In this document: piece after piece, positions 1 through 64,000 of the stretch
Numbering within the stretch: position 1 is the first letter of the stretch
How the letters are laid out: each line of letters starts with the position of its first letter
Source: Hydrogenophaga intermedia
Lineage (GTDB): Bacteria > Pseudomonadota > Gammaproteobacteria > Burkholderiales > Burkholderiaceae_C
Direction of reading: 5' to 3'
DNA length: 64,000 bases
NCBI RefSeq assembly: GCF_023715105.1
Contig: NZ_JAMBNO010000009.1
Location: forward strand, 62,001 to 126,000
The notes under the pieces: model-generated
Database searches by the model: none
The model's input: only the letters and a program-made list of their open reading frames with translations
Told to the model about the DNA's origin: nothing
Translations under genes and position numbers: made by a program

Positions 1-1
1 C

Positions 2-640
2 GGCCTGGCCGGGCTGGAGCCGGCACAGGCCCGGCCACCGCTGCCCGGTTCGGGCGGCGTGCTGGTTGCCAACCGTTCGCTCACGCTGGAAGAACTCTCG
101 CGCGAGATCGACGCCCTCGAGGCCGGCAGCGGCTCTCGCGTCGACTGGCTCACGGCGATCGAGTCGCGCCTGTTCGACCAGAAGATCCAGCGCTCGCTGG
201 TGCCCACCGAGGACCCGGTGGTCGGGGTTCGTGCCGGCTCACCGTTCGGGTTCCGCATCGACCCGATCACGGGGCAATCGGCCTTGCACACCGGCCTGGA
301 TTTCCCGGCGGACACCGGCACGCCCATCCTGGCCGCCGCCGGTGGCGTGGTGATCGCGCAGGAGTACCACTCGGCCTACGGCAACCTGGTCGAGATCGAC
401 CACGGCAACGATCTGGTGACGCGCTACGCCCATGCCTCGAAGGTGCATGTGAAGAAAGGCGACATCGTCAAACGCGGCCAGCGCATCGCCGACGTGGGCT
501 CCACCGGGCGCTCCACGGGGCCGCACCTGCACTTCGAGGTCTGGGTGTCCGGCGTGCCGCAAGATCCGAAGAAGTTCCTGCAGGCCGGTGAGCAACTGGC
601 ACAGCGCGGCGCCGCGCCCGCCGGGCCGCGAGCGCGTTGA
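2..640 (+). CDS. M23 family metallopeptidase (LytM-type), 5' end outside window
   Basis: Zinc-dependent endopeptidase expected to cut peptidoglycan cross-links in the periplasm. The frame is open from base 2 and 212 codons are visible; the true start lies upstream. The peptidase domain fills the C-terminal two thirds. Its zinc ligands are visible: HTGLDF (the HxxxD motif) and the HLHFEVW motif (HxH) near the end. The visible N-terminal part is a helical linker without a catalytic motif. The gene sits directly upstream of secA, a position this family holds in many Burkholderiales near the end of the division/cell-wall cluster (family knowledge). The exact substrate, and whether it is an active enzyme or an amidase activator, cannot be told; the intact zinc ligands favour an active enzyme. 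Confidence 0.9.
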   Translation, partial: GLAGLEPAQARPPLPGSGGVLVANRSLTLEELSREIDALEAGSGSRVDWLTAIESRLFDQKIQRSLVPTEDPVVGVRAGSPFGFRIDPITGQSALHTGLDFPADTGTPILAAAGGVVIAQEYHSAYGNLVEIDHGNDLVTRYAHASKVHVKKGDIVKRGQRIADVGSTGRSTGPHLHFEVWVSGVPQDPKKFLQAGEQLAQRGAAPAGPRAR

Positions 641-663
641 GGCGCAACGCCGGTGCCCCCGGC

Positions 664-669
664 TAAAAT
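664..669 (+). promoter_or_regulatory. Putative -10 element of secA promoter
   Basis: A TAAAAT hexamer is the main A/T-rich spot in the 174-bp gap between the M23 gene and secA. No convincing -35 box is seen at 16-18 bp. The remaining gap shows nothing else recognisable. Confidence 0.3.
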
Positions 670-814
670 CGTCTTTTCGCGCTTGAAAGCCGCGTGAGCG
701 CCTGCATCTGCAGCGCGAGCGCTGCATGGCAGCCAGCCCGGGCGCTTACGCGCTCACCCGACCGACCACCCACGTCTGCCCACATGCCCTCGCATGTGTC
801 GCAGGCGCCCCAAC

Positions 815-3568
815 ATGGCCACCAATTTCCTCACCAAGCTCTTCGGAAGCCGCAACGACCGCCTGCTCAAGCAGTACCGCAAGACGGTTGATCGCATCAA
901 CGCCCTGGAGCCTCAGTTCGAGAAGCTGAGCGACGAGGAACTGCGTGGCAAGACCGACGCCTTCAAGCAGCGCATTGCCGCGGGCGAAGCGCTCGATGCG
1001 CTGCTGCCGGAGGCGTTCGCCGTGGTGCGAGAGGCCAGCAAACGCGTGATGAAGATGCGGCACTTCGACGTGCAGCTGATCGGTGGCATCGCCCTGCACA
1101 ACGGCAAGGTGGCCGAGATGCGCACGGGCGAGGGCAAGACGCTCACCGCCACGCTGCCGGTCTACCTCAACGCGCTGGCCGGCAAGGGTGTCCATGTGGT
1201 CACGGTCAACGACTACCTGGCCAACCGGGATGCCCAGTGGATGGGCAAGATCTACAACTTCCTCGGCCTCAGCGTGGGCGTGAACCTGCCGCAGATGCAG
1301 CGCGAGGAGAAGCAGGCCGCCTACCGCTCCGACATCACGTACGGCACCAACAACGAGTACGGCTTTGACTACCTGCGCGACAACATGGTCTATGAAGCGG
1401 CGGATCGCGTGCAACGCGGCCTGCACTTCGCCATCGTCGACGAGGTGGACTCGATCCTGATCGACGAAGCCCGCACGCCGCTCATCATCAGCGGCCAGGC
1501 CGAGGACCAGACAGCGCTCTACGTTGCCATCAACCAGCTGGTGCCGCACCTCACGCGACAGGAAGGCGAGGCCGACCCCCGCACGGGCGAGGGTGTCATC
1601 AAGCCCGGTGACTTCACGCTGGACGAGAAGGCGCGCAACATCCACCTCACCGAGCAGGGCCACGAGCGCGCGGAACAAATGCTTGCCAAGGCCGGCTTGC
1701 TGCCCGAGGGCGCTTCGCTCTACGACCCGGCCAACATCACGCTGCTGCACCACCTGGTGACGTCGTTGAAGGCCCACCACCTGTACTTCCGCGACCAGCA
1801 CTACGTGAATCAGGGCGGCGAGATCGTCATCGTGGACGAGTTCACCGGCCGCCTGATGGCCGGGCGCCGCTGGAGCGATGGCCTGCACCAGGCCGTGGAA
1901 GCCAAGGAAGGCGTGGGCATCCAGCCCGAGAACCAGACGCTGGCCTCGATCACCTTCCAGAACTACTTCCGGCTGTACGGCAAGCTCTCGGGCATGACCG
2001 GCACCGCCGACACCGAGGCCTACGAGTTCCAGGAAATCTACGGCCTGGAGACGGTGGTGATCCCGCCGAACCGACCGAGCAAGCGCCAGGACCAGCTCGA
2101 TCGCGTCTACAAGACCACCCAGGAGAAGTACGACGCCGCGATCGCCGACATCCAGGAGTGCCACGAGCGCGGCCAGCCCGTCCTGGTGGGCACCTCGTCG
2201 ATCGAGAACTCGGAAATCATCGCGCAGCTCCTGATGGCGAAGAAGCTGCCGCACCAGGTGCTCAACGCCAAGCAGCACGCGCGCGAGGCCGAGATCATCG
2301 TGCAGGCCGGGCGCCCCGGCGCCATCACCATCGCCACCAACATGGCCGGCCGCGGAACCGACATTGTGCTCGGGGGCAATCTCGAAAAGATGGTCGATGC
2401 CGTGATGGCCGACCCCGCGCTGGACGACGCCACCAAGGCCGCGCGCGCCGACGCTTTGCGTGCGCAGTGGCAGGCCGACCACGAGAAGGTGGTGGGCCTG
2501 GGTGGCTTGCGCATCATCGCGACCGAGCGTCACGAGAGCCGGCGCATCGACAACCAGCTGCGCGGCCGCTCGGGCCGTCAGGGCGACCCGGGCTCCTCGC
2601 GCTTCTACCTGAGCCTGGACGACGCGCTGATGCGCATCTTCGCGGGCGATCGCGTGCGCGCCATCATGGACCGCCTGAAGATGCCCGAGGGCGAGGCGAT
2701 CGAGGCCGGCATCGTCACGCGCAGCATCGAGAGCGCGCAGCGCAAGGTCGAGGCGCGCAACTTCGACATCCGCAAGCAGCTGCTCGAATACGACGACGTC
2801 GCCAACGACCAGCGCAAGGTGATCTACCAGCAGCGCAACGACATCCTCGATGCGAAGGACCTGCGCGCGCAGATCGACTCGCTGCGCGATGGTGCGATGA
2901 CCGATCTCGTGCACCAGTACGTGCCTGAGGGCAGCGTCGAAGAGCAGTGGGACCTGCCGGCGCTGGAGAAGGCGCTGCAGGAGGAATGGGGAGTCGACGC
3001 GCCCGTGACCTCCTGGGTGAGCGAGGCCGAATCGATCGATGTCGACGAGATCGTCGAGCGTGTGCTGGCCGCGGCGAAGTCCGCCTTCGAAGCCAAGGTG
3101 GCGCAGGTCGGCGAGGAGAACTTCACCGCTTTTGAACGCGTGGTGCTGCTGCAGACCATCGACTCCCAGTGGCGCGAACACCTGGCGGCGCTCGACTATC
3201 TGCGCCAGGGCATCCACCTGCGTGGCTATGCGCAGAAACAACCGAAGCAGGAGTACAAGCGCGAGGCCTTCCTGCTCTTCGGCCAGTTGCTCGACGCGGT
3301 GAAGAACGACGTGACCCGCATCCTCATGAACGTGCGCGTGCAGTCGGCCGAGCAGATCTCGCAGGCCGCCGAGCAGATGGAAGAGCGTGCCGAGGCCATC
3401 AGTAACGTCACCTACACCGCTCCCACCGAGACCGGCGAGGTCGAGGTCACGGCCGGGCCGGCGGGCAGCGCCCCGCGTGCCGGTGATGTGCCGCGCGTCG
3501 GTCGCAACGATCCCTGCCCGTGCGGCAGCGGCAAGAAGTACAAGCACTGCCACGGCAAGCTCGACTGA
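815..3568 (+). CDS. secA: Preprotein translocase ATPase SecA
   Basis: Motor ATPase that drives unfolded preproteins through SecYEG. The product has 917 residues, the usual proteobacterial length. Walker A MRTGEGKT lies near residue 103, and the DEAD-like box [18 protein letters not shown] near 206. The helicase motifs of nucleotide-binding fold 2 ([19 protein letters not shown]) are intact. The C-terminal zinc motif [14 protein letters not shown], at about residues 900-914, binds SecB and lipids; its presence agrees with the secB gene at 57.9 kb. The start at [11 protein letters not shown] matches the family N-terminus; an in-frame ATG seven codons upstream is less likely. It probably heads a co-directional group with argJ 40 bp downstream. 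Confidence 0.98.
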
Positions 3569-3608
3569 CCCCGCGGCGCCTTCGCGCGCTGCCATCCCGG
3601 AGGAACCC

Positions 3609-4856
3609 ATGCCCGTCCAGCTCCCCATTCCGGTCGAGTCCGATCTGCTGCCCATTGCCGGCGTGCGCATCGGTGTGGCCGAGGCCGGTATCCGCAAGGC
3701 CAACCGCAAGGACCTCACGGTCTTCCTGCTCGACGAGGGCTGCGCGCTGGGGGCGGTGTTCACGCGCAACCGCTATGCCGCCGCACCGGTGCAGGTGTGC
3801 CGCGAGCACCTCGCCAGTGGCCAAGGCATCCGGGCGATGGTCATCAACACCGGCAACGCCAACGCAGGCACCGGTGAGAGTGGCCTGGCCAACGCGCGCC
3901 AGACCTGCTCGGCGCTGGCGCGCTCGCTGCAGCTGCACCACGAGCAGGTGCTGCCGTTTTCCACCGGCGTGATCATGGAGCCGCTGCCCATGGACCGTCT
4001 GCTCGGTGGCCTGCCCGCCGCGCTCACGCACGCCGCGCAACCGCAGCACGACAGCGGTGCGCACTGGCTGGCGGCGGCCCAGGGCATCATGACCACCGAC
4101 ACCGTGCCCAAGGCCGCGAGCGTGCGCTTCACGATCGGTGGGCGCGAGGTGCGGGCCACCGGCATTGCCAAGGGCGCCGGCATGATCCGGCCCAACATGG
4201 CCACCATGCTCGGCTACCTGGCCACCGACGCGGCCGTGGCACCCGGTGCCATGAACGAGCTCGCGCGGCGCCTGGCCGACGTGTCGTTCAACCGTGTGAC
4301 GGTCGATGGCGACACGAGCACCAACGATTCCTTCGTGGTCGTGGCCACCGGCCGTGCCGGACATGCCGTGATCGACGACCTCGGCAGCGCCGACGGCCAG
4401 GCCTTGCTGGCCGCGCTCACGCCGCTCGCGCAGCGCCTGGCACACGCCATCGTGCGCGACGGCGAGGGTGCCACCAAATTCATCGCCATCCGTGTCGAGG
4501 GTGGCCGCAACGCCGACGAATGCCTCAAGGCCGCGTACGCGGTGGCGCACTCACCACTGGTCAAGACCGCGTTCTTTGCGAGCGACCCCAACCTGGGCCG
4601 CATCCTGGCGGCCGTGGGCTACGCGGGCATCGACGATCTCGACATCCGCGGCATCGACCTCTGGCTCGGCGATGTGCACGTGGTCACGCAGGGGGGGCGC
4701 CACCCGCAGTACCGCGAGGAAGATGGCCAGCGTGTCATGAAGCCGGCCGAGATCACGGTTCGAATCGGCCTGGGCCGCGGGAACGCGAGCGAGACGGTGT
4801 GGACCTGCGATTTCAGCCACGACTACGTCACCATCAACGCCGACTACCGCTCATGA
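3609..4856 (+). CDS. argJ: Bifunctional glutamate N-acetyltransferase / ornithine acetyltransferase
   Basis: ArgJ moves the acetyl group from N-acetylornithine to glutamate in the cyclic arginine pathway; many members can also make N-acetylglutamate from acetyl-CoA. The protein has 415 residues. The autoprocessing site is visible in [14 protein letters not shown]: Thr199 is the expected new N-terminal nucleophile after self-cleavage into alpha and beta chains. The start ATG is chosen for the good ribosome site GGAGG a few bases upstream and the family-like N-terminus. The stop overlaps the next start (ATGA). Whether it is mono- or bifunctional cannot be read from sequence by eye. Confidence 0.97.
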
Positions 4857-5731
4857 ACCCCTCGTTCGAGCGCCTCCTGCAGCGCGCCGAAGCGCTGATC
4901 GACCGCATCGAGGCGGTGTTGCCCCAGCCCCTGGGCGAACCCGACTGGTCCGCCTCCATCGCCTTTCGCTACCGCAAGCGCAGCAGCGGGCACGGCGTGC
5001 TCGAGCCGGTGCGCCACGTGGCCGCCATTGCGCTGGAAGACCTGAAGGAGGTCGACGCGCAGAAGGAGCGCATCCAGCGCAACACCGAACACTTCGTGCA
5101 GGGCCTGCCGGCCAACAACGTGCTGCTCACCGGCGCGCGCGGCACCGGCAAGTCCTCGCTGGTTAAGGCTTGCCTGAATGCCTATGCGCCCCAGGGATTG
5201 CGCCTGATCGAGGTCGACAAGGGCGATCTCGTGGACCTTCCCGACATCGTGGACGTGGTGGCCGGCCGACCCGAGAAGTTCATCGTCTACTGCGACGACC
5301 TGAGCTTCGAGGACGGCGAGCCCGGCTACAAGGCACTCAAGTCCATCCTCGATGGCTCGGTGTCCGCGGCCAGCGCCAACGTGCTGGTCTATGCCACCAG
5401 CAACCGGCGCCACCTGCTGCCCGAGTACATGAAGGAAAACCTCAGCTACACGCACACCGCGGACGGCGAGGTGCACCCGGGCGAGGTGGTCGAGGAAAAG
5501 ATCTCGCTCTCCGAGCGCTTCGGCCTCTGGATCAGCTTCTACCCCTTCAGCCAGGACGAGTACCTCGCCATCGTGGCGCAGTGGCTCACATCCTTTGGCG
5601 TGTCACCCGAGGCGATCGAGGCGGCGCGGCCGCAGGCGCTGGTGTGGGCGCTGGAGCGCGGCTCCCGCAGCGGCCGCGTCGCCTACCAGTTCGCGCGCGA
5701 TCACGCAGGCTCTCACGGCCAGGCCGCATGA
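4853..5731 (+). CDS. DUF815-type P-loop ATPase
   Basis: A 292-residue AAA-like ATPase of the DUF815 family; the cellular role of the family is not known. Walker A is GARGTGKSS, near residue 94. A Walker B-like segment [10 protein letters not shown] follows, and the conserved [14 protein letters not shown] block (sensor-1 region) comes next. An N-terminal helical part of about 90 residues precedes the ATPase core. No membrane segment or signal peptide is seen. The gene overlaps argJ and mutT by 4 bases each, so translation of the three is probably coupled. Nothing in the sequence names its partner or substrate. Confidence 0.85.
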
Positions 5732-6180
5732 GCGCTGACGTGCTGGTGGTCGACGGCGGCCGCCTGGCGGGGCAGGCCGGTCGACCCGTCACGGAGGTCG
5801 CGGTGGGCGTGCTCATCGACGCCCAAGGCCGTTTCCTGCTGACCTCGCGCCCCGAAGGCAAGGTGTATGCGGGTTACTGGGAGTTCCCGGGTGGCAAGCT
5901 CGAGTCAGGCGAGACGGTGGAGCAGGCGCTGCGCCGCGAACTGATCGAGGAAATCGGCGTGCGCATCGGCACCGCGCACGCCTGGAAGTCGCAACTGGTG
6001 GACTATCCGCACGCGCTCGTGCGCCTGAACTTCTGCAAGGTGTTCGACTGGACGGGCGAGTTGCAGATGCACGAGGGCCAGCAGTTCCGCTGGGAGCGCT
6101 TGCCGGTGCAGTGCAGCCCGGTGCTGCCGGGCACCGTACCGGTGCTGCAGTGGTTGCAGGAAGAGGCCTCGTCGGCCTGA
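5728..6180 (+). CDS. mutT: Nudix hydrolase, MutT-like (8-oxo-dGTP diphosphatase)
   Basis: Probably hydrolyses oxidised purine nucleoside triphosphates such as 8-oxo-dGTP, keeping them out of DNA. A complete Nudix box is visible: GGKLESGETVEQALRREL followed by IEEIGV (pattern G-x5-E-x7-REU-x-EE-x-GU). The WEFPGGK context is typical of MutT. The length of 150 residues fits a stand-alone MutT with a short N-terminal extension of about 25 residues. The start overlaps the preceding ATPase stop (ATGA). The substrate assignment rests on family resemblance; a different nucleotide substrate is possible. Confidence 0.85.
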   Translation: MSADVLVVDGGRLAGQAGRPVTEVAVGVLIDAQGRFLLTSRPEGKVYAGYWEFPGGKLESGETVEQALRRELIEEIGVRIGTAHAWKSQLVDYPHALVRLNFCKVFDWTGELQMHEGQQFRWERLPVQCSPVLPGTVPVLQWLQEEASSA

Positions 6181-6207
6181 GTCGGCGCTGCTCGCGTAGC
6201 GCGCGGA

Positions 6208-6402
6208 TCAGCTCTTCTCGAAGTCGGGGTCGCTCTGGTTTTCCTGCTCGGGCACGGCGTATTGCTCGCTGGCCCAGGCGCCCAGGTCCTGCTGCCTGCA
6301 GCGTTCGCTGCAAAACGGGCGCCAGCGGTTGGACGGGGCGTACACGCTGTCACCGCCGCAGGCGGGGCAGCGCACCACGCGTTCCGGGTTGGTCGCGCTC
6401 AT
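6208..6402 (-). CDS. yacG: YacG zinc-finger protein, DNA gyrase inhibitor type
   Basis: A 64-residue zinc protein. The four-cysteine pattern is CPACGG, then about 17 residues later CSERCRQQDLG, with the conserved WRPFCS segment. Known members bind GyrB and inhibit DNA gyrase (family knowledge). The C-terminal tail is acidic. I prefer the ATG giving MSATNPERV. An ATG four codons earlier would overlap zapD by 8 bases and remains possible. It is the last gene of the pilB-pilC-pilD-coaE-zapD-yacG run, and coaE-zapD-yacG linkage is common in proteobacteria. It ends 27 bp from the convergent mutT. Confidence 0.93.
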   Translation of the reverse strand: MSATNPERVVRCPACGGDSVYAPSNRWRPFCSERCRQQDLGAWASEQYAVPEQENQSDPDFEKS

Positions 6403-6406
6403 GCCG

Positions 6407-7162
6407 TCACGCACAGAGGGTGAGCTCGAAGCTGCCGTCCTCGCCGGCCGGGTGCAGGCGTTGGTCGGCGCCCAGGCGCATCAGGCGCACCGAGAACATC
6501 AGGCGGTTGCCGCTGATCTCCGGGATCATGCCGGGCGCCGGGTCGATGCGCAGTCGCAGCAGCTGGAAGCTGCGCCCCTGGGGCAGGTTCTGCTGAAACT
6601 GACCACCCACCGCCACCACCTTCTGCGGGGTGCCGGTGTCGCGCATCATCTTGAGCAGCAACACCACGGCTTCGGCCAGCGGCGCCAGCGAACGCGACCA
6701 GGCTGCCAGTTCCGCCTGCCGCTGGCCGGCGGGCAGGTGCTGCCAGTGAAAGTAGGCAGGCAGATCGAACTCACAGGTGCCGCCGGGGATGCTGATGCGG
6801 CTTCGGATGGCCATGAGCCAGTCGTTTTCCGTGAGCCCGTGCCCAGGCTTGCCCGCGGTCTCGGCGATCTGCGTGAAGCAACCGTCGAGCTGCGCGATCA
6901 CCGCATTGAGGGCATCTTCCGAAATGGCCGGGTTGCCACGGTAGCCAATGAGCGTCTGCTTGTGGCGATCGAGATCCTTGAGGACGTCGGACTTCATGTC
7001 GGCCCGAGCGGCCACGTCCATGATCTCGAACAGCGTCTGGATCGCGTAGTGGTGATCGAGCGCGTGCTCACGGGGCACCAGCAAGGCCAGGCGCTTGAAG
7101 AGTTGCTCGAGCCGCAGGTAGGTGCGGATGCGTTCGTTGAAAGGGTATTCGTAGAGGATCAC
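6407..7162 (-). CDS. zapD: Cell division protein ZapD
   Basis: FtsZ-binding protein that cross-links FtsZ protofilaments at the division ring. The 251-residue product starts MILYEYPFNERIRTYLRLE, the hallmark N-terminus of the family (formerly YacF). It has the all-helical first half and a beta-rich second half expected for ZapD. The start codon is GTG, fixed by homology because the conserved residues begin at once. The distance to coaE is 42 bp, and the stop lies four bases before the yacG start. It is expressed with coaE and the pilus genes if the run is one operon. Confidence 0.95.
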   Translation of the reverse strand: MILYEYPFNERIRTYLRLEQLFKRLALLVPREHALDHHYAIQTLFEIMDVAARADMKSDVLKDLDRHKQTLIGYRGNPAISEDALNAVIAQLDGCFTQIAETAGKPGHGLTENDWLMAIRSRISIPGGTCEFDLPAYFHWQHLPAGQRQAELAAWSRSLAPLAEAVVLLLKMMRDTGTPQKVVAVGGQFQQNLPQGRSFQLLRLRIDPAPGMIPEISGNRLMFSVRLMRLGADQRLHPAGEDGSFELTLCA

Positions 7163-7204
7163 GGGCGCTGGGGCCGGCGGCGCCCTGGGCCTCCGGCGGC
7201 TTGA

Positions 7205-7807
7205 TCATAGCCCGAAGCGTGTCGACAACCGGTCGATGTCGGCGTGCAGGCGGTCCAGCTTGTCCTCGTCGTTGAAAAGAACGATGTCGGCTGCCGCCAG
7301 ACGACGGGACCGGGAGGCCTGCTGGGCCATGACGGCGTGGATGGTGGCATCGTCCCAGCCGCTGCGCGCGCGCACCCGGCGCACCTGGGTGGCTTCGCTG
7401 CAGTCGACCACCAGTACCCGATCAAGTTGCACGCGCCAGCGCGGCGACTCCACCAGCAGCGGGACATCGAACACGATGCAGGGCGCGCGACTCTCGCGCA
7501 CGCGCATGGCCACGCCTTCGGCCACGATCGGGTGCACGATTGCCTCCAGGCGCTGGCGGGCCGTGGCGTCCTTGAACACGCGCTCGCGCATGGCCGTGCG
7601 GTCGAGAGCGCCGTGGCTGTCGATGAAGCCGTCGCCGAAGGCGGCTCGGATCGGCTCGATCGCGGCCCCGCCGGCCGCCGTGCTCTGGCGCGACAGCGCG
7701 TCGGCGTCGATCAGTTCTGCGCCCAATGCCTGCAGACGCGCGCCCACCGTGCTCTTGCCGCTGCCGATGCCACCCGTGAGGCCGAGCCGCCAGGGCTGCC
7801 GGGTCAT
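7205..7807 (-). CDS. coaE: Dephospho-CoA kinase
   Basis: Catalyses the last step of coenzyme A synthesis, phosphorylation of the 3'-hydroxyl of dephospho-CoA by ATP. The protein has 200 residues. The P-loop GGIGSGKST is at residues 12-20, and the conserved LIDADALSR segment follows. The lid region (LVVDCSEATQVRRVRAR) is also present. Its start ATG shares one base with the pilD stop (TGATG), so the two are probably translationally coupled. Confidence 0.96.
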   Translation of the reverse strand: MTRQPWRLGLTGGIGSGKSTVGARLQALGAELIDADALSRQSTAAGGAAIEPIRAAFGDGFIDSHGALDRTAMRERVFKDATARQRLEAIVHPIVAEGVAMRVRESRAPCIVFDVPLLVESPRWRVQLDRVLVVDCSEATQVRRVRARSGWDDATIHAVMAQQASRSRRLAAADIVLFNDEDKLDRLHADIDRLSTRFGL

Positions 7808-8661
7808 CACAGGCCGACCGCGGCGAGGATGGCTTGGGGGCCGAAGACCATGGCGGTGAGGCCGCCCAACGCCAGAAAGGGACCGAAGGGCACGTAGCCC
7901 CCTTCGCGCAAGCGCCCCACGAGCTTGATGCCGATGCCCACGACCGCGCCGATCACCGAGGCCATCAGGATGATGGGCACGAGCGCCTGCCACCCGAACC
8001 ACGCGCCGAAGGCGGCAAAGAGCTTGAAATCGCCGTAGCCCATGCCCTCCTTGCCGGTGAGCAGCTTGAAGGCCCAGTAGATCAGCCACAGCGACAGATA
8101 GCCCGCCACGGCACCCCACAGCGCATCTGCCAGGGGCAGGGGCAGCACGCCCGAGGCCGATGCAACCAGGCCCGCCCAGAGCAGGGGCAGTGTGATGTCG
8201 TCGGGCAGCAGTGTCGTGTCCCAGTCGATGCAGGCCAACGCGAGCACCGCGGCGGCAAAGCCGCACCAGGCCAGGCCTGTGGCGCTCACGCCCCAGCGCC
8301 AACCCGCCCATGCGAACAGCGCGCCCGTGGCCAGTTCCACCGCCGGATAGCGCAGACCGATGCCTTTGCCGCACTGGCTGCAACGGCCCCGCAGCGCCAG
8401 ATAGCTCACGACCGGGATGTTCTCGTACCAGCGGATGAGGTGTCCGCAGTGCGGGCAGGCCGAGCGCGGCACCAGCAGGTTGTAGCGCGCCGGTTCCTCC
8501 GCCACTGCCTCCTGGCCCTGCAGTTCCGCGCACTCGCGGGCCCACTGGCGCTCCATCATCTTCGGCAGGCGGTGGATGACGACGTTGAGAAAGCTGCCCA
8601 GCAGCAACCCGAGCAGACCCAGCAGCGCCGCCGCCGGCGCTCCGGTGGCGACGTCGGCCAT
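7807..8661 (-). CDS. pilD: Prepilin peptidase / N-methyltransferase PilD
   Basis: Inner-membrane aspartyl protease that removes the leader of type IV pilins and type II secretion pseudopilins and methylates the new N-terminus. The 284-residue protein has one N-terminal membrane helix, then a cytoplasmic zinc loop with CPHC at 69-72 and CSQC at 94-97. A multi-helix membrane domain follows. The catalytic aspartates are in IDWD (Asp146) and GMGYGD (Asp211). Start and stop share a base with pilC and coaE respectively. No pilin gene lies in the window, so its substrates are encoded elsewhere. Confidence 0.96.
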   Translation of the reverse strand: MADVATGAPAAALLGLLGLLLGSFLNVVIHRLPKMMERQWARECAELQGQEAVAEEPARYNLLVPRSACPHCGHLIRWYENIPVVSYLALRGRCSQCGKGIGLRYPAVELATGALFAWAGWRWGVSATGLAWCGFAAAVLALACIDWDTTLLPDDITLPLLWAGLVASASGVLPLPLADALWGAVAGYLSLWLIYWAFKLLTGKEGMGYGDFKLFAAFGAWFGWQALVPIILMASVIGAVVGIGIKLVGRLREGGYVPFGPFLALGGLTAMVFGPQAILAAVGL

Positions 8662-9878
8662 CAGACCACCTGACCGAGTTTGAAGATCGGCAGGTACATC
8701 GACACCACGATGCCGCCGATGACCGTGCCCAGCACCACGATGATGATGGGCTCCATCAGGCTCGAGATGCCGGCGACCATGTCGTCCACTTCGGCCTCAT
8801 AGAAGTCGGCGGCCTTGCCCAGCATGTGGTCGATCGAGCCGGACTCCTCACCGATGGCGCACATCTGCAGCACCATGGACGGGAAGATGTTGGCGTTGGT
8901 CATGGCGGCGGTGAGGCTGGTGCCGGTGGAGACCTCCTGCTGGATCTTCTCGGTGGCGATGGCGTAGACCGAGTTGCCCGAGGCGCCACCCACCGAGTCG
9001 AGCGCCTCCACCAGCGGCACGCCCGCGCCGAACATGGTGGCCAGGGTGCGCGTCCAGCGCGCCACGACGGACTTCTCGATCAGTTCGCCGAAGATGGGTA
9101 GTTTCAGGAGCAGCCGGTCCATGACGCGCTGCACCTTCTCGTTGCGCCTCCAGGCCTGCATGAAGAAATAGAAGCCGCCACCCAGACCGCCGAAGATGAG
9201 CCACCACCATTCGACGAAGAATTCGCTCATCGCGATGACGAACAGCGTGGGCGCAGGCAGGTCGGCACCGAACGAGGTGAACACCTCCTTGAAGGAGGGG
9301 ATCACGAAGATCATGATGACCGCGACCACCACGAAGGCGACGATGATCACCGCGGTGGGGTACATCAGGGCCGACTTGATCTTCGATTTCAGCGCCTCGG
9401 TCTTCTCCATGTAGGTGGCGAGGCGATCGAGCAGGTCTTCCAGGATACCGGCGGCCTCACCGGCCTCCACGAGGTTGCAGTACAGGCTGTCGAAGTAGAG
9501 GGGGAACTTGCGGAAGGCGGCACTGAGCGAGGTGCCCGTCTCGACATCGGAACGGATGTCGTTGAGCAAGCGCGTGACGTTGGGGTTGGGGTTGCCGCGG
9601 CCCACGATGTCGAAAGCCTGCAGCAAGGGCACACCAGCTTTCATCATCGTGGCGAACTGTCGCGTGAAGATCGCGATGTCCTTGGGCTTGATGCGCTTGC
9701 CCGAGGACGTGCGGCGCTTCTTGATCTTGACCGGGATGATGCCCTGACGGCGCAGCGTGGCTGTCACCTGGTTTTCGCCCTGGGCTCGCGTCTCGCCACG
9801 CACCGCCTTGCCGTTGCGGTCCTTGCCCTCCCACTCGAACACGAAGTCCTTGATGCTCTTGCTTGCAACGGTGGCCAT
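8661..9878 (-). CDS. pilC: Type IV pilus inner-membrane platform protein PilC
   Basis: Polytopic platform protein on which the pilus motor works. It has 405 residues and two repeated T2SF (GspF-like) domains, each followed by hydrophobic helices; three long hydrophobic stretches are visible (AVIIVAFVVVAVIMIFVIP, the segment after EFFVEWWW, and MEPIIIVVLGTVIGGIVV). The N-terminal KDFVFEWEGKDRNGK segment is typical of PilC. It lies 35 bp downstream of pilB and overlaps pilD by one base. Confidence 0.96.
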   Translation of the reverse strand: MATVASKSIKDFVFEWEGKDRNGKAVRGETRAQGENQVTATLRRQGIIPVKIKKRRTSSGKRIKPKDIAIFTRQFATMMKAGVPLLQAFDIVGRGNPNPNVTRLLNDIRSDVETGTSLSAAFRKFPLYFDSLYCNLVEAGEAAGILEDLLDRLATYMEKTEALKSKIKSALMYPTAVIIVAFVVVAVIMIFVIPSFKEVFTSFGADLPAPTLFVIAMSEFFVEWWWLIFGGLGGGFYFFMQAWRRNEKVQRVMDRLLLKLPIFGELIEKSVVARWTRTLATMFGAGVPLVEALDSVGGASGNSVYAIATEKIQQEVSTGTSLTAAMTNANIFPSMVLQMCAIGEESGSIDHMLGKAADFYEAEVDDMVAGISSLMEPIIIVVLGTVIGGIVVSMYLPIFKLGQVV

Positions 9879-9913
9879 GAAAAGTCCTCAGGGAGCCGGA
9901 AAGGATTGGGGGG

Positions 9914-11644
<1,731 letters not shown>

Positions 11645-11829
11645 ATCTGCGTAATCTAACGGAAATCAACAACTTGGACGGCACAATTGACGCCAGTTGT
11701 CTGGAAAAACGCGGTGCACGTCAGCCCGCGTTGTATCCAGGGTGCGTCAACCGGGTTTGTGTGGGGCCTGTCAGCGAAAACGACAACGCGCGGCAATGGC
11801 GGTCGTCATCGGCATGAAGGTCGGGAAAC

Positions 11830-11906
11830 TGGTCGGGGTGAGAGGATTCGAACCTCCGGCCTCTACGTCCCGAACGTAGCGCTCTACCAGGCTAAGCTAC
11901 ACCCCG
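11830..11906 (-). tRNA. tRNA-Pro (anticodon CGG)
   Basis: Read on the minus strand, the 77-nt sequence folds as a standard cloverleaf. The acceptor stem is CGGGGTG pairing with CACCCCG, the anticodon loop is TTCGGGA between CTACG and CGTAG, the T-loop is GGTTCGAATCC, and CCA is encoded at the 3' end. The anticodon CGG reads proline CCG codons, which are abundant in this genome. No integrase or repeat is adjacent, so there is no sign that it serves as an attachment site. Confidence 0.97.
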
Positions 11907-11968
11907 ATGGGTTCTCAAGAACCGCGGCCGCCGGCACTTCGCCGGCGGCTTGCTGCTTCTGCGTGACG

Positions 11969-12949
11969 TCAGGAGCGACGCTCCAGAAGAGCAGCCGCCA
12001 ATTGTAGCAAAGCGGATTGGTGCTCATTGGCCGGCAGCGACTTGGCCGCCTCCAGTGCCCGCCGTGCTTCGGCTTGCGCCGCCTGCCGGGCCGCCTCCAG
12101 CGCGCCGGTGCTCACGATGATCGACTGGATCGCGGGCAGATGTTCCAGCTGACCATGCTCGATGGCCTCGCGGATGAGCTGGCGCTGCGCATCGCTGGCG
12201 GCCCGCAACGCGCAGATGATGGGCAGGGTCACCTTGCCCTCGCGCAGGTCGTCTCCCAGGTTCTTGCCGAGCTCCTGCGCATCGCCCTCGTAGTCGAGCA
12301 CATCGTCGATCACCTGAAAGGCAGTGCCCAGCGCCTGGCCGTAGGTCGCACAGGCCTGCTCGATCGCCGGGTCGGCACCGGCCAGGATGGGCGCCAGCCG
12401 CGCGCTGGCCTCGAACAGCTTGGCGGTTTTCGAGCGGATGACGCGCAGGTAGTCGTCCTCGCTGATCGAGGCATCGTGCATGTTCATCAGCTGCAGGACT
12501 TCGCCTTCCGCGATGACGTTGGTCGCATCGGACAGCACCTGCATGACCCGCATGTTGTCCACGTCGACCATCATCTGGAAGGCGCGTGAATACAGGAAGT
12601 CGCCCACCAGCACGCTGGCGGCATTGCCGAACACCTGGTTGGCCGTGGCCCGCCCGCGCCGAAGTGTGGATTCGTCGACGACGTCGTCGTGCAGCAGGGT
12701 GGCGGTGTGGATGAATTCAACGACCGCCGCCAGGGTGTGGCGGTGCGGATGCGAACTGCCCAGGGCGCCGCTGACCAGCAGCAGCAGGGCGGGGCGCAGG
12801 CGTTTGCCGCCGGCAGAAATGATGTACTGGGCCACTTCGCGCACCAAGGGCACGTCCGTGGTGAGGCGCGCGCGGATCACCTCGTCGACCTCGGCCATGT
12901 CGGCGCGGATCAGATCAAGCGGTTGGGGCTGGGGGGGCGAGGCAGACAA
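11969..12949 (-). CDS. ispB: Trans-polyprenyl (octaprenyl) diphosphate synthase
   Basis: Elongates farnesyl diphosphate with isopentenyl diphosphate units to make the ubiquinone side chain. The 326-residue product has the two aspartate-rich motifs that bind the Mg-diphosphates: DDVVD at 88-92 and DDVLD at 215-219. The GGKRLRP motif at 48-54 is also present. Residues ahead of the first motif suggest a long-chain synthase; chain length is inferred from family and from ubiquinone genes elsewhere in the window. It is divergent from rplU, as in many proteobacteria. Confidence 0.94.
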
Positions 12950-13044
12950 GGAAGTGCCGATCGAAGGGGCTCTGGGCGGGGCAAAGGGGCGCGCGAATTA
13001 TAGAAACCGGTCCGTCTGCGCCTGATCGCCCGCACAACCCGGCC

Positions 13045-13073
13045 CTGGCGAACCGGGGGAAAATAGCTATAAT
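13045..13073 (+). promoter_or_regulatory. Sigma-70 promoter of rplU-rpmA
   Basis: A perfect TATAAT at 13068-13073 is preceded, at a 17-bp spacing, by CTGGCG as a -35 element. Transcription would start near 13080, leaving a leader of about 110 nt before rplU. Confidence 0.7.
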
Positions 13074-13079
13074 CCGCGG

Positions 13080-13103
13080 TTCGGTAGAAATTCGTCTGCC
13101 GAA
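13080..13103 (+). promoter_or_regulatory. Hairpin at the 5' end of the rplU leader RNA
   Basis: The arms TTCGGTAG and CTGCCGAA pair over eight positions (one G-U), with an 8-nt loop. They lie at the predicted 5' end of the transcript. A regulatory or mRNA-stabilising role is inference only. Confidence 0.45.
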
Positions 13104-13188
13104 ACTGGCTGTCGGCGTTGCGCGTTCCCATCGCGCTCTGCGCGTGTCGTGGCGACGCCCAAGGCCAGCCAACTTCGAGAGGATCCCT

Positions 13189-13500
13189 ATGTACGCGGTC
13201 ATAAAAACCGGTGGCAAGCAGTATCGCGTTGCCGCTGGCGAGAAGATCAAAGTAGAACAGATTGCTGCGGATGTGGGCCAGGAGATCGTGTTCAGTGAGG
13301 TTCTGGCGGTCGGCAACGGCACCGAACTCAAGGTGGGCACCCCCTTGGTCTCCGGCGCATCGGTCACGGTGAAAGTCGTGGCGCATGGTCGTCACGACAA
13401 GGTTCGCATCTTCAAGATGCGTCGTCGCAAGCATTATCAGAAGCGCCAGGGTCACCGGCAGAACTTCACCGAGATCGAGATCGCTTCGATCTCGGCTTAA
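13189..13500 (+). CDS. rplU: 50S ribosomal protein L21
   Basis: Large-subunit protein binding 23S rRNA with L20. The 103-residue product begins [14 protein letters not shown], the standard L21 N-terminus, and carries the C-terminal signature [16 protein letters not shown]. The ribosome site GAGAGGA is 6-7 bases upstream. It is first in the rplU-rpmA pair, with rpmA 11 bp downstream. Confidence 0.98.
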
Positions 13501-13511
13501 GGAGCAGCAAG

Positions 13512-13769
13512 ATGGCACAGAAAAAAGGCGGCGGCTCCACGCGAAACGGCCGCGATTCCAAGCCCAAGATGCTGGGCGTCAAGGCCTTCGGTGGTGAACT
13601 GGTCACGGCCGGTTCCATCATCGTTCGCCAGCGCGGCACCAAGTTCCACCCCGGCACCAACGTCGGTATCGGCAAGGACCACTCCCTGTTCGCTACGACC
13701 GACGGGCATGTGACCTTTGCTGTCAAAGGCGCGCTTGGCCGTCACGTGGTCAGCATCACCCCGGTCTGA
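13512..13769 (+). CDS. rpmA: 50S ribosomal protein L27
   Basis: Large-subunit protein whose N-terminal tail reaches the peptidyl-transferase centre. The 85-residue product starts [16 protein letters not shown], so the tail is not masked by the cleavable extension seen in some Firmicutes. The ribosome site AAGGAGCA precedes the ATG. It is followed 31 bp later by a strong terminator. Confidence 0.98.
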
Positions 13770-13800
13770 CCGCCAGGTCAGCCGCGAGGTGATCGCCAAG

Positions 13801-16130
<2,330 letters not shown>

Positions 16131-16150
16131 GAGCCCACAGCGTCAGTCGG

Positions 16151-16663
16151 TTACCGAAACTGATCGGCGCGCCCGTTGCGAAGCGCGTCCAGCATCAGTG
16201 CAGTCGAGCGATTGGCCACTTTGCCATCGCACAAGCCGCCACGCGCCATCTGCAGCGCGCGCCGCGTGGCACCTCGAAAGTCCATCGCCTGCCACGACTC
16301 GTCGGCGCTGCTGCGCCATTGCCGGGCATCCGGATCCCATCGCGCATACACCTTGACCTCCGCGGTCTGGCAGCGCACGCCCTCGTACAGCGCATTGATC
16401 GCGCCACTGCTGCTGCGCGCGATGAACACGTAGCGCACCACACCGTCTTCGCCCACGCTGAGGGTCTGTGGGTCGATCGCGTAGCGCAACGTGGTCGTGT
16501 TGCCGAGGCGAAACTCGACCGCGCGGTCTGCGCTCCAGGTGGCGGGTGGCGCCGTGGGCGCCTCGGTCCAGGGTGCGGGCTCGTCCACCTGTGCCCAGGT
16601 GGGCGTGGCGGCGATGGCCCAGGCCGCGGCGACGGCGGCGAGCCGGATGGTGGTGAATGTCAT
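16151..16663 (-). CDS. CNP1-like family exported protein
   Basis: A 170-residue protein with a clear N-terminal signal peptide (hydrophobic [16 protein letters not shown], likely cut before QVDEPAP). The mature part resembles the CNP1-like family of betaproteobacterial exported proteins, whose function is unknown. Two cysteines in the mature part (GVRCQTAEV and [10 protein letters not shown]) could form a disulfide. It overlaps the rppH stop by 4 bases, so it is probably translated together with RppH. Confidence 0.75.
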
Positions 16664-17292
16664 TCGGATCCGGTGTCGAGCAAGCGGGTGTCTGGGCCTG
16701 GTACGGGATCGAAGCTGCCGCCCGGCGGCAACTCGATGCCCATCGGTGCGGTCTGCGGGCCGAAGTCGCCCGCATGCCCGCGGCCGCCGTGGCGCAGATA
16801 CCGGTTGCGCTGGCTGTCCACCCGCGGCAGGTATCGCGACAGTTCGGTGAGTGCCATTTCGTATACGCCGCGCTTGAACTCGACCACCACGTCCAGCGGC
16901 ACCCAGTAGTCGTTCCAGCGCCAGGCGTCGAACTCGGGGTGGTTGGTGGCGCGCAGGTTCAACTGCCAGTCCTGTGCGACCAGTCGCAGCAGGTACCAGA
17001 TCTGCTTCTGGCCCTTGTAGTGGCCGCGCGCATCCCGACGGATGAAGCGGTCCGGCACTTCGTAGCGCAACCAGTCCCGCGTGCGGGCCACGATGCTCAC
17101 GTGCTCGGGGCGCAGACCGACTTCCTCGTGCAATTCCCGGTACATCGCCTGCTCGGGCGTCTCGCCCCGGTCGATGCCGCCTTGCGGAAACTGCCAGGAA
17201 TGGGAGCGGATGCGCTTGCCCCAGAACACCTGGTTCTTCTGGTTGAGCAGAATGATGCCGACATTGGGCCTGAAACCCTCTCTGTCAAGCAT
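16660..17292 (-). CDS. rppH: RNA pyrophosphohydrolase RppH
   Basis: Removes pyrophosphate from 5'-triphosphate mRNA ends and so starts 5'-end-dependent decay. The Nudix box runs from GGID to EEVGL at residues 38-60, in the typical RppH context [14 protein letters not shown]. The family N-terminus [16 protein letters not shown] fixes the start at the ATG with a GAGG ribosome site; a TTG two codons earlier is unlikely. At 210 residues it is longer than the E. coli protein (176) because of a proline/glycine-rich C-terminal tail of about 50 residues without a known motif. Confidence 0.94.
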
Positions 17293-17463
17293 AATCAACC
17301 TCGGATTTTTGAACTGTGGTCATTATGCCTCGCCCCCTGTGGGAAGCGAAGTGACCACACACCGCTCAAGCCCGCGCACCGCCTAGGGAAAACCCGCCAG
17401 CGCCCCGCGCGTCCCCCACCCGAACGCAGCCACCGTGCACCGAAACGGCGCCCCATCCTGTTC

Positions 17464-19209
17464 ATGAAAGCCAGTCAGTTCCTCATCACCACGCTCAAGG
17501 AAGCCCCCGCCGACGCCGAGGTGGTGAGTCACCGGCTCATGACGCGCGCCGGCATGGTCCGCAAGCTGGGTGCCGGCATCTACAACTACATGCCCATGGG
17601 CCTGCGCGTGATCCGCAAGATCGAGAACATCGTGCGCGAGGAGATGAACCGCGCCGGGGCGGTGGAGATGACGATGCCGGTGGTTCAGCCCGCCGAGCTC
17701 TGGCAGGAAACCGGCCGCTTCGAGAAGATGGGGCCCGAGCTGCTGCGCATCAAGGACCGCCATGATCGCGACTTCGTCGTCCAGCCCACCAGCGAGGAGG
17801 TGGTGACGGACGTGGCGCGCCAGGAACTGCGCAGCTACAAGCTGCTGCCGCGCAACCTGTACCAGATCCAGACCAAGTTTCGCGACGAGCGCCGTCCCCG
17901 CTTTGGCCTCATGCGCGGACGCGAGTTCATCATGAAGGACGCCTACAGCTTCGATCGTGACGAGGCCGGCGCCAAGGCGAGCTACCAGGCCATGGCCGCG
18001 GCCTACCGCCGCATCTTCGATCGCTTCGGTCTGCGCTACCGCGCCGTCGCGGCCGACAGCGGCGCCATCGGGGGCGATCTGAGCGAGGAGTTCCAGGTGA
18101 TCGCCGCTACCGGCGAGGACGCGATCGTGTATTGCCCGAACAGCGACTACGCCGCCAATATGGAAAAGGCCGAGGCGCTGGCGCCCACCGGCCCGCGGCC
18201 CGCGCCGGCCAATCCGCTCACGCGCACGCCCACGCCGGGCAAGGCCACCTGCGCCGACGTCGCTGCGCTGCTGGGCGTACCACTGGCCACGACGGTCAAG
18301 TCAATCGTGCTCGCCACCGACGAACTCGACGAGGCCGGCGAGGTGGTGAAGTCAACGGTCTGGTTGCTGCTGCTGCGTGGCGATCACGACATGAACGAGG
18401 TCAAGGTTGCCAAGGTGGCGGGCCTGGACAAGGGCTTTCGTTTTGCCACCGTGCCCGAGATCGAGGCCCACTTCGGCTGCAAGCCGGGCTACCTCGGCCC
18501 CATCGGCCTGAAGCAGCCGGTGCGGTTGGTGGTGGACCGCGAAGTGGCGGTGATGGCCGACTGGATCTGCGGCGGCAACGAGATTGACGTGCACCTGACC
18601 GGCGTGAACTGGGGCCGCGACCTGCCCGAGCCGACACAGGTGGCCGACATTCGCAATGTGGTCGAGGGTGACCCCTCGCCCGACGGCAAAGGCGCGCTCG
18701 CCATCGAGCGTGGTATCGAGGTCGGGCATGTGTTCTACCTGGGCACCAAGTACAGCAAGGCCATGAACGCCACCTTCCTGGACGAAGACGGCAAGCCCAA
18801 GCATTTCGAGATGGGGTGCTACGGCATCGGCATCACGCGCCTGCCGGCGGCCGCCATCGAGCAGAACCACGACGAGCGCGGCATCGTCTGGCCGGACGCG
18901 ATCGCGCCGTTCACGGTCGTGGTGTGCCCGATCGGCATGGACCGCAGTGCCGATGTGAAGGCCGCGGCCGACAATCTCTACATGCAACTCCTGAACGACG
19001 GTGTGGACGTGATCCTCGACGACCGCGGCGAGCGCCCGGGCGCGATGTTTGCCGACTGGGAGCTGATCGGCGTGCCGCACCGCATCACCATTGGCGACCG
19101 TGGCCTCAAGGCCGGTGAGGTGGAATACCAGCACCGCCGCGACAGCGCCGCCACCGCGGTCAAACTCGCCGACATCGTGGCCCACGTGAAGGGCCGTCTG
19201 CAGGCATGA
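17464..19209 (+). CDS. proS: Prolyl-tRNA synthetase (bacterial, with YbaK editing domain)
   Basis: Class II synthetase charging tRNA-Pro. At 581 residues it is the long bacterial form. The class II core motifs are visible ([14 protein letters not shown], the motif 2 region [17 protein letters not shown], and motif 3 GIGITRL). The inserted YbaK-type editing domain at about 240-400 removes mischarged alanine. The anticodon-binding domain is at the C-terminus. The ATG giving MKASQFLI matches the family. Divergent from rppH with 171 bp between them, in which no clear promoter is seen. Confidence 0.97.
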
Positions 19210-19832
19210 AGCTGCCGGGCTGGACGCGTCGCGACAGCCTGCTCGGGCTGGTATCGGTCGGTGCGTCGGCCTGGCTGCCCACCGTGCACGCCGGTCAGGT
19301 GGAGGAACCCCTGGCCGACTCGGTGCGCGGGGCGTTGCGCATGGCCATCGAGTCCGCCGGACCGCCCAACCACGAACTGCTCCCGCAGGCATCCCGCGAG
19401 CGCTTCGAACGGTGGAGTCGCGACATCGGTCCGCGACTGGCCCGGCAGAAAAGTCACCCGCTCGAGCGCGATGAATTCCTGCGAACCGTCTGGTACTACG
19501 CCACCCGCCAGGGCCTGGACCCGACCATGGTGATGGGCGTGATCCAGGTCGAGAGCGCGTTCCGCAAGTTCGCGGTGTCGGTCGTGGGTGCGCGCGGCTA
19601 CATGCAGGTCATGCCGTTTTGGGCGCGGCTCATCGGCAACGGTGACGCCAGTCTCCTGTTCCAGCTCAACGCCAACATCAGCTTCGGTTGCGTGATCCTG
19701 CGTCACTACCTCGACCGCGAGCGTGGCGACACCTTCTACGCGCTGGGGCGCTACAACGGCAGCCGCGGCCGCGCGCCGTACCCGAACGCGGTGTACGCCG
19801 CGATGCGCCGCTGGGCGCACCCCGACGCTTGA
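19206..19832 (+). CDS. Lytic transglycosylase (SLT-type) with Tat-like signal
   Basis: Cleaves the MurNAc-GlcNAc bond of peptidoglycan in the periplasm. The 208-residue protein has the SLT catalytic core: Glu116 in [19 protein letters not shown], and the YNGS segment near the end, a variant of the usual YNAG. The N-terminus [19 protein letters not shown] matches a twin-arginine signal, which is unusual for this family. It overlaps proS by 4 bases (ATGA). The substrate-level role (recycling or secretion apparatus insertion) is unknown. Confidence 0.88.
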
Positions 19833-19838
19833 CAGAGC

Positions 19839-19925
19839 ACCCCCCCGCCGCGCTGCGCGCGACCCCCTCAAGGGGGCGATGCCTGCGGCCTGGCGAAGCC
19901 AGTTCCGCGGCATCCCTCGGTTAGG
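19839..19925. repeat. Palindromic intergenic repeat, Comamonadaceae type
   Basis: The convergent gap between the transglycosylase and the AAA ATPase holds two nested palindromes: CCCCC-TCAA-GGGGG (19863-19876), and an imperfect stem opening with GATGCC (19878-19883) and closing with GGCATC (19909-19914) around CTGGC-GAA-GCCAG. From memory this resembles a repeat scattered between genes in Comamonadaceae genomes; only one copy was noticed here. It may act as a bidirectional terminator. Confidence 0.6.
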
Positions 19926-19943
19926 GCCGCCTCATTCGCGTAG

Positions 19944-20951
19944 TTATTGCAGAAAGCCGATGCGGCCTTTGCCAGGGCCGCCGCGGGGGAGGTCGTCGGG
20001 TTCTATGGTGTAGCGGCTGGCCAGGCGTGCGTTGCCGAAGGCGGTGACCAGCGCGCGGCGCATCTCGCGCGGCGGCAGGCTGCCCAGGAGGTCGAGCACG
20101 TCGGCCGCCGGTTCGGGGTCGAAACGCTGGCCCCAGTCGTGTTCACCGCGAATGCCTCGGTACAGGTTGGCGGCGATCTTTCGGGCGGCTTCGGGCGATG
20201 GCGCCTGGATCTCGAACACGTTCATGCGGTTGAGAATGGGCTCGGGGATGGCGCGCTCGTCGTTGGCGGTGGTGACCCAGATCACCTGGCTGGCGTCGAT
20301 CGGCACCTCGGCGAACTCGTCCACAAAGCTCTGCGCCGTGTCGTGCTCGAGCAGGCTGTAGAGCGCGCCCAGCGGGTCGTACTGGGCTTCGCCCGCCGCC
20401 TTGTCGATCTCGTCCACCACGATCACCGGGTTGGCGTACTGCCCATCGACCAGCGCCTCGAACACCTTGCCCGGGCGGGCGCCTTTCCACTGCGATGACG
20501 AACCTGAGAGCAGCCAGCCCGCGGTCATGCTGCTCATGGGCACGAGGTTCATGCTGGTGCCCAACAGTTCCGCGATCTGGCGTGCGAAGTGGGTCTTGCC
20601 CACGCCGGGGGGGCCCAGCAGCAGCATGGGCGTGAGCTCCAGGCTGTCACGGCTGTCCTGGCTCAGCGCCACGTGGCGCTTCACGTCGTCCAGCGCTTCA
20701 CCAAAATTGGGCATCAGGTCGTAGAGCGGCGCCATGTCGGGCACGCCCGAGGGCTTGACGGCAAAGCGCTGCGGGCCCCGCTCGAGCATGCGCTGCCAGG
20801 TGTTGCGCAGGCTTTCGTGCTCGCGGTCGTTGCCGCTGGCCTGCAACTTGGCGAGCTTGCGTTCCACCTCCTCGGGTTTGAACACGCTGCGCATCTGGGC
20901 GATGGGCAGGCCCAGGGGAGGGGATGCAACCAGGCTGCGTGAGCTGCTCAT
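19944..20951 (-). CDS. AAA family ATPase (stand-alone, no protease domain)
   Basis: A 335-residue ATPase. Walker A GPPGVGKTH, Walker B VIVVDEIDKA, sensor 1 VIWVTTANDE and an arginine-finger-like ILNRMNVFE segment place it near the Lon/MoxR-type AAA proteins. There is no protease, zinc or membrane domain. The first 120 residues are charged and helical. The ATG giving MSSSRSLVA follows a GAAGGAG ribosome site; a longer start is less likely. No partner gene adjoins it: it sits alone between the convergent transglycosylase gene and the grxD terminator. The function is not known. Confidence 0.8.
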   Translation of the reverse strand: MSSSRSLVASPPLGLPIAQMRSVFKPEEVERKLAKLQASGNDREHESLRNTWQRMLERGPQRFAVKPSGVPDMAPLYDLMPNFGEALDDVKRHVALSQDSRDSLELTPMLLLGPPGVGKTHFARQIAELLGTSMNLVPMSSMTAGWLLSGSSSQWKGARPGKVFEALVDGQYANPVIVVDEIDKAAGEAQYDPLGALYSLLEHDTAQSFVDEFAEVPIDASQVIWVTTANDERAIPEPILNRMNVFEIQAPSPEAARKIAANLYRGIRGEHDWGQRFDPEPAADVLDLLGSLPPREMRRALVTAFGNARLASRYTIEPDDLPRGGPGKGRIGFLQ

Positions 20952-21065
20952 GGAACTCTCCTTCAAGCGGTTCGGCACTTTCATTCAAGCACAGTCCGTG
21001 CCCGCCTTGAACCCCGAACAGGACCGGGAAATCCCCGCTTGTGTTCACTTTGCTCGCGCACGTGA

Positions 21066-21101
21066 CCAAAAGCACGAAGCCGCCTCGCGGGCGGCTTCGT
21101 G
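21066..21101 (-). terminator. Terminator of the hemA-prfA-prmC-grxD operon
   Basis: A perfect 12-bp inverted repeat CACGAAGCCGCC / GGCGGCTTCGTG with loop TCGCG lies 19 bp after the grxD stop. On the minus strand it is followed by CTTTTGG. The U-run is short but the stem is very stable. Confidence 0.75.
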
Positions 21102-21119
21102 TGTGGCGCGAACGGGCGC

Positions 21120-21443
21120 TCAGCCCTGCGAACCCAGTACCTGCTGCAACTCGCCCGATTGGTACATCTCCATCATGATGTCCGAGCCGCCGATGAACTC
21201 GCCCTTGACGTAGAGCTGCGGGATGGTGGGCCAGTTGCTGTATTCCTTGATGCCCTGGCGGATGGCCTCGTCCTCGAGCACGTTGACGGTAACGAGGGAC
21301 TTCGGGTCCACGCCGCTGGCCTTGAGGATCTGGATCGCGCGGCCCGAGAAGCCGCACATGGGGAAGCTCGCGTTGCCCTTCATGAAGAGCACGACGTCGT
21401 TGGACTTGACCAGTTGGTCAATGCGGGTCTGGGTGTCGCTCAT
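21120..21443 (-). CDS. grxD: Monothiol glutaredoxin GrxD
   Basis: Monothiol CGFS-type glutaredoxin that carries and delivers [2Fe-2S] clusters together with BolA-type partners. The product has 107 residues with the active motif CGFS at 30-33. [16 protein letters not shown] and the GGSDI segment form the glutathione site. It is the last gene of the hemA operon, a placement seen widely in betaproteobacteria. Confidence 0.96.
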
Positions 21444-21489
21444 GGGATGGATTCCTGTGCAAGCCGGCAGCGGGCCGGCGATAGGGCGA

Positions 21490-22323
21490 TTATCGCGCCG
21501 CCGGCCAGCGCCCGCCGCTGCAGCGCACGATGCCCGCCAGATCGGTGCGGCCACCGACGGCCTCGAAGCCGCGCTCGCGCAGCAAGGCCTGCACCGCGGC
21601 GCCCTGGTCGTGGCCGTGTTCCAGCAGGAGCCAGCCGCCGGGCAACAGGGCGTCGGGCGCCTGCTTCACGATGGCGCGGATGTCGTCCAGGCCGTCCGCG
21701 CCAGCCGTCAGGGCGCCGATGGGCTCGTGTGCCAAGCCCGGCAGGTGGGGGTCGCCTTCGGCAATGTACGGCGGGTTGCTGACGATCAGGTCGAAGCGCT
21801 CGCCCGGCGTGGCCGCCAGCCAGCCGCCCTGGTGCAGGGCGAGCTCCAGGCCCAGGCGCGCGGCGTTCTCGCGCGCCACGGCCAGCGCGTCTGCACTGGC
21901 ATCGCTGGCGTGCATGCGCAGCGCGGGGCGCTGGTGTTTCAGGGCCAGCGCGATCGCGCCGCTGCCGGTACCCAGATCGATCACCCGCGCCGCGGGGGGG
22001 CGCTCGGCCAGCACGTCCAGCGCCCACTGCACCAGGGTCTCGGTGTCGGGCCGCGGGGCGAGCACGCGCCGGTCCACCCGCAAGGGCAGGCCGAAGAACG
22101 CCTGCTCGCCGCGCAGGTAGGCCATGGGCTCGCCCGCGCGGTGGCGGGCCAGCAGGGCGTCCAGCCGTGTGCTGGCGTTGGCATCGAGCGTCTGATCATC
22201 ATGCGCCGTCAGCCAGGCGCGGTCGTGCGGGTCGCGGCCCAGCGCCAGCAGCAGCAGTTGCTGCGCCTCCAGGCGCGGCAGGCCGGCGGCCTGCAAGGCG
22301 GTGAGCCGGGCCGCCAGGGTCAT
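21490..22323 (-). CDS. prmC: Release factor glutamine methyltransferase PrmC
   Basis: Methylates the GGQ glutamine of release factors RF1 and RF2 using S-adenosylmethionine. The 277-residue enzyme has a helical N-terminal domain, the SAM site [15 protein letters not shown] near 114-128, and the catalytic NPPY motif at 183-186. It overlaps its substrate gene prfA by 4 bases (ATGA), the classic arrangement. Confidence 0.97.
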
Positions 22324-23405
22324 GGCGCGCTGTGTTCGAGCTCGGCCATCAGCTCGGCACCCCGCGCCACCTGCAACGCGCGCACCACCTCGTCGAGTTC
22401 GCCCTCCATCACGCTCGTGAGTTGGTAGATCGTGAGGTTGATGCGGTGGTCGGTGAGCCGGCCCTGCGGGAAGTTGTAAGTGCGGATGCGGTCGCTGCGG
22501 TCGCCGCTGCCGATCAGGCCCTTGCGCGTGGCGGCTTCCTTGGCGGCCCGCTCGGCGCGGTCCTTCTCGCGCAGGCGCGCGGCCAGCACCTGCAGCGCCT
22601 TGGCCTTGTTGCTGTGCTGGCTGCGCCCGTCCTGACATTCGGCGGTGATGCCGGTGGGCAGGTGCGTCACGCGCACGGCCGAGTCGGTCTTGTTGATGTG
22701 CTGGCCACCCGCGCCGCTGGCGCGGAAGGTGTCGATGCGCAGCTCGGCCGGGTTGAGCTCGATCGCCTGCGTCTCGTCGGGCTCGGGCATCACCGCCACT
22801 GTGGCGGCGCTGGTGTGGATGCGACCCTGTGCCTCGGTGGCCGGCACGCGCTGCACGCGGTGGCCGCCCGATTCGAAGCGCAAGCGGCCGTAGGCACCGT
22901 CGCCCTCGATGCGCAGCACCACCTCCTTGTACCCGCCGAGTTCCGCGGGCGATTCGCTCATGACCTCCACGCGCCAGCCCTGGCGCTCGGCATAGCGGGT
23001 GTACAGGCGCGCCAGATCGCCCGCGAACAGGGCGGACTCGTCGCCGCCGGTGCCCGCGCGGATTTCCACGAAGGCATTGCGCGCATCGTCCGGGTCGCGC
23101 GGCAGCAGTAGGGTCTGCAGCTCGGTGTCGAGCGTGGCAAGGTCGGCCTCGCAGGCGGTGATCTCCTCGCGCGCCATGTCGGCCATCTCCGGGTCGCGCA
23201 GCAGGGCTTGCGCGGCGTCCAGATCGGCTTCGCGCTGCAGGAAGCGTTCGTACACGGACACCACCTCGCTGGCCTCCGCGTGTTCCTTGCTCAGGGCGCG
23301 AAAGCGCGCCATGTCGTCCACCACGTCGGCGGCCGAGAGCAGGGCGTCAAGTTCGTGCAGGCGCGCGCGCAGGCGTTGCAGGGAGCTACGGACGAAGGGT
23401 TTCAT
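22320..23405 (-). CDS. prfA: Peptide chain release factor 1
   Basis: Recognises UAA and UAG stop codons and triggers peptide release. The 361-residue product has the PAT tripeptide (codon recognition) at 188-190 and the GGQ motif at 233-235, within [16 protein letters not shown]. It is second in the hemA operon, 57 bp after hemA. Confidence 0.98.
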
Positions 23406-23462
23406 GGGCGCGGCATGGCGTGCGCAAGCCCGCGGCAGCCGCCCGGGCGTGCGGTGTGCGGT

Positions 23463-24755
23463 CTAGGAGCGCGGTTCGCGCGGGGCCGGGCTCTCGCGCA
23501 GGAACAACCGCGACACGGTCTCGGCCGTGGCCGCGCGGGCGGCGGCGTCGCCGCTGTGCAGTTCGGCCAGGGTGCCGTGCAGCATCTTCTGGGTGAGCCC
23601 CTTGGACAGGGCCTCGAGCACCGCTTCCACCGGCTCCCCGCGCGCCAGCAGGCGCTTGGCGCGGGCGAGTTCGTGGGCACGCCAGGCGTCGGCCTGGGCG
23701 TTGATCTGCTGGATCAGCGGCACCACCCCGTTTTCGGGATCGCGCCGCTCCATCCAGTGCATGAAGCTGAGCACGCCGGCGTCGATGATGGCCTCGGCCT
23801 GCGCCACGGCGGCCTGGCGGTTGTCCTTGCCGGTCTGTACCACGTGGGCGAGGTCGTCCACGGTGTAGAGGAAGATGTCGTCCAGACCCTTGACTTCGGC
23901 CTCGATGTCGCGCGGCACCGCAAGGTCGACCATGAACATGGGGCGGTGCCTGCGCTTCTTGAGCGCGCGTTCCACCGCGCCCAGACCGATGATGGGCAGT
24001 GTGCTCGCGGTGCAGCTCACCACGGCGTCGAACTCGTGCAGGCGCTCGGGCACCTCGGCCAGCCGCATCACCTGCGCGCCAAAGCGCCCGGCCAGTTTTT
24101 CGCCGCGCTCCATGGTGCGGTTGGCGATCACCATGCCCTTGGGCGTGCGGGCCGCAAAGTGCGTGGCGGCGAGCTCGATCATTTCGCCCGCGCCCACGAA
24201 CAGCACGCGGATTTCGCGCAGGTCCTCGAACAGCTGGGAGGCCAGGCGCACGGCCGCGGCCGTCATGCTGATGGAGTGGGCGCCGATTTCGGTGGAGGTG
24301 CGCACCTGCTTGGCGACCGCGAACGAGCGCTGGAACAGCTGGTGCAGCGTGGTGCCCAGCGCGCCGGCCTGGTCGGCCACGCGCACCGCGTCTTTCATCT
24401 GGCCCAGGATCTGCGCCTCGCCGAGCACCATGCTGTCCAGCCCGCTGGCCACCCGGAAGGCGTGTCGCGCGGCCTGGTCGTCGCGCAGCACATAGGCGTG
24501 GTGGCGCAGCACCTGCGCGCTCACGCCGCCGGTCTGGGCCAGCCAGTCGATGGTGGGCTCCATCGCGGCGGGATCACCCGCGCCGTACAGCTCGGTGCGG
24601 TTGCAGGTGGACAGCAGCGTGGCCTCGGGCTGGCGCGGCAGGCGCGTGCGCAACTGGTGCAGCGTGGGCTGGATCTGGTCGAGCGCGAACGCGAAACGGC
24701 CCCGCAGATCGAGCGGAGCCGTTTGGTGGTTGATGCCGAGCGCCCAGACAGACAT
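23463..24755 (-). CDS. hemA: Glutamyl-tRNA reductase
   Basis: First enzyme of C5 tetrapyrrole synthesis; reduces glutamyl-tRNA to glutamate-1-semialdehyde with NADPH. The 430-residue protein has the catalytic Cys51 in STCNRTE and the N-terminal [12 protein letters not shown] signature. The NADPH fold (VLFVGAGEM) and the dimerisation domain follow. The start is fixed by the conserved N-terminus. There is no Shine-Dalgarno sequence, and a -10 hexamer ends only seven bases upstream, so the mRNA may be leaderless. Confidence 0.97.
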
Positions 24756-24762
24756 GTTGCCG

Positions 24763-24770
24763 ATTATAAA
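24763..24770. promoter_or_regulatory. Shared -10 region of hemA (-) and the small membrane protein gene (+)
   Basis: ATTATAAA reads as TATAAA on the plus strand and contains TATAAT on the minus strand. It is the only A/T-rich island in the 40-bp divergent gap. No good -35 box is seen on either strand. Confidence 0.5.
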
Positions 24771-24795
24771 ATTTGCGCCTTATGAAAGGGATGCC

Positions 24796-25059
24796 GTGAC
24801 CATTCTCCTCTTTCTGGGGCATGTCGTGGCCTTCATTGCACCAGCGGTGGTGGTCGCGCTGCTGCTGTGGGCCGGTTTGCGCTGGCGCCGGGCGGTGCGC
24901 CTGGGCAAAGGCGCCCAGCTGGCGGCGTTGATCGCGGCCGGGGTGGTGGTGCTGGTGGCCGGCCTGGTGGTGTTCGGCCGCGACGGGCGCATGCTCACCT
25001 ACGCGGCGCTGGTGCTGGCGCAGGGCAGTCTGGCGTGGTGGCTGCGCGGCAGCCGCTGA
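24796..25059 (+). CDS. Small membrane protein divergent from hemA
   Basis: An 87-residue, very hydrophobic protein with three likely membrane helices: residues about 2-22, about 38-55 (LAALIAAGVVVLVAGLVVFG) and near the C-terminus (YAALVLAQGSLAWWL). Short positive loops (LRWRRAVRLGKG) separate them. The start is a GTG with AAAGGG five bases upstream. I do not recognise a family. It is probably driven by the A/T-rich element shared with hemA, but nothing ties it to haem synthesis other than position. Confidence 0.7.
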   Translation: MTILLFLGHVVAFIAPAVVVALLLWAGLRWRRAVRLGKGAQLAALIAAGVVVLVAGLVVFGRDGRMLTYAALVLAQGSLAWWLRGSR

Positions 25060-25065
25060 CCAAAT

Positions 25066-25815
25066 CTAGCTCACCGGTGCAAACAGGTCCACGCGGTCGG
25101 TGATGATGCCGTCCAGGCCGAGGTCAATCAGCCGCTCGGCGGCCCACTCGTCGTTCACGGTGTAGGCCAGCATGCGCCAGCCTTCGGTGCGCGCGATGCG
25201 CACCAGGGCACGGTCCCACAGCGCGTGGTTGCAGACGATGGCCTGTACGCCCAGTTCCTGCGCTTTGTCGAGCCAGCCGTTCCACAGCGTGTCCAACAGC
25301 AGCCCGCGCGGCAGATCGGGCGCGGCATCGCGCGCGCCGCGCAGCGCTTCGGGCTGGAAGGAGGTCAGCAGCGGCGCGCGCTCGGGCTGGTGCACCCACA
25401 GGCGTTGCGCCTCGGCGGCCACCACGCGGCCGGTCTCCAGCTCCTGCCCGGGCGTGGGCTTGATCTCGATGTTGAGCCAGTGCCGATGCGCCTGGCAGTG
25501 TCGCGCCACCGCCGACAGGGTGGCCAGGGGTTCGCCCGCAAAAGCGCGCGAATGCCAGCCGCCGGCGTCCAGCCGGCTCAGCGTCGTCCAGTGTCGCTCG
25601 CCGGCCACGCCCTGGCCGTTGGTGGTGCGCTCCAGCGTCGCGTCGTGCAGCAGGAACACCACGCCATCGGCACTGAGCTTGGCGTCGCACTCGTACATGC
25701 GGTAACCGTGCGCGGCACCGAGCCGGAAGGCGGCCAGTGTGTTCTCGGGTGCCAGCTTGCCGGCGCCGCGGTGGGCGATCCACAGCGGGTAGGGCCAGGG
25801 GGGCAGGGCGGGCAT
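25066..25815 (-). CDS. ugpQ: Glycerophosphodiester phosphodiesterase
   Basis: Splits glycerophosphodiesters into glycerol-3-phosphate and an alcohol. The 249-residue product has the family motifs IAHRGAGKLAPENT near the N-terminus, YECDAKLSADG, HDATLERTTNG and EIKPTPG, which supply the metal ligands and catalytic histidines. No signal peptide is seen, so it acts in the cytoplasm on imported diesters. The ATG lies one base after the ugpC stop, and the linkage to ugpBAEC supports the assignment. Confidence 0.93.
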   Translation of the reverse strand: MPALPPWPYPLWIAHRGAGKLAPENTLAAFRLGAAHGYRMYECDAKLSADGVVFLLHDATLERTTNGQGVAGERHWTTLSRLDAGGWHSRAFAGEPLATLSAVARHCQAHRHWLNIEIKPTPGQELETGRVVAAEAQRLWVHQPERAPLLTSFQPEALRGARDAAPDLPRGLLLDTLWNGWLDKAQELGVQAIVCNHALWDRALVRIARTEGWRMLAYTVNDEWAAERLIDLGLDGIITDRVDLFAPVS

Positions 25816-25816
25816 G

Positions 25817-26824
25817 TCAGTCGATCCGGTGCCCGGTGGCGGCGTCGAACCAGTGCTGGCGGTCTTCACGGGGCTTGGCGCGGATGGTGCTGCCCACCGC
25901 CGGCGATCCTGCGTCCTCGTGCGTGCGGATGATCACCGTTTCGTCGCCCAGGCGGCAATGCACCAGGCGCTCGGCGCCCAGCAACTCCACCGTGTCCACG
26001 GCGAGCTCCCAGCCGTCGTTGCCGACGTCCAGGTGTTCCGGGCGCACGCCCAGGATGCGACCCTCGCGCGCGCCGGGGGCGTGCTTGAGCAGGTTCATCG
26101 GCGGCGAGCCGATGAAGCTGGCCACGAAGGTGGTGGCCGGGCGGTTGTAGACCTCTTCGGGCGTGCCGAACTGCTCCATGTGACCGGCGTTCATCACGAT
26201 CATGCGCTGCGCCAGCGTCATGGCCTCGACCTGGTCGTGCGTGACGAACAGGCTGGTGATGCCCAGCTCGCGGTGCAGCTTCTGGATCTCGATGCGGGTC
26301 TGCGCGCGCAGCTTGGCGTCCAGGTTGGACAGCGGCTCGTCGAACAGGAAGACCTGCGGCTGGCGCACGATGGCGCGGCCCATGGCCACGCGCTGGCGCT
26401 GCCCGCCCGAGAGCTGGCGCGGCTTGCGCTCCAGCAGGTGGCCGAGTTCGAGGATCTTCGCGGCCTTGTCCACGCGGGTCCTGATCTCGTCCTTGGGCAC
26501 CTTGGCGATCTTCAGGCCGTAGGCCATGTTGTCGAACACGCTCATGTGCGGGTAGAGCGCGTAGTTCTGGAACACCATGGCGATGTCGCGCTCGGCCGGC
26601 TCGAGCTGGTTGACCACGCGCGGGCCGATGCAGATCTCGCCCCCGGTGATTTCCTCCAGCCCGGCCACCATGCGCAGCAGCGTGCTCTTGCCGCAGCCCG
26701 AAGGGCCGACGATGACGATGAATTCGCCGTCGCTGATGTCGGCATTGACGCCATGGATAACCTGAAGGGCGTGCTTGCCGTGGCCGTATCGCTTGACGAC
26801 GTTGTTGAATCGGATGGCTGCCAT
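25817..26824 (-). CDS. ugpC: sn-Glycerol-3-phosphate importer, ATP-binding subunit
   Basis: ABC ATPase powering uptake of glycerol-3-phosphate and glycerophosphodiesters. The 335-residue product has Walker [10 protein letters not shown] at 40-48, the Q-loop [12 protein letters not shown], the signature LSGGQRQR, Walker [15 protein letters not shown] and the H-loop [10 protein letters not shown]-terminal TOBE-type domain is shared with the MalK/UgpC group; these often allow regulatory contacts. It starts directly at the ugpE stop. Confidence 0.95.
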
Positions 26825-27676
26825 TTACTTCTCGGAGTCCACAAGGCCCTTGACAAACCAGCGCTGCATGAGCAGCACCACCAGCGCGGGTGGAATCATC
26901 GCCAGGATGGCGGTGGCCATGACGATGTTCCAGTCGTTGGCGGCATCGCCGCCAGAAATCATGCGCTTGATGCCCATCACCACCGGGTACATGCTTTCAT
27001 CGGTGGTGACAAGCAAAGGCCAGAGGTACTGGTTCCAGCCGTAAATGAACTGAATGACAAAGAGCGCGGCGACGCTGGTGGCCGACAGCGGCAGCAGCAC
27101 GTCCCAGAAGAAGCGCATCGGACCTGCGCCGTCCACGCGCGCGGCCTCCACCAGTTCGTCAGGCACGGTCAGGAAGAACTGGCGGAACAGGAAGGTGGCG
27201 GTGGCGCTCGCAATCAGCGGCACCGTGAGGCCGGCATAGGTGTTGAGCATGCCCAGGTCGGACACCACCTGGTAGGTCGGGCCGATGCGCACCTCCACCG
27301 GCAGCATCAGCGTGACGAAGATGGCCCAGAAGAAGAACATGCGTCCCGGAAAGCGGAAGTAGACGATCGCGAAGGCCGAGAGCAGCGAGATCGCGATCTT
27401 GCCGATGGCGATGGCCAGCGCGGTGATCAGGCTGACGATCATCATGCGGCCCACCGGTGCGGTGGACGCAGCACTGCCGCTGGTTCCCTGGATGGCTTGT
27501 GTGTAGTTCTCGACCAGGTGCGGGCCGGGCAACAGCGGCATGGGCACCTGAACGATGTCCTGCGCGGTGTGGGTGCTCGCCACGAAGGTGATGTAAAGCG
27601 GGAAGGCGATGATGATCACCCCAAGCACGAGGACGATGTGCGAGATGGCGGTGGCAAGCGGGCGGCGTTCAACCAT
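26825..27676 (-). CDS. ugpE: sn-Glycerol-3-phosphate importer, permease UgpE
   Basis: Inner-membrane permease subunit of the MalG type. It has 283 residues and about six membrane helices; the first is HIVLVLGVIIIAFPLYITFVA. The EAA loop that contacts the ATPase is visible as ELVEAARVDGAGPMRFFWDV. It forms the pore with UgpA, whose gene ends 13 bp upstream. Confidence 0.94.
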   Translation of the reverse strand: MVERRPLATAISHIVLVLGVIIIAFPLYITFVASTHTAQDIVQVPMPLLPGPHLVENYTQAIQGTSGSAASTAPVGRMMIVSLITALAIAIGKIAISLLSAFAIVYFRFPGRMFFFWAIFVTLMLPVEVRIGPTYQVVSDLGMLNTYAGLTVPLIASATATFLFRQFFLTVPDELVEAARVDGAGPMRFFWDVLLPLSATSVAALFVIQFIYGWNQYLWPLLVTTDESMYPVVMGIKRMISGGDAANDWNIVMATAILAMIPPALVVLLMQRWFVKGLVDSEK

Positions 27677-27689
27677 GTGTCTCGTGGCC

Positions 27690-28577
27690 TCAGTAGTTCA
27701 CCTTGCGCTCGACGTAGCGGAACTGGATCACGGTGAGCACCACGACGATGGCCATCAGCACCACCGACTGTGCGGCCGAGCCGCCGAGGTCCAGCGCCTT
27801 GAAGCCGTCGTAGTAGACCTTGTAGACCAGGATCGCCGTCTCCTTGCCCGGGCCGCCTTCGGTGGTGGCATCCACGATGGCAAATGTGTCGAAGAACGCA
27901 TAGACGATGTTGATCACCAGCAGGAAGAAGGTGGTGGGCGACAACAGCGGGAACACGATGCTCCAGAAGCGCCGCCATGGGCCCGCGCCGTCGATCGCCG
28001 CGGCCTCGATCAGGCTGCGCGGGATGGACTGAAGGCCGGCCAGGAAGAACAGGAAGTTGTACGAAATGTGTTTCCAGACCGCCGCGAACACGATGAGCGC
28101 CATCGCCTGGTTGCTGTTGAGCAGGTGGTTCCATTCGATACCGATCTGGCGCAACGCGTAGCTCACGATGCCGATCGACGGGGCGAACATGAACAGCCAC
28201 AGCACGCCGGCCACGGCGGGTGCCACGGCATAGGGCCAGATCAGCAGGGCTTTGTAGAACGAAGCGCCGCGGACCACACGATCGGCAAACACCGCAAGCG
28301 CCAGCGAGATCGCAAGCCCCAGCCCAGCCACCAGCACCGAGAACACGGCCGTCGTCCTGAACGAGGCCAGGTAACTCTGGTCTGCCAGCAGGCGGCGGAA
28401 GTTGTCCAGACCCACCCATTCGGTGGCTGTGCCGAAGGCGTCCTGCTGCTGTAGCGATTGCAGCAGTGCCTGCCCGGCGGGCCAGAAAAAGAAGATTGCG
28501 ATGACGGCCACCTGCGGTGCGAGAAGCACCGCCGGCAGCCACCAGCTCTTGAAGCGAACGCGTTTTTCTACGGCCAA
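27690..28577 (-). CDS. ugpA: sn-Glycerol-3-phosphate importer, permease UgpA
   Basis: Inner-membrane permease of the MalF type, 295 residues with about six helices and the EAA loop [20 protein letters not shown]. The start appears to be TTG: there is no ATG or GTG before the conserved N-terminal helix, and GGAG lies eight bases upstream of the TTG. A strong hairpin separates it from ugpB, so it is probably expressed at a lower level than the binding protein. Confidence 0.93.
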
Positions 28578-28595
28578 GGATTGGCTCCGGGCATC

Positions 28596-28620
28596 AAAAC
28601 GGCCGGGCGAGCCCGGCCGT
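28596..28620 (-). terminator. Intercistronic hairpin between ugpB and ugpA
   Basis: The perfect stem ACGGCCGGGC / GCCCGGCCGT closes a tiny loop and is followed on the minus strand by TTTTGATG. It looks like a partial terminator or 3'-end stabiliser that gives more binding-protein message than permease message, as seen in other ABC importer operons. Confidence 0.75.
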
Positions 28621-28646
28621 GTCTACATCGGGGGCAAGACTGTAGC

Positions 28647-29963
28647 TCAGCCCTTGTTGGCGCGCTCGAAACGCTCGAGCTGCTCGTTGCCGCGTCGCAC
28701 GGCTTCATCCAGCGCTTCCTTGGCGGTCTTCTTGCCCGACCACACCAGCTCCAGCTCCTCATCCATGATGGCCCGGATCTGGTTGAAGTTGCCCAGGCGC
28801 ACGCCACGCGACTTGTCGGTGGTCTTGCGGATCATCTGGTTCACAGCGGTGTCGGTGCCCGGGTTCTCCTTGTAGAAGCCCGACTTCTCCGTCAGCGCGA
28901 ACGACGCCAGCGTGATCGGCAGATAGCCGGTACGCTGGTGGCTCTTGGCCTGGATTTCGGCGTTGGTGAGGTGATTGAAGAAGGCGGCCACGCCTTTGTA
29001 TTCGGCGGGCTTCTTGCCCGACATCACCCACAGCGAAGCGCCGCCGATGATGGTGTTCTGCGGCGCACCCTGCACGTCCGGGTAGTAGGGCAGCGGGGCA
29101 ATGCCGAAGTCGAACTTGGCGTTCTTCTTGATGCTGGCGTAGGTGGACGAGCTCGCGGTGGCCATGGCGCATTCGCCGGAGTAGAAGGGCGCATCACCCT
29201 TGTTGCCTCGACCGCGGTAGTGGAACAGACCCTGCTTGGCCATGTTGGCGAGGTTTTCGATGTGGCGCACATGAAGCGGGCTGTTGAACGCCAGCCGCGC
29301 GGAAGTCCCGCCAAAGCCGTTGTTCTGGGTCGCGAACAGGGTGTTGTGCCAGGTCGAGAAACTCTCGAGCTGCGTCCAGCCTTGCCAGCTGGTGGTGAAC
29401 GGGCAGGACACCCCCGAAGCCTTCAGTTTCGCCGCGGCCAGCACCAGCTCAGGCCAGGTCCTGGGCGGCGTGTTCGGGTCCAGGCCGGCCTTCTTGAACA
29501 GGTCCTTGTTGTAGTTGAGCACGGTGGTCGAACTGTTGAACGGGAAGCTCAGCATCTGGCCGTTGGGCGCGGTGTAGTAGCCCACCACCGCAGGGATGTA
29601 TGCCTTGGGGTCGAACTTGTAGCCGGCATCGGCCAGCACCTTGCCCACAGGCACGATGGCGCCCTTGGCGGCCATCATCGTGGCGGTGCCCACCTCGTAG
29701 ACCTGCAGGATGTGCGGGGCGTTGCCGGCGCGGAAGGCCGCAATCGAGGCGGTCATCGACTCGTCGTAGGAGCCCTTGTAGGTCGGCACGACCTTGTACT
29801 CCTTCTGGCTGGCGTTGAACTCGTTGGAGATGTCGATCACCCAGTCGTTGAGGCCGCCGGTCATGGAATGCCACCACTGGATCTCGGTCTGGGCGTGGGC
29901 GGGCAGGGCAAAGGCGCTGGCCAGGGCCATCGCGCCCAGGGTGGGAAGGAATCTGGGTTTCAT
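28647..29963 (-). CDS. ugpB: sn-Glycerol-3-phosphate-binding periplasmic protein
   Basis: Periplasmic solute-binding protein of 438 residues. A signal peptide (FLPTLGAMALASAFALPAHA, cut before QTEIQWW) is clear. The mature N-terminus EIQWWHSMTGGLNDWV and the FRAGNAPHILQVYEVG block are characteristic of UgpB rather than of sugar-binding relatives. AGGAG lies upstream of the ATG. It is first in the operon ugpB-A-E-C-Q. The 175 bp upstream, shared with the divergent oxidoreductase, should hold its promoter; no clear box was recognised. Confidence 0.95.
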   Translation of the reverse strand: MKPRFLPTLGAMALASAFALPAHAQTEIQWWHSMTGGLNDWVIDISNEFNASQKEYKVVPTYKGSYDESMTASIAAFRAGNAPHILQVYEVGTATMMAAKGAIVPVGKVLADAGYKFDPKAYIPAVVGYYTAPNGQMLSFPFNSSTTVLNYNKDLFKKAGLDPNTPPRTWPELVLAAAKLKASGVSCPFTTSWQGWTQLESFSTWHNTLFATQNNGFGGTSARLAFNSPLHVRHIENLANMAKQGLFHYRGRGNKGDAPFYSGECAMATASSSTYASIKKNAKFDFGIAPLPYYPDVQGAPQNTIIGGASLWVMSGKKPAEYKGVAAFFNHLTNAEIQAKSHQRTGYLPITLASFALTEKSGFYKENPGTDTAVNQMIRKTTDKSRGVRLGNFNQIRAIMDEELELVWSGKKTAKEALDEAVRRGNEQLERFERANKG

Positions 29964-30138
29964 CGGATCTCCTGAGGGTTGTGGTCTGCGAAGGTCGCAG
30001 GCTATCGGTCTTTTGTGACGGATCGATTGCAACGGGGTTGCCCGGTCATGACAACCGGGGTTTCCACGAGAAGGGGAGGGGATGTTGCGCTGCGATACCA
30101 TCCCCGTCTCGGTGCTCCCTCTAACCGCCGAGCGCCCC

Positions 30139-33100
30139 ATGAACGCTCCGACCCCGCTTCCGCTGCTTGCCACCGCCACGGACGACGCGCCCCGCCTGCG
30201 CGAGATTCCCTATAACTACACCTCGTTCTCGGATCGCGAGATCGTGATCCGCCTGCTCGGCGAGCGCGCATGGTCGCTGCTGGACGGGCTGCGCGGCGAG
30301 CGCCGCACGGGCCGCTCGGCCCGCATGCTGTATGAGGTGCTCGGCGACATCTGGGTCGTGCAGCGCAACCCCTATCTGCAGGACGACCTGCTGTCCAGCC
30401 GCCAGCGCCGCGGACAGTTGGTCGAGGCCCTCCACCACCGCCTGGGTGAGGTGCAAAAGCGCCGCACGCCCGAGGATGACCGCGAGCGCGACGCCCTGGT
30501 CGGGGAGTTGCTGACGGCGGCGCGTGCCGCCGTGGACAGCTTTGCACGCTCCTTCGACGAGGTGGCTGCGCTGCGCCAGCGCGCCACCAAGGTGCTGGGC
30601 CGGCTCACCGCCAAGGACAACATCAAGTTCGACGGCCTCTCGCGGGTTTCGCACGTGACGGACGCCACCGACTGGCGTGTCGAGTACCCCTTCGTGGTCC
30701 TCACCCCCGACACCGAGGCCGAGATGGCAGGGCTGGTGCAGGGCTGCGTCGAGCTCGGCCTGACCATCATCCCGCGCGGGGGTGGCACCGGCTACACCGG
30801 CGGCGCCATCCCGCTGACCTGGAAGAGCGCGGTCATCAACACCGAGAAGCTCGAGGCGATGACCGAGGTCGAATGGGTGAAGGTGCCCGGCCACGACGAG
30901 CCGCTGCCCACGGTGTGGACCGAGGCCGGCGTGGTGACCCAGCGCGTGGCCGATGCGGCCGAGCGCGCGGGCCATGTGTTTGCGGTCGACCCGACCAGCG
31001 CCGAGGCCTCGTGCATCGGCGGCAACATCGCCATGAACGCGGGCGGCAAGAAGGCCGTGCTCTGGGGCACCGCGCTGGACAACCTGGTGAGCTGGCGCAT
31101 GGTCACGCCCCAGGCCGAGTGGCTGGAGGTGACGCGCCTGGACCACAACCGCGGCAAGATCCACGACGCCGAGGTCGCGACCTTCGAGTTGAAGTACTTC
31201 GCGCCCGACGGCAAGGCCCTGCGCCGCACCGAGACGCTGGCCATCCCGGGCCGCACCTTCCGCAAGGAGGGGCTGGGCAAGGACGTCACCGACAAGTTCC
31301 TCTCGGGCCTGCCCGGGATCCAGAAGGAAGGCTGTGACGGCCTGATCACCAGCGCGCGCTGGATCGTGCACCGCATGCCCGAGCACACGCGCACGGTGTG
31401 CCTGGAGTTCTTCGGCAACCCCAAGGACGCGGTGCCCAGCATCGTCGAGATCAAGGACTTCATGTTCGCCGAGCAGAAGCGCTCGGGCGTGCTGCTGGCC
31501 GGCCTGGAACACCTGGACGACCGCTACCTGAAGGCCGTGGGCTACGCCACGAAAAGCAAGAAGGGCAACGGCGGCCTGCCCAAGATGGTGCTGATCGGCG
31601 ACATCGTGGGCGACGACCCGGACGCCGTGGCGCGTGCCACCAGCGAGGTCATCCGCATCGCCAACTCGCGCAGTGGCGAAGGCTTCACCGCCATCAGCCC
31701 CGAGGCGCGCAAGAAATTCTGGCTCGACCGCAAGCGCACCGCGGCCATCAGCAAGCACACCAACGCCTTCAAGATCAACGAAGACGTGGTGATCCCGCTG
31801 CCGCGCATGGGTGAATACACCGAGGGCATCGAGCGGATCAACATCGAACTGTCGCTGCGCAACAAGATCCGGCTGGCCAGCGAGCTCGAGGCCTTCTTCG
31901 CGCGCGGCCACCTGCCGCTGGGCAAGGGCGACGATGCGAGCGAGATCCCCAGTGCCGAGCTCCTCGAAGACCGGGTGCAGCAGGCCCTGGCGCTGGTGCG
32001 CGAGGTGCGCAGCCTCTGGACCGGTTGGCTGTCCGACATCGATCGCCTGTTCCCGCAGTTGCAGGATCACCGTCTGCGCGCGAGCTGGAAGGCGCAGATC
32101 CGCGCGCCGCTGCAGCAGATCTTCAGCGGCGCTGCCTTCGGCCCGCTGCTGGCCGAGTGCAACGCCATCCACCAGCGCGTCCTCAAGGGCCGGGTGTGGG
32201 TGGCCCTGCACATGCACGCCGGCGACGGCAACGTGCACACCAACATTCCGGTCAACAGCGACGACTACGAGATGCTGCAGACCGCGCACGAGGCGGTCGA
32301 CCGCATCATGGTGCTCGCGCGCAGCCTGGACGGCGTGATCTCGGGCGAGCACGGCATCGGCATCACCAAGCTGGAATACCTCACCGACGAGGAGCTCAAG
32401 CCCTTTGCCGACTACAAGGCCAAGGTCGATCCCGAGGGTCGCTTCAACAAGGGCAAGCTGCTGCGCCAGACGATGTCGGGCGCCCACCGCGCCGACCTGG
32501 CGCACGCCTACACGCCCAGCTTCGGCCTCATGGGGCACGAGTCGCTCATCATGCAGCAGAGCGACATCGGCGCCATCGCCGACTCGGTGAAGGATTGCCT
32601 GCGTTGCGGCAAGTGCAAACCGGTGTGCGCCACCCACGTGCCGCGCGCCAACCTGCTCTACAGCCCGCGCAACAAGATCCTGGCCACGTCCCTGCTCATC
32701 GAGGCCTTCCTTTACGAGGAGCAGACCCGACGCGGCGTGAGCATCCAGCACTGGCAGGAATTCGAGGACGTGGCCGACCACTGCACGGTCTGCCACAAGT
32801 GCCTCACCCCCTGCCCGGTGAAGATCGACTTCGGCGACGTGACCATGAACATGCGCAACCTGTTGCGCAAGATGGGCCAGAAGAGCTTCCGCCCGGGCAA
32901 TGCGGCGGCCATGTTTTTCCTCAACGCCACCCAGCCCGAGACCATCAAGTTGATGCGCTCGGCCATGGTGGGCGTGGGCTTCAAGGCACAGCGTCTGGCC
33001 AACAACCTGCTCAAGCGCGTGGCGCGCAAGCAGACCAGCGCGCCCCCGGCCACGCTGGGGCCGGCGCCGATCAAGGAACAGGTCATCCACTTCATCAACA

Positions 33101-34008
33101 AGAAGATGCCGGGTGGCCTGCCCAAGAAGACCGCGCGCGCGCTGCTCGACATCGAGGACAAGGACTACGTCCCCATCATCCGCAACCCGCAGGCCACCAC
33201 GGGCGAGACCGAGGCGGTGTTCTATTTTCCCGGTTGCGGCTCGGAGCGCCTGTTCAGCCAGGTCGGCCTGGCCACGCAAGCCATGCTCTGGCACGCCGGC
33301 GTGCAGACGGTGTTGCCACCGGGCTACCTGTGCTGCGGCTACCCGCAGCGCGGCTCGGGCCAGTTCGACAAGGCCGAGAAGATCATCACCGACAACCGCG
33401 TTCTGTTCCACCGCGTGGCCAACACGCTCAACTACCTGGACATCAAGACCGTGGTGGTGAGCTGCGGCACCTGCTACGACCAGCTCCAGGGCTACGAATT
33501 CGAGAAGATCTTCCCCGGCTGCCGGATCATCGACATCCACGAGTACCTGCTCGAGAAGGGCATTCGCCTGGAATCGAAGGGTGCATACCTCTACCACGAT
33601 CCCTGCCACAGCCCCATGAAGCTGCAGGACCCGATGAAGACCGTGAAGGCGCTGGTCGGGGAGCAGGTGCTCAAGAACGAGCGCTGCTGCGGCGAGTCGG
33701 GCACGCTGGGCGTGACGCGCCCGGATGTGTCGACCCAGGTGCGTTTCCGCAAGGAAGAGGAAATCCGCAAGGGCGAGTCCGCGCTGCGCGCCAGCGGCGC
33801 CGTGGGCGCGGACGACAACGTCAAGATCCTTACCAGCTGCCCGAGCTGCCTTCAGGGCCTCACCCGCTACGGCGACGACCTGCAGAACGGCCTGCTCGAA
33901 GCCGATTACATCGTCGTCGAGATGGCGCGCCACATCCTGGGCGAGAACTGGCTGCCCGAGTACGTGGCCCGCGCCAACCAGGGCGGCATCGAACGCGTTC
34001 TCGTCTGA
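30139..34008 (+). CDS. FAD/FMN-binding oxidoreductase fused to Fe-S and CCG domains (DUF3683 type)
   Basis: A 1289-residue fusion that resembles GlcD and GlcF (glycolate/lactate oxidase subunits) in one chain. The order is: an N-terminal DUF3683-like region (about 1-150); a PCMH-type FAD domain with [13 protein letters not shown] near residue 212 and [16 protein letters not shown]; a FAD-oxidase C-terminal domain with [12 protein letters not shown]; and a ferredoxin-like part with [11 protein letters not shown] (about 820) and [14 protein letters not shown] (about 882). Two CCG domains follow (YLCCGYPQ about 1064, ERCCGESG about 1182). Such proteins probably oxidise a 2-hydroxy acid and pass electrons to quinone. 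The substrate is unknown. It is followed 18 bp later by the DUF971 gene and then ubiE. Confidence 0.88.
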
Positions 34009-34026
34009 TTCACCCGGAGACAAACC

Positions 34027-34443
34027 ATGGCCGGCCTGGACCGCAACACCCCCACCCCGCAGGACATCACCGTGCACGGCGCCTCCCGCGTGCTCGAGGT
34101 GAGCTTTTCCGACGGGCAGACCTTCAAGATCCCGTTCGAGCTCATGCGCGTGTACTCGCCCTCGGCCGAGGTGCAGGGCCACGGCCCGGGCCAGGAGGTG
34201 CTGCAGACCGGCAAGCGTCACGTCGGCCTGCTGGCGCTGGAGCCGGTCGGCAATTACGCGGTGCAACCCACTTTCGACGACGGGCACTCCTCGGGCATCT
34301 TCTCCTGGGACTACCTCTATTTCCTGGGCTCGAAGCAGGCTGAGCTGTGGGCCGACTACGAGGCCCGGTTGCAGGCCGCTGGCGCGGGTCGCGATGACCC
34401 GATGCCCGAGAAGGCCGGCGCCGGCTGCGGCCACTCGCACTGA
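34027..34443 (+). CDS. DUF971 family protein
   Basis: A 138-residue protein of the DUF971 fold, also found as the N-terminal domain of gamma-butyrobetaine hydroxylase-like enzymes and in Fe-S related contexts. Conserved segments are [37 protein letters not shown] and YLYFLG. The C-terminus ends GAGCGHSH, which could bind metal. GGAG precedes the ATG. It lies between the Fe-S oxidoreductase and ubiE, a conserved placement in betaproteobacteria. The molecular function is not established. Confidence 0.85.
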
Positions 34444-34457
34444 ACGGGAAGCCCCGC

Positions 34458-35189
34458 ATGGCCCAGACCCACTTCGGCTTTCAGAACGTCGACGAGCGCG
34501 AGAAGGCGCAGCGCGTGCGCGGCGTCTTCGACTCCGTGGCCTCGCGCTACGACGTCATGAACGACCTCATGTCGGCCGGCCTGCACCGCCTCTGGAAGCG
34601 CTACACCATCACCGTGGCCGATGCGAAACCAGGCCACCAGGTGCTCGACATCGCCGGCGGCACCGGCGACCTGGCGCTGGCCTTTGCGCGCGAGGTCGGC
34701 CCGGGCGGGCGTGTGGTGCACACCGACATCAACGAGGCCATGCTGCGCGAGGGGCGTGAGCGGCTCATCGACGCCGGCGTGGTGCTGCCCACGATGGTGT
34801 GCGATGCCGAGAAGCTGCCCTTTGCCGACAACAGCTTCGACCGCGTTTCGGTGGCCTTTGGTCTGCGCAACATGACGCACAAGGAACTTGCGCTGGCCGA
34901 AATGCATCGCACGCTCAAACCGGGCGGCAAGTTGCTGGTGCTGGAGTTTTCCCGGGTGGCCAAACCGCTGGAGAAGGCGTACGACTGGTACTCGTTCCAG
35001 GTGTTGCCGAAACTGGGCAAGTGGGTCGCCAATGACGAGAGCAGCTACCGCTACCTGGCCGAGTCGATCCGCATGCACCCGGACCAGGAAACGTTGCGAC
35101 AGATGATGAAAGCGGCGGGCTTCGGCCACGTCGACGTGCACAACCTCACGGGGGGCGTGGTTGCCCTGCACGTAGGGATCAAGTGCTGA
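34458..35189 (+). CDS. ubiE: Ubiquinone/menaquinone biosynthesis C-methyltransferase UbiE
   Basis: SAM-dependent C-methyltransferase acting on the benzoquinol ring in ubiquinone synthesis. The 243-residue product has the N-terminal signature [20 protein letters not shown], the SAM motif [15 protein letters not shown] and the family block [18 protein letters not shown]. It stands 14 bp after the DUF971 gene. With ubiJ and ubiB nearby, it forms a quinone-synthesis cluster. Confidence 0.97.
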
Positions 35190-35233
35190 CGCTATCTTGT
35201 GGGTATTGTTCGATTTCAGACACGGAGGCAAGG

Positions 35234-36241
35234 ATGATGAACAAGCTGTGGTCGGTGCTGCTGGCGGTGACCCTGGCGCTCGGTTCGAGCGAGGTGCTGG
35301 CCAAGCGCATGGGTGGGGGCTTGTCCATTGGCAAGCAGTCGGGCAACGTCACGCAGCGCAGCACGGCGCCGAGCCAGCCGGCTCAGCAGGCCGCCCCCGC
35401 GCAGGCACCCCAGAATGCCGCGGCGCCGCGCCCGGCCAACGCGCCGGCTGCCGCCGCGCCGCAGCGCCCCTGGGGCGCCATGCTCGGTGGCCTGGCCGCC
35501 GGCCTGGGCCTGGCCTGGCTGGCCTCGGCGCTGGGTTTCGGTGAGGCTTTCGCGCAATTCCTGCTGTTCGCGCTGCTGGCCGTGGTGGTGCTGGCGGTGG
35601 TGGGCATGGTGATGCGCCGCAGGGCCCCCGCCGCCCAGGGCAGCGGCCTCGCCTACCAGGGCGCCGCTCCCGCCGCCGCCCGCGCGCCGGCCGAGTTCGA
35701 GCCCACCATGCCGCGCAGCTACAGCCCGCAGAACGTCGGCAACGACGCGTCGGCGCGCCCCTGGGAGCGCAGCGCGCCGGTTGCCCTGGAACAGCCGTCG
35801 TCCTCTGGCGGTTCGATGATCGGCTCGGCCCTGCTGGGCCGCCAGAGCTGGGGCATCCCGGCTGGCTTTGACGTCGAGGGCTTCCTCAAGGCCTCGAAGT
35901 CCAATTTCGTGAACCTGCAGGCCGCCTGGGACCGCGCCGACATTCCCAGCCTGCGCGCCATGATGACCGACGACATGCTCGAGCAGATCAAGGGACAGCT
36001 GGCCGAACGCGAGCGCGAATCCGGTGGCACGGGCAACAAGACCGAGGTGGTGATGCTGGAGGCCCAGCTGCTGGGCATCGAAGAGACCGACGACGTCTAC
36101 ATGGCCAGCGTGGAGTTTTCCGGACTGATTCGCGAGGATGCGTCGGCCGGTCCCAACCCGTTCCGAGAGGTCTGGAACATCACCCGTCCCAAGAATGGCC
36201 CGGGTGGCTGGCTGGTGGCGGGCGTGCAGGCGCTGCAGTAA
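35234..36241 (+). CDS. Tim44-like domain membrane protein
   Basis: A 335-residue protein. An N-terminal signal or anchor (LWSVLLAVTLALGSSEVLA) is followed by a Gln/Ala/Pro-rich linker (about 40-90), two hydrophobic helices (about 92-135), and a C-terminal Tim44/Mba1-like domain from about residue 210 (FLKASKSNFVNLQAAWDRAD). Relatives are bacterial membrane proteins of unclear role; the fold can bind membranes. GGAGG lies before two adjacent ATG codons; the second (three bases later) has the better spacing. It sits inside the ubiE-ubiJ-ubiB cluster, as in other betaproteobacteria. Confidence 0.87.
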   Translation: MMNKLWSVLLAVTLALGSSEVLAKRMGGGLSIGKQSGNVTQRSTAPSQPAQQAAPAQAPQNAAAPRPANAPAAAAPQRPWGAMLGGLAAGLGLAWLASALGFGEAFAQFLLFALLAVVVLAVVGMVMRRRAPAAQGSGLAYQGAAPAAARAPAEFEPTMPRSYSPQNVGNDASARPWERSAPVALEQPSSSGGSMIGSALLGRQSWGIPAGFDVEGFLKASKSNFVNLQAAWDRADIPSLRAMMTDDMLEQIKGQLAERERESGGTGNKTEVVMLEAQLLGIEETDDVYMASVEFSGLIREDASAGPNPFREVWNITRPKNGPGGWLVAGVQALQ

Positions 36242-36252
36242 TCCCCTCAACC

Positions 36253-36275
36253 CGCCCGGCACCTGCCGCCGGGCG
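36253..36275. other. GC-rich hairpin between the Tim44 gene and ubiJ
   Basis: CGCCCGGC and GCCGGGCG pair perfectly around a 7-nt loop in the 61-bp gap. No T-run follows, so it may pause or stabilise the transcript rather than terminate it. Confidence 0.4.
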
Positions 36276-36302
36276 CGGCTTATCCGTCAGAATCGGGTGG
36301 TC

Positions 36303-36881
36303 ATGGCACATGTACCACCCGATTCCGCTTCTGGCGGCGCTTCGCGCACCCCCGAGAACCCGCTGCAGAGCCTCCTGGGCGCGATCCGCCCGCCCGCCTG
36401 GGTCGTTGACGAGTTGCAGAACCGCCTCGTGCTGTTCCTCAACCATGTGTTGCAGCAGGAGCCCGCGGCCACCGAGCGCCTCAAACGCCAGGCCGGCAAG
36501 CCACTCAAGCTGCAGTGGGGCGATTTCCACCTCACGTTGGCGCCCACGCGCGCGGGCCTGCTGGAGCGCTGCGACCCTGCCGTGGTCACGCCCGAACTCA
36601 CCGTCACGCTCACCCAGGCCTCGCCGCTCGATCTGGCCCAACGCGTGCTCGCGGGCGAAAAGCCTGGCGTCGATATCCAGGGTGACGTGCAGCTGGCCGC
36701 CGAGATCGCCTGGCTGGTCGACAACCTGCGCTGGGACGTCGAGGAGGACCTTGCGCGGGTGCTGGGCGATGCGCCCGCGCACGCGCTGGCGGGTTTCGCG
36801 CGCCGCGCAGCCCAAGGCGTGAAGGCCTTCGTCGAGCGCATGCCGCGCCCGCCGGTGCCCGGCGCCGGGGTGGACCGGTGA
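36303..36881 (+). CDS. ubiJ: Ubiquinone biosynthesis accessory factor UbiJ (SCP2 domain)
   Basis: Lipid-binding accessory protein of the ubiquinone-synthesis complex. The 192-residue product has an SCP2-like fold ([53 protein letters not shown]) and a C-terminal helix containing [16 protein letters not shown]. Its gene overlaps ubiB by 4 bases (GTGA), as in the ubiE-ubiJ-ubiB order of enterobacteria, which supports the name over a generic sterol-carrier annotation. The N-terminal 20 residues are low-complexity. Confidence 0.88.
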
Positions 36882-38443
36882 GCCGCCTGCTGCGCGGCAC
36901 CTTCATCGTCTGGGTGGTGCTGCGGCACGGGCTCGACGAGCTCGTGCTCTCCAGCTTCCAGCACCCCTGGCTGCGCCGGCTCACGCGCATCGTCAGGCTC
37001 GGGCGTCGGCTCGACGCGCCGCGCGGTCAACGCCTGCGCGAGGCGCTGGAGCGCCTGGGCCCCATCTTCGTGAAGTTTGGCCAGGTGCTCTCCACCCGGC
37101 GCGATCTGATGCCGGCGGACATCGCCGACGAGCTGGCCCGGCTGCAGGACCGCGTACCCCCGTTCCCCGCCGAGGTCGCCATCGCCACCATCGAGCGTGC
37201 CTACGGTCGCCCGCTCGACGACGTGTTCAGCCACTTCGAACGCGTGCCGGTGGCCAGCGCCTCGATCGCGCAGGTGCATTTCGCCACGCTCAAGGCCGGC
37301 AAGGCCGCCGGCCGCGAGGTCGCCGTCAAGGTGCTGCGGCCCAACATGCTGCCCGCCATCGACAAGGACCTGGCGCTCATGCGCACCATGGCCGGCTGGG
37401 TGGAGCGCCTCTCGGCCGACGGCCGACGCCTCAAGCCGCGCGAGGTGGTGGCCGAGTTCGACAAGTACCTGCACGACGAGCTCGACCTGCTGCGCGAGGC
37501 GTCCAACGCCGCTCAACTGCGCCGCAACATGGCCGGGCTCGATCTGGTCATCATTCCCGAGATGCACTGGGACTGGTGCCGCACCGACGTGATGGTGATG
37601 GAGCGCATGCACGGCGTACCCATCAACCGCACCGACGAGCTGCGCCGCCGCGGGGTGGACATCCCGAAGCTTGCGCGCGACGGCGTCACCATCTTCTTCA
37701 CCCAGGTGTTCCGCGACGGCTTCTTCCATGCCGACATGCACCCGGGCAACATCCAGGTCAGCCTCGATCCGGCCACTTTCGGGCGCTACATCTCGCTCGA
37801 CTTCGGCATCGTGGGCACGCTCACCGCGTTCGACAAGGAATACCTGGCGCAGAACTTCACCGCCTTTTTCCGGCGCGACTACAAGCGCGTGGCCGAGTTG
37901 CACATCGAGTCCGGCTGGGTGCCCGCCGACACGCGGGTGGATGAGCTCGAGGCTGCGGTGCGCGCTGTGTGCGAGCCCTACTTCGACCGGCCGCTCAAGG
38001 AAATCTCGCTCGGCATGGTGCTCATGCGCCTGTTCCAGACCTCGCGGCGCTTTCACGTCGAGATCCAGCCCCAACTCGTGCTGCTGCAGAAAACGCTGCT
38101 CAACATCGAGGGCCTGGGACGCGATCTCGACCCCGACCTCGACCTCTGGGCCACCGCCAAACCCTTTCTGGAGCAGTGGATGCTGGAGCAGGTGGGCCCG
38201 CAGAAGCTGCTCGCCCAGCTCAAGGCCGAGGCGCCGCAATATGCCAAGCTGCTGCCCGCCCTGCCACGTCTGCTGCACGACTACCTGCGCCACCGTCCGC
38301 ACGAGTTGCGCCAGGAACTCGATGCCCTGATGGCCGAGCAGCGCCGCACCAACCGGCTGTTGCAGGGCATCGTCTACGGCGGGGTGGGGTTTCTGCTCGG
38401 CCTGCTGGTCACGCAAGTGCTGCTGCGCGTGCGGCTGTGGTGA
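36878..38443 (+). CDS. ubiB: Ubiquinone biosynthesis regulatory kinase-like protein UbiB
   Basis: Atypical ADCK/UbiB kinase-like ATPase needed for ubiquinone synthesis. The 521-residue product has the family KxGQ motif ([15 protein letters not shown]), the Ala-rich loop [10 protein letters not shown], an invariant-lysine region EVAVKVLRP, the catalytic loop [12 protein letters not shown] and the metal-binding DFG in SLDFGIVG. The C-terminus ends in a hydrophobic anchor ([19 protein letters not shown]). The start is GTG, overlapping ubiJ. Confidence 0.97.
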
Positions 38444-38479
38444 GGCGCCCGGCGCCGCCCCGGGAAACCCCCCGGAATT

Positions 38480-38485
38480 TATAAT
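38480..38485 (+). promoter_or_regulatory. Putative -10 element upstream of the FmdB-like gene
   Basis: A perfect TATAAT lies in the 101-bp gap after ubiB, in GGAATTTATAATCGCC. No convincing -35 box is seen. It would start a FmdB-DUF502-aspS transcript. Confidence 0.5.
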
Positions 38486-38544
38486 CGCCGGCTTTGTCCG
38501 CCCCGCCGGGGCGGGTACGTCCTGTCCACTTACATCCCACTGCC

Positions 38545-38868
38545 ATGCCCATCTACGCCTACAAGTGCGAGTCCTGTGGCCACGCCAAGGACGTGCTCCA
38601 GAAAATGGCCGACGCCCCGCTGACCGCCTGCCCGGCGTGCGGCGCCGACGCCTTTCGCAAGCAGGTCACGGCCGCCGGCTTTCAGCTCAAAGGGTCCGGC
38701 TGGTACGTGACCGACTTCCGCGGTGGCAACACCGGGGGCGCTGCCGCCCCGTCGGGCGACGCCAAACCCGCGGACAGCAAGCCGGCCGAGAGCCCGGCCG
38801 CGGACAGCAAACCCGCGGCTGCACCGGCGGCGAGCGCGCCTGCGTCGCCCTCGACCCCGGCCGCCTGA
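38545..38868 (+). CDS. FmdB-type zinc ribbon protein
   Basis: A 107-residue protein. The N-terminal zinc ribbon is MPIYAYKCESCGHAKD (CxxC at 8 and 11) with CPAC about 20 residues later. The conserved FQLKGSGWYVTDFR block follows. The C-terminal third is a low-complexity Ala/Pro/Ser/Lys tail with repeated PADSKPA units. The family is widespread and its function unclear; it has been linked to regulation of formamidase genes only by name. It lies 12 bp before the DUF502 gene. Confidence 0.9.
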   Translation: MPIYAYKCESCGHAKDVLQKMADAPLTACPACGADAFRKQVTAAGFQLKGSGWYVTDFRGGNTGGAAAPSGDAKPADSKPAESPAADSKPAAAPAASAPASPSTPAA

Positions 38869-38880
38869 CCGGCCCGCCCC

Positions 38881-39558
38881 ATGACCGCCTTGCGAAAGTG
38901 GCTCTTCTCGGGACTGCTCGTCCTCGTGCCACTCATCGTCACCTTGTGGGTGCTTGAATGGGTGGTCAGCACACTCGACCAGACACTCAACATCCTGCCG
39001 GCTTCCTGGCATCCCGATGCCTGGCTGGGCGTGCACATCCCCGGTCTGGGCGTGGCGTTCGCGCTCATCGTCTTGCTGTCGATCGGCGCGCTGGCCTCCA
39101 ACATCATCGGCAACAAGCTTGTGCACTGGTGGCACGCGCTGTTGCACCGCATCCCGGTGGTGCGGTCCATCTACTCCGGCGTCAAGCAGGTCTCCGACAC
39201 GCTGTTCTCGGAGAAGGGCAATGCCTTTCGCAAGGCGCTGCTGGTGCAGTGGCCGCACGAGGGCATGTGGACCGTCGCCTTCCTCACCGGCGCGCCGCAG
39301 GGTGACCTGCTCGAACAGCTGCAAGGCCAGCCCGGCGCGCGCGCGCCCGACGACCGCTTCATCAGCGTCTACGTGCCCACCACGCCCAATCCCACCGGCG
39401 GCTACTTCGTGCTGCTGCGCGAGCGCGACTGCGTGGAACTCGCCATGAGCGTGGACGAAGCGCTCACCTACATCGTGTCCATGGGGGTCATCGTGCCCGG
39501 TGGGCCGAAGAACCCCAAGATCAAGCTCGCGGCCACCCCTGCCGCGGACGTTTCCTGA
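38881..39558 (+). CDS. DUF502 family membrane protein
   Basis: A 225-residue protein with two N-terminal membrane helices ([21 protein letters not shown] and [20 protein letters not shown]). A soluble beta-rich domain carries the family segments [15 protein letters not shown] and [14 protein letters not shown]. The function of the family is unknown. It is conserved directly upstream of aspS in betaproteobacteria and probably cotranscribed with it (17 bp gap). Confidence 0.9.
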
Positions 39559-39575
39559 AGCAAGAAAGAAGCAAC

Positions 39576-41378
<1,803 letters not shown>

Positions 41379-41400
41379 CATTCCTGTAGGACCAGACCGC

Positions 41401-41426
41401 AAAAGGCGCCTTCGGGCGCCTTTTTT
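41401..41426 (+). terminator. Rho-independent terminator after aspS
   Basis: AAGGCGCC-TTCG-GGCGCCTT with a UUCG tetraloop is followed by TTTTTG. It ends the FmdB-DUF502-aspS unit. Confidence 0.92.
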
Positions 41427-41510
41427 GTCGGGAACCTGCGTATCCTCTGGCGGTCGCACCATTGATCACGCCGATCAATGACCTGTCACTTTCTGGAAAG
41501 GAGCCCCGCC

Positions 41511-41831
41511 ATGGCCGACGCCACCGCCGATACCACCGCCAGCAAGAAGAAGCTCGTGCGCGACCTGCAGCGCGTCATCACCGACGCCGAAGAGCTGCTG
41601 CATGCCACCGCCGACGAAACCGAGGGCAAGGTGGTCGAGATGCGCGAGCGCATCCGTGAAAACCTGAACGCCGCCAGGCACAAGCTCCTCGACATCGAGG
41701 AATCCATTGCCGTGAAGGCCAAGGAGGCCGCGCGCGCCACCGACGAGTACGTGCACGAACACCCGTGGCAGGCCATCGGCACGGCCGCCGGGGTGGGCCT
41801 GCTCATCGGCCTGCTCATCGGCCGTCGCTGA
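41511..41831 (+). CDS. DUF883/ElaB-YqjD-like membrane-anchored protein
   Basis: A 106-residue helical protein: a long charged helix (about 10-85, ITDAEELLHATADETEGKV) and a C-terminal membrane anchor (HEHPWQAIGTAAGVGLLIG) ending in basic residues. E. coli relatives YqjD and ElaB anchor ribosomes to the membrane in stationary phase (family knowledge). GGAAAGGAG precedes the ATG. It is the first of three small membrane proteins corresponding to the yqjD-yqjE-yqjK block. Confidence 0.88.
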   Translation: MADATADTTASKKKLVRDLQRVITDAEELLHATADETEGKVVEMRERIRENLNAARHKLLDIEESIAVKAKEAARATDEYVHEHPWQAIGTAAGVGLLIGLLIGRR

Positions 41832-41844
41832 GGCAGCGCGGCCG

Positions 41845-42213
41845 ATGGAGACCTCGCGTCTGTCGGCATCGGTCCGCGGCCTGGCCGCCACGCTGATCGA
41901 GCTGGCCCAGGTCCGCCTTGAACTGCTCAGTGTCGAGGCGCAGGAGGAGGTGCTGCGTGTTGCCGGCCTGCTGGCCTATGGTGCGATCGCACTCGTCTGC
42001 CTGGCACTCGGCCTGGGCTTTCTGGCGATCCTGATCACCGTGGCCCTGTGGGATACCCACCGCATGCTGGCCCTGGCGGTGTTCGCCGTGCTGTTCCTGC
42101 TGTGTGGCCTCGTGGCCGCCTGGCGCGCGCGTGAACGCGTGTTGCGGGGCTCGCGCCTGTTCTCGGCCAGCATCGACGAACTGCGCCAGGACCGCGAGGC
42201 GCTTGAGCCATGA
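41845..42213 (+). CDS. YqjE/phage-holin-family membrane protein
   Basis: A 122-residue protein with two membrane helices (LLAYGAIALVCLALGLGFLAI and LALAVFAVLFLLCGLVAAW), flanked by an N-terminal amphipathic helix (LAATLIELAQVRLELLSVEA) and a charged tail. It matches the YqjE/Holin_3-6 group. It lies 13 bp after the DUF883 gene and overlaps the next gene by 4 bases (ATGA). No lysis function is implied. Confidence 0.87.
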   Translation: METSRLSASVRGLAATLIELAQVRLELLSVEAQEEVLRVAGLLAYGAIALVCLALGLGFLAILITVALWDTHRMLALAVFAVLFLLCGLVAAWRARERVLRGSRLFSASIDELRQDREALEP

Positions 42214-42512
42214 GCGCCTCGCGCGCGCAGCAACTGGCACAGCGGCGCCACGCTTTGCGTGCGCGCTCGCGCAGCCTGCGTGCCCGCGCCGGCCGGCATG
42301 CGCAGGCACTGCAGCCCGTGCTGGGTTGGGCCGACCGCGCCCAGGCCGCGTGGCGGTGGGTGCGCGAGCGCCCACCCGAACTGCTGTGGCCATTGGCCCT
42401 CGTGGCGGGGCTGTGGGTGGCGCGTCGTCCGAGCCGGCTGGTCAGCGCGCCGCTGCGGTTGTGGTCGGTGTGGCGCTTGTGGCTGCGCCTCTCGGCAGGC
42501 CGGCGTGTCTGA
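42210..42512 (+). CDS. YqjK-like small membrane protein
   Basis: A 100-residue, very arginine-rich protein (RAQQLAQRRHALRARSRSLR at the N-terminus) with one likely membrane helix (LLWPLALVAGLWVA). It resembles YqjK by size, charge and position after the YqjE gene rather than by a strong motif. Its end overlaps nudB by 8 bases. Confidence 0.75.
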   Translation: MSASRAQQLAQRRHALRARSRSLRARAGRHAQALQPVLGWADRAQAAWRWVRERPPELLWPLALVAGLWVARRPSRLVSAPLRLWSVWRLWLRLSAGRRV

Positions 42513-42993
42513 CCTGCCCGCCGCCGCGACCCGGCCCTTCAAGGTGCCGCAGTCGGTGCTGGTGGTGATTCACACGCCCGCGCTGCAGGTGCTGCTCATC
42601 GAGCGCGCGGACGCGCCCGGGTTCTGGCAGTCGGTCACTGGGTCCAAGGATCACCCCGACGAGCCCTTCGAACAAACCGCGGTGCGCGAGGTGGCCGAAG
42701 AAACCGGCCTCGACGCGCGCGCCCCGGGCCATGTGCTGCGCGACTGGGCCCTGGAGAACGTCTACGAGATCTACCCCCAGTGGCGCCATCGCTATGCGCC
42801 GGGTGTCACACACAACACCGAGCGCCTGTTCGGCCTGTGCGTGCCGCACGCAATGCCCGTGCGCCTGAGTGCGCGCGAGCACCGCGACCAGCTCTGGCTG
42901 CCCTGGCATGAGGCCATGGAGCGCTGCTTTTCGCCCTCCAACGCCGAGGCCATCGGCTGGCTGCCGCGGCTGGGTGGCCCGTCTGCTCGCTAG
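42505..42993 (+). CDS. nudB: Dihydroneopterin triphosphate diphosphatase (Nudix)
   Basis: Removes pyrophosphate from 7,8-dihydroneopterin triphosphate in folate synthesis. The 162-residue product has a Nudix box in which the first spacer is one residue longer than the general pattern (GSKDHPDE then PFEQTAVREVAEETGL). The family context FWQSVTGSKDH and the block VTHNTERLFGLCVP support NudB. The start is a GTG inside the preceding gene; the residues KVPQSVLVVIHT match the family N-terminus. The folate pathway also uses FolE, encoded at 49 kb. Confidence 0.88.
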   Translation: MSDLPAAATRPFKVPQSVLVVIHTPALQVLLIERADAPGFWQSVTGSKDHPDEPFEQTAVREVAEETGLDARAPGHVLRDWALENVYEIYPQWRHRYAPGVTHNTERLFGLCVPHAMPVRLSAREHRDQLWLPWHEAMERCFSPSNAEAIGWLPRLGGPSAR

Positions 42994-43022
42994 CCGCGCG
43001 AGCGCATGCGATCATTTCGCGC

Positions 43023-43751
43023 ATGAGCATCGTGCGCGTGGCGACCTACAACATCCACAAGGGCGTACAGGGCCTGGGCCCGGTGCGCCGGCTGGAGATC
43101 CACAACCTCGCGCACGCCGTCGAGCAGTTCGACGCCGACATCGTCTGTCTGCAGGAGGTGCGCAGCCACCACCGCAAGTTCGAGCGCTATTTCACGCGCT
43201 GGCCCGAGCTGGACCAGGCGGGCTACCTCTCGCCCGAAGGCTACGAGGCGGTCTACCGCACCAACGCCGTCACGCGCCACGGCGAGCACGGTAATGCGCT
43301 GTTGTCGCGCTGGCCCGTGCTGGGCGTGGGCCATGCCGACGTGTCCGACCACCGTTTCGAACAACGCGGTCTGCTGCATGCGCAAGTGCTCGTGGAGGGC
43401 ACCGACGTGCATGTGGTGGTGGTGCATCTCGGCCTCATCCACGCCAGCCGCGAACGCCAGGTGCGGCGACTGGGTCAGTTCATCGAACGCGAGGTGCCCA
43501 CCAGCGCCCCGCTGATCGTCGCCGGCGACTTCAACGACTGGAGTGCGCAACTCATCAAGCCCATGGCCGCGCTGGACCTGCGCACCTTCGAGGGCATCCG
43601 CCTGCCCACCTACCCGGCGCGCCTGCCCCTGTTGCACCTGGACCGCATCTTCGTGCGCGGCCTGCGGCCGGTGTCGGCGCACGTTCCGCACGGGGCAGCC
43701 TGGCGCCGCATGTCCGACCACCTCCCCTTGATCGCGGATCTGGAGCTGTGA
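43023..43751 (+). CDS. ybhP: Endonuclease/exonuclease/phosphatase family protein, YbhP-like
   Basis: A 242-residue EEP-fold enzyme. Catalytic motifs are visible: ATYNIHKG (Asn), CLQEVR (metal-binding Glu), VVVVHLGL, AGDFNDW (Asp/Asn) and the terminal MSDHLPLIADL (Asp-His). No signal peptide is seen. It precedes clsB with a 4-base overlap, the same pairing as ybhP-ybhO(clsB) in E. coli. The natural substrate is unknown and could be a phosphodiester of lipid or nucleic acid. Confidence 0.9.
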   Translation: MSIVRVATYNIHKGVQGLGPVRRLEIHNLAHAVEQFDADIVCLQEVRSHHRKFERYFTRWPELDQAGYLSPEGYEAVYRTNAVTRHGEHGNALLSRWPVLGVGHADVSDHRFEQRGLLHAQVLVEGTDVHVVVVHLGLIHASRERQVRRLGQFIEREVPTSAPLIVAGDFNDWSAQLIKPMAALDLRTFEGIRLPTYPARLPLLHLDRIFVRGLRPVSAHVPHGAAWRRMSDHLPLIADLEL

Positions 43752-45022
43752 GACGCATCCACTCCACCTGGCGCGACGGCCACCAACTGGTGCTGCTGCA
43801 AGGCGGCGACGCGTTCTTTCCCGCGCTCATCGAGGCCATGGACGCGGCGCGCCAGGTGGTGCACGTGGAAACCTACATCTTCGAATTCAAAGGATCGGCG
43901 CTGGCCGTGGCCGAGGCGCTGGAACGCACGGCGCGCCGCGGTGTGGAGGTCCGGCTGGTGGTCGATGGTGTCGGCACGCCCGCGATGCCTGTCGAATGGC
44001 AGCAGCGCTTTGACGCAGCGGGCGTGAAGTGGCGTGTGTACGCGCCGCTGGGCCGGCTGGGCCTGTTGCTGCCCAGCCGCTGGCGGCGTCTGCACCGCAA
44101 GCTCTGCGTGGTGGACGGCACGGTCGGGTTCTGTGGCGGCATCAACCTCATCGACGACCGCGACGACGTGGCGCTGGGCCGACTGGGTGAGCCGCGTCTG
44201 GACTATGCGCTGCGCGTGGCCGGCCCGCTGGTGGCCGACATGGTGTCCGCGATGGAGCAGCTCTGGTGGCGCTTGCAAGCGGTGCGCGCAGCGCGCCAAC
44301 GCGAGTTCATCGCGGCGTGGGACGCGCTGCGGGGCTCGCGCCCGGCGGGCGATTTCTCGCGGTTGTTGCGCAAGTTCGAGGCGCGCGCGCGCGGCTTCGC
44401 AGGCACCGATGCGCTCGAGGCCGAGAGCACCCTGGTCGGGGTGGACGGCGCCCGTGCCGCACTGCTGCTGCGCGACAACGTGGCGCACCGCCACGACATC
44501 GAGCGTGCCTACCTCAAGGCCATCGGCAGCGCGCACCGGGAAGTGGTGATCGCCAACGCCTATTTCATCCCGGGGCGGCGGCTGCGCAAGGCCTTGCTGC
44601 ACGCGCGCGAGCGCGGTGTGCGCGTGCGCCTGTTGCTGCAGGGCCGCTACGAGCACTTCCTGCAGTACCGCGCCGCGCGTCCGGTGCTCAAGCGGCTGGC
44701 CAACGCCGGCATCGAGGTGCACGAGTACGCGCCGAGTGCATTGCACGCCAAGGTGGCGGTGGTGGACGAGCGCTGGGCCACGGTGGGCTCGACCAACCTC
44801 GACCCGCTGTCGCTGTTGCTGGCGCGCGAGGCCAACGTGATGACCACCGACAAGCGCTTCGCCGCGCTGCTGCGCGACCAGCTCGACCACCTGATGCGCA
44901 CCGCGGGTACCCCGCTGGACGCTGCTGCGCTGAACCGCCGGCCCTGGAAAGACCGCGTGCTCGACCGCTTCGCCTTCGGCGTGATGCGCGGTGTGTTGTT
45001 CCTGACGGGACACCGGTACTGA
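43748..45022 (+). CDS. clsB: Cardiolipin synthase B
   Basis: Phospholipase D-type enzyme forming cardiolipin. The 424-residue product has the two HKD motifs HRKLCVVDG (near residue 116) and HAKVAVVDE (near 332), each followed by the typical GG/GSTN segment. There is no long N-terminal double membrane helix, which fits the ClsB rather than the ClsA class. GTG start overlapping ybhP; its stop shares a base with the exonuclease start (TGATG). Confidence 0.93.
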   Translation: MRRIHSTWRDGHQLVLLQGGDAFFPALIEAMDAARQVVHVETYIFEFKGSALAVAEALERTARRGVEVRLVVDGVGTPAMPVEWQQRFDAAGVKWRVYAPLGRLGLLLPSRWRRLHRKLCVVDGTVGFCGGINLIDDRDDVALGRLGEPRLDYALRVAGPLVADMVSAMEQLWWRLQAVRAARQREFIAAWDALRGSRPAGDFSRLLRKFEARARGFAGTDALEAESTLVGVDGARAALLLRDNVAHRHDIERAYLKAIGSAHREVVIANAYFIPGRRLRKALLHARERGVRVRLLLQGRYEHFLQYRAARPVLKRLANAGIEVHEYAPSALHAKVAVVDERWATVGSTNLDPLSLLLAREANVMTTDKRFAALLRDQLDHLMRTAGTPLDAAALNRRPWKDRVLDRFAFGVMRGVLFLTGHRY

Positions 45023-46047
45023 TGGACCTGATCGTCCAGCGCCCCGAAGGCCTGTACTGCCCGCCCGGTGATTTCTATATCGACCCCTGGCGGCGGGTGG
45101 ATCGCGCGGTGATCACGCATGCGCACGCCGACCACGCGCGTCCGGGCCACGGCCACTACCTGGCCGCGGCACCCGGTGCGGGTCTGTTGCGTGCGCGACT
45201 GGGTGAGGACATCACCCTGCAGCCCCTGGCCTACGGGGAGTCCATCCTCCATCGCGGGGTGCGCATCTCGCTGCACCCGGCGGGTCACGTGCTGGGCTCG
45301 GCCCAGGTGCGGGTGGAACATGGTGGCCAGGTGTGGGTGGCCAGCGGCGACTACCGCACCACGCCCGTCGGCGCCGTGCCCGACCGCACCTGCACGCCGT
45401 TCGAACCCGTGCGCTGCGATGTGTTCATCACCGAATCCACCTTTGGCTTGCCGATCTACCGCTGGCGTACGGATCACGTGCTGTTCGCCGAGATCAACGC
45501 CTGGTGGGCGCGCAACGCCGCGCAGGGGCGCGCCAGCGTGCTCAGTTGCTACAGCCTGGGCAAGGCGCAGCGCATCCTGGCCGGGGTCGATGCGTCGATC
45601 GGCCCCATCGTCTGCCACGGCGCGGTCGAGCCGCTCAACCGCGCGTACCGCGAAGCGGGTGTGGACTTGCCCGCCACGCGTCTGGTGAGCGAGGTCGCCG
45701 ACAAGGCCGACCTGCAGCGTGCCTTGGTGCTGTGCCCGGGCAGTGCCATCGGAACGCCATGGATGAAGCGCTTCGGCGATTTCAGCGACGCCTTTGCGAG
45801 TGGGTGGATGCAGATCCGCGGCTGGCGCCGCCGCGGCGGGCAGGACCGCGGCTTCGTGCTCAGCGACCACGCCGACTGGCCGGGCCTGCTCTCGGCCATC
45901 GGCGCCAGCGGCGCCGAGCGCGTGATCGTCACCCACGGCAGCGTGCCGGTGCTGGTGCGCTACCTGCAAGAGCAGGGGCTCCAGGCGGAGGCCTTCGAGA
46001 CCGAGTACGGGGACGAGGCGCAAGAGTCCGACGGTGCTCCCGCATGA
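45022..46047 (+). CDS. Ligase-associated DNA exonuclease (MBL/beta-CASP fold)
   Basis: A 341-residue metallo-beta-lactamase-fold nuclease of the type encoded next to bacterial ATP-dependent DNA ligases. The metal ligands are in THAHADHARPGH (HxHxDH), HPAGHVLGSAQV, and ASGDYRTT. C-terminal HSDHADW-like and THG elements appear as LSDHADWPGLL and VIVTHGS. It resembles the mRNA 3'-end-processing nuclease family but in bacteria is linked to DNA repair (family knowledge). It overlaps both neighbours, so exo and ligase are surely coexpressed. Confidence 0.9.
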   Translation: MDLIVQRPEGLYCPPGDFYIDPWRRVDRAVITHAHADHARPGHGHYLAAAPGAGLLRARLGEDITLQPLAYGESILHRGVRISLHPAGHVLGSAQVRVEHGGQVWVASGDYRTTPVGAVPDRTCTPFEPVRCDVFITESTFGLPIYRWRTDHVLFAEINAWWARNAAQGRASVLSCYSLGKAQRILAGVDASIGPIVCHGAVEPLNRAYREAGVDLPATRLVSEVADKADLQRALVLCPGSAIGTPWMKRFGDFSDAFASGWMQIRGWRRRGGQDRGFVLSDHADWPGLLSAIGASGAERVIVTHGSVPVLVRYLQEQGLQAEAFETEYGDEAQESDGAPA

Positions 46048-47783
46048 AACGCTTTGCCGCGCTGTTTGCCGAGCTCGACGAGAGCACGTCCACCCACGAC
46101 AAGGTCGCCGCGCTGGTGCGCTACCTGCGCGACGCACCACCCGAGGACGCGGCCTGGGCGATGTACTTCCTGGCCGGCGGCAAGCCGCGCCAGATCATCC
46201 GCACCGCCCAGCTCAAGGCCGTGGCCATGCGGGCTGCGGGGCTGCCCGAGTGGTTGTTCGAGGCCAGCTACCAGGCGGTGGGTGACCTGGCCGAAACCAT
46301 CGCGCACGTGCTCCCCGATCCCGCCCGCGCGGGCATCGAGCTTGGCCTGAGCGCCTGGATGCATGAGCGCTTGCTGCCGCTTCGCGGTGCCGACGACGCA
46401 CACATCGCCGAGGCGCTCATGTCCTGGTGGCGCGAGTTGGACGCACTCGGCCGCTTTTTGCTGGTCAAGCTCGTGGGGGGCGGCTTTCGGGTCGGCGTGA
46501 GCAAGCTGCTGGTGCAGCGCGCGATCGCCGAGCACGCGGGCCTGGATGCGCGTCTGGTGGCCGCGCGCATGATGGGCTTCACCGACGGCAAGCGCGCGCC
46601 CACGCTCGCGGCCTGGCAGGCCATTGTCGCGCCCGCCGACGCGCTCGACGGCCGCGCACCGAGCCAGCCGTATCCCTTTTTTCTGGCTCACGCGCTCGCA
46701 GGCCTGCCCGAGGACAGCCTGGGTGCTGCAAGCGACTGGCTTGCCGAATGGAAGCTCGACGGGATCCGCGGCCAGATCGTCAAGCGCGCTGGCCAGGTGT
46801 GGGTGTGGTCGCGCGGCGAAGAGTTGATGACCGAACGCCTGCCCGAACTCGTGCGGCTGGCGGCGGGCTGGCCCGACGGCACGGTGGTGGATGGCGAGAT
46901 CGTGGCCTGGGACGCCGGCGCCGAGCCGCTGCCCGGCACCGATCACGCCGGCCGCCCGGCGGCGTTCGCGCAACTGCAACAGCGCATCGGCCGCAAGACG
47001 CTGGGGCCCAAGGTGCTGGCCAGCGCCCCGGTGGGGTTTGTTGCCTACGACCTGCTCGAATCGCGTGGGCAGGATCTGCGCGCGCAGCCGCAACACGCGC
47101 GGCGCTTGGCGTTGCAAGACTTTGCGCAGACCTGCACACCGGCCCTGCCGTTGTCGCCGTTGCTGCTGGCCGACGATTGGCCCGCGCTTGCGGCGCTGCG
47201 CGCACGTTCGCGCGAGCTTGGCGTCGAGGGTCTGATGCTCAAGCACCGTGAGAGCGGCTATGGCGTCGGTCGCGTGAAGGGCGACGGGGAGGGCCGTCGC
47301 CTTGCGTGGTGGAAGTGGAAGATCGACCCACTCACCGTGGACGGCGTGCTGATCTATGCCCAGTCGGGTCACGGTCGACGCGCCTCGGTCTACACCGACT
47401 ACACCTTCGCGGTCTGGAACCGCCCGCCGCGCGACCCGGCCGAAGCGCAAGCCGTGGTCGAGGCCATCGCCGCACGCCAACCCGCCGATCCCGAGGGCCT
47501 GCAGCTCGTTGCCTTCACCAAAGCCTACTCGGGCCTCACCGACCGCGAATTCCAGGCGGTGGACGCGGTGATCCGCCAGACCACCCTGGAGAAGTTCGGC
47601 CCGGTGCGCAGCGTGCGCCCCACGCTCGTGTTCGAGCTCGCGTTCGAGGGCATTGCGCGCAGCACACGGCACAAGAGTGGCGTGGCGCTGCGCTTCCCGC
47701 GCATGCTGCGCGTGCGCGACGACAAGCCGTTGCACGAAGCCGACACCCTGCACACGCTCCAGGCGCTTCTTTCGCATTTCTGA
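46044..47783 (+). CDS. ATP-dependent DNA ligase (exonuclease-associated, LigB/Lig type)
   Basis: Seals DNA nicks using ATP. The 579-residue protein has an N-terminal helical DNA-binding domain (about 1-200) as in archaeal/eukaryal ligase I. The nucleotidyl-transferase core contains KLDG (EWKLDGIRG, adenylated Lys237), the motif III region VVDGEIVAW, motif IIIa FVAYDLLE, motif IV GVEGLMLK and motif V WWKWK. A C-terminal OB-fold domain includes FPRMLRVRDDK. This is the repair-type bacterial ATP ligase, separate from NAD-dependent LigA. The usual downstream partners (Lhr-type helicase, PdeM-type phosphoesterase) are not found. Confidence 0.94.
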   Translation: MKRFAALFAELDESTSTHDKVAALVRYLRDAPPEDAAWAMYFLAGGKPRQIIRTAQLKAVAMRAAGLPEWLFEASYQAVGDLAETIAHVLPDPARAGIELGLSAWMHERLLPLRGADDAHIAEALMSWWRELDALGRFLLVKLVGGGFRVGVSKLLVQRAIAEHAGLDARLVAARMMGFTDGKRAPTLAAWQAIVAPADALDGRAPSQPYPFFLAHALAGLPEDSLGAASDWLAEWKLDGIRGQIVKRAGQVWVWSRGEELMTERLPELVRLAAGWPDGTVVDGEIVAWDAGAEPLPGTDHAGRPAAFAQLQQRIGRKTLGPKVLASAPVGFVAYDLLESRGQDLRAQPQHARRLALQDFAQTCTPALPLSPLLLADDWPALAALRARSRELGVEGLMLKHRESGYGVGRVKGDGEGRRLAWWKWKIDPLTVDGVLIYAQSGHGRRASVYTDYTFAVWNRPPRDPAEAQAVVEAIAARQPADPEGLQLVAFTKAYSGLTDREFQAVDAVIRQTTLEKFGPVRSVRPTLVFELAFEGIARSTRHKSGVALRFPRMLRVRDDKPLHEADTLHTLQALLSHF

Positions 47784-47885
47784 TGATTCGCGGCGTCTTG
47801 CCGCCAGCCGCTGACACACCGGGAACCCGATGTTGTGCCGGACCACGTATCGACGTCATCCACGAAGCCTGCAAGGAATGAATCC

Positions 47886-48962
47886 ATGAAGAGAACATCG
47901 TCCGGGACGCCAACGAGATCGCCTTCGCCATCGCCGACGCGAAGGGTCAGGGGTGAGGGCGAAGCGATTGCCCCGATCGTGCGCACGACGCGCGTATCCA
48001 CGCGATGGCAGGGCATGCACCATCCCGGTCGTCCGACGGTCGTTGTGCTCGTGGTGGGCGGTTGCGAAGGACAAGCCGTGACCCAGCAACTCGACGCGTG
48101 GCAACTGCGCGCCCGGGCGGTGGAATACAACTACGGCGTCATCGAGGCGGGCGACCCTACCGAGAACCTGAGCGAGAGTGCCGCGTTGCTCAAGCAGCAG
48201 GTGCCTGCCAATGCCAAGGTGGTGGTGCTTCAGGCCAATGAGGACGTGCCCGAGGAGAACGTCGAACATGCGCAGGACGCGTTGAGCCATGCCGGTCTCG
48301 CCCGCCAGTCTCTGCCTCCTTGCCTGGCGGACGATGCCGATACGGCCCATCTGCCGGTGTTTCCATCCGAAGCGCAACTGGTCCGGCAGACCCTGCAGGC
48401 GCTGGACACGGGTGGCGCCGGCGAGGCCGTCGACCTGGGGGCTGAAGCGGCCTTCGAAGCACGTCAGCGATCGCTTCAACTCGCGCAACAGCGGCGAACG
48501 ACCGATCAACTCACGGCGGTTCGCCAGCAGCTCGAAGAAGAGGTCCACGCGATGGTCGAACTCGTCCAGGCGATTGATGATCTGCTGCCCGATGAAGAGC
48601 CGCCACCGACGTCGCTGCCATTGGCGCTCAGGCAAGGCATCAACGCGCTGCAGTTCACGCCGCACTGGCAGGCCAGGGCCTCGACGCCGCAGGCCGCGCA
48701 ACTGACGGGGCTGCTCCTGAGGGTGGGGCGGGAATCCGCGTCCGGCGGCGACCCGTCCCTTCAGCTCGCGTCGGGGGCGATTCTGCGGTGCCTGCAGCAC
48801 GACGAAAACGCCCTGAGTGCCGTGCTGGCCGCCGTGGACCGGTGTCTGCCAGAGAGTTCGGACGCGGACCAGTTGGGGGTCTTGCTGGGGGCGGTGTTCG
48901 CATACGAGGTGGGGGCGGCGGCATCGGCCATGGGCGGGGATGCCTCGAGCACCCCGACGTGA
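47886..48962 (+). CDS. Hypothetical protein, unrecognised family
   Basis: A 358-residue product I cannot assign. After a Ser/Pro/Arg-rich, probably disordered N-terminal 40 residues comes an alpha/beta-like segment that starts with a hydrophobic strand (PTVVVLVVGG) and later contains AKVVVLQANEDVPEENV. A helix with heptad character (RQRSLQLAQQRRTTDQLTAV and onward to about residue 240) follows, then an Ala/Leu-rich C-terminal helical part. No signal peptide or membrane helix. The chosen ATG has AAGGA eight bases upstream; a start at 48015 would drop the disordered part. Codon third positions are less GC-biased than in neighbours, which suggests a recent arrival. The opposite-strand frame here is arginine-rich and looks like a shadow. 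Confidence 0.6.
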   Translation: MKRTSSGTPTRSPSPSPTRRVRGEGEAIAPIVRTTRVSTRWQGMHHPGRPTVVVLVVGGCEGQAVTQQLDAWQLRARAVEYNYGVIEAGDPTENLSESAALLKQQVPANAKVVVLQANEDVPEENVEHAQDALSHAGLARQSLPPCLADDADTAHLPVFPSEAQLVRQTLQALDTGGAGEAVDLGAEAAFEARQRSLQLAQQRRTTDQLTAVRQQLEEEVHAMVELVQAIDDLLPDEEPPPTSLPLALRQGINALQFTPHWQARASTPQAAQLTGLLLRVGRESASGGDPSLQLASGAILRCLQHDENALSAVLAAVDRCLPESSDADQLGVLLGAVFAYEVGAAASAMGGDASSTPT

Positions 48963-49065
48963 CTGCCAACGCGGTCAGCACCGCGCCGGTGCCGTGCGGC
49001 CGCGGACCTGGGTGGCCGTAAGGGCATACCCCCCGTCGGAAATGGGGGCGGTGATAGCATCCCCC

Positions 49066-49797
49066 ATGCTCATGAAGACCGACCCCGATCAGACTCCCGG
49101 CGCTGCGCCCCAAGGCGGCGACGAAGGCGTGCCCGTCTCCGTGAAGATCCGCGAGCGGCTCAAGGCCGCCCGGCAGCGCTTTCATTCGAACGACAACATC
49201 GCCGAGTTCATCCAGCCTGGTGAGCTCGACAAGTTGCTCGACGAGGTGACCCGCAAGATGCAAGGCGTGCTCGAGTCGATGGTGATCGACACCGAGAGCG
49301 ACCACAACACCGGCGATACCGCGCGCCGCGTGGCCAAGATGTACCTCAAGGAGGTCTTCGCGGGCCGCTACGTCAAGGGCCCCTCGGTCACCGAGTTCCC
49401 CAACGCGGAGCACCTCAACGAGCTCATGATCGTGGGCCCGATCACCGTGCGCAGTGCCTGCAGCCACCACTTCTGCCCCGTCATCGGCAAGCTGTGGATC
49501 GGCATCATGCCCAACGAACACACCAACGTGATCGGCCTGTCCAAGTACGCGCGCATGGCCGAATGGATCATGGGCCGTCCGCAGATCCAGGAAGAGGCGG
49601 TGATCCAGCTGGCCGACCTGATCCAGGACAAGACACAGCCCGACGGCCTGGCCATCGTGATGGAGGCCAGCCACTATTGCATGGCCTGGCGCGGCGTGAA
49701 GGACATGGACAGCAAGATGATCAACTCCGTGATGCGTGGTGTCTTCCTCAAGGACGCCAACCTGCGCCGCGAATTCCTCTCGCTCATCCCCCGCTGA
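49066..49797 (+). CDS. folE: GTP cyclohydrolase I (divergent FolE)
   Basis: Converts GTP to 7,8-dihydroneopterin triphosphate, the first step of folate/pterin synthesis. The 243-residue product keeps the zinc/catalytic residues: ACSHHFCP (Cys and His) and ASHYC (His and Cys), plus IGLSKYARM and the RPQIQE block. The residues that differ from the E. coli type (GKLWIGIMPN, MINSVMRGVF) mark a divergent branch. The N-terminal about 25 residues are variable. Two ATG codons six bases apart are possible starts, neither with a good ribosome site. The product is the substrate of NudB encoded at 42.5 kb. Confidence 0.88.
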   Translation: MLMKTDPDQTPGAAPQGGDEGVPVSVKIRERLKAARQRFHSNDNIAEFIQPGELDKLLDEVTRKMQGVLESMVIDTESDHNTGDTARRVAKMYLKEVFAGRYVKGPSVTEFPNAEHLNELMIVGPITVRSACSHHFCPVIGKLWIGIMPNEHTNVIGLSKYARMAEWIMGRPQIQEEAVIQLADLIQDKTQPDGLAIVMEASHYCMAWRGVKDMDSKMINSVMRGVFLKDANLRREFLSLIPR

Positions 49798-49817
49798 ACC
49801 CATCTCGCAAGATCACC

Positions 49818-50240
49818 ATGCTCGTTCGCTTGCTCTACGTCAGCCGCGCTGTCGACAAGGACCCCAAGGCCATCGAGGCGATCCTCGACGCGTCGCGCCA
49901 GCACAATGTCAGCAACGGCATCACGGGCGTGCTCTGCTATGGCGGCGGCATCTTCCTGCAGGCCATCGAAGGCGGGCGCGCCGCAGTCAACAAGCTGTAC
50001 AACCACATCGTCGCCGACAAGCGCCATCAGGATGTGGTGCTCCTGCACTACCAGGAAATCAGCGAGCGCCGCTTCGGCGGCTGGACCATGGGGCAGGTCA
50101 ATCTCGCCAAGCTCAACACGTCCATCGTGCTCAAGTACTCCGAGCGCCCCGAGCTCGACCCGTACGCCGTCTCGGGTGCGGTCTCGCTGGCCCTGCTTGA
50201 AGAACTCATGGCCACGGCCAGCATCATCGGCCGGGCCTGA
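49818..50240 (+). CDS. BLUF-domain blue-light sensor protein
   Basis: A 140-residue stand-alone BLUF protein that should bind FAD and sense blue light. The residues known to be needed in BLUF photochemistry are all visible: Tyr7 in MLVRLLYVS, the Asn in HNVSNGITG, the Gln in FLQAIEGG, and Trp/Met in FGGWTMG. No output domain is attached; the last 40 residues form a short helical cap (AVSLALLEELMATAS). Signalling must therefore run through a partner protein. It begins 20 bp after folE and probably shares its message. Confidence 0.93.
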   Translation: MLVRLLYVSRAVDKDPKAIEAILDASRQHNVSNGITGVLCYGGGIFLQAIEGGRAAVNKLYNHIVADKRHQDVVLLHYQEISERRFGGWTMGQVNLAKLNTSIVLKYSERPELDPYAVSGAVSLALLEELMATASIIGRA

Positions 50241-50261
50241 CGCCGCTGCGGCGGTGTCGCC

Positions 50262-51143
50262 ATGCCGCTCGATGCCTTCCTGCTCATCCTGCTCGCCGGC
50301 CTGATCCACGCCGGCTGGAACATCGCCGCCAAGCACGCGGGGGGCGATGCGCGCTTTGCCTTCTTCTCGTCGGCGCTGGTGGCCATCGTCTGGGCACCGG
50401 TGGGCTGGTGGTTTGCTCGCGGTGCACTGGGGCAGTGGGGCGCCGCCGAGTGGGCTTTCGTGCTGGCCAGTGGCGTCATTCACGTCTTCTATTTCGTCAC
50501 TTTGCTGCGTGGTTACCGCCGGGCCGACCTCACGGTGGTCTACCCGCTGGCGCGCGGCAGCGGCCCGCTGATCACCGCGCTGGTGGCGGTGCTCTTCCTC
50601 GGCGAGCAACTCAGCGCGTTGGGCGGCCTTGGCATCGCCGCGGTGGTGGGGGGTGTGTTCCTCATTGCGGGCGGCCCGGGCCTGTGGCGCACCGCGCACG
50701 ACCCGGCCGCGCGAGAGCGGCTGCACCGCGGACTCGCCTACGGCGCGCTCACCGGTGTGTTCATCGCTGGTTATTCGGTGGTCGATGGTTACGCGGTCAA
50801 GGTGCTTCTGATGTCGCCCATCCTGGTGGACTACATGGGCAACCTCGTGCGCCTGGTGCTGTTTGCGCCCACGGTGCTGCGCGACCGCGCGCAAGCGCTG
50901 CGCCTGTGGCGCTTGCAGTGGAAACACGCGCTGGGCGTGGCGGTGTTCAGCCCCATCGCCTATGTCCTGGTGTTGTTCGCCATGCAGCGCGCGCCGCTGT
51001 CGCATGTGGCGCCGGCGCGAGAGGTTTCCATGCTGTTTGCCGCGCTCATCGGCGGCCACCTGCTGCGCGAGGGCGATCGCGCATTGCGCCTGCTGGGCGC
51101 GGTGTTCATTGCGTCGGGCGTGGCCGCGCTCGCCTTGGCATGA
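50262..51143 (+). CDS. EamA/DMT-family transporter
   Basis: A 293-residue inner-membrane protein with about ten hydrophobic helices arranged as two EamA repeats (for example LLILLAGLIHAGWNIAAKHA, and in the second half a repeat starting GLAYGALTGVFIAGYSVVDG). The PLARGSGPLITALVAV segment is typical of this drug/metabolite transporter group. The substrate is unknown. It lies 21 bp after the BLUF gene and 31 bp before the DUF429 gene, all on one strand. Confidence 0.88.
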   Translation: MPLDAFLLILLAGLIHAGWNIAAKHAGGDARFAFFSSALVAIVWAPVGWWFARGALGQWGAAEWAFVLASGVIHVFYFVTLLRGYRRADLTVVYPLARGSGPLITALVAVLFLGEQLSALGGLGIAAVVGGVFLIAGGPGLWRTAHDPAARERLHRGLAYGALTGVFIAGYSVVDGYAVKVLLMSPILVDYMGNLVRLVLFAPTVLRDRAQALRLWRLQWKHALGVAVFSPIAYVLVLFAMQRAPLSHVAPAREVSMLFAALIGGHLLREGDRALRLLGAVFIASGVAALALA

Positions 51144-51174
51144 GCGCCGCGATGCATCACGCGCCAGTCGACCC

Positions 51175-52017
51175 ATGAACACCGCGGACTTCACCCTGCT
51201 CGGTTGCGATTTCACGAGCGCCCCCTCGAAGCGCAAGCCCGTCACGCTGGCTGTGGGCCGCAGCCAGCGCGGCCGCGTTTTGCTCGACGCCATCGAGACC
51301 TACGAATCGCTCGACGCCTGGGGCGAGCGCCTGTGCGCCCCAGGCCCCTGGGTGGGCGGCTTCGATCTGCCCTTCGGTCTGCCACGCGAACTGGTGGAAA
51401 CGCTGGGCTGGCCCACCGACTGGCGAGCCTGCATGGCGCATTACGGTGCCTTGTCGCGCGATGCCATTCGCGACACGTTTGCTGCCTTCTGCGCCGCACG
51501 GCCCGTGGGGTCCAAGTTCGCGCACCGCGCCGCCGACGCTCCCGCAGGCTCCAGCCCCAGCATGAAATGGGTCAACCCGCCGGTGGCGTTCATGCTGCAC
51601 GCGGGCGTGCCGCGCCTGATTGCAGCCGGCGTGCGGTTGCCAGGCCTGAGCGAAGGCGATGCGCAGCGCGTCGCGCTCGAGGCCTACCCGGGCCTGCTCG
51701 CGCGCAGCGTGCTCGGCAGCACCTCGTACAAGAGCGACGACAAGGCCAGGCAGACGCCCGAGCGCCTGATTGCGCGCAAGACGTTGATCAACGCGCTGGA
51801 GAACGGTCAGGCGCCCGCGCTGCAGGCGGCCGGCTTGCGCCTCAAACTCAGCCACGCGCAGCGCGACGCGTTGGCCGACGATGCCAGCGGCGACCGGCTC
51901 GATGCTGTGCTGTGCCTGCTGCAGGCCGCCTGGGCGTTGCAGCAGCACCAGGCGGGTCACCCGCGCTGGGGCCTGCCGGCCTTCGATCCGCTCGAAGGCT
52001 GGATCGTGAGCGCCTGA
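51175..52017 (+). CDS. DUF429 family protein
   Basis: A 280-residue cytoplasmic protein of the DUF429 type, a predicted RNase H-like fold of unknown function. An N-terminal LLGCDFTSAPSKRKP, then GGFDLPFGLPRELV, the Pro-rich block MKWVNPPVAFMLHAGVPRL, VALEAYPGLLAR and an acidic SGDRLDAVLCLLQAAWA are visible. The Asp/Glu residues in these blocks could form a nuclease-like site. GTG/ATG alternatives are absent; ATG chosen. The stop lies 8 bp before the lumazine-synthase-like gene. Confidence 0.82.
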   Translation: MNTADFTLLGCDFTSAPSKRKPVTLAVGRSQRGRVLLDAIETYESLDAWGERLCAPGPWVGGFDLPFGLPRELVETLGWPTDWRACMAHYGALSRDAIRDTFAAFCAARPVGSKFAHRAADAPAGSSPSMKWVNPPVAFMLHAGVPRLIAAGVRLPGLSEGDAQRVALEAYPGLLARSVLGSTSYKSDDKARQTPERLIARKTLINALENGQAPALQAAGLRLKLSHAQRDALADDASGDRLDAVLCLLQAAWALQQHQAGHPRWGLPAFDPLEGWIVSA

Positions 52018-52025
52018 TTCCTACA

Positions 52026-52532
52026 ATGCCTTCCATGCCCCAAGAAGCCCCCCAACCCACTGAACTGCCCCAACTGCCGCGCGATCTGCGCTTTGCCTTC
52101 GTCGAAGCGTCCTGGCACGCCGACATCGTGCAGCGTTCCCGCGATGCCTTCTTCGCCGAGATGGCCCGCGCCGGCTTTGGCTCCGAGGCCATCGACGTGT
52201 TCGATGTCGCGGGGGCGTTCGAGATTCCGCTGCACGTGCAGCGGCTGGCGCAATCGGGTCGCTACGCGGCGGTGGTGGGCAGCGCGCTGGTGGTTGACGG
52301 CGGCGTGTACCGCCATGATTTCGTGGCCAGCACCGTGGTGCAGGCGCTCATGGACGTGCAGTTGCAGACGGGCGTGCCCGTGATCTGTGCCGTGCAGGCG
52401 CCACACCACTTCCACGAACACGTGGAGCACCGCAAGTTCCTGCAGCAGCATTTCGGTGCCAAGGGCACCGAGGCGGCGCAGGCGGTGCTGCTCACCGTGG
52501 CCGGCCTGCGCGCCCTCGACGCACGCGTGTAA
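52026..52532 (+). CDS. ribH: 6,7-dimethyl-8-ribityllumazine synthase, RibH2-like
   Basis: Condenses ribityl-aminopyrimidine with dihydroxybutanone phosphate in riboflavin synthesis. The 168-residue protein follows the lumazine synthase fold: FVEASWHADIVQRSRDAF, the VAGAFEIPLHVQRLA segment, and the active-site region VVDGGVYRHDFVAS. The block APHHFHEHVEHRKFLQQHF is typical of the type II (RibH2) decameric enzymes rather than of the operon-borne RibH. No other rib gene adjoins it, so it is probably a second copy. Two ATG codons nine bases apart are possible starts. Confidence 0.87.
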   Translation: MPSMPQEAPQPTELPQLPRDLRFAFVEASWHADIVQRSRDAFFAEMARAGFGSEAIDVFDVAGAFEIPLHVQRLAQSGRYAAVVGSALVVDGGVYRHDFVASTVVQALMDVQLQTGVPVICAVQAPHHFHEHVEHRKFLQQHFGAKGTEAAQAVLLTVAGLRALDARV

Positions 52533-52584
52533 GGCCTTGGCCATGGCTGGCGACGCACGGTGACGCCCCTGAACGGAGATCACC

Positions 52585-53055
52585 ATGCGACGTACCGTCA
52601 TCCTGCTCTTCACCCATGGCCTGTTCCTGGCCATCGGCTTCGCGGCCGGCATCTACACGCTGCCGCTGCTGATCGCTCCGCCCGCGCCCAGCGCGCAGGC
52701 CGTGGCTGGCGCCGCCCAGGGCGCCAGCTTCACCGGTACCTTCCGCCGCGACCTGAAAGACAGCGACGCCCTGCACTGGGGCGAAGGCACGGTGAGCGTG
52801 GGGCCGCAGCGCATCGTGCTGCAGGGACGCCTGGCCCCGGGGCCGGACTACAAGCTCTACCTCGCGCCTGAATTCGTCGAAACCGAGGCCGACTTCGCGC
52901 GCTTGAAACCGCAGATGCAGCGCGTGGGCGATGTGAAGACCTTCGAGAACTTCATCGTCGACCTGCCGCCGGGCGTGGACCTGCAGCGCTACACCACGGT
53001 CATCGTGTGGTGCGAGACCTTCAACGAGTTCATCACCGCTGCGCAGTACCGCTGA
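52585..53055 (+). CDS. DM13-domain membrane-anchored protein
   Basis: A 156-residue protein: an N-terminal membrane anchor or uncleaved signal (LFTHGLFLAIGFAAGIYTLP) and a DM13 domain outside the membrane (GSF-like start as ASFTGTFRRDL, ALHWGEGTVSV, YKLYLAPEFV, VIVWCETFNEFITAAQY). The conserved cysteine of DM13 is present in VWCETF. DM13 is proposed to have a redox role, but this is not proven. CGGAG precedes the ATG. Confidence 0.85.
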   Translation: MRRTVILLFTHGLFLAIGFAAGIYTLPLLIAPPAPSAQAVAGAAQGASFTGTFRRDLKDSDALHWGEGTVSVGPQRIVLQGRLAPGPDYKLYLAPEFVETEADFARLKPQMQRVGDVKTFENFIVDLPPGVDLQRYTTVIVWCETFNEFITAAQYR

Positions 53056-53104
53056 ATACGCTGGTGCATCATCGGGGTTCTTCAACGCGCCAGAGGAACA
53101 TCGT

Positions 53105-53326
53105 ATGAATTTCGCCAAAGTGGTCGGTGTCGTGCTCATCGCGGCCGGGGCCATCGGCCTCGTGATGGGCAGCTTCAGCTACACCAAGGAGTCCGAGGCC
53201 GTGAAGCTGGGCCCGCTGGAGCTCTCGGTCAAGCAGGAAGAGACCGTCAACGTGCCGGTGTGGGCCGGCATCGGCGCCATTGCCGTTGGGGTGGTGCTGC
53301 TCATCATGGGTGGCCGCAAGGGCTGA
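53105..53326 (+). CDS. DUF3185-like small membrane protein
   Basis: A 73-residue protein with two membrane helices (VVGVVLIAAGAIGLVMGSF and AGIGAIAVGVVLLIMGG) joined by a short polar loop with the family-like segment KLGPLELSVKQEETVNVP. The function is unknown. AGAGGAA lies upstream of the ATG. It ends 10 bp before the nuclease gene. Confidence 0.82.
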   Translation: MNFAKVVGVVLIAAGAIGLVMGSFSYTKESEAVKLGPLELSVKQEETVNVPVWAGIGAIAVGVVLLIMGGRKG

Positions 53327-53336
53327 TGCGCACCGC

Positions 53337-53858
53337 GTGAATCCTGGTTTGCGCGCGCTGGCCTGGTTGCTCTGGGCGCTGGCCGCCAGCGCCTGGGCTG
53401 ACCAGCCCGAACCCTACGACGCGCGCGTGGTGCGTGTGTTCGACGGCGACACGGTCTGGGTGCAGCCCGCCGCGGGCGGGCGTTGGCGCAAGTTGCGCCT
53501 GGACGGTATCGACGCCCCCGAGATCTGCCAGACCGGTGGCCTGGCGGCGCGCGATGCACTCGCTGAACGCGTGCTGGGCGAGATGGTTCAGGTGACAGAG
53601 CGAGCGAGCGATGACTACGGCCGCGGCATCGTGCGTTTGACGTCGCGTGGCGATGACATCAACCGCTGGCTGGTGCAATCGGGGTACGCCTGGGCCCATC
53701 GCTGGCGCGGCCGTGGACCGTACACGGGTGCGGAAGACGCGGCGCGGCGTGATCGGCGCGGGCTGTTCGCCGACGAGACGCCGCAGCCGCCACGCGACTT
53801 TCGCCGCCAGCACGGGCCGTGCGCAAACCCGCCGCGGGCGCTCTCAGCCGTGCGTTGA
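53337..53858 (+). CDS. Secreted thermonuclease (SNase/TNase-like)
   Basis: A 173-residue nuclease of the staphylococcal-nuclease fold. An N-terminal signal peptide (ALAWLLWALAASAWA, cut before DQPEP) directs export. The core shows VVRVFDGDTVWVQ (active Asp), KLRLDGIDAPEICQ (second Asp, Arg), and GRGIVRL, which supplies the other catalytic Arg region. Two Cys (EICQ and GPCANP) may pair. The start is GTG, with no ATG in frame before the signal peptide. Its 3' end overlaps the convergent moeB by 15 bases. Confidence 0.87.
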   Translation: MNPGLRALAWLLWALAASAWADQPEPYDARVVRVFDGDTVWVQPAAGGRWRKLRLDGIDAPEICQTGGLAARDALAERVLGEMVQVTERASDDYGRGIVRLTSRGDDINRWLVQSGYAWAHRWRGRGPYTGAEDAARRDRRGLFADETPQPPRDFRRQHGPCANPPRALSAVR

Positions 53859-54599
53859 GCCGCAGACCGGGCAGTGCGGCCGGCGCGGCAGCGCGATCTC
53901 GTTGAACGAGAGATCGCGGCCTTCGATCATGAGCAGCCGCCCCACCAGCCGCGAACCCATGCCACCGAGCAGTTTGAGCGCCTCGGCCGCCTGCAGCGTA
54001 CCCACGATGCCCACCAGCGGCGCGAACACGCCCATGGTGGCGCACAGCACCTCCTCCACGCCACTGTCCTCCGGGAAGACGCAGGCGTAGCAGGGCGCTT
54101 CGGGCTGGCGCGCGTCGTACACGCTCAGCTGACCGTCCAGACGGATGGCGGCGCCCGAGACCAGCGGCTTGCGGTGCCTCACGCAGGCGCGGTTGAGCAA
54201 GTGCCGGGTGGCAAAGTTGTCGCTGCAGTCGATCACCACATCGGCTGTGGGCACCAGCGTGTCGAGCAGTGCTGCATCGGCGCGCTGCACCAGCGGGGTG
54301 AGCTGGACGTCGGGGTTGATCGCGGCCACGGCCTCGCGCACCGATTCGGCCTTGGGCCGGCCCACGCGGGCCAGGTTGTGCGCGATCTGGCGCTGCAGGT
54401 TGGTTTCGTCGACCGTGTCGTGGTCGACCACGGTGATGCGGCCAACGCCGGCGCTGCCGAGATACAGCGCCACCGGTGAGCCCAGGCCACCGGCGCCGAT
54501 CACCAGCGCGTGCGAGGCCAGGAGCTTCTCCTGGCCCTCGACACCGATCTCTTCGAGCAGGATGTGGCGCGAATAGCGCAGCAGCTGGGCGTCGTTCAC
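53844..54599 (-). CDS. moeB: Molybdopterin/thiamine biosynthesis adenylyltransferase (MoeB/ThiF)
   Basis: Adenylates the C-terminal glycine of a sulfur-carrier protein (MoaD or ThiS). The 251-residue E1-like protein has the nucleotide motif GAGGLGSPVALYLG, the VDHDTVDETNLQRQ block, the catalytic-Asp region VVIDCSDNFATR, and the zinc-binding pairs CYAC and CPVC. GTG start, with the family N-terminus MNDAQLLRYSRHILL. It sits 8 bp after ctpA, the usual order in betaproteobacteria. MoeB and ThiF cannot be separated by eye. Confidence 0.93.
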   Translation of the reverse strand: MNDAQLLRYSRHILLEEIGVEGQEKLLASHALVIGAGGLGSPVALYLGSAGVGRITVVDHDTVDETNLQRQIAHNLARVGRPKAESVREAVAAINPDVQLTPLVQRADAALLDTLVPTADVVIDCSDNFATRHLLNRACVRHRKPLVSGAAIRLDGQLSVYDARQPEAPCYACVFPEDSGVEEVLCATMGVFAPLVGIVGTLQAAEALKLLGGMGSRLVGRLLMIEGRDLSFNEIALPRRPHCPVCGSTHG

Positions 54600-54607
54600 C
54601 GCGCCAC

Positions 54608-56086
54608 TCAGTTCTCTTTCTTCTCTTCGGTGCGCACGCTCAGCGACTTGCTCACCAGCACCGGGCGGCCCTTGAGCTGGTTGAGTGCCTGCTGCAGCTG
54701 GAAATCCTTCTCGCTGCCGAACTCGGGCACCAAGCGCTGGCCCGGGGCCTTGCGTGCTTCCTCTTCGAGCTTCTTGCGCGCCGCCTCGCGGGCTTCCTCA
54801 CGCTTTTGCTCGGCGTCGCGCTGAGCATCCGTCATGCCGCCGTGCGGCGCGCCGCCCAGGCTGTTGTTCAGGTCTGCCTCGCGCGTGCGCAGCGCAGCGA
54901 ACAGGTTGCCGTCCGGGGTTTCGTCCACCAGCACGTCGGGCACGATGCCCTTGCCCTGGATCGAGGTGCCCGACGGTGTGTAGTAGCGCGCCGTGGTGAG
55001 CTTGAGGCCGGTGTCGGGCCCGAGCGGGCGCACCGTCTGCACCGAGCCCTTGCCGAAGGTCTGGCTGCCCATGATGGTGGCGCGTTTGTGGTCCTGCAGG
55101 GCGCCGGCCACGATCTCGCTGGCCGATGCCGAGCCTTCGTTGACCAGCACCACGAGCGGGATGCGCTTGTAGATGCCGTTGGTGGCTTCGGTCAGTCGGC
55201 GCACCGGGTCGCTGCCGCCGCGGCGCAGGTAGTGCTGCGGAATCGCTTTGTAGGTGAACTTGCTGTCGGCCAACTGGCCATTGGTGGACACCACGGTCAC
55301 GTTCTCGGGCAGGAACACGGCCGAGAGCGCCACGGCCGCGTCGAGCAGGCCGCCCGGGTCGTTGCGAAGGTCGAGCACCAGGCCCTTCATGTTCGGGTCG
55401 GCGCGGTAGAGTTCTTCCAGCTTGCGCGCAAAGTCCTCGGTGGTGCGTTCCTGGAACTGCGACACGCGCACCCAGGCGTAGCCGGGTTCGACGGTGCGCG
55501 ACTTCACGCTCACGGTCTTGATCTCTTCGCGCGTGATGTTGACGGTGAAGCTGCGGTTCTCGTCGCGGCGCAGCACGGTCAGCAAGACCTTGGTGCGCGG
55601 CTCGCCGCGCATGAGCTTGACGGCCTCGTTGATGTTCAGGCCCTTGACGGCGGTGTCGTCGATCTTGGTGATCAGGTCGCCGCTCTTGAGGCCGGCACGA
55701 AAGGCGGGCGAGTCCTCGATCGGCGAGACGACCTTGACCAGACCGTCCTCCATCGTGATCTCGATGCCCACGCCGACGAAGCGGCCGCTGGTGCCCTCGC
55801 GGAATTCCTTGAAGGACTTCTTGTCGAAGTATTGCGAGTGCGGATCGAGACTGGCCACCATGCCCGAGATGGCGTCGGAGATCAGCTTTTTCTCGTCGAC
55901 CGGTTCGACATAGTCGGTCTTGACCATGCCAAAGACGGCGGCGAGCTGTTGCAGCTCTTCCAGCGGCAGCGGGGCGAGGGTGTTGCGGGCCACGGCCTGC
56001 AACTGCACGGTGGTCAGGGCACCGGCCACGGCACCGATGGCCACCCAGCCAGCGATCTTGAGCTTGGAAGCCGCCTGTTTCGTCAT
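54608..56086 (-). CDS. ctpA: Carboxy-terminal processing protease (S41 family)
   Basis: Periplasmic serine protease with a Ser-Lys dyad that trims C-termini of envelope proteins. The 492-residue protein has an N-terminal membrane anchor/signal (IAGWVAIGAVAGALTTV), a PDZ domain (about 95-180, GRFVGVGIEITMEDGLVKVV) and the S41 core with LVLDLRNDPGGLLDAAV, the nucleophile Ser in NEGSASASEIVAGAL and Lys in TFGKGSVQ. The C-terminal 90 residues are charged and coiled-coil-like. The 145-bp gap towards gpmA contains a TATATT that might be its -10, without a -35. Confidence 0.95.
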   Translation of the reverse strand: MTKQAASKLKIAGWVAIGAVAGALTTVQLQAVARNTLAPLPLEELQQLAAVFGMVKTDYVEPVDEKKLISDAISGMVASLDPHSQYFDKKSFKEFREGTSGRFVGVGIEITMEDGLVKVVSPIEDSPAFRAGLKSGDLITKIDDTAVKGLNINEAVKLMRGEPRTKVLLTVLRRDENRSFTVNITREEIKTVSVKSRTVEPGYAWVRVSQFQERTTEDFARKLEELYRADPNMKGLVLDLRNDPGGLLDAAVALSAVFLPENVTVVSTNGQLADSKFTYKAIPQHYLRRGGSDPVRRLTEATNGIYKRIPLVVLVNEGSASASEIVAGALQDHKRATIMGSQTFGKGSVQTVRPLGPDTGLKLTTARYYTPSGTSIQGKGIVPDVLVDETPDGNLFAALRTREADLNNSLGGAPHGGMTDAQRDAEQKREEAREAARKKLEEEARKAPGQRLVPEFGSEKDFQLQQALNQLKGRPVLVSKSLSVRTEEKKEN

Positions 56087-56231
56087 GGAAAACACCTTTG
56101 GGAGAACGCGCAAGGGCCTGTCAAACCCCTGCTGGGCCAATATACACCTTGGAGGGTGGCATGCCCCGGGGGTTCCCGCCCTTGGGGGCTGGTTTTCCCG
56201 ACGGGTGTGCGGTTCGTCCGGTGCCCGGTTC

Positions 56232-56975
56232 TCAGGCCTTGCCCTGTGCGGCCACCGCCGCGGCGGCGCGGGCTGCCGCTTCGGCGTCGCCCAGGTAGTA
56301 ATGGCGGATCGGCTTGAGGTCGGCATCCAGTTCATAGACGAGCGGGATGCCGTTGGGGATGTTCAGGCCCACGATGTCGGCGTCGGAGATGCCGTCCAGG
56401 TACTTCACCAGCGCGCGGATGCTGTTGCCGTGCGCTGCCACCACCACGCGCTTGCCCGACTGGATGGCCGGCGCCAGCGCCTCGCTCCAGAACGGGATGA
56501 CGCGCGCCACGGTGTCCTTGAGGCACTCGGTCAGCGGCACTTCCTCGGGCTTGAGCCGGGCGTAGCGGCGATCGCCGCGTTCGCAGCGCGGGTCGGTGGG
56601 CTCCAGGGCCGGCGGGGGGGTGTCGTAGCTGCGGCGCCAGACCAGCACCTGCTGATCGCCGTATTTCGCGGCCATGTCTGCCTTGTTCAGGCCCTGCAGC
56701 GCGCCGTAGTGGCGCTCGTTCAGGCGCCAGTTCTTCACCACCGGCAGCCAGGTGCGGTCCATGGCGTCCAGCACGTACCAGAGCGTGTGGATGGCCCGCT
56801 TGAGCACGCTGGTGTAGGCGATGTCGAAGTCGTAGCCCTCGGCCTTGAGCAACTGACCGGCCGACATCGCCTGGCTCACGCCGGTGGGCGTGAGGTCCAC
56901 GTCGGTCCAGCCGGTGAAGCGGTTCTCGAGGTTCCAGGTGGATTCGCCGTGGCGGATCAGGACGAGCTTGTACAT
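56232..56975 (-). CDS. gpmA: 2,3-bisphosphoglycerate-dependent phosphoglycerate mutase
   Basis: Interconverts 3- and 2-phosphoglycerate in glycolysis/gluconeogenesis. The 247-residue product begins [15 protein letters not shown], with the phosphorylated His9. [15 protein letters not shown] and [19 protein letters not shown] complete the active site. There is no strong ribosome site, but the conserved N-terminus fixes the start. It is divergent from the rhodanese gene across a gap that contains a 10-bp inverted repeat. Confidence 0.97.
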
Positions 56976-57010
56976 GGCGCGAAGGGCAAGGAGGTTGGGG
57001 GAGCGGACCG

Positions 57011-57044
57011 GCAAAGCCCGTCATTCTAAAATCCCGGGCTTTGC
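57011..57044. promoter_or_regulatory. 10-bp inverted repeat around bidirectional -10-like sequence
   Basis: GCAAAGCCCG (57011-57020) and CGGGCTTTGC (57035-57044) are perfect complements around a 14-nt centre. The centre holds TAAAAT on the plus strand and TAGAAT on the minus strand. It lies between the divergent gpmA and rhodanese genes and could be an operator or a leader hairpin. Confidence 0.5.
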
Positions 57045-57064
57045 AGATTCGCCAAGGTGCCACC

Positions 57065-57475
57065 GTGAGCTTTTTCATCGACAACTGGGTCCTCATCGCC
57101 GTCGCGTTCGCCTCCGGCGCCATGCTGGTCTGGCCCGCGGTCAAGGCCGGCGGCCGCGCGGGTACCCTCAACGCCAACGACGTGGTGATGCTCATCAACC
57201 GCGAGAAGGCGGTGGTGGTCGATGTGTCCGATGCCAAGGAGTTCGAGGCCGGTCACATCATCGGCGCGAAGAACCTGCCGCTGGACGAGCTGGAGGCCAA
57301 GCTGCCCGGCGCGGTGAAGAACAAGGGGTTGCCGCTGGTGCTGGTGTGCCCGAACGGCGCGCGTGCCAACCGTGGCGTGGCGGTGGCGAAGAAGCTGGGC
57401 TACGAGAAGGCGCAATCCCTGACCGGCGGCATGGGTGCCTGGCGCGCCGCCAGCCTGCCCGTGGAAAAAACCTGA
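57065..57475 (+). CDS. Membrane-anchored rhodanese-domain protein
   Basis: A 136-residue protein with one N-terminal membrane helix (DNWVLIAVAFASGAMLVWP) and a rhodanese domain (about 35-136). The active-site loop is CPNGARA, with the catalytic Cys. The domain may transfer sulfane sulfur or act in redox signalling. The start is a GTG with AAGG upstream. The rhodanese-grxC-secB-gpsA order is widespread in betaproteobacteria and suggests coexpression, though no partner is known. Confidence 0.9.
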   Translation: MSFFIDNWVLIAVAFASGAMLVWPAVKAGGRAGTLNANDVVMLINREKAVVVDVSDAKEFEAGHIIGAKNLPLDELEAKLPGAVKNKGLPLVLVCPNGARANRGVAVAKKLGYEKAQSLTGGMGAWRAASLPVEKT

Positions 57476-57507
57476 TCATCGGGCGTTCGGGTTCCACGGG
57501 TTTGCGC

Positions 57508-57774
57508 ATGTCCTCCAGCAAAGTCACCATCTACTCCAGCGACTACTGCCCCTACTGCCACCGTGCCAAGGCGCTGTTGCAGGCGCGCGGCGTGACCGAC
57601 TACGAAGAGATCGTGGTCGACGGCAGGCCCGAGTTGCGCTCGCGCATGACCGAGCTCACCGGTCGCACCAGCGTGCCGCAGATCTTCATCGGCGACACCC
57701 ATGTGGGTGGCTGCGATGACCTGCATGCGCTGGACGCGCGTGGCGGCCTGGCACCCCTGCTGCAGGCGGCCTGA
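57508..57774 (+). CDS. grxC: Glutaredoxin 3 (dithiol, CPYC)
   Basis: Small glutathione-dependent thiol oxidoreductase. The 88-residue product has CPYC at 14-17 in YSSDYCPYCHRAK and the cis-Pro block TSVPQIFIGDTHVGGCDDL. It lies 32 bp after the rhodanese gene and precedes secB. Confidence 0.96.
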   Translation: MSSSKVTIYSSDYCPYCHRAKALLQARGVTDYEEIVVDGRPELRSRMTELTGRTSVPQIFIGDTHVGGCDDLHALDARGGLAPLLQAA

Positions 57775-57805
57775 CGCCCGACATGGCCGCGCCAGCCGCG
57801 GCTGA

Positions 57806-57849
57806 CATAATCGAAGGCTGTGCCCGCTGAGGGAACATCCCCGGCGGGC
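57806..57849 (+). promoter_or_regulatory. Putative secB promoter -10 with leader hairpin
   Basis: CATAAT at 57806-57811 is followed ten bases later by the stem GCCCGC / GCGGGC (57822-57827 and 57844-57849), with an inner GGG/CCC pairing, then CTTTCG. It may be a leader hairpin, or a weak terminator for transcripts arriving from grxC. Confidence 0.35.
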
Positions 57850-57878
57850 TTTCGCATTCCCGACACCCGAGAGACACC

Positions 57879-58334
57879 ATGGCCGACAACGACACCCCCG
57901 TCTTCCAGATCCAGCGCATCTACCTCAAGGAGGCCTCGCTGGAGCAGCCCAACTCGCCGGCCATCCTGCTCGAGCAGGAGCAGCCCACGGTGGACATCCA
58001 GCTCGGCGTCGATGCCCAGCCCGTGGCCGATGGTGTGTACGAGGTGCGCGTGGCGGCCACCGTGACGACCAAGATCAAGGACCGCACGGTGTTCCTGGTC
58101 GAGTGCAAGCAGGCTGGCATCTTCGAGATCCGCAACCTCCCGCAGGACCAGATGGGCCCGATCATGGGCATCGCCTGCCCGCAGATCGTCTACCCCTACC
58201 TGCGCGGCAACGTGGCCGACATCATCCAGCGCGGTGGTTTCCCGCCCGTGCATCTGGCCGAGATCAACTTCCAGGCCATGTACGAGCAGCAGCAGGCGCA
58301 GGAAAGCGCTGACGCGCCGCGCATCATCACCTGA
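57879..58334 (+). CDS. secB: Protein-export chaperone SecB
   Basis: Tetrameric chaperone that keeps preproteins unfolded and hands them to SecA. The 151-residue product matches the family from [17 protein letters not shown] through [20 protein letters not shown] to [17 protein letters not shown]. It would bind the C-terminal zinc motif present in the SecA encoded at the start of the window. Confidence 0.98.
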
Positions 58335-58342
58335 GCGAGCCC

Positions 58343-59365
58343 ATGACAGCCGCGCCCCCGCCGCGCACCCTGGTGCTGGGCGCCGGCGCCTGGGGCACCG
58401 CGCTGGCCATCGGCGCGGCCCGCCACGGGGCGGCGCGCGTGACGCTCTGGGCCCGCGACGCCGGCCAGGCGCGCGACATCCAGGCGCGTCGCGAGAACAC
58501 CCGCTACCTCCCCGGTCATGCCCTGCCGGACACGCTGGACGTGGCCGGCGGTGATGCCCGCGCGCTGACGGCCGATGCCGGTCTCGTCATCATCGCCACG
58601 CCCATGGCAGCGCTGCGCGAGTGGCTCACCGCATTGGCGGCCCTGCCGGTGCCGGTGGCCTGGCTGTGCAAGGGCTTCGAGCGCGCTCGCGCCGCCGACC
58701 AGCCCGGCCTGCTCGGTCATGAGATCGCGGCCGAGGTGGCGCCCACGCTGCACACCGGTGTGCTCAGTGGCCCCAGCTTCGCGCAGGAAGTGGCGCGCGG
58801 CCAGCCCACCGCGCTGGTGGCCGCCAGCGCCCATGCGGGCGTGCGCGACGCCCTCGTCGCGGCCTTTCACGGCCCCACGCTGCGGGTGTATGCCAACGAC
58901 GACGTGGCCGGTGTCGAGGTGGGCGGTGCGGTGAAAAACGTGCTGGCCATTGCCACCGGCCTGTGCGACGGCCTTGGCCTGGGCCTGAACGCGCGCGCCG
59001 CGCTCATCACGCGCGGCCTGGCCGAGATCACCCGCCTGGGCGTGGCGCTCGGCGCACGGCCCGAGACCTTCATGGGCCTCTCTGGCCTGGGCGACCTGGT
59101 GCTCACCGCCACCGGCGACCTGTCGCGCAACCGCCAGATCGGCCTGTTGCTGGCGCGCGGACAGACGCTGGCACAGGCGGTGGCTTCCCTGGGCCACGTG
59201 GCCGAGGGCGTGTACAGCGCACAAACGGTGGCGCAGCGCGCCCGCTTGCTCGGCGTGGACATGCCCATCACCGAGGCGGTGGTGGCGCTGCTGGAAGGCA
59301 GGCTGCAACCCGCGCAGGCGGTGGTCGAACTCATGGGGCGCGACCCCAAGCGCGAAAGCGCCTGA
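58343..59365 (+). CDS. gpsA: NAD(P)H-dependent glycerol-3-phosphate dehydrogenase
   Basis: Makes sn-glycerol-3-phosphate from dihydroxyacetone phosphate for phospholipid synthesis. The 340-residue product has the N-terminal nucleotide motif [16 protein letters not shown], the [12 protein letters not shown]-type block, and the catalytic Lys region [19 protein letters not shown]. It lies 8 bp after secB. Together with the ugp importer it gives the cell two sources of glycerol-3-phosphate. Confidence 0.97.
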
Positions 59366-59416
59366 ACCAGGCACGGCTCGCACGAGCGCGGCCGGCGCTG
59401 GCGCCGCAGCGGACGG

Positions 59417-61146
<1,730 letters not shown>

Positions 61147-61188
61147 GTCGGAGACCGGCAAATGCCGGGCGGTGAACGAGAATGGCGG

Positions 61189-61229
61189 ACTATAGTGCAT
61201 CGCACCATTCGGGCGCCTCTCAAGCGCCC
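61189..61229. promoter_or_regulatory. Palindromic -10-like element and hairpin between panB and nadC
   Basis: ACTATAGT at 61189-61196 is a palindrome, so TATAGT can be read as a -10 on both strands. Towards nadC it is followed by a hairpin GGGCGC-7 nt-GCGCCC (61211-61229). No -35 box is clear. Confidence 0.4.
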
Positions 61230-61240
61230 TGTTCTCCACG

Positions 61241-62104
61241 ATGAAACACCTCTCCGAATTCGACGCCAACGACCTCGCCGCCCTGGCCGCGCAGGAGGTG
61301 GCGCGCGCCCTGGCCGAAGACGTGGCCACCGGTGACCTGACGGCCGCGCTGATCGACCCGCAGCGCCCGGCGCGCGCGCGCATCCTCGCGCGCGAAAGCG
61401 CCGTGATCTGTGGCACTCCGTGGGTGAACGCTGCCGTGCACGCGCTCGATCCGCAGGCCACGCTCACCTGGCACGTGGCCGAGGGTGCGCGCTGCCAGCC
61501 CGGGCAGACCGTGCTCACCATCGAAGGTCGCGCGCAGCCGCTGCTGTCGGCTGAGCGCACGGCGCTCAACTTCCTGCAACTGCTCTCGGCCGTGGCGACG
61601 GTGACCGCCACCTACGTCGCCGCCGTGGCGGGCACGCGCGCAGCCATCGTGGACACGCGAAAGACGCTGCCCGGCCTGCGGCTGGCACAGAAGTACGCGG
61701 TCAAGACCGGGGGGGGCGTGAACCACCGCATCGGCCTGTTCGACGCCGTGCTGATCAAGGAGAACCACATCGCCGCCGCAGGCGGCGTGGCGCAGGTGCT
61801 GCAGCGCGTGCGCGAGACGGCGCCGGCGGCGCGTTTCGTGGAGATCGAGGTCGAAACGCTGGCGCAACTGGACGAAGCCCTGGCCAGCGGCGCCACCATG
61901 GTGCTGCTCGACAACATGGACCTGCCCACGCTGCGCGAGGCGGTGCGCCGCAACGCGGGCCGCGCCATCCTGGAGATCTCGGGTGGTGTGAATCTGTCCA
62001 CCGTGCGGGCCCTTGCAGAAACCGGGGTGGACCGCATCTCCATCGGTGCCCTGACCAAGGACGTCAAGGCAATTGATTTTTCCATGCGCTTCGAAGCGCT
62101 GTGA
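61241..62104 (+). CDS. nadC: Nicotinate-nucleotide diphosphorylase (quinolinate phosphoribosyltransferase)
   Basis: Turns quinolinate and PRPP into nicotinate mononucleotide in NAD synthesis. The 287-residue product has [13 protein letters not shown], the active-site block [17 protein letters not shown], the [20 protein letters not shown] signature and the C-terminal [19 protein letters not shown]. It lies 9 bp before nadA. All three genes of the quinolinate route (nadA, nadB, nadC) are clustered here. Confidence 0.97.
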
Positions 62105-62113
62105 GGTGACACC

Positions 62114-63220
62114 ATGAGCCAGGCCGCAGACATCATCGACGTCGAATACGAACAGCCCGCCTGCCCCACGCAGCACGCCTGGGCACGGGTGCCGGTCGAG
62201 CCCGGGCCGAAGCAGCGCGCCGAGCTCATGGAGAAGATCAAGCGGCTGCTCAAGGAGCGCAATGCGGTCATGGTGTCGCACTACTACGTGCACCCGGACC
62301 TGCAGGACCTCGCCATCGAGACCGGCGGCATCGTGAGCGATTCGCTGGAGATGGCCCGCTTCGGCCGGGACCACCCGGCCACCACGCTGGTGGTCTCGGG
62401 CGTGCGCTTCATGGGCGAGACGGCCAAGATCCTGAGCCCCGAGAAGACCGTGCTCATGCCCGATCTCGATGCGACCTGCTCGCTTGACCTCGGCTGCCCG
62501 ATCGAGCAGTTCAGCGCCTTCTGCGACGCCAACCCCGACCGCACGGTGGTGGTCTACGCGAACACCAGCGCGGCGGTGAAGGCGCGCAGCGACTGGCTCG
62601 TCACGAGCAGCTGTGCGCTGGACATCGTGCGTGCGCTCAAGGACAAGGGTCACAAGATCCTGTGGGCGCCCGACAAGCACCTGGGTGCCTACATCCAGCG
62701 CGAGACGGGCGCCGACATGCTGATGTGGAACGGCTCGTGCATCGTGCACGACGAGTTCAAGGCCTTCGAGCTGGCCGAGCTCAAGAAGCAGCACCCGCAG
62801 GCCAAGGTGCTGGTGCACCCCGAAAGCCCGGCTGACGTGATCGCGCTGGCCGATGCGGTGGGGTCCACCTCAGGCATCCTCAAGGCCGCGCGCGAGTTCG
62901 ACGCGCCCGAGTACATCGTGGCCACCGACAAGGGCATGATGCACATGCTGCGCCAGCAGAACCCGGGCAAGCTCTTCATCGAGGCACCCACCGCGGGCAA
63001 CAGCGCCACCTGCAAGAGCTGCGCGCACTGCCCCTGGATGGCCATGAACGGCCTGGCCGGCGTGGCCGCGGTGCTCGAAACCGGGCGCAACCAGATCCAT
63101 GTCGACCCCGCGCTGATCCCGCGCGCGCGCCTGCCGATCGACCGCATGCTGGCCTTCACCGCCGCGCACAAGGCAGGGCACGACGCAGGCGCCCTGGTGC
63201 CCGACATCGGCGCCGCGTGA
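62114..63220 (+). CDS. nadA: Quinolinate synthase NadA
   Basis: [4Fe-4S] enzyme that condenses iminoaspartate with dihydroxyacetone phosphate to quinolinate. It has 368 residues. The three cluster cysteines are visible in [20 protein letters not shown] and the [11 protein letters not shown] block. [18 protein letters not shown] and [15 protein letters not shown] are family segments. GAGGTGA lies before the ATG. Its stop abuts the stop of the convergent nadB (TGATCA). Confidence 0.97.
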
Positions 63221-64000
63221 TCAGCGCCCGGGCGGTACCAGGATGGTCGGCTTGGCTTGCGGCAGCATGTCCGGGTAGTCCAGGCTGAAGTGCAGGCCAC
63301 GGCTTTCGTGGCGCAGCATGGCCGACATCACGATCAGGTCGGCCACTTGCACCAGGTTGCGAAGCTCCAGCAGGTCGCGCGTGACGTGGAATTGCGCGTA
63401 GAACTCCTGGATCTCGCGCTGCAGCAGGGTGATGCGGTGCGCCGCGCGCTCCAGCCGCTTGTTGGTGCGCACGATGCCCACGTAGTCCCACATGAAGCGG
63501 CGCAGCTCGTCCCAGTTGTGCGAGATCACCACCATCTCGTCGGCATCGGTCACGCGGCTGTCGTCCCACTCGGGCAGCGCGGGTGGGGCGCCCAGCGGTG
63601 CGCTGCGGATGGCACCCACGGCGGCCTGCGCAAACACCATGCATTCCACGAGTGAATTGCTCGCCAGCCGGTTGGCGCCGTGCAGGCCGGTGCAGGTGGT
63701 CTCACCCACCGCGTACAGGCCGCCGATCTCGGTGCGGCCATCGAGGTCGGTCACCACGCCGCCGCAGGTGTAGTGCGCGGCCGGCACCACGGGAATCGGC
63801 TCCTTCGTGATGTCGATGCCCAGCTCCGCGCAGCGCGCCAGGATGTTGGGGAAGTGCTCGCGCAGGAACTCGGGGCTCTGGTGCGAGATGTCCAGGTGCA
63901 CGCAGTCCAGGCCGTGCTTCTTCATTTCGTAGTCGATCGCGCGCGCCACCACATCGCGCGGCGCGAGTTCGGCGCGCGGGTCGTGGTCGGGCATGAAGCG
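63221..64000 (-). CDS. nadB: L-aspartate oxidase NadB, C-terminal part (5' end outside window)
   Basis: FAD enzyme that oxidises aspartate to iminoaspartate for NadA. The last 259 residues are visible and the frame is open to the window edge. [20 protein letters not shown] opens the piece, followed by [31 protein letters not shown], and the FAD-binding [19 protein letters not shown]. The C-terminal helical domain is complete. A frame shorter by two codons at the edge is not meaningful, since the gene continues upstream. Confidence 0.96.

Follow-up and report, generated by a model that had tools for sequence, protein, structure and literature searches.

To our knowledge, the partners of most BLUF proteins are not known. 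For the photoreceptor PixD, passages of one account describe a crystal in which the protein forms a decamer of two stacked pentameric rings, with dimers also existing in solution (PMC5899715). In animals GTP cyclohydrolase I (GCH1) is a D5 decamer with a GFRP pentamer on either side, as set out in parts of PMC7750480. In pseudomonads, excerpts of PMC9758184 place folE among the light-inducible genes under LitR-type regulators, and in Pseudomonas mendocina folM-folE-folX have a LOV gene and a gene of LitR type next to them and show a modest rise on illumination.

Here we looked at a locus of Hydrogenophaga intermedia in which a gene for a stand-alone BLUF protein directly follows folE, which specifies the first, committed enzyme of the folate pathway, lying in a window of 64,000 nt (the whole stretch of DNA that was analysed). 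No description of a folE-BLUF pair was found in the open-licence PMC literature, among the matches listed. We put at about an even chance the reading that folE and BLUF constitute a conserved operon of two genes, with the PixD-like BLUF acting on FolE as its dedicated, light-dependent regulatory partner.

Gene content of the locus and its two core proteins

The run consists of folE, BLUF, EamA, DUF429 and ribH2, all on the + strand and in this order, preceded by a short upstream element.

49052..49060, + strand: extended -10-like element TGATAGCAT, 5 nt before the folE ATG
49066..49797, + strand: folE, GTP cyclohydrolase I of a divergent Burkholderiales type, 243 aa (PF01227)
49818..50240, + strand: BLUF, stand-alone PixD-like photoreceptor, 140 aa (PF04940)
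50262..51143, + strand: EamA-family transporter (PF00892, 70.8 bits), a local neighbour outside the conserved core
51175..52017, + strand: DUF429-like protein (PF04250), a local neighbour frequent in Comamonadaceae
52026..52532, + strand: ribH2, type II lumazine synthase (NF009084, DMRL_synthase), a local neighbour

A first-pass annotation had described this gene set with short gaps on one strand, and both coordinates and Pfam matches confirm it, the gaps being 20 nt (folE-BLUF), 21 nt (BLUF-EamA), 31 nt (EamA-DUF429) and 8 nt (DUF429-ribH2). The DUF429-like protein scores 22.3 bits against PF04250, just below the cut-off of 23, and ribH2 reaches 120.6 bits for DMRL_synthase and 221.8 for the RibH2 equivalog NF009084 (cut-off 160). 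Beyond ribH2 the run extends to a DM13 gene and to a short one resembling DUF202 (21.7 bits vs a cut-off of 23.4). The ORF preceding folE has an uncertain start and was scanned both as 47835-48962 and as 48075-48962.

The folE product matches PF01227 (GTP_cyclohydroI) with 145 bits against a cut-off of 27. We class it as a divergent subtype because its score for the NCBI equivalog TIGR00063 (148.2 bits) does not reach the cut-off of 181.6; the earlier wording of a "divergent folE" is thus right for the sequence but not for the orientation, folE being co-directional with BLUF. Eleven positions which we take, from E. coli FolE, to be zinc ligands or catalytic residues are invariant in 110 of 110 rows. 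It is the sole PF01227 match in the window's genome, where PF02649 (FolE2) has no match, and a separate second folE as a housekeeping copy was considered for this genome and none found. Of the 15 BLUF-bearing genomes in the order sample, 8, among them the window's, yielded no other GTP cyclohydrolase I and no FolE2 besides this FolE. A structure model of FolE had a mean pLDDT of 51.6 and was set aside.

The BLUF protein scores 104.4 bits against PF04940 (cut-off 25), and a Pfam scan of it returned no family besides BLUF, with the GFRP sequence family not matched. All the photoactive residues credited to it are indeed present: Y7, S9, N30, Q48, W89 and M91, presumably the residues of the BLUF light reaction, are invariant in 95/95 aligned BLUFs (the window's counted). 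Its nearest solved relatives by sequence and fold are Tll0078 (TePixD) and Slr1694 (SyPixD); the phmmer match to Tll0078 extends to residue 130 of 140, and Foldseek, applied to BLUF only, gave TePixD or SyPixD at all of ranks 1-23. The BLUF model used has pLDDT below 50 at residues 95-122 and 135-140, a part that may be important for ring formation.

BLUF proteins bind FAD, and GTP is a precursor common to pterins and flavins. A role less as light sensor than as flavin-occupancy or redox regulator of FolE, in which FAD-loaded BLUF balances the use of GTP by FolE (pterin) and RibA (flavin), would account for the same folE-BLUF pairing and for ribH2 being nearby in some loci; we nevertheless consider it improbable, as flavin binding alone should need fewer than the six light-reaction residues that are kept in every aligned BLUF.

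Conservation of the folE-BLUF pair and turnover of its neighbours

A same-strand BLUF lies directly downstream of folE in 80/80 named loci, these being the best 80 of at least 518 relatives, a choice that biases adjacency, gap and downstream-neighbour counts to close relatives; some of their titles (Chitinophaga, Bordetella on metagenome bins) look mislabelled. The distance from folE stop to BLUF start, with start codons picked by script, is 1-65 nt in the 94 loci with both full genes and 1-5 nt in 51 of them. In a family sample (120 genomes, 119 genera; gaps measured from match ends instead of stop codons) 101 of 113 BLUF rows, from 100 genomes, are directly downstream of this folE type. The linkage is specific for one BLUF subtype, which sits behind folE in 101/103 rows of this sample; the remaining 12 BLUF rows comprise 10 that fall into a second BLUF group, at 39-47% identity, and 2 fragments of a single genome. 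Likewise among 30 genus loci, kept among the matches in 60 genus genomes, BLUFs with at least 77% identity have folE upstream in 22/22 cases and those with at most 44% in 0/8. BLUFs of this type (at least 47% identity, more than 130 bits) number 15 in a sample of 120 genomes from the order, and 14 of them adjoin folE, spread over 8 family codes; a ninth code with the pair, f32, is found in L143. The more distant BLUFs examined in the genus and family samples were without linkage to this folE. In one genome of the collection, G080, the pair is divided over two contigs and a transposable element, read by eye, is present there.

Chance adjacency was considered as an explanation and rejected on the specificity for one BLUF subtype in the genus and family samples. 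A broader proposal, that the linkage reflects chance or inertia with BLUF a neutral neighbour never separated from folE, draws on most pair rows coming from one family and on the ability of relatives to retain gene order. We regard it as highly unlikely, since the surroundings change while the pair stays, the pair is found twice in one genome (G490), each time on its own contig, and BLUF is under purifying selection (dN/dS 0.11-0.18 across five comparisons).

There are also copies of this folE without a BLUF, in 8/23 order genomes and 22/123 family rows (fragments included), and therefore the enzyme does not need BLUF. Such lone copies would fit an arrangement in which the pair is co-transcribed, BLUF signals to a partner encoded elsewhere (cf. 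PixE, BluR) and the folE linkage reflects co-expression only, and parts of PMC5899715 do describe short BLUFs acting on separate partners. We think this unlikely given that one BLUF subtype and one folE type are linked over several families as other neighbours change, and that a third gene constant across the folE-BLUF loci was not seen. The retention of the pair in many related water and soil bacteria suggests that light adjusts pterin or folate supply.

The other genes of the run had been proposed to form with BLUF a light-linked unit controlling flavin/pterin supply or export, with a downstream gene as effector. Where the named loci extend 3.6 kb or more beyond the pair (n=66), DUF429 is present in 55, RibH2 in 17 and EamA, DUF429 and RibH2 together in 13, and where enough sequence was available EamA follows BLUF within 600 nt in 31/71 named loci and DUF429 is found in 59/71. 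At L082, L083, L088, L099, L103 and L108 the gene behind BLUF encodes a transporter from a different family, with a Pfam scan of L082 and L099 alone giving MFS; the gene calls used for this comparison are rough, being longest open frames, and certainly include spurious ones. None of the three genes was found in the stretch fetched from the 13 order-level pair genomes outside the genus, and DUF429 and/or EamA also lie behind folE where BLUF is absent, for example at L141, L148, L149 and L150. The short gaps on one strand and the frequency of DUF429 and EamA in the named loci are what such a unit would predict, but with RibH2 in so few of them, DUF429 or EamA at loci lacking BLUF and all three missing from the distant pair loci, we see very little chance of it. 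A five-gene operon as a unit was accordingly rejected from this neighbourhood comparison, the three genes being lost outside close relatives. The proposed effectors do vary freely from genome to genome, the outcome that had been named as counting against the unit, and an effector role for the EamA transporter, DUF429 or RibH2 is not supported. As these genes swap while folE stays adjacent, FolE is therefore the better effector candidate; what survives of the first-pass annotation is a blue-light sensor tied to pterin supply, which has strong genomic support via folE alone.

Upstream element and FolE evolutionary rate

The sequence GGTGnTAGCAT is kept in 20/20 aligned rows, window included, and TGnTAnnnT is present in the 60 nt before folE at 65 of 108 loci vs 0 of 159 BLUF/DUF429 starts. 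It is lacking from 43/108 loci, including nearly all those outside the family, a few of which have a near copy overlapped by the chosen start codon. The extended -10-like element is a putative promoter whose position would yield a leaderless folE-BLUF mRNA, and the two genes are probably co-transcribed. The element surfaced from comparison, a consensus scan for sigma-70 promoters having returned 0 sites; terminator-like sites number 5 vs 2.7 expected, with nothing decisive.

FolE branches are longer without BLUF, the ratio to BLUF-bearing relatives exceeding 1 in 8/8 lone clades, although one is only 1.03 and another 1.26. By row the median ratio is 1.77 for the 12 lone FolE rows and 0.75 for the paired ones (above 1 in 14/53), but rows are not independent, only the 8-clade count corrects for kinship and the tree is a quick one. 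The tree held 76 rows, made up of 44/101 family pairs, 16/22 lone folE rows and 16 earlier rows, with G537:C15, G562, G546, G495 and two G576 fragments left out as partial or of canonical type. The branch test dropped 11/76 rows, of which one had 54% identity and the others came from genomes carrying two copies of folE; with all rows kept the ratio is above 1 in 17/18 lone vs 15/58 paired. The effect could stem from generally fast lineages or from a backup FolE2, which is found in 5/8 BLUF-less vs 6/15 BLUF-bearing order genomes.

Pairwise distances over 64 loci correlate at 0.75 for folE-BLUF, 0.70 for BLUF-DUF429 and 0.64 for folE-DUF429, DUF429 being the single control gene and BLUF-DUF429 nearly as high as folE-BLUF. 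FolE sites conserved in the presence of BLUF and changed in its absence number 5-8 of 106 in five lineages, while two further lineages have 2 and 1; 12 leave-one-out controls gave 0-2, and the measure is confounded with tree depth.

Proposed control of FolE and comparison with known systems

In the light-dependent partnership that we favour, blue light would alter the conformation or oligomeric state of BLUF and thereby how tightly it holds FolE. More or less GTP would then be turned into dihydroneopterin triphosphate, for folate and for other pterins where these are made. In a plausible geometry, a BLUF pentamer would meet the FolE decamer at its five-fold face, in a GFRP-like manner. More tentatively, BLUF pentamers might cap the FolE decamer with blue light switching its activity, as a bacterial light-driven counterpart of GFRP-GCH1; if true, the cap would act on the only GTP cyclohydrolase found in 8/15 BLUF-bearing order genomes. 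With folE in front of it almost without exception, this BLUF subtype points to a concrete partner, the two being small soluble proteins. If the partnership is real, blue light would tune a core metabolic route in bacteria that for the most part are not known to be phototrophic, and the BLUF-FolE complex could be used to switch pterin and folate supply optogenetically.

Among known systems PixD (SyPixD Slr1694, TePixD Tll0078) is comparable in length to the window BLUF and, like it, a short BLUF that stands alone. Identity between them is approximately 34%, however, the constant neighbour of the window BLUF is a metabolic enzyme, and the eight neighbouring genes scanned with Pfam include no response regulator that could be a PixE-type partner. 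LOV/LitR regulation of pseudomonad folE likewise joins blue light to the supply of GTP cyclohydrolase I. There the LOV sensors act through transcription regulators, whereas here the BLUF gene directly follows folE, and the genes scanned around the pair include no regulator of this kind. In the BLUF-enzyme fusions (photoactivated adenylyl cyclases, BlrP1) a BLUF domain controls an enzyme, as proposed here, but the window BLUF is not fused, the enzyme is a different one, and the fusions rank below PixD by sequence and fold. The action of GFRP on GTP cyclohydrolase I in animals depends on phenylalanine and BH4 and not on light, as described in parts of PMC7750480, while the window protein matches only BLUF; on the geometry proposed here, it would likewise be a small ring-former on a decameric enzyme.

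Gene order around the BLUF gene

The first-pass annotation had described a run of five genes and suggested that they could form a single light-linked unit, and all five do lie on the + strand at 49066-52532, separated in order by gaps of 20, 21, 31 and 8 nt. The closest named relatives of the genome are Hydrogenophaga. The annotation's description of folE as divergent is right for the sequence, which scores 148.2 bits where the equivalog cut-off is 181.6, and wrong if orientation was meant. The features in and around the run are as follows.

Features of the gene run
49052-49060, extended -10-like element immediately before the folE start codon, conserved in the folE upstream regions of relatives
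49066-49797, + strand, folE, first of five genes in the run
49818-50240, + strand, BLUF gene, second
50262-51143, + strand, EamA gene, third
51175-52017, + strand, DUF429-like gene, fourth
52026-52532, + strand, ribH2, fifth
52585-53055, DM13 gene, after ribH2
53105-53326, short DUF202-like gene, after the DM13 gene

An ORF lying 5' of folE in the window (47835-48962, + strand) has no Pfam match, its 295-aa part has no Pfam or NCBIfam match, and it was not found in the flanks of the 80 relatives compared.

At least 518 relatives of the BLUF occur in named genomes, and the top 80 were compared (78-91% identity; Hydrogenophaga, Acidovorax, Curvibacter, Rhodoferax, Malikia, Tepidimonas, Serpentinimonas, Zwartia, Sheuella and other genera); a folE homolog was found immediately 5' of the BLUF gene on the same strand in 80/80. 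Across the 94 loci with both genes full, window included, folE stop and BLUF start are 1-65 nt apart, and 1-5 nt in 51 of them. In a family sample of 120 genomes from 119 genera, 101 of 113 BLUF rows sit immediately 3' of a window-type folE (100 genomes); of the other 12, ten come from a second BLUF group that is less closely related and unlinked, and two are fragments from one genome. An order sample of 120 genomes contained the folE type (at least 62% identity) in 23 and the BLUF type (at least 47% identity, over 130 bits) in 15, adjacent in 14 of these. In the fifteenth, G080 (loci L119 and L120), folE and BLUF are each close to the end of a different contig; judged by eye, they look to have been split by a transposable element, since what follows one gene and what precedes the other resemble its two ends. 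The proposed tie between a light sensor and pterin supply is thereby sharpened to the folE-BLUF pair.

The wider unit was not borne out. EamA, DUF429 and RibH2 genes were not found beside the pair in the 13 order-level genomes outside the genus that carry it, G080 being one, within fetched stretches of mostly 6 kb each side, and the first open frame 3' of BLUF is on the opposite strand in 10 of 12 unsplit order-level loci by a crude gene call. In the 80 relatives, presence per locus was 64 for DUF429, 31 for EamA, 20 for RibH2 and 6 for DM13; where enough sequence was available, DUF429 was present in 59/71 loci, EamA immediately 3' of BLUF in 31/71, RibH2 in 17/66 and all three together in 13/66. 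Six loci of a group including Zwartia and Sheuella (L082, L083, L088, L099, L103, L108) have a same-strand transporter gene 3' of BLUF in place of DUF429; Pfam assigns this transporter to MFS at L082 and L099.

Taxonomic reach, subtype and gain or loss

Of 299 genomes sampled across the phylum, 12 had the window folE type, all inside the order, with four further matches at 35-38% identity; BLUFs of 40-46% identity occurred in six genomes of the class outside the order. Within the genus, 30 loci were kept and folE lay 5' of BLUF in 22/22 at 77% identity or above and 0/8 at 44% or below, a clean split which indicates that one BLUF subtype, rather than BLUF generally, belongs to folE. The second BLUF group, also PixD-like (39-47% identity to the window's BLUF; G498, G465, G513, G494, G469, G577, G559, G573, G576) is found in the same genomes away from window-type folE. 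Genome G576 also has two folE and two BLUF fragments (contigs C45, C47, C17, C18), some at contig ends. Another genome, G490, carries two pairs (G490:C176 and G490:C56; L161, L162) with folE/BLUF identities to the window of 84/74% and 69/64%, which suggests that the pair moves or duplicates as a unit.

The reverse association is less strict: window-type folE occurs without BLUF in 8 of the 23 genomes that have it at order level and, counting fragments, in 22 of 123 rows of the family sample. BLUF presence changes at least 4 times among 54 rows of the FolE tree and 12 times among 76, so BLUF has been gained or lost repeatedly; at L141 and L149, where EamA and DUF429 still follow folE, its absence looks like loss.

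Properties of the enzyme and the sensor

In the window's genome (completeness 100, contamination 4.97) folE is the sole PF01227 match and FolE2 (PF02649) has no match. All 110 of 110 rows have the same residues at the 11 zinc and catalytic positions, which we take from E. coli FolE. In this genome FolE thus probably serves as the housekeeping entry point for pterins and folate. FolE2 is present in 6 of the 15 BLUF-bearing order genomes and a second PF01227 match in one, leaving FolE as the sole GTP cyclohydrolase found, of the two families, in 8/15. At L126 (G171:C112:12786-14887) a FolE2 gene lies immediately 5' of the pair on the same strand, giving a tandem of two GTP cyclohydrolase kinds plus BLUF.

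The window's BLUF is a short BLUF closest in sequence to TePixD and SyPixD, which also fill ranks 1-23 for its predicted fold (the model has a mean pLDDT of 69.5, with poor stretches at 95-122 and 135-140). Its light-reaction residues are invariant (95/95), and dN/dS in five comparisons was 0.11-0.18 for BLUF, 0.08-0.17 for folE and 0.19-0.21 for DUF429.

Probable co-transcription and a possible mode of regulation

The motif GGTGnTAGCAT stands immediately 5' of the folE ATG in 20 aligned rows, window included, and TGnTAnnnT occurs within 60 nt 5' of folE in 65/108 loci, mostly 5-7 nt from the start, compared with 0/159 BLUF or DUF429 starts. A consensus scan of 48800-53500 returned no promoter-like site. 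Read as an extended -10, the element would give a leaderless mRNA beginning at folE with BLUF second, and from the sequence folE-BLUF co-transcription is likely.

Distance correlations over 64 loci were 0.75 for folE-BLUF, 0.64 for folE-DUF429 and 0.70 for BLUF-DUF429 (partial correlations 0.55, 0.24 and 0.43), lending weak support to a folE-BLUF partnership. A quick FolE tree covered 76 rows, 11 of which (one distant row, and those from genomes carrying two folE copies) were then set aside; lone FolE was farther from the shared node than its BLUF-bearing relatives in 8/8 lone clades (12 rows). The median ratio there was 1.77, two clades having ratios of just 1.03 and 1.26; the distance was larger for 14/53 paired rows (median ratio 0.75). 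The longer branches hint at an evolutionary trace of lost interface constraint, an effect that fast lineages or a backup FolE2 would also produce.

The BLUF protein is a candidate for a dedicated light-dependent regulator of FolE. The PixD crystal consists of two stacked pentameric rings, and photoexcitation of two PixD subunits makes the PixD10-PixE5 or PixD10-PixE4 complex dissociate (PMC5899715). Human GTP cyclohydrolase I forms a D5 decamer with a GFRP pentamer on either side along the five-fold axis (PMC7750480). Given this matching five-fold symmetry, it is natural to hypothesise that a BLUF ring docks on the decamer of FolE.

We found no description of the folE-BLUF pair among the open PMC papers listed, and in the available portion of a study of BLUF neighbourhoods in Acinetobacter (PMC9020721) folE matches solely as an author's name and cyclohydrolase does not occur. 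PMC9758184 lists FolE among light-inducible genes in Pseudomonas putida and reports a modest rise under illumination for P. mendocina folM-folE-folX, which lies beside LOV and PmlR2 genes; in pseudomonads, on this account, blue light is tied to GTP cyclohydrolase I by means other than a BLUF pair.
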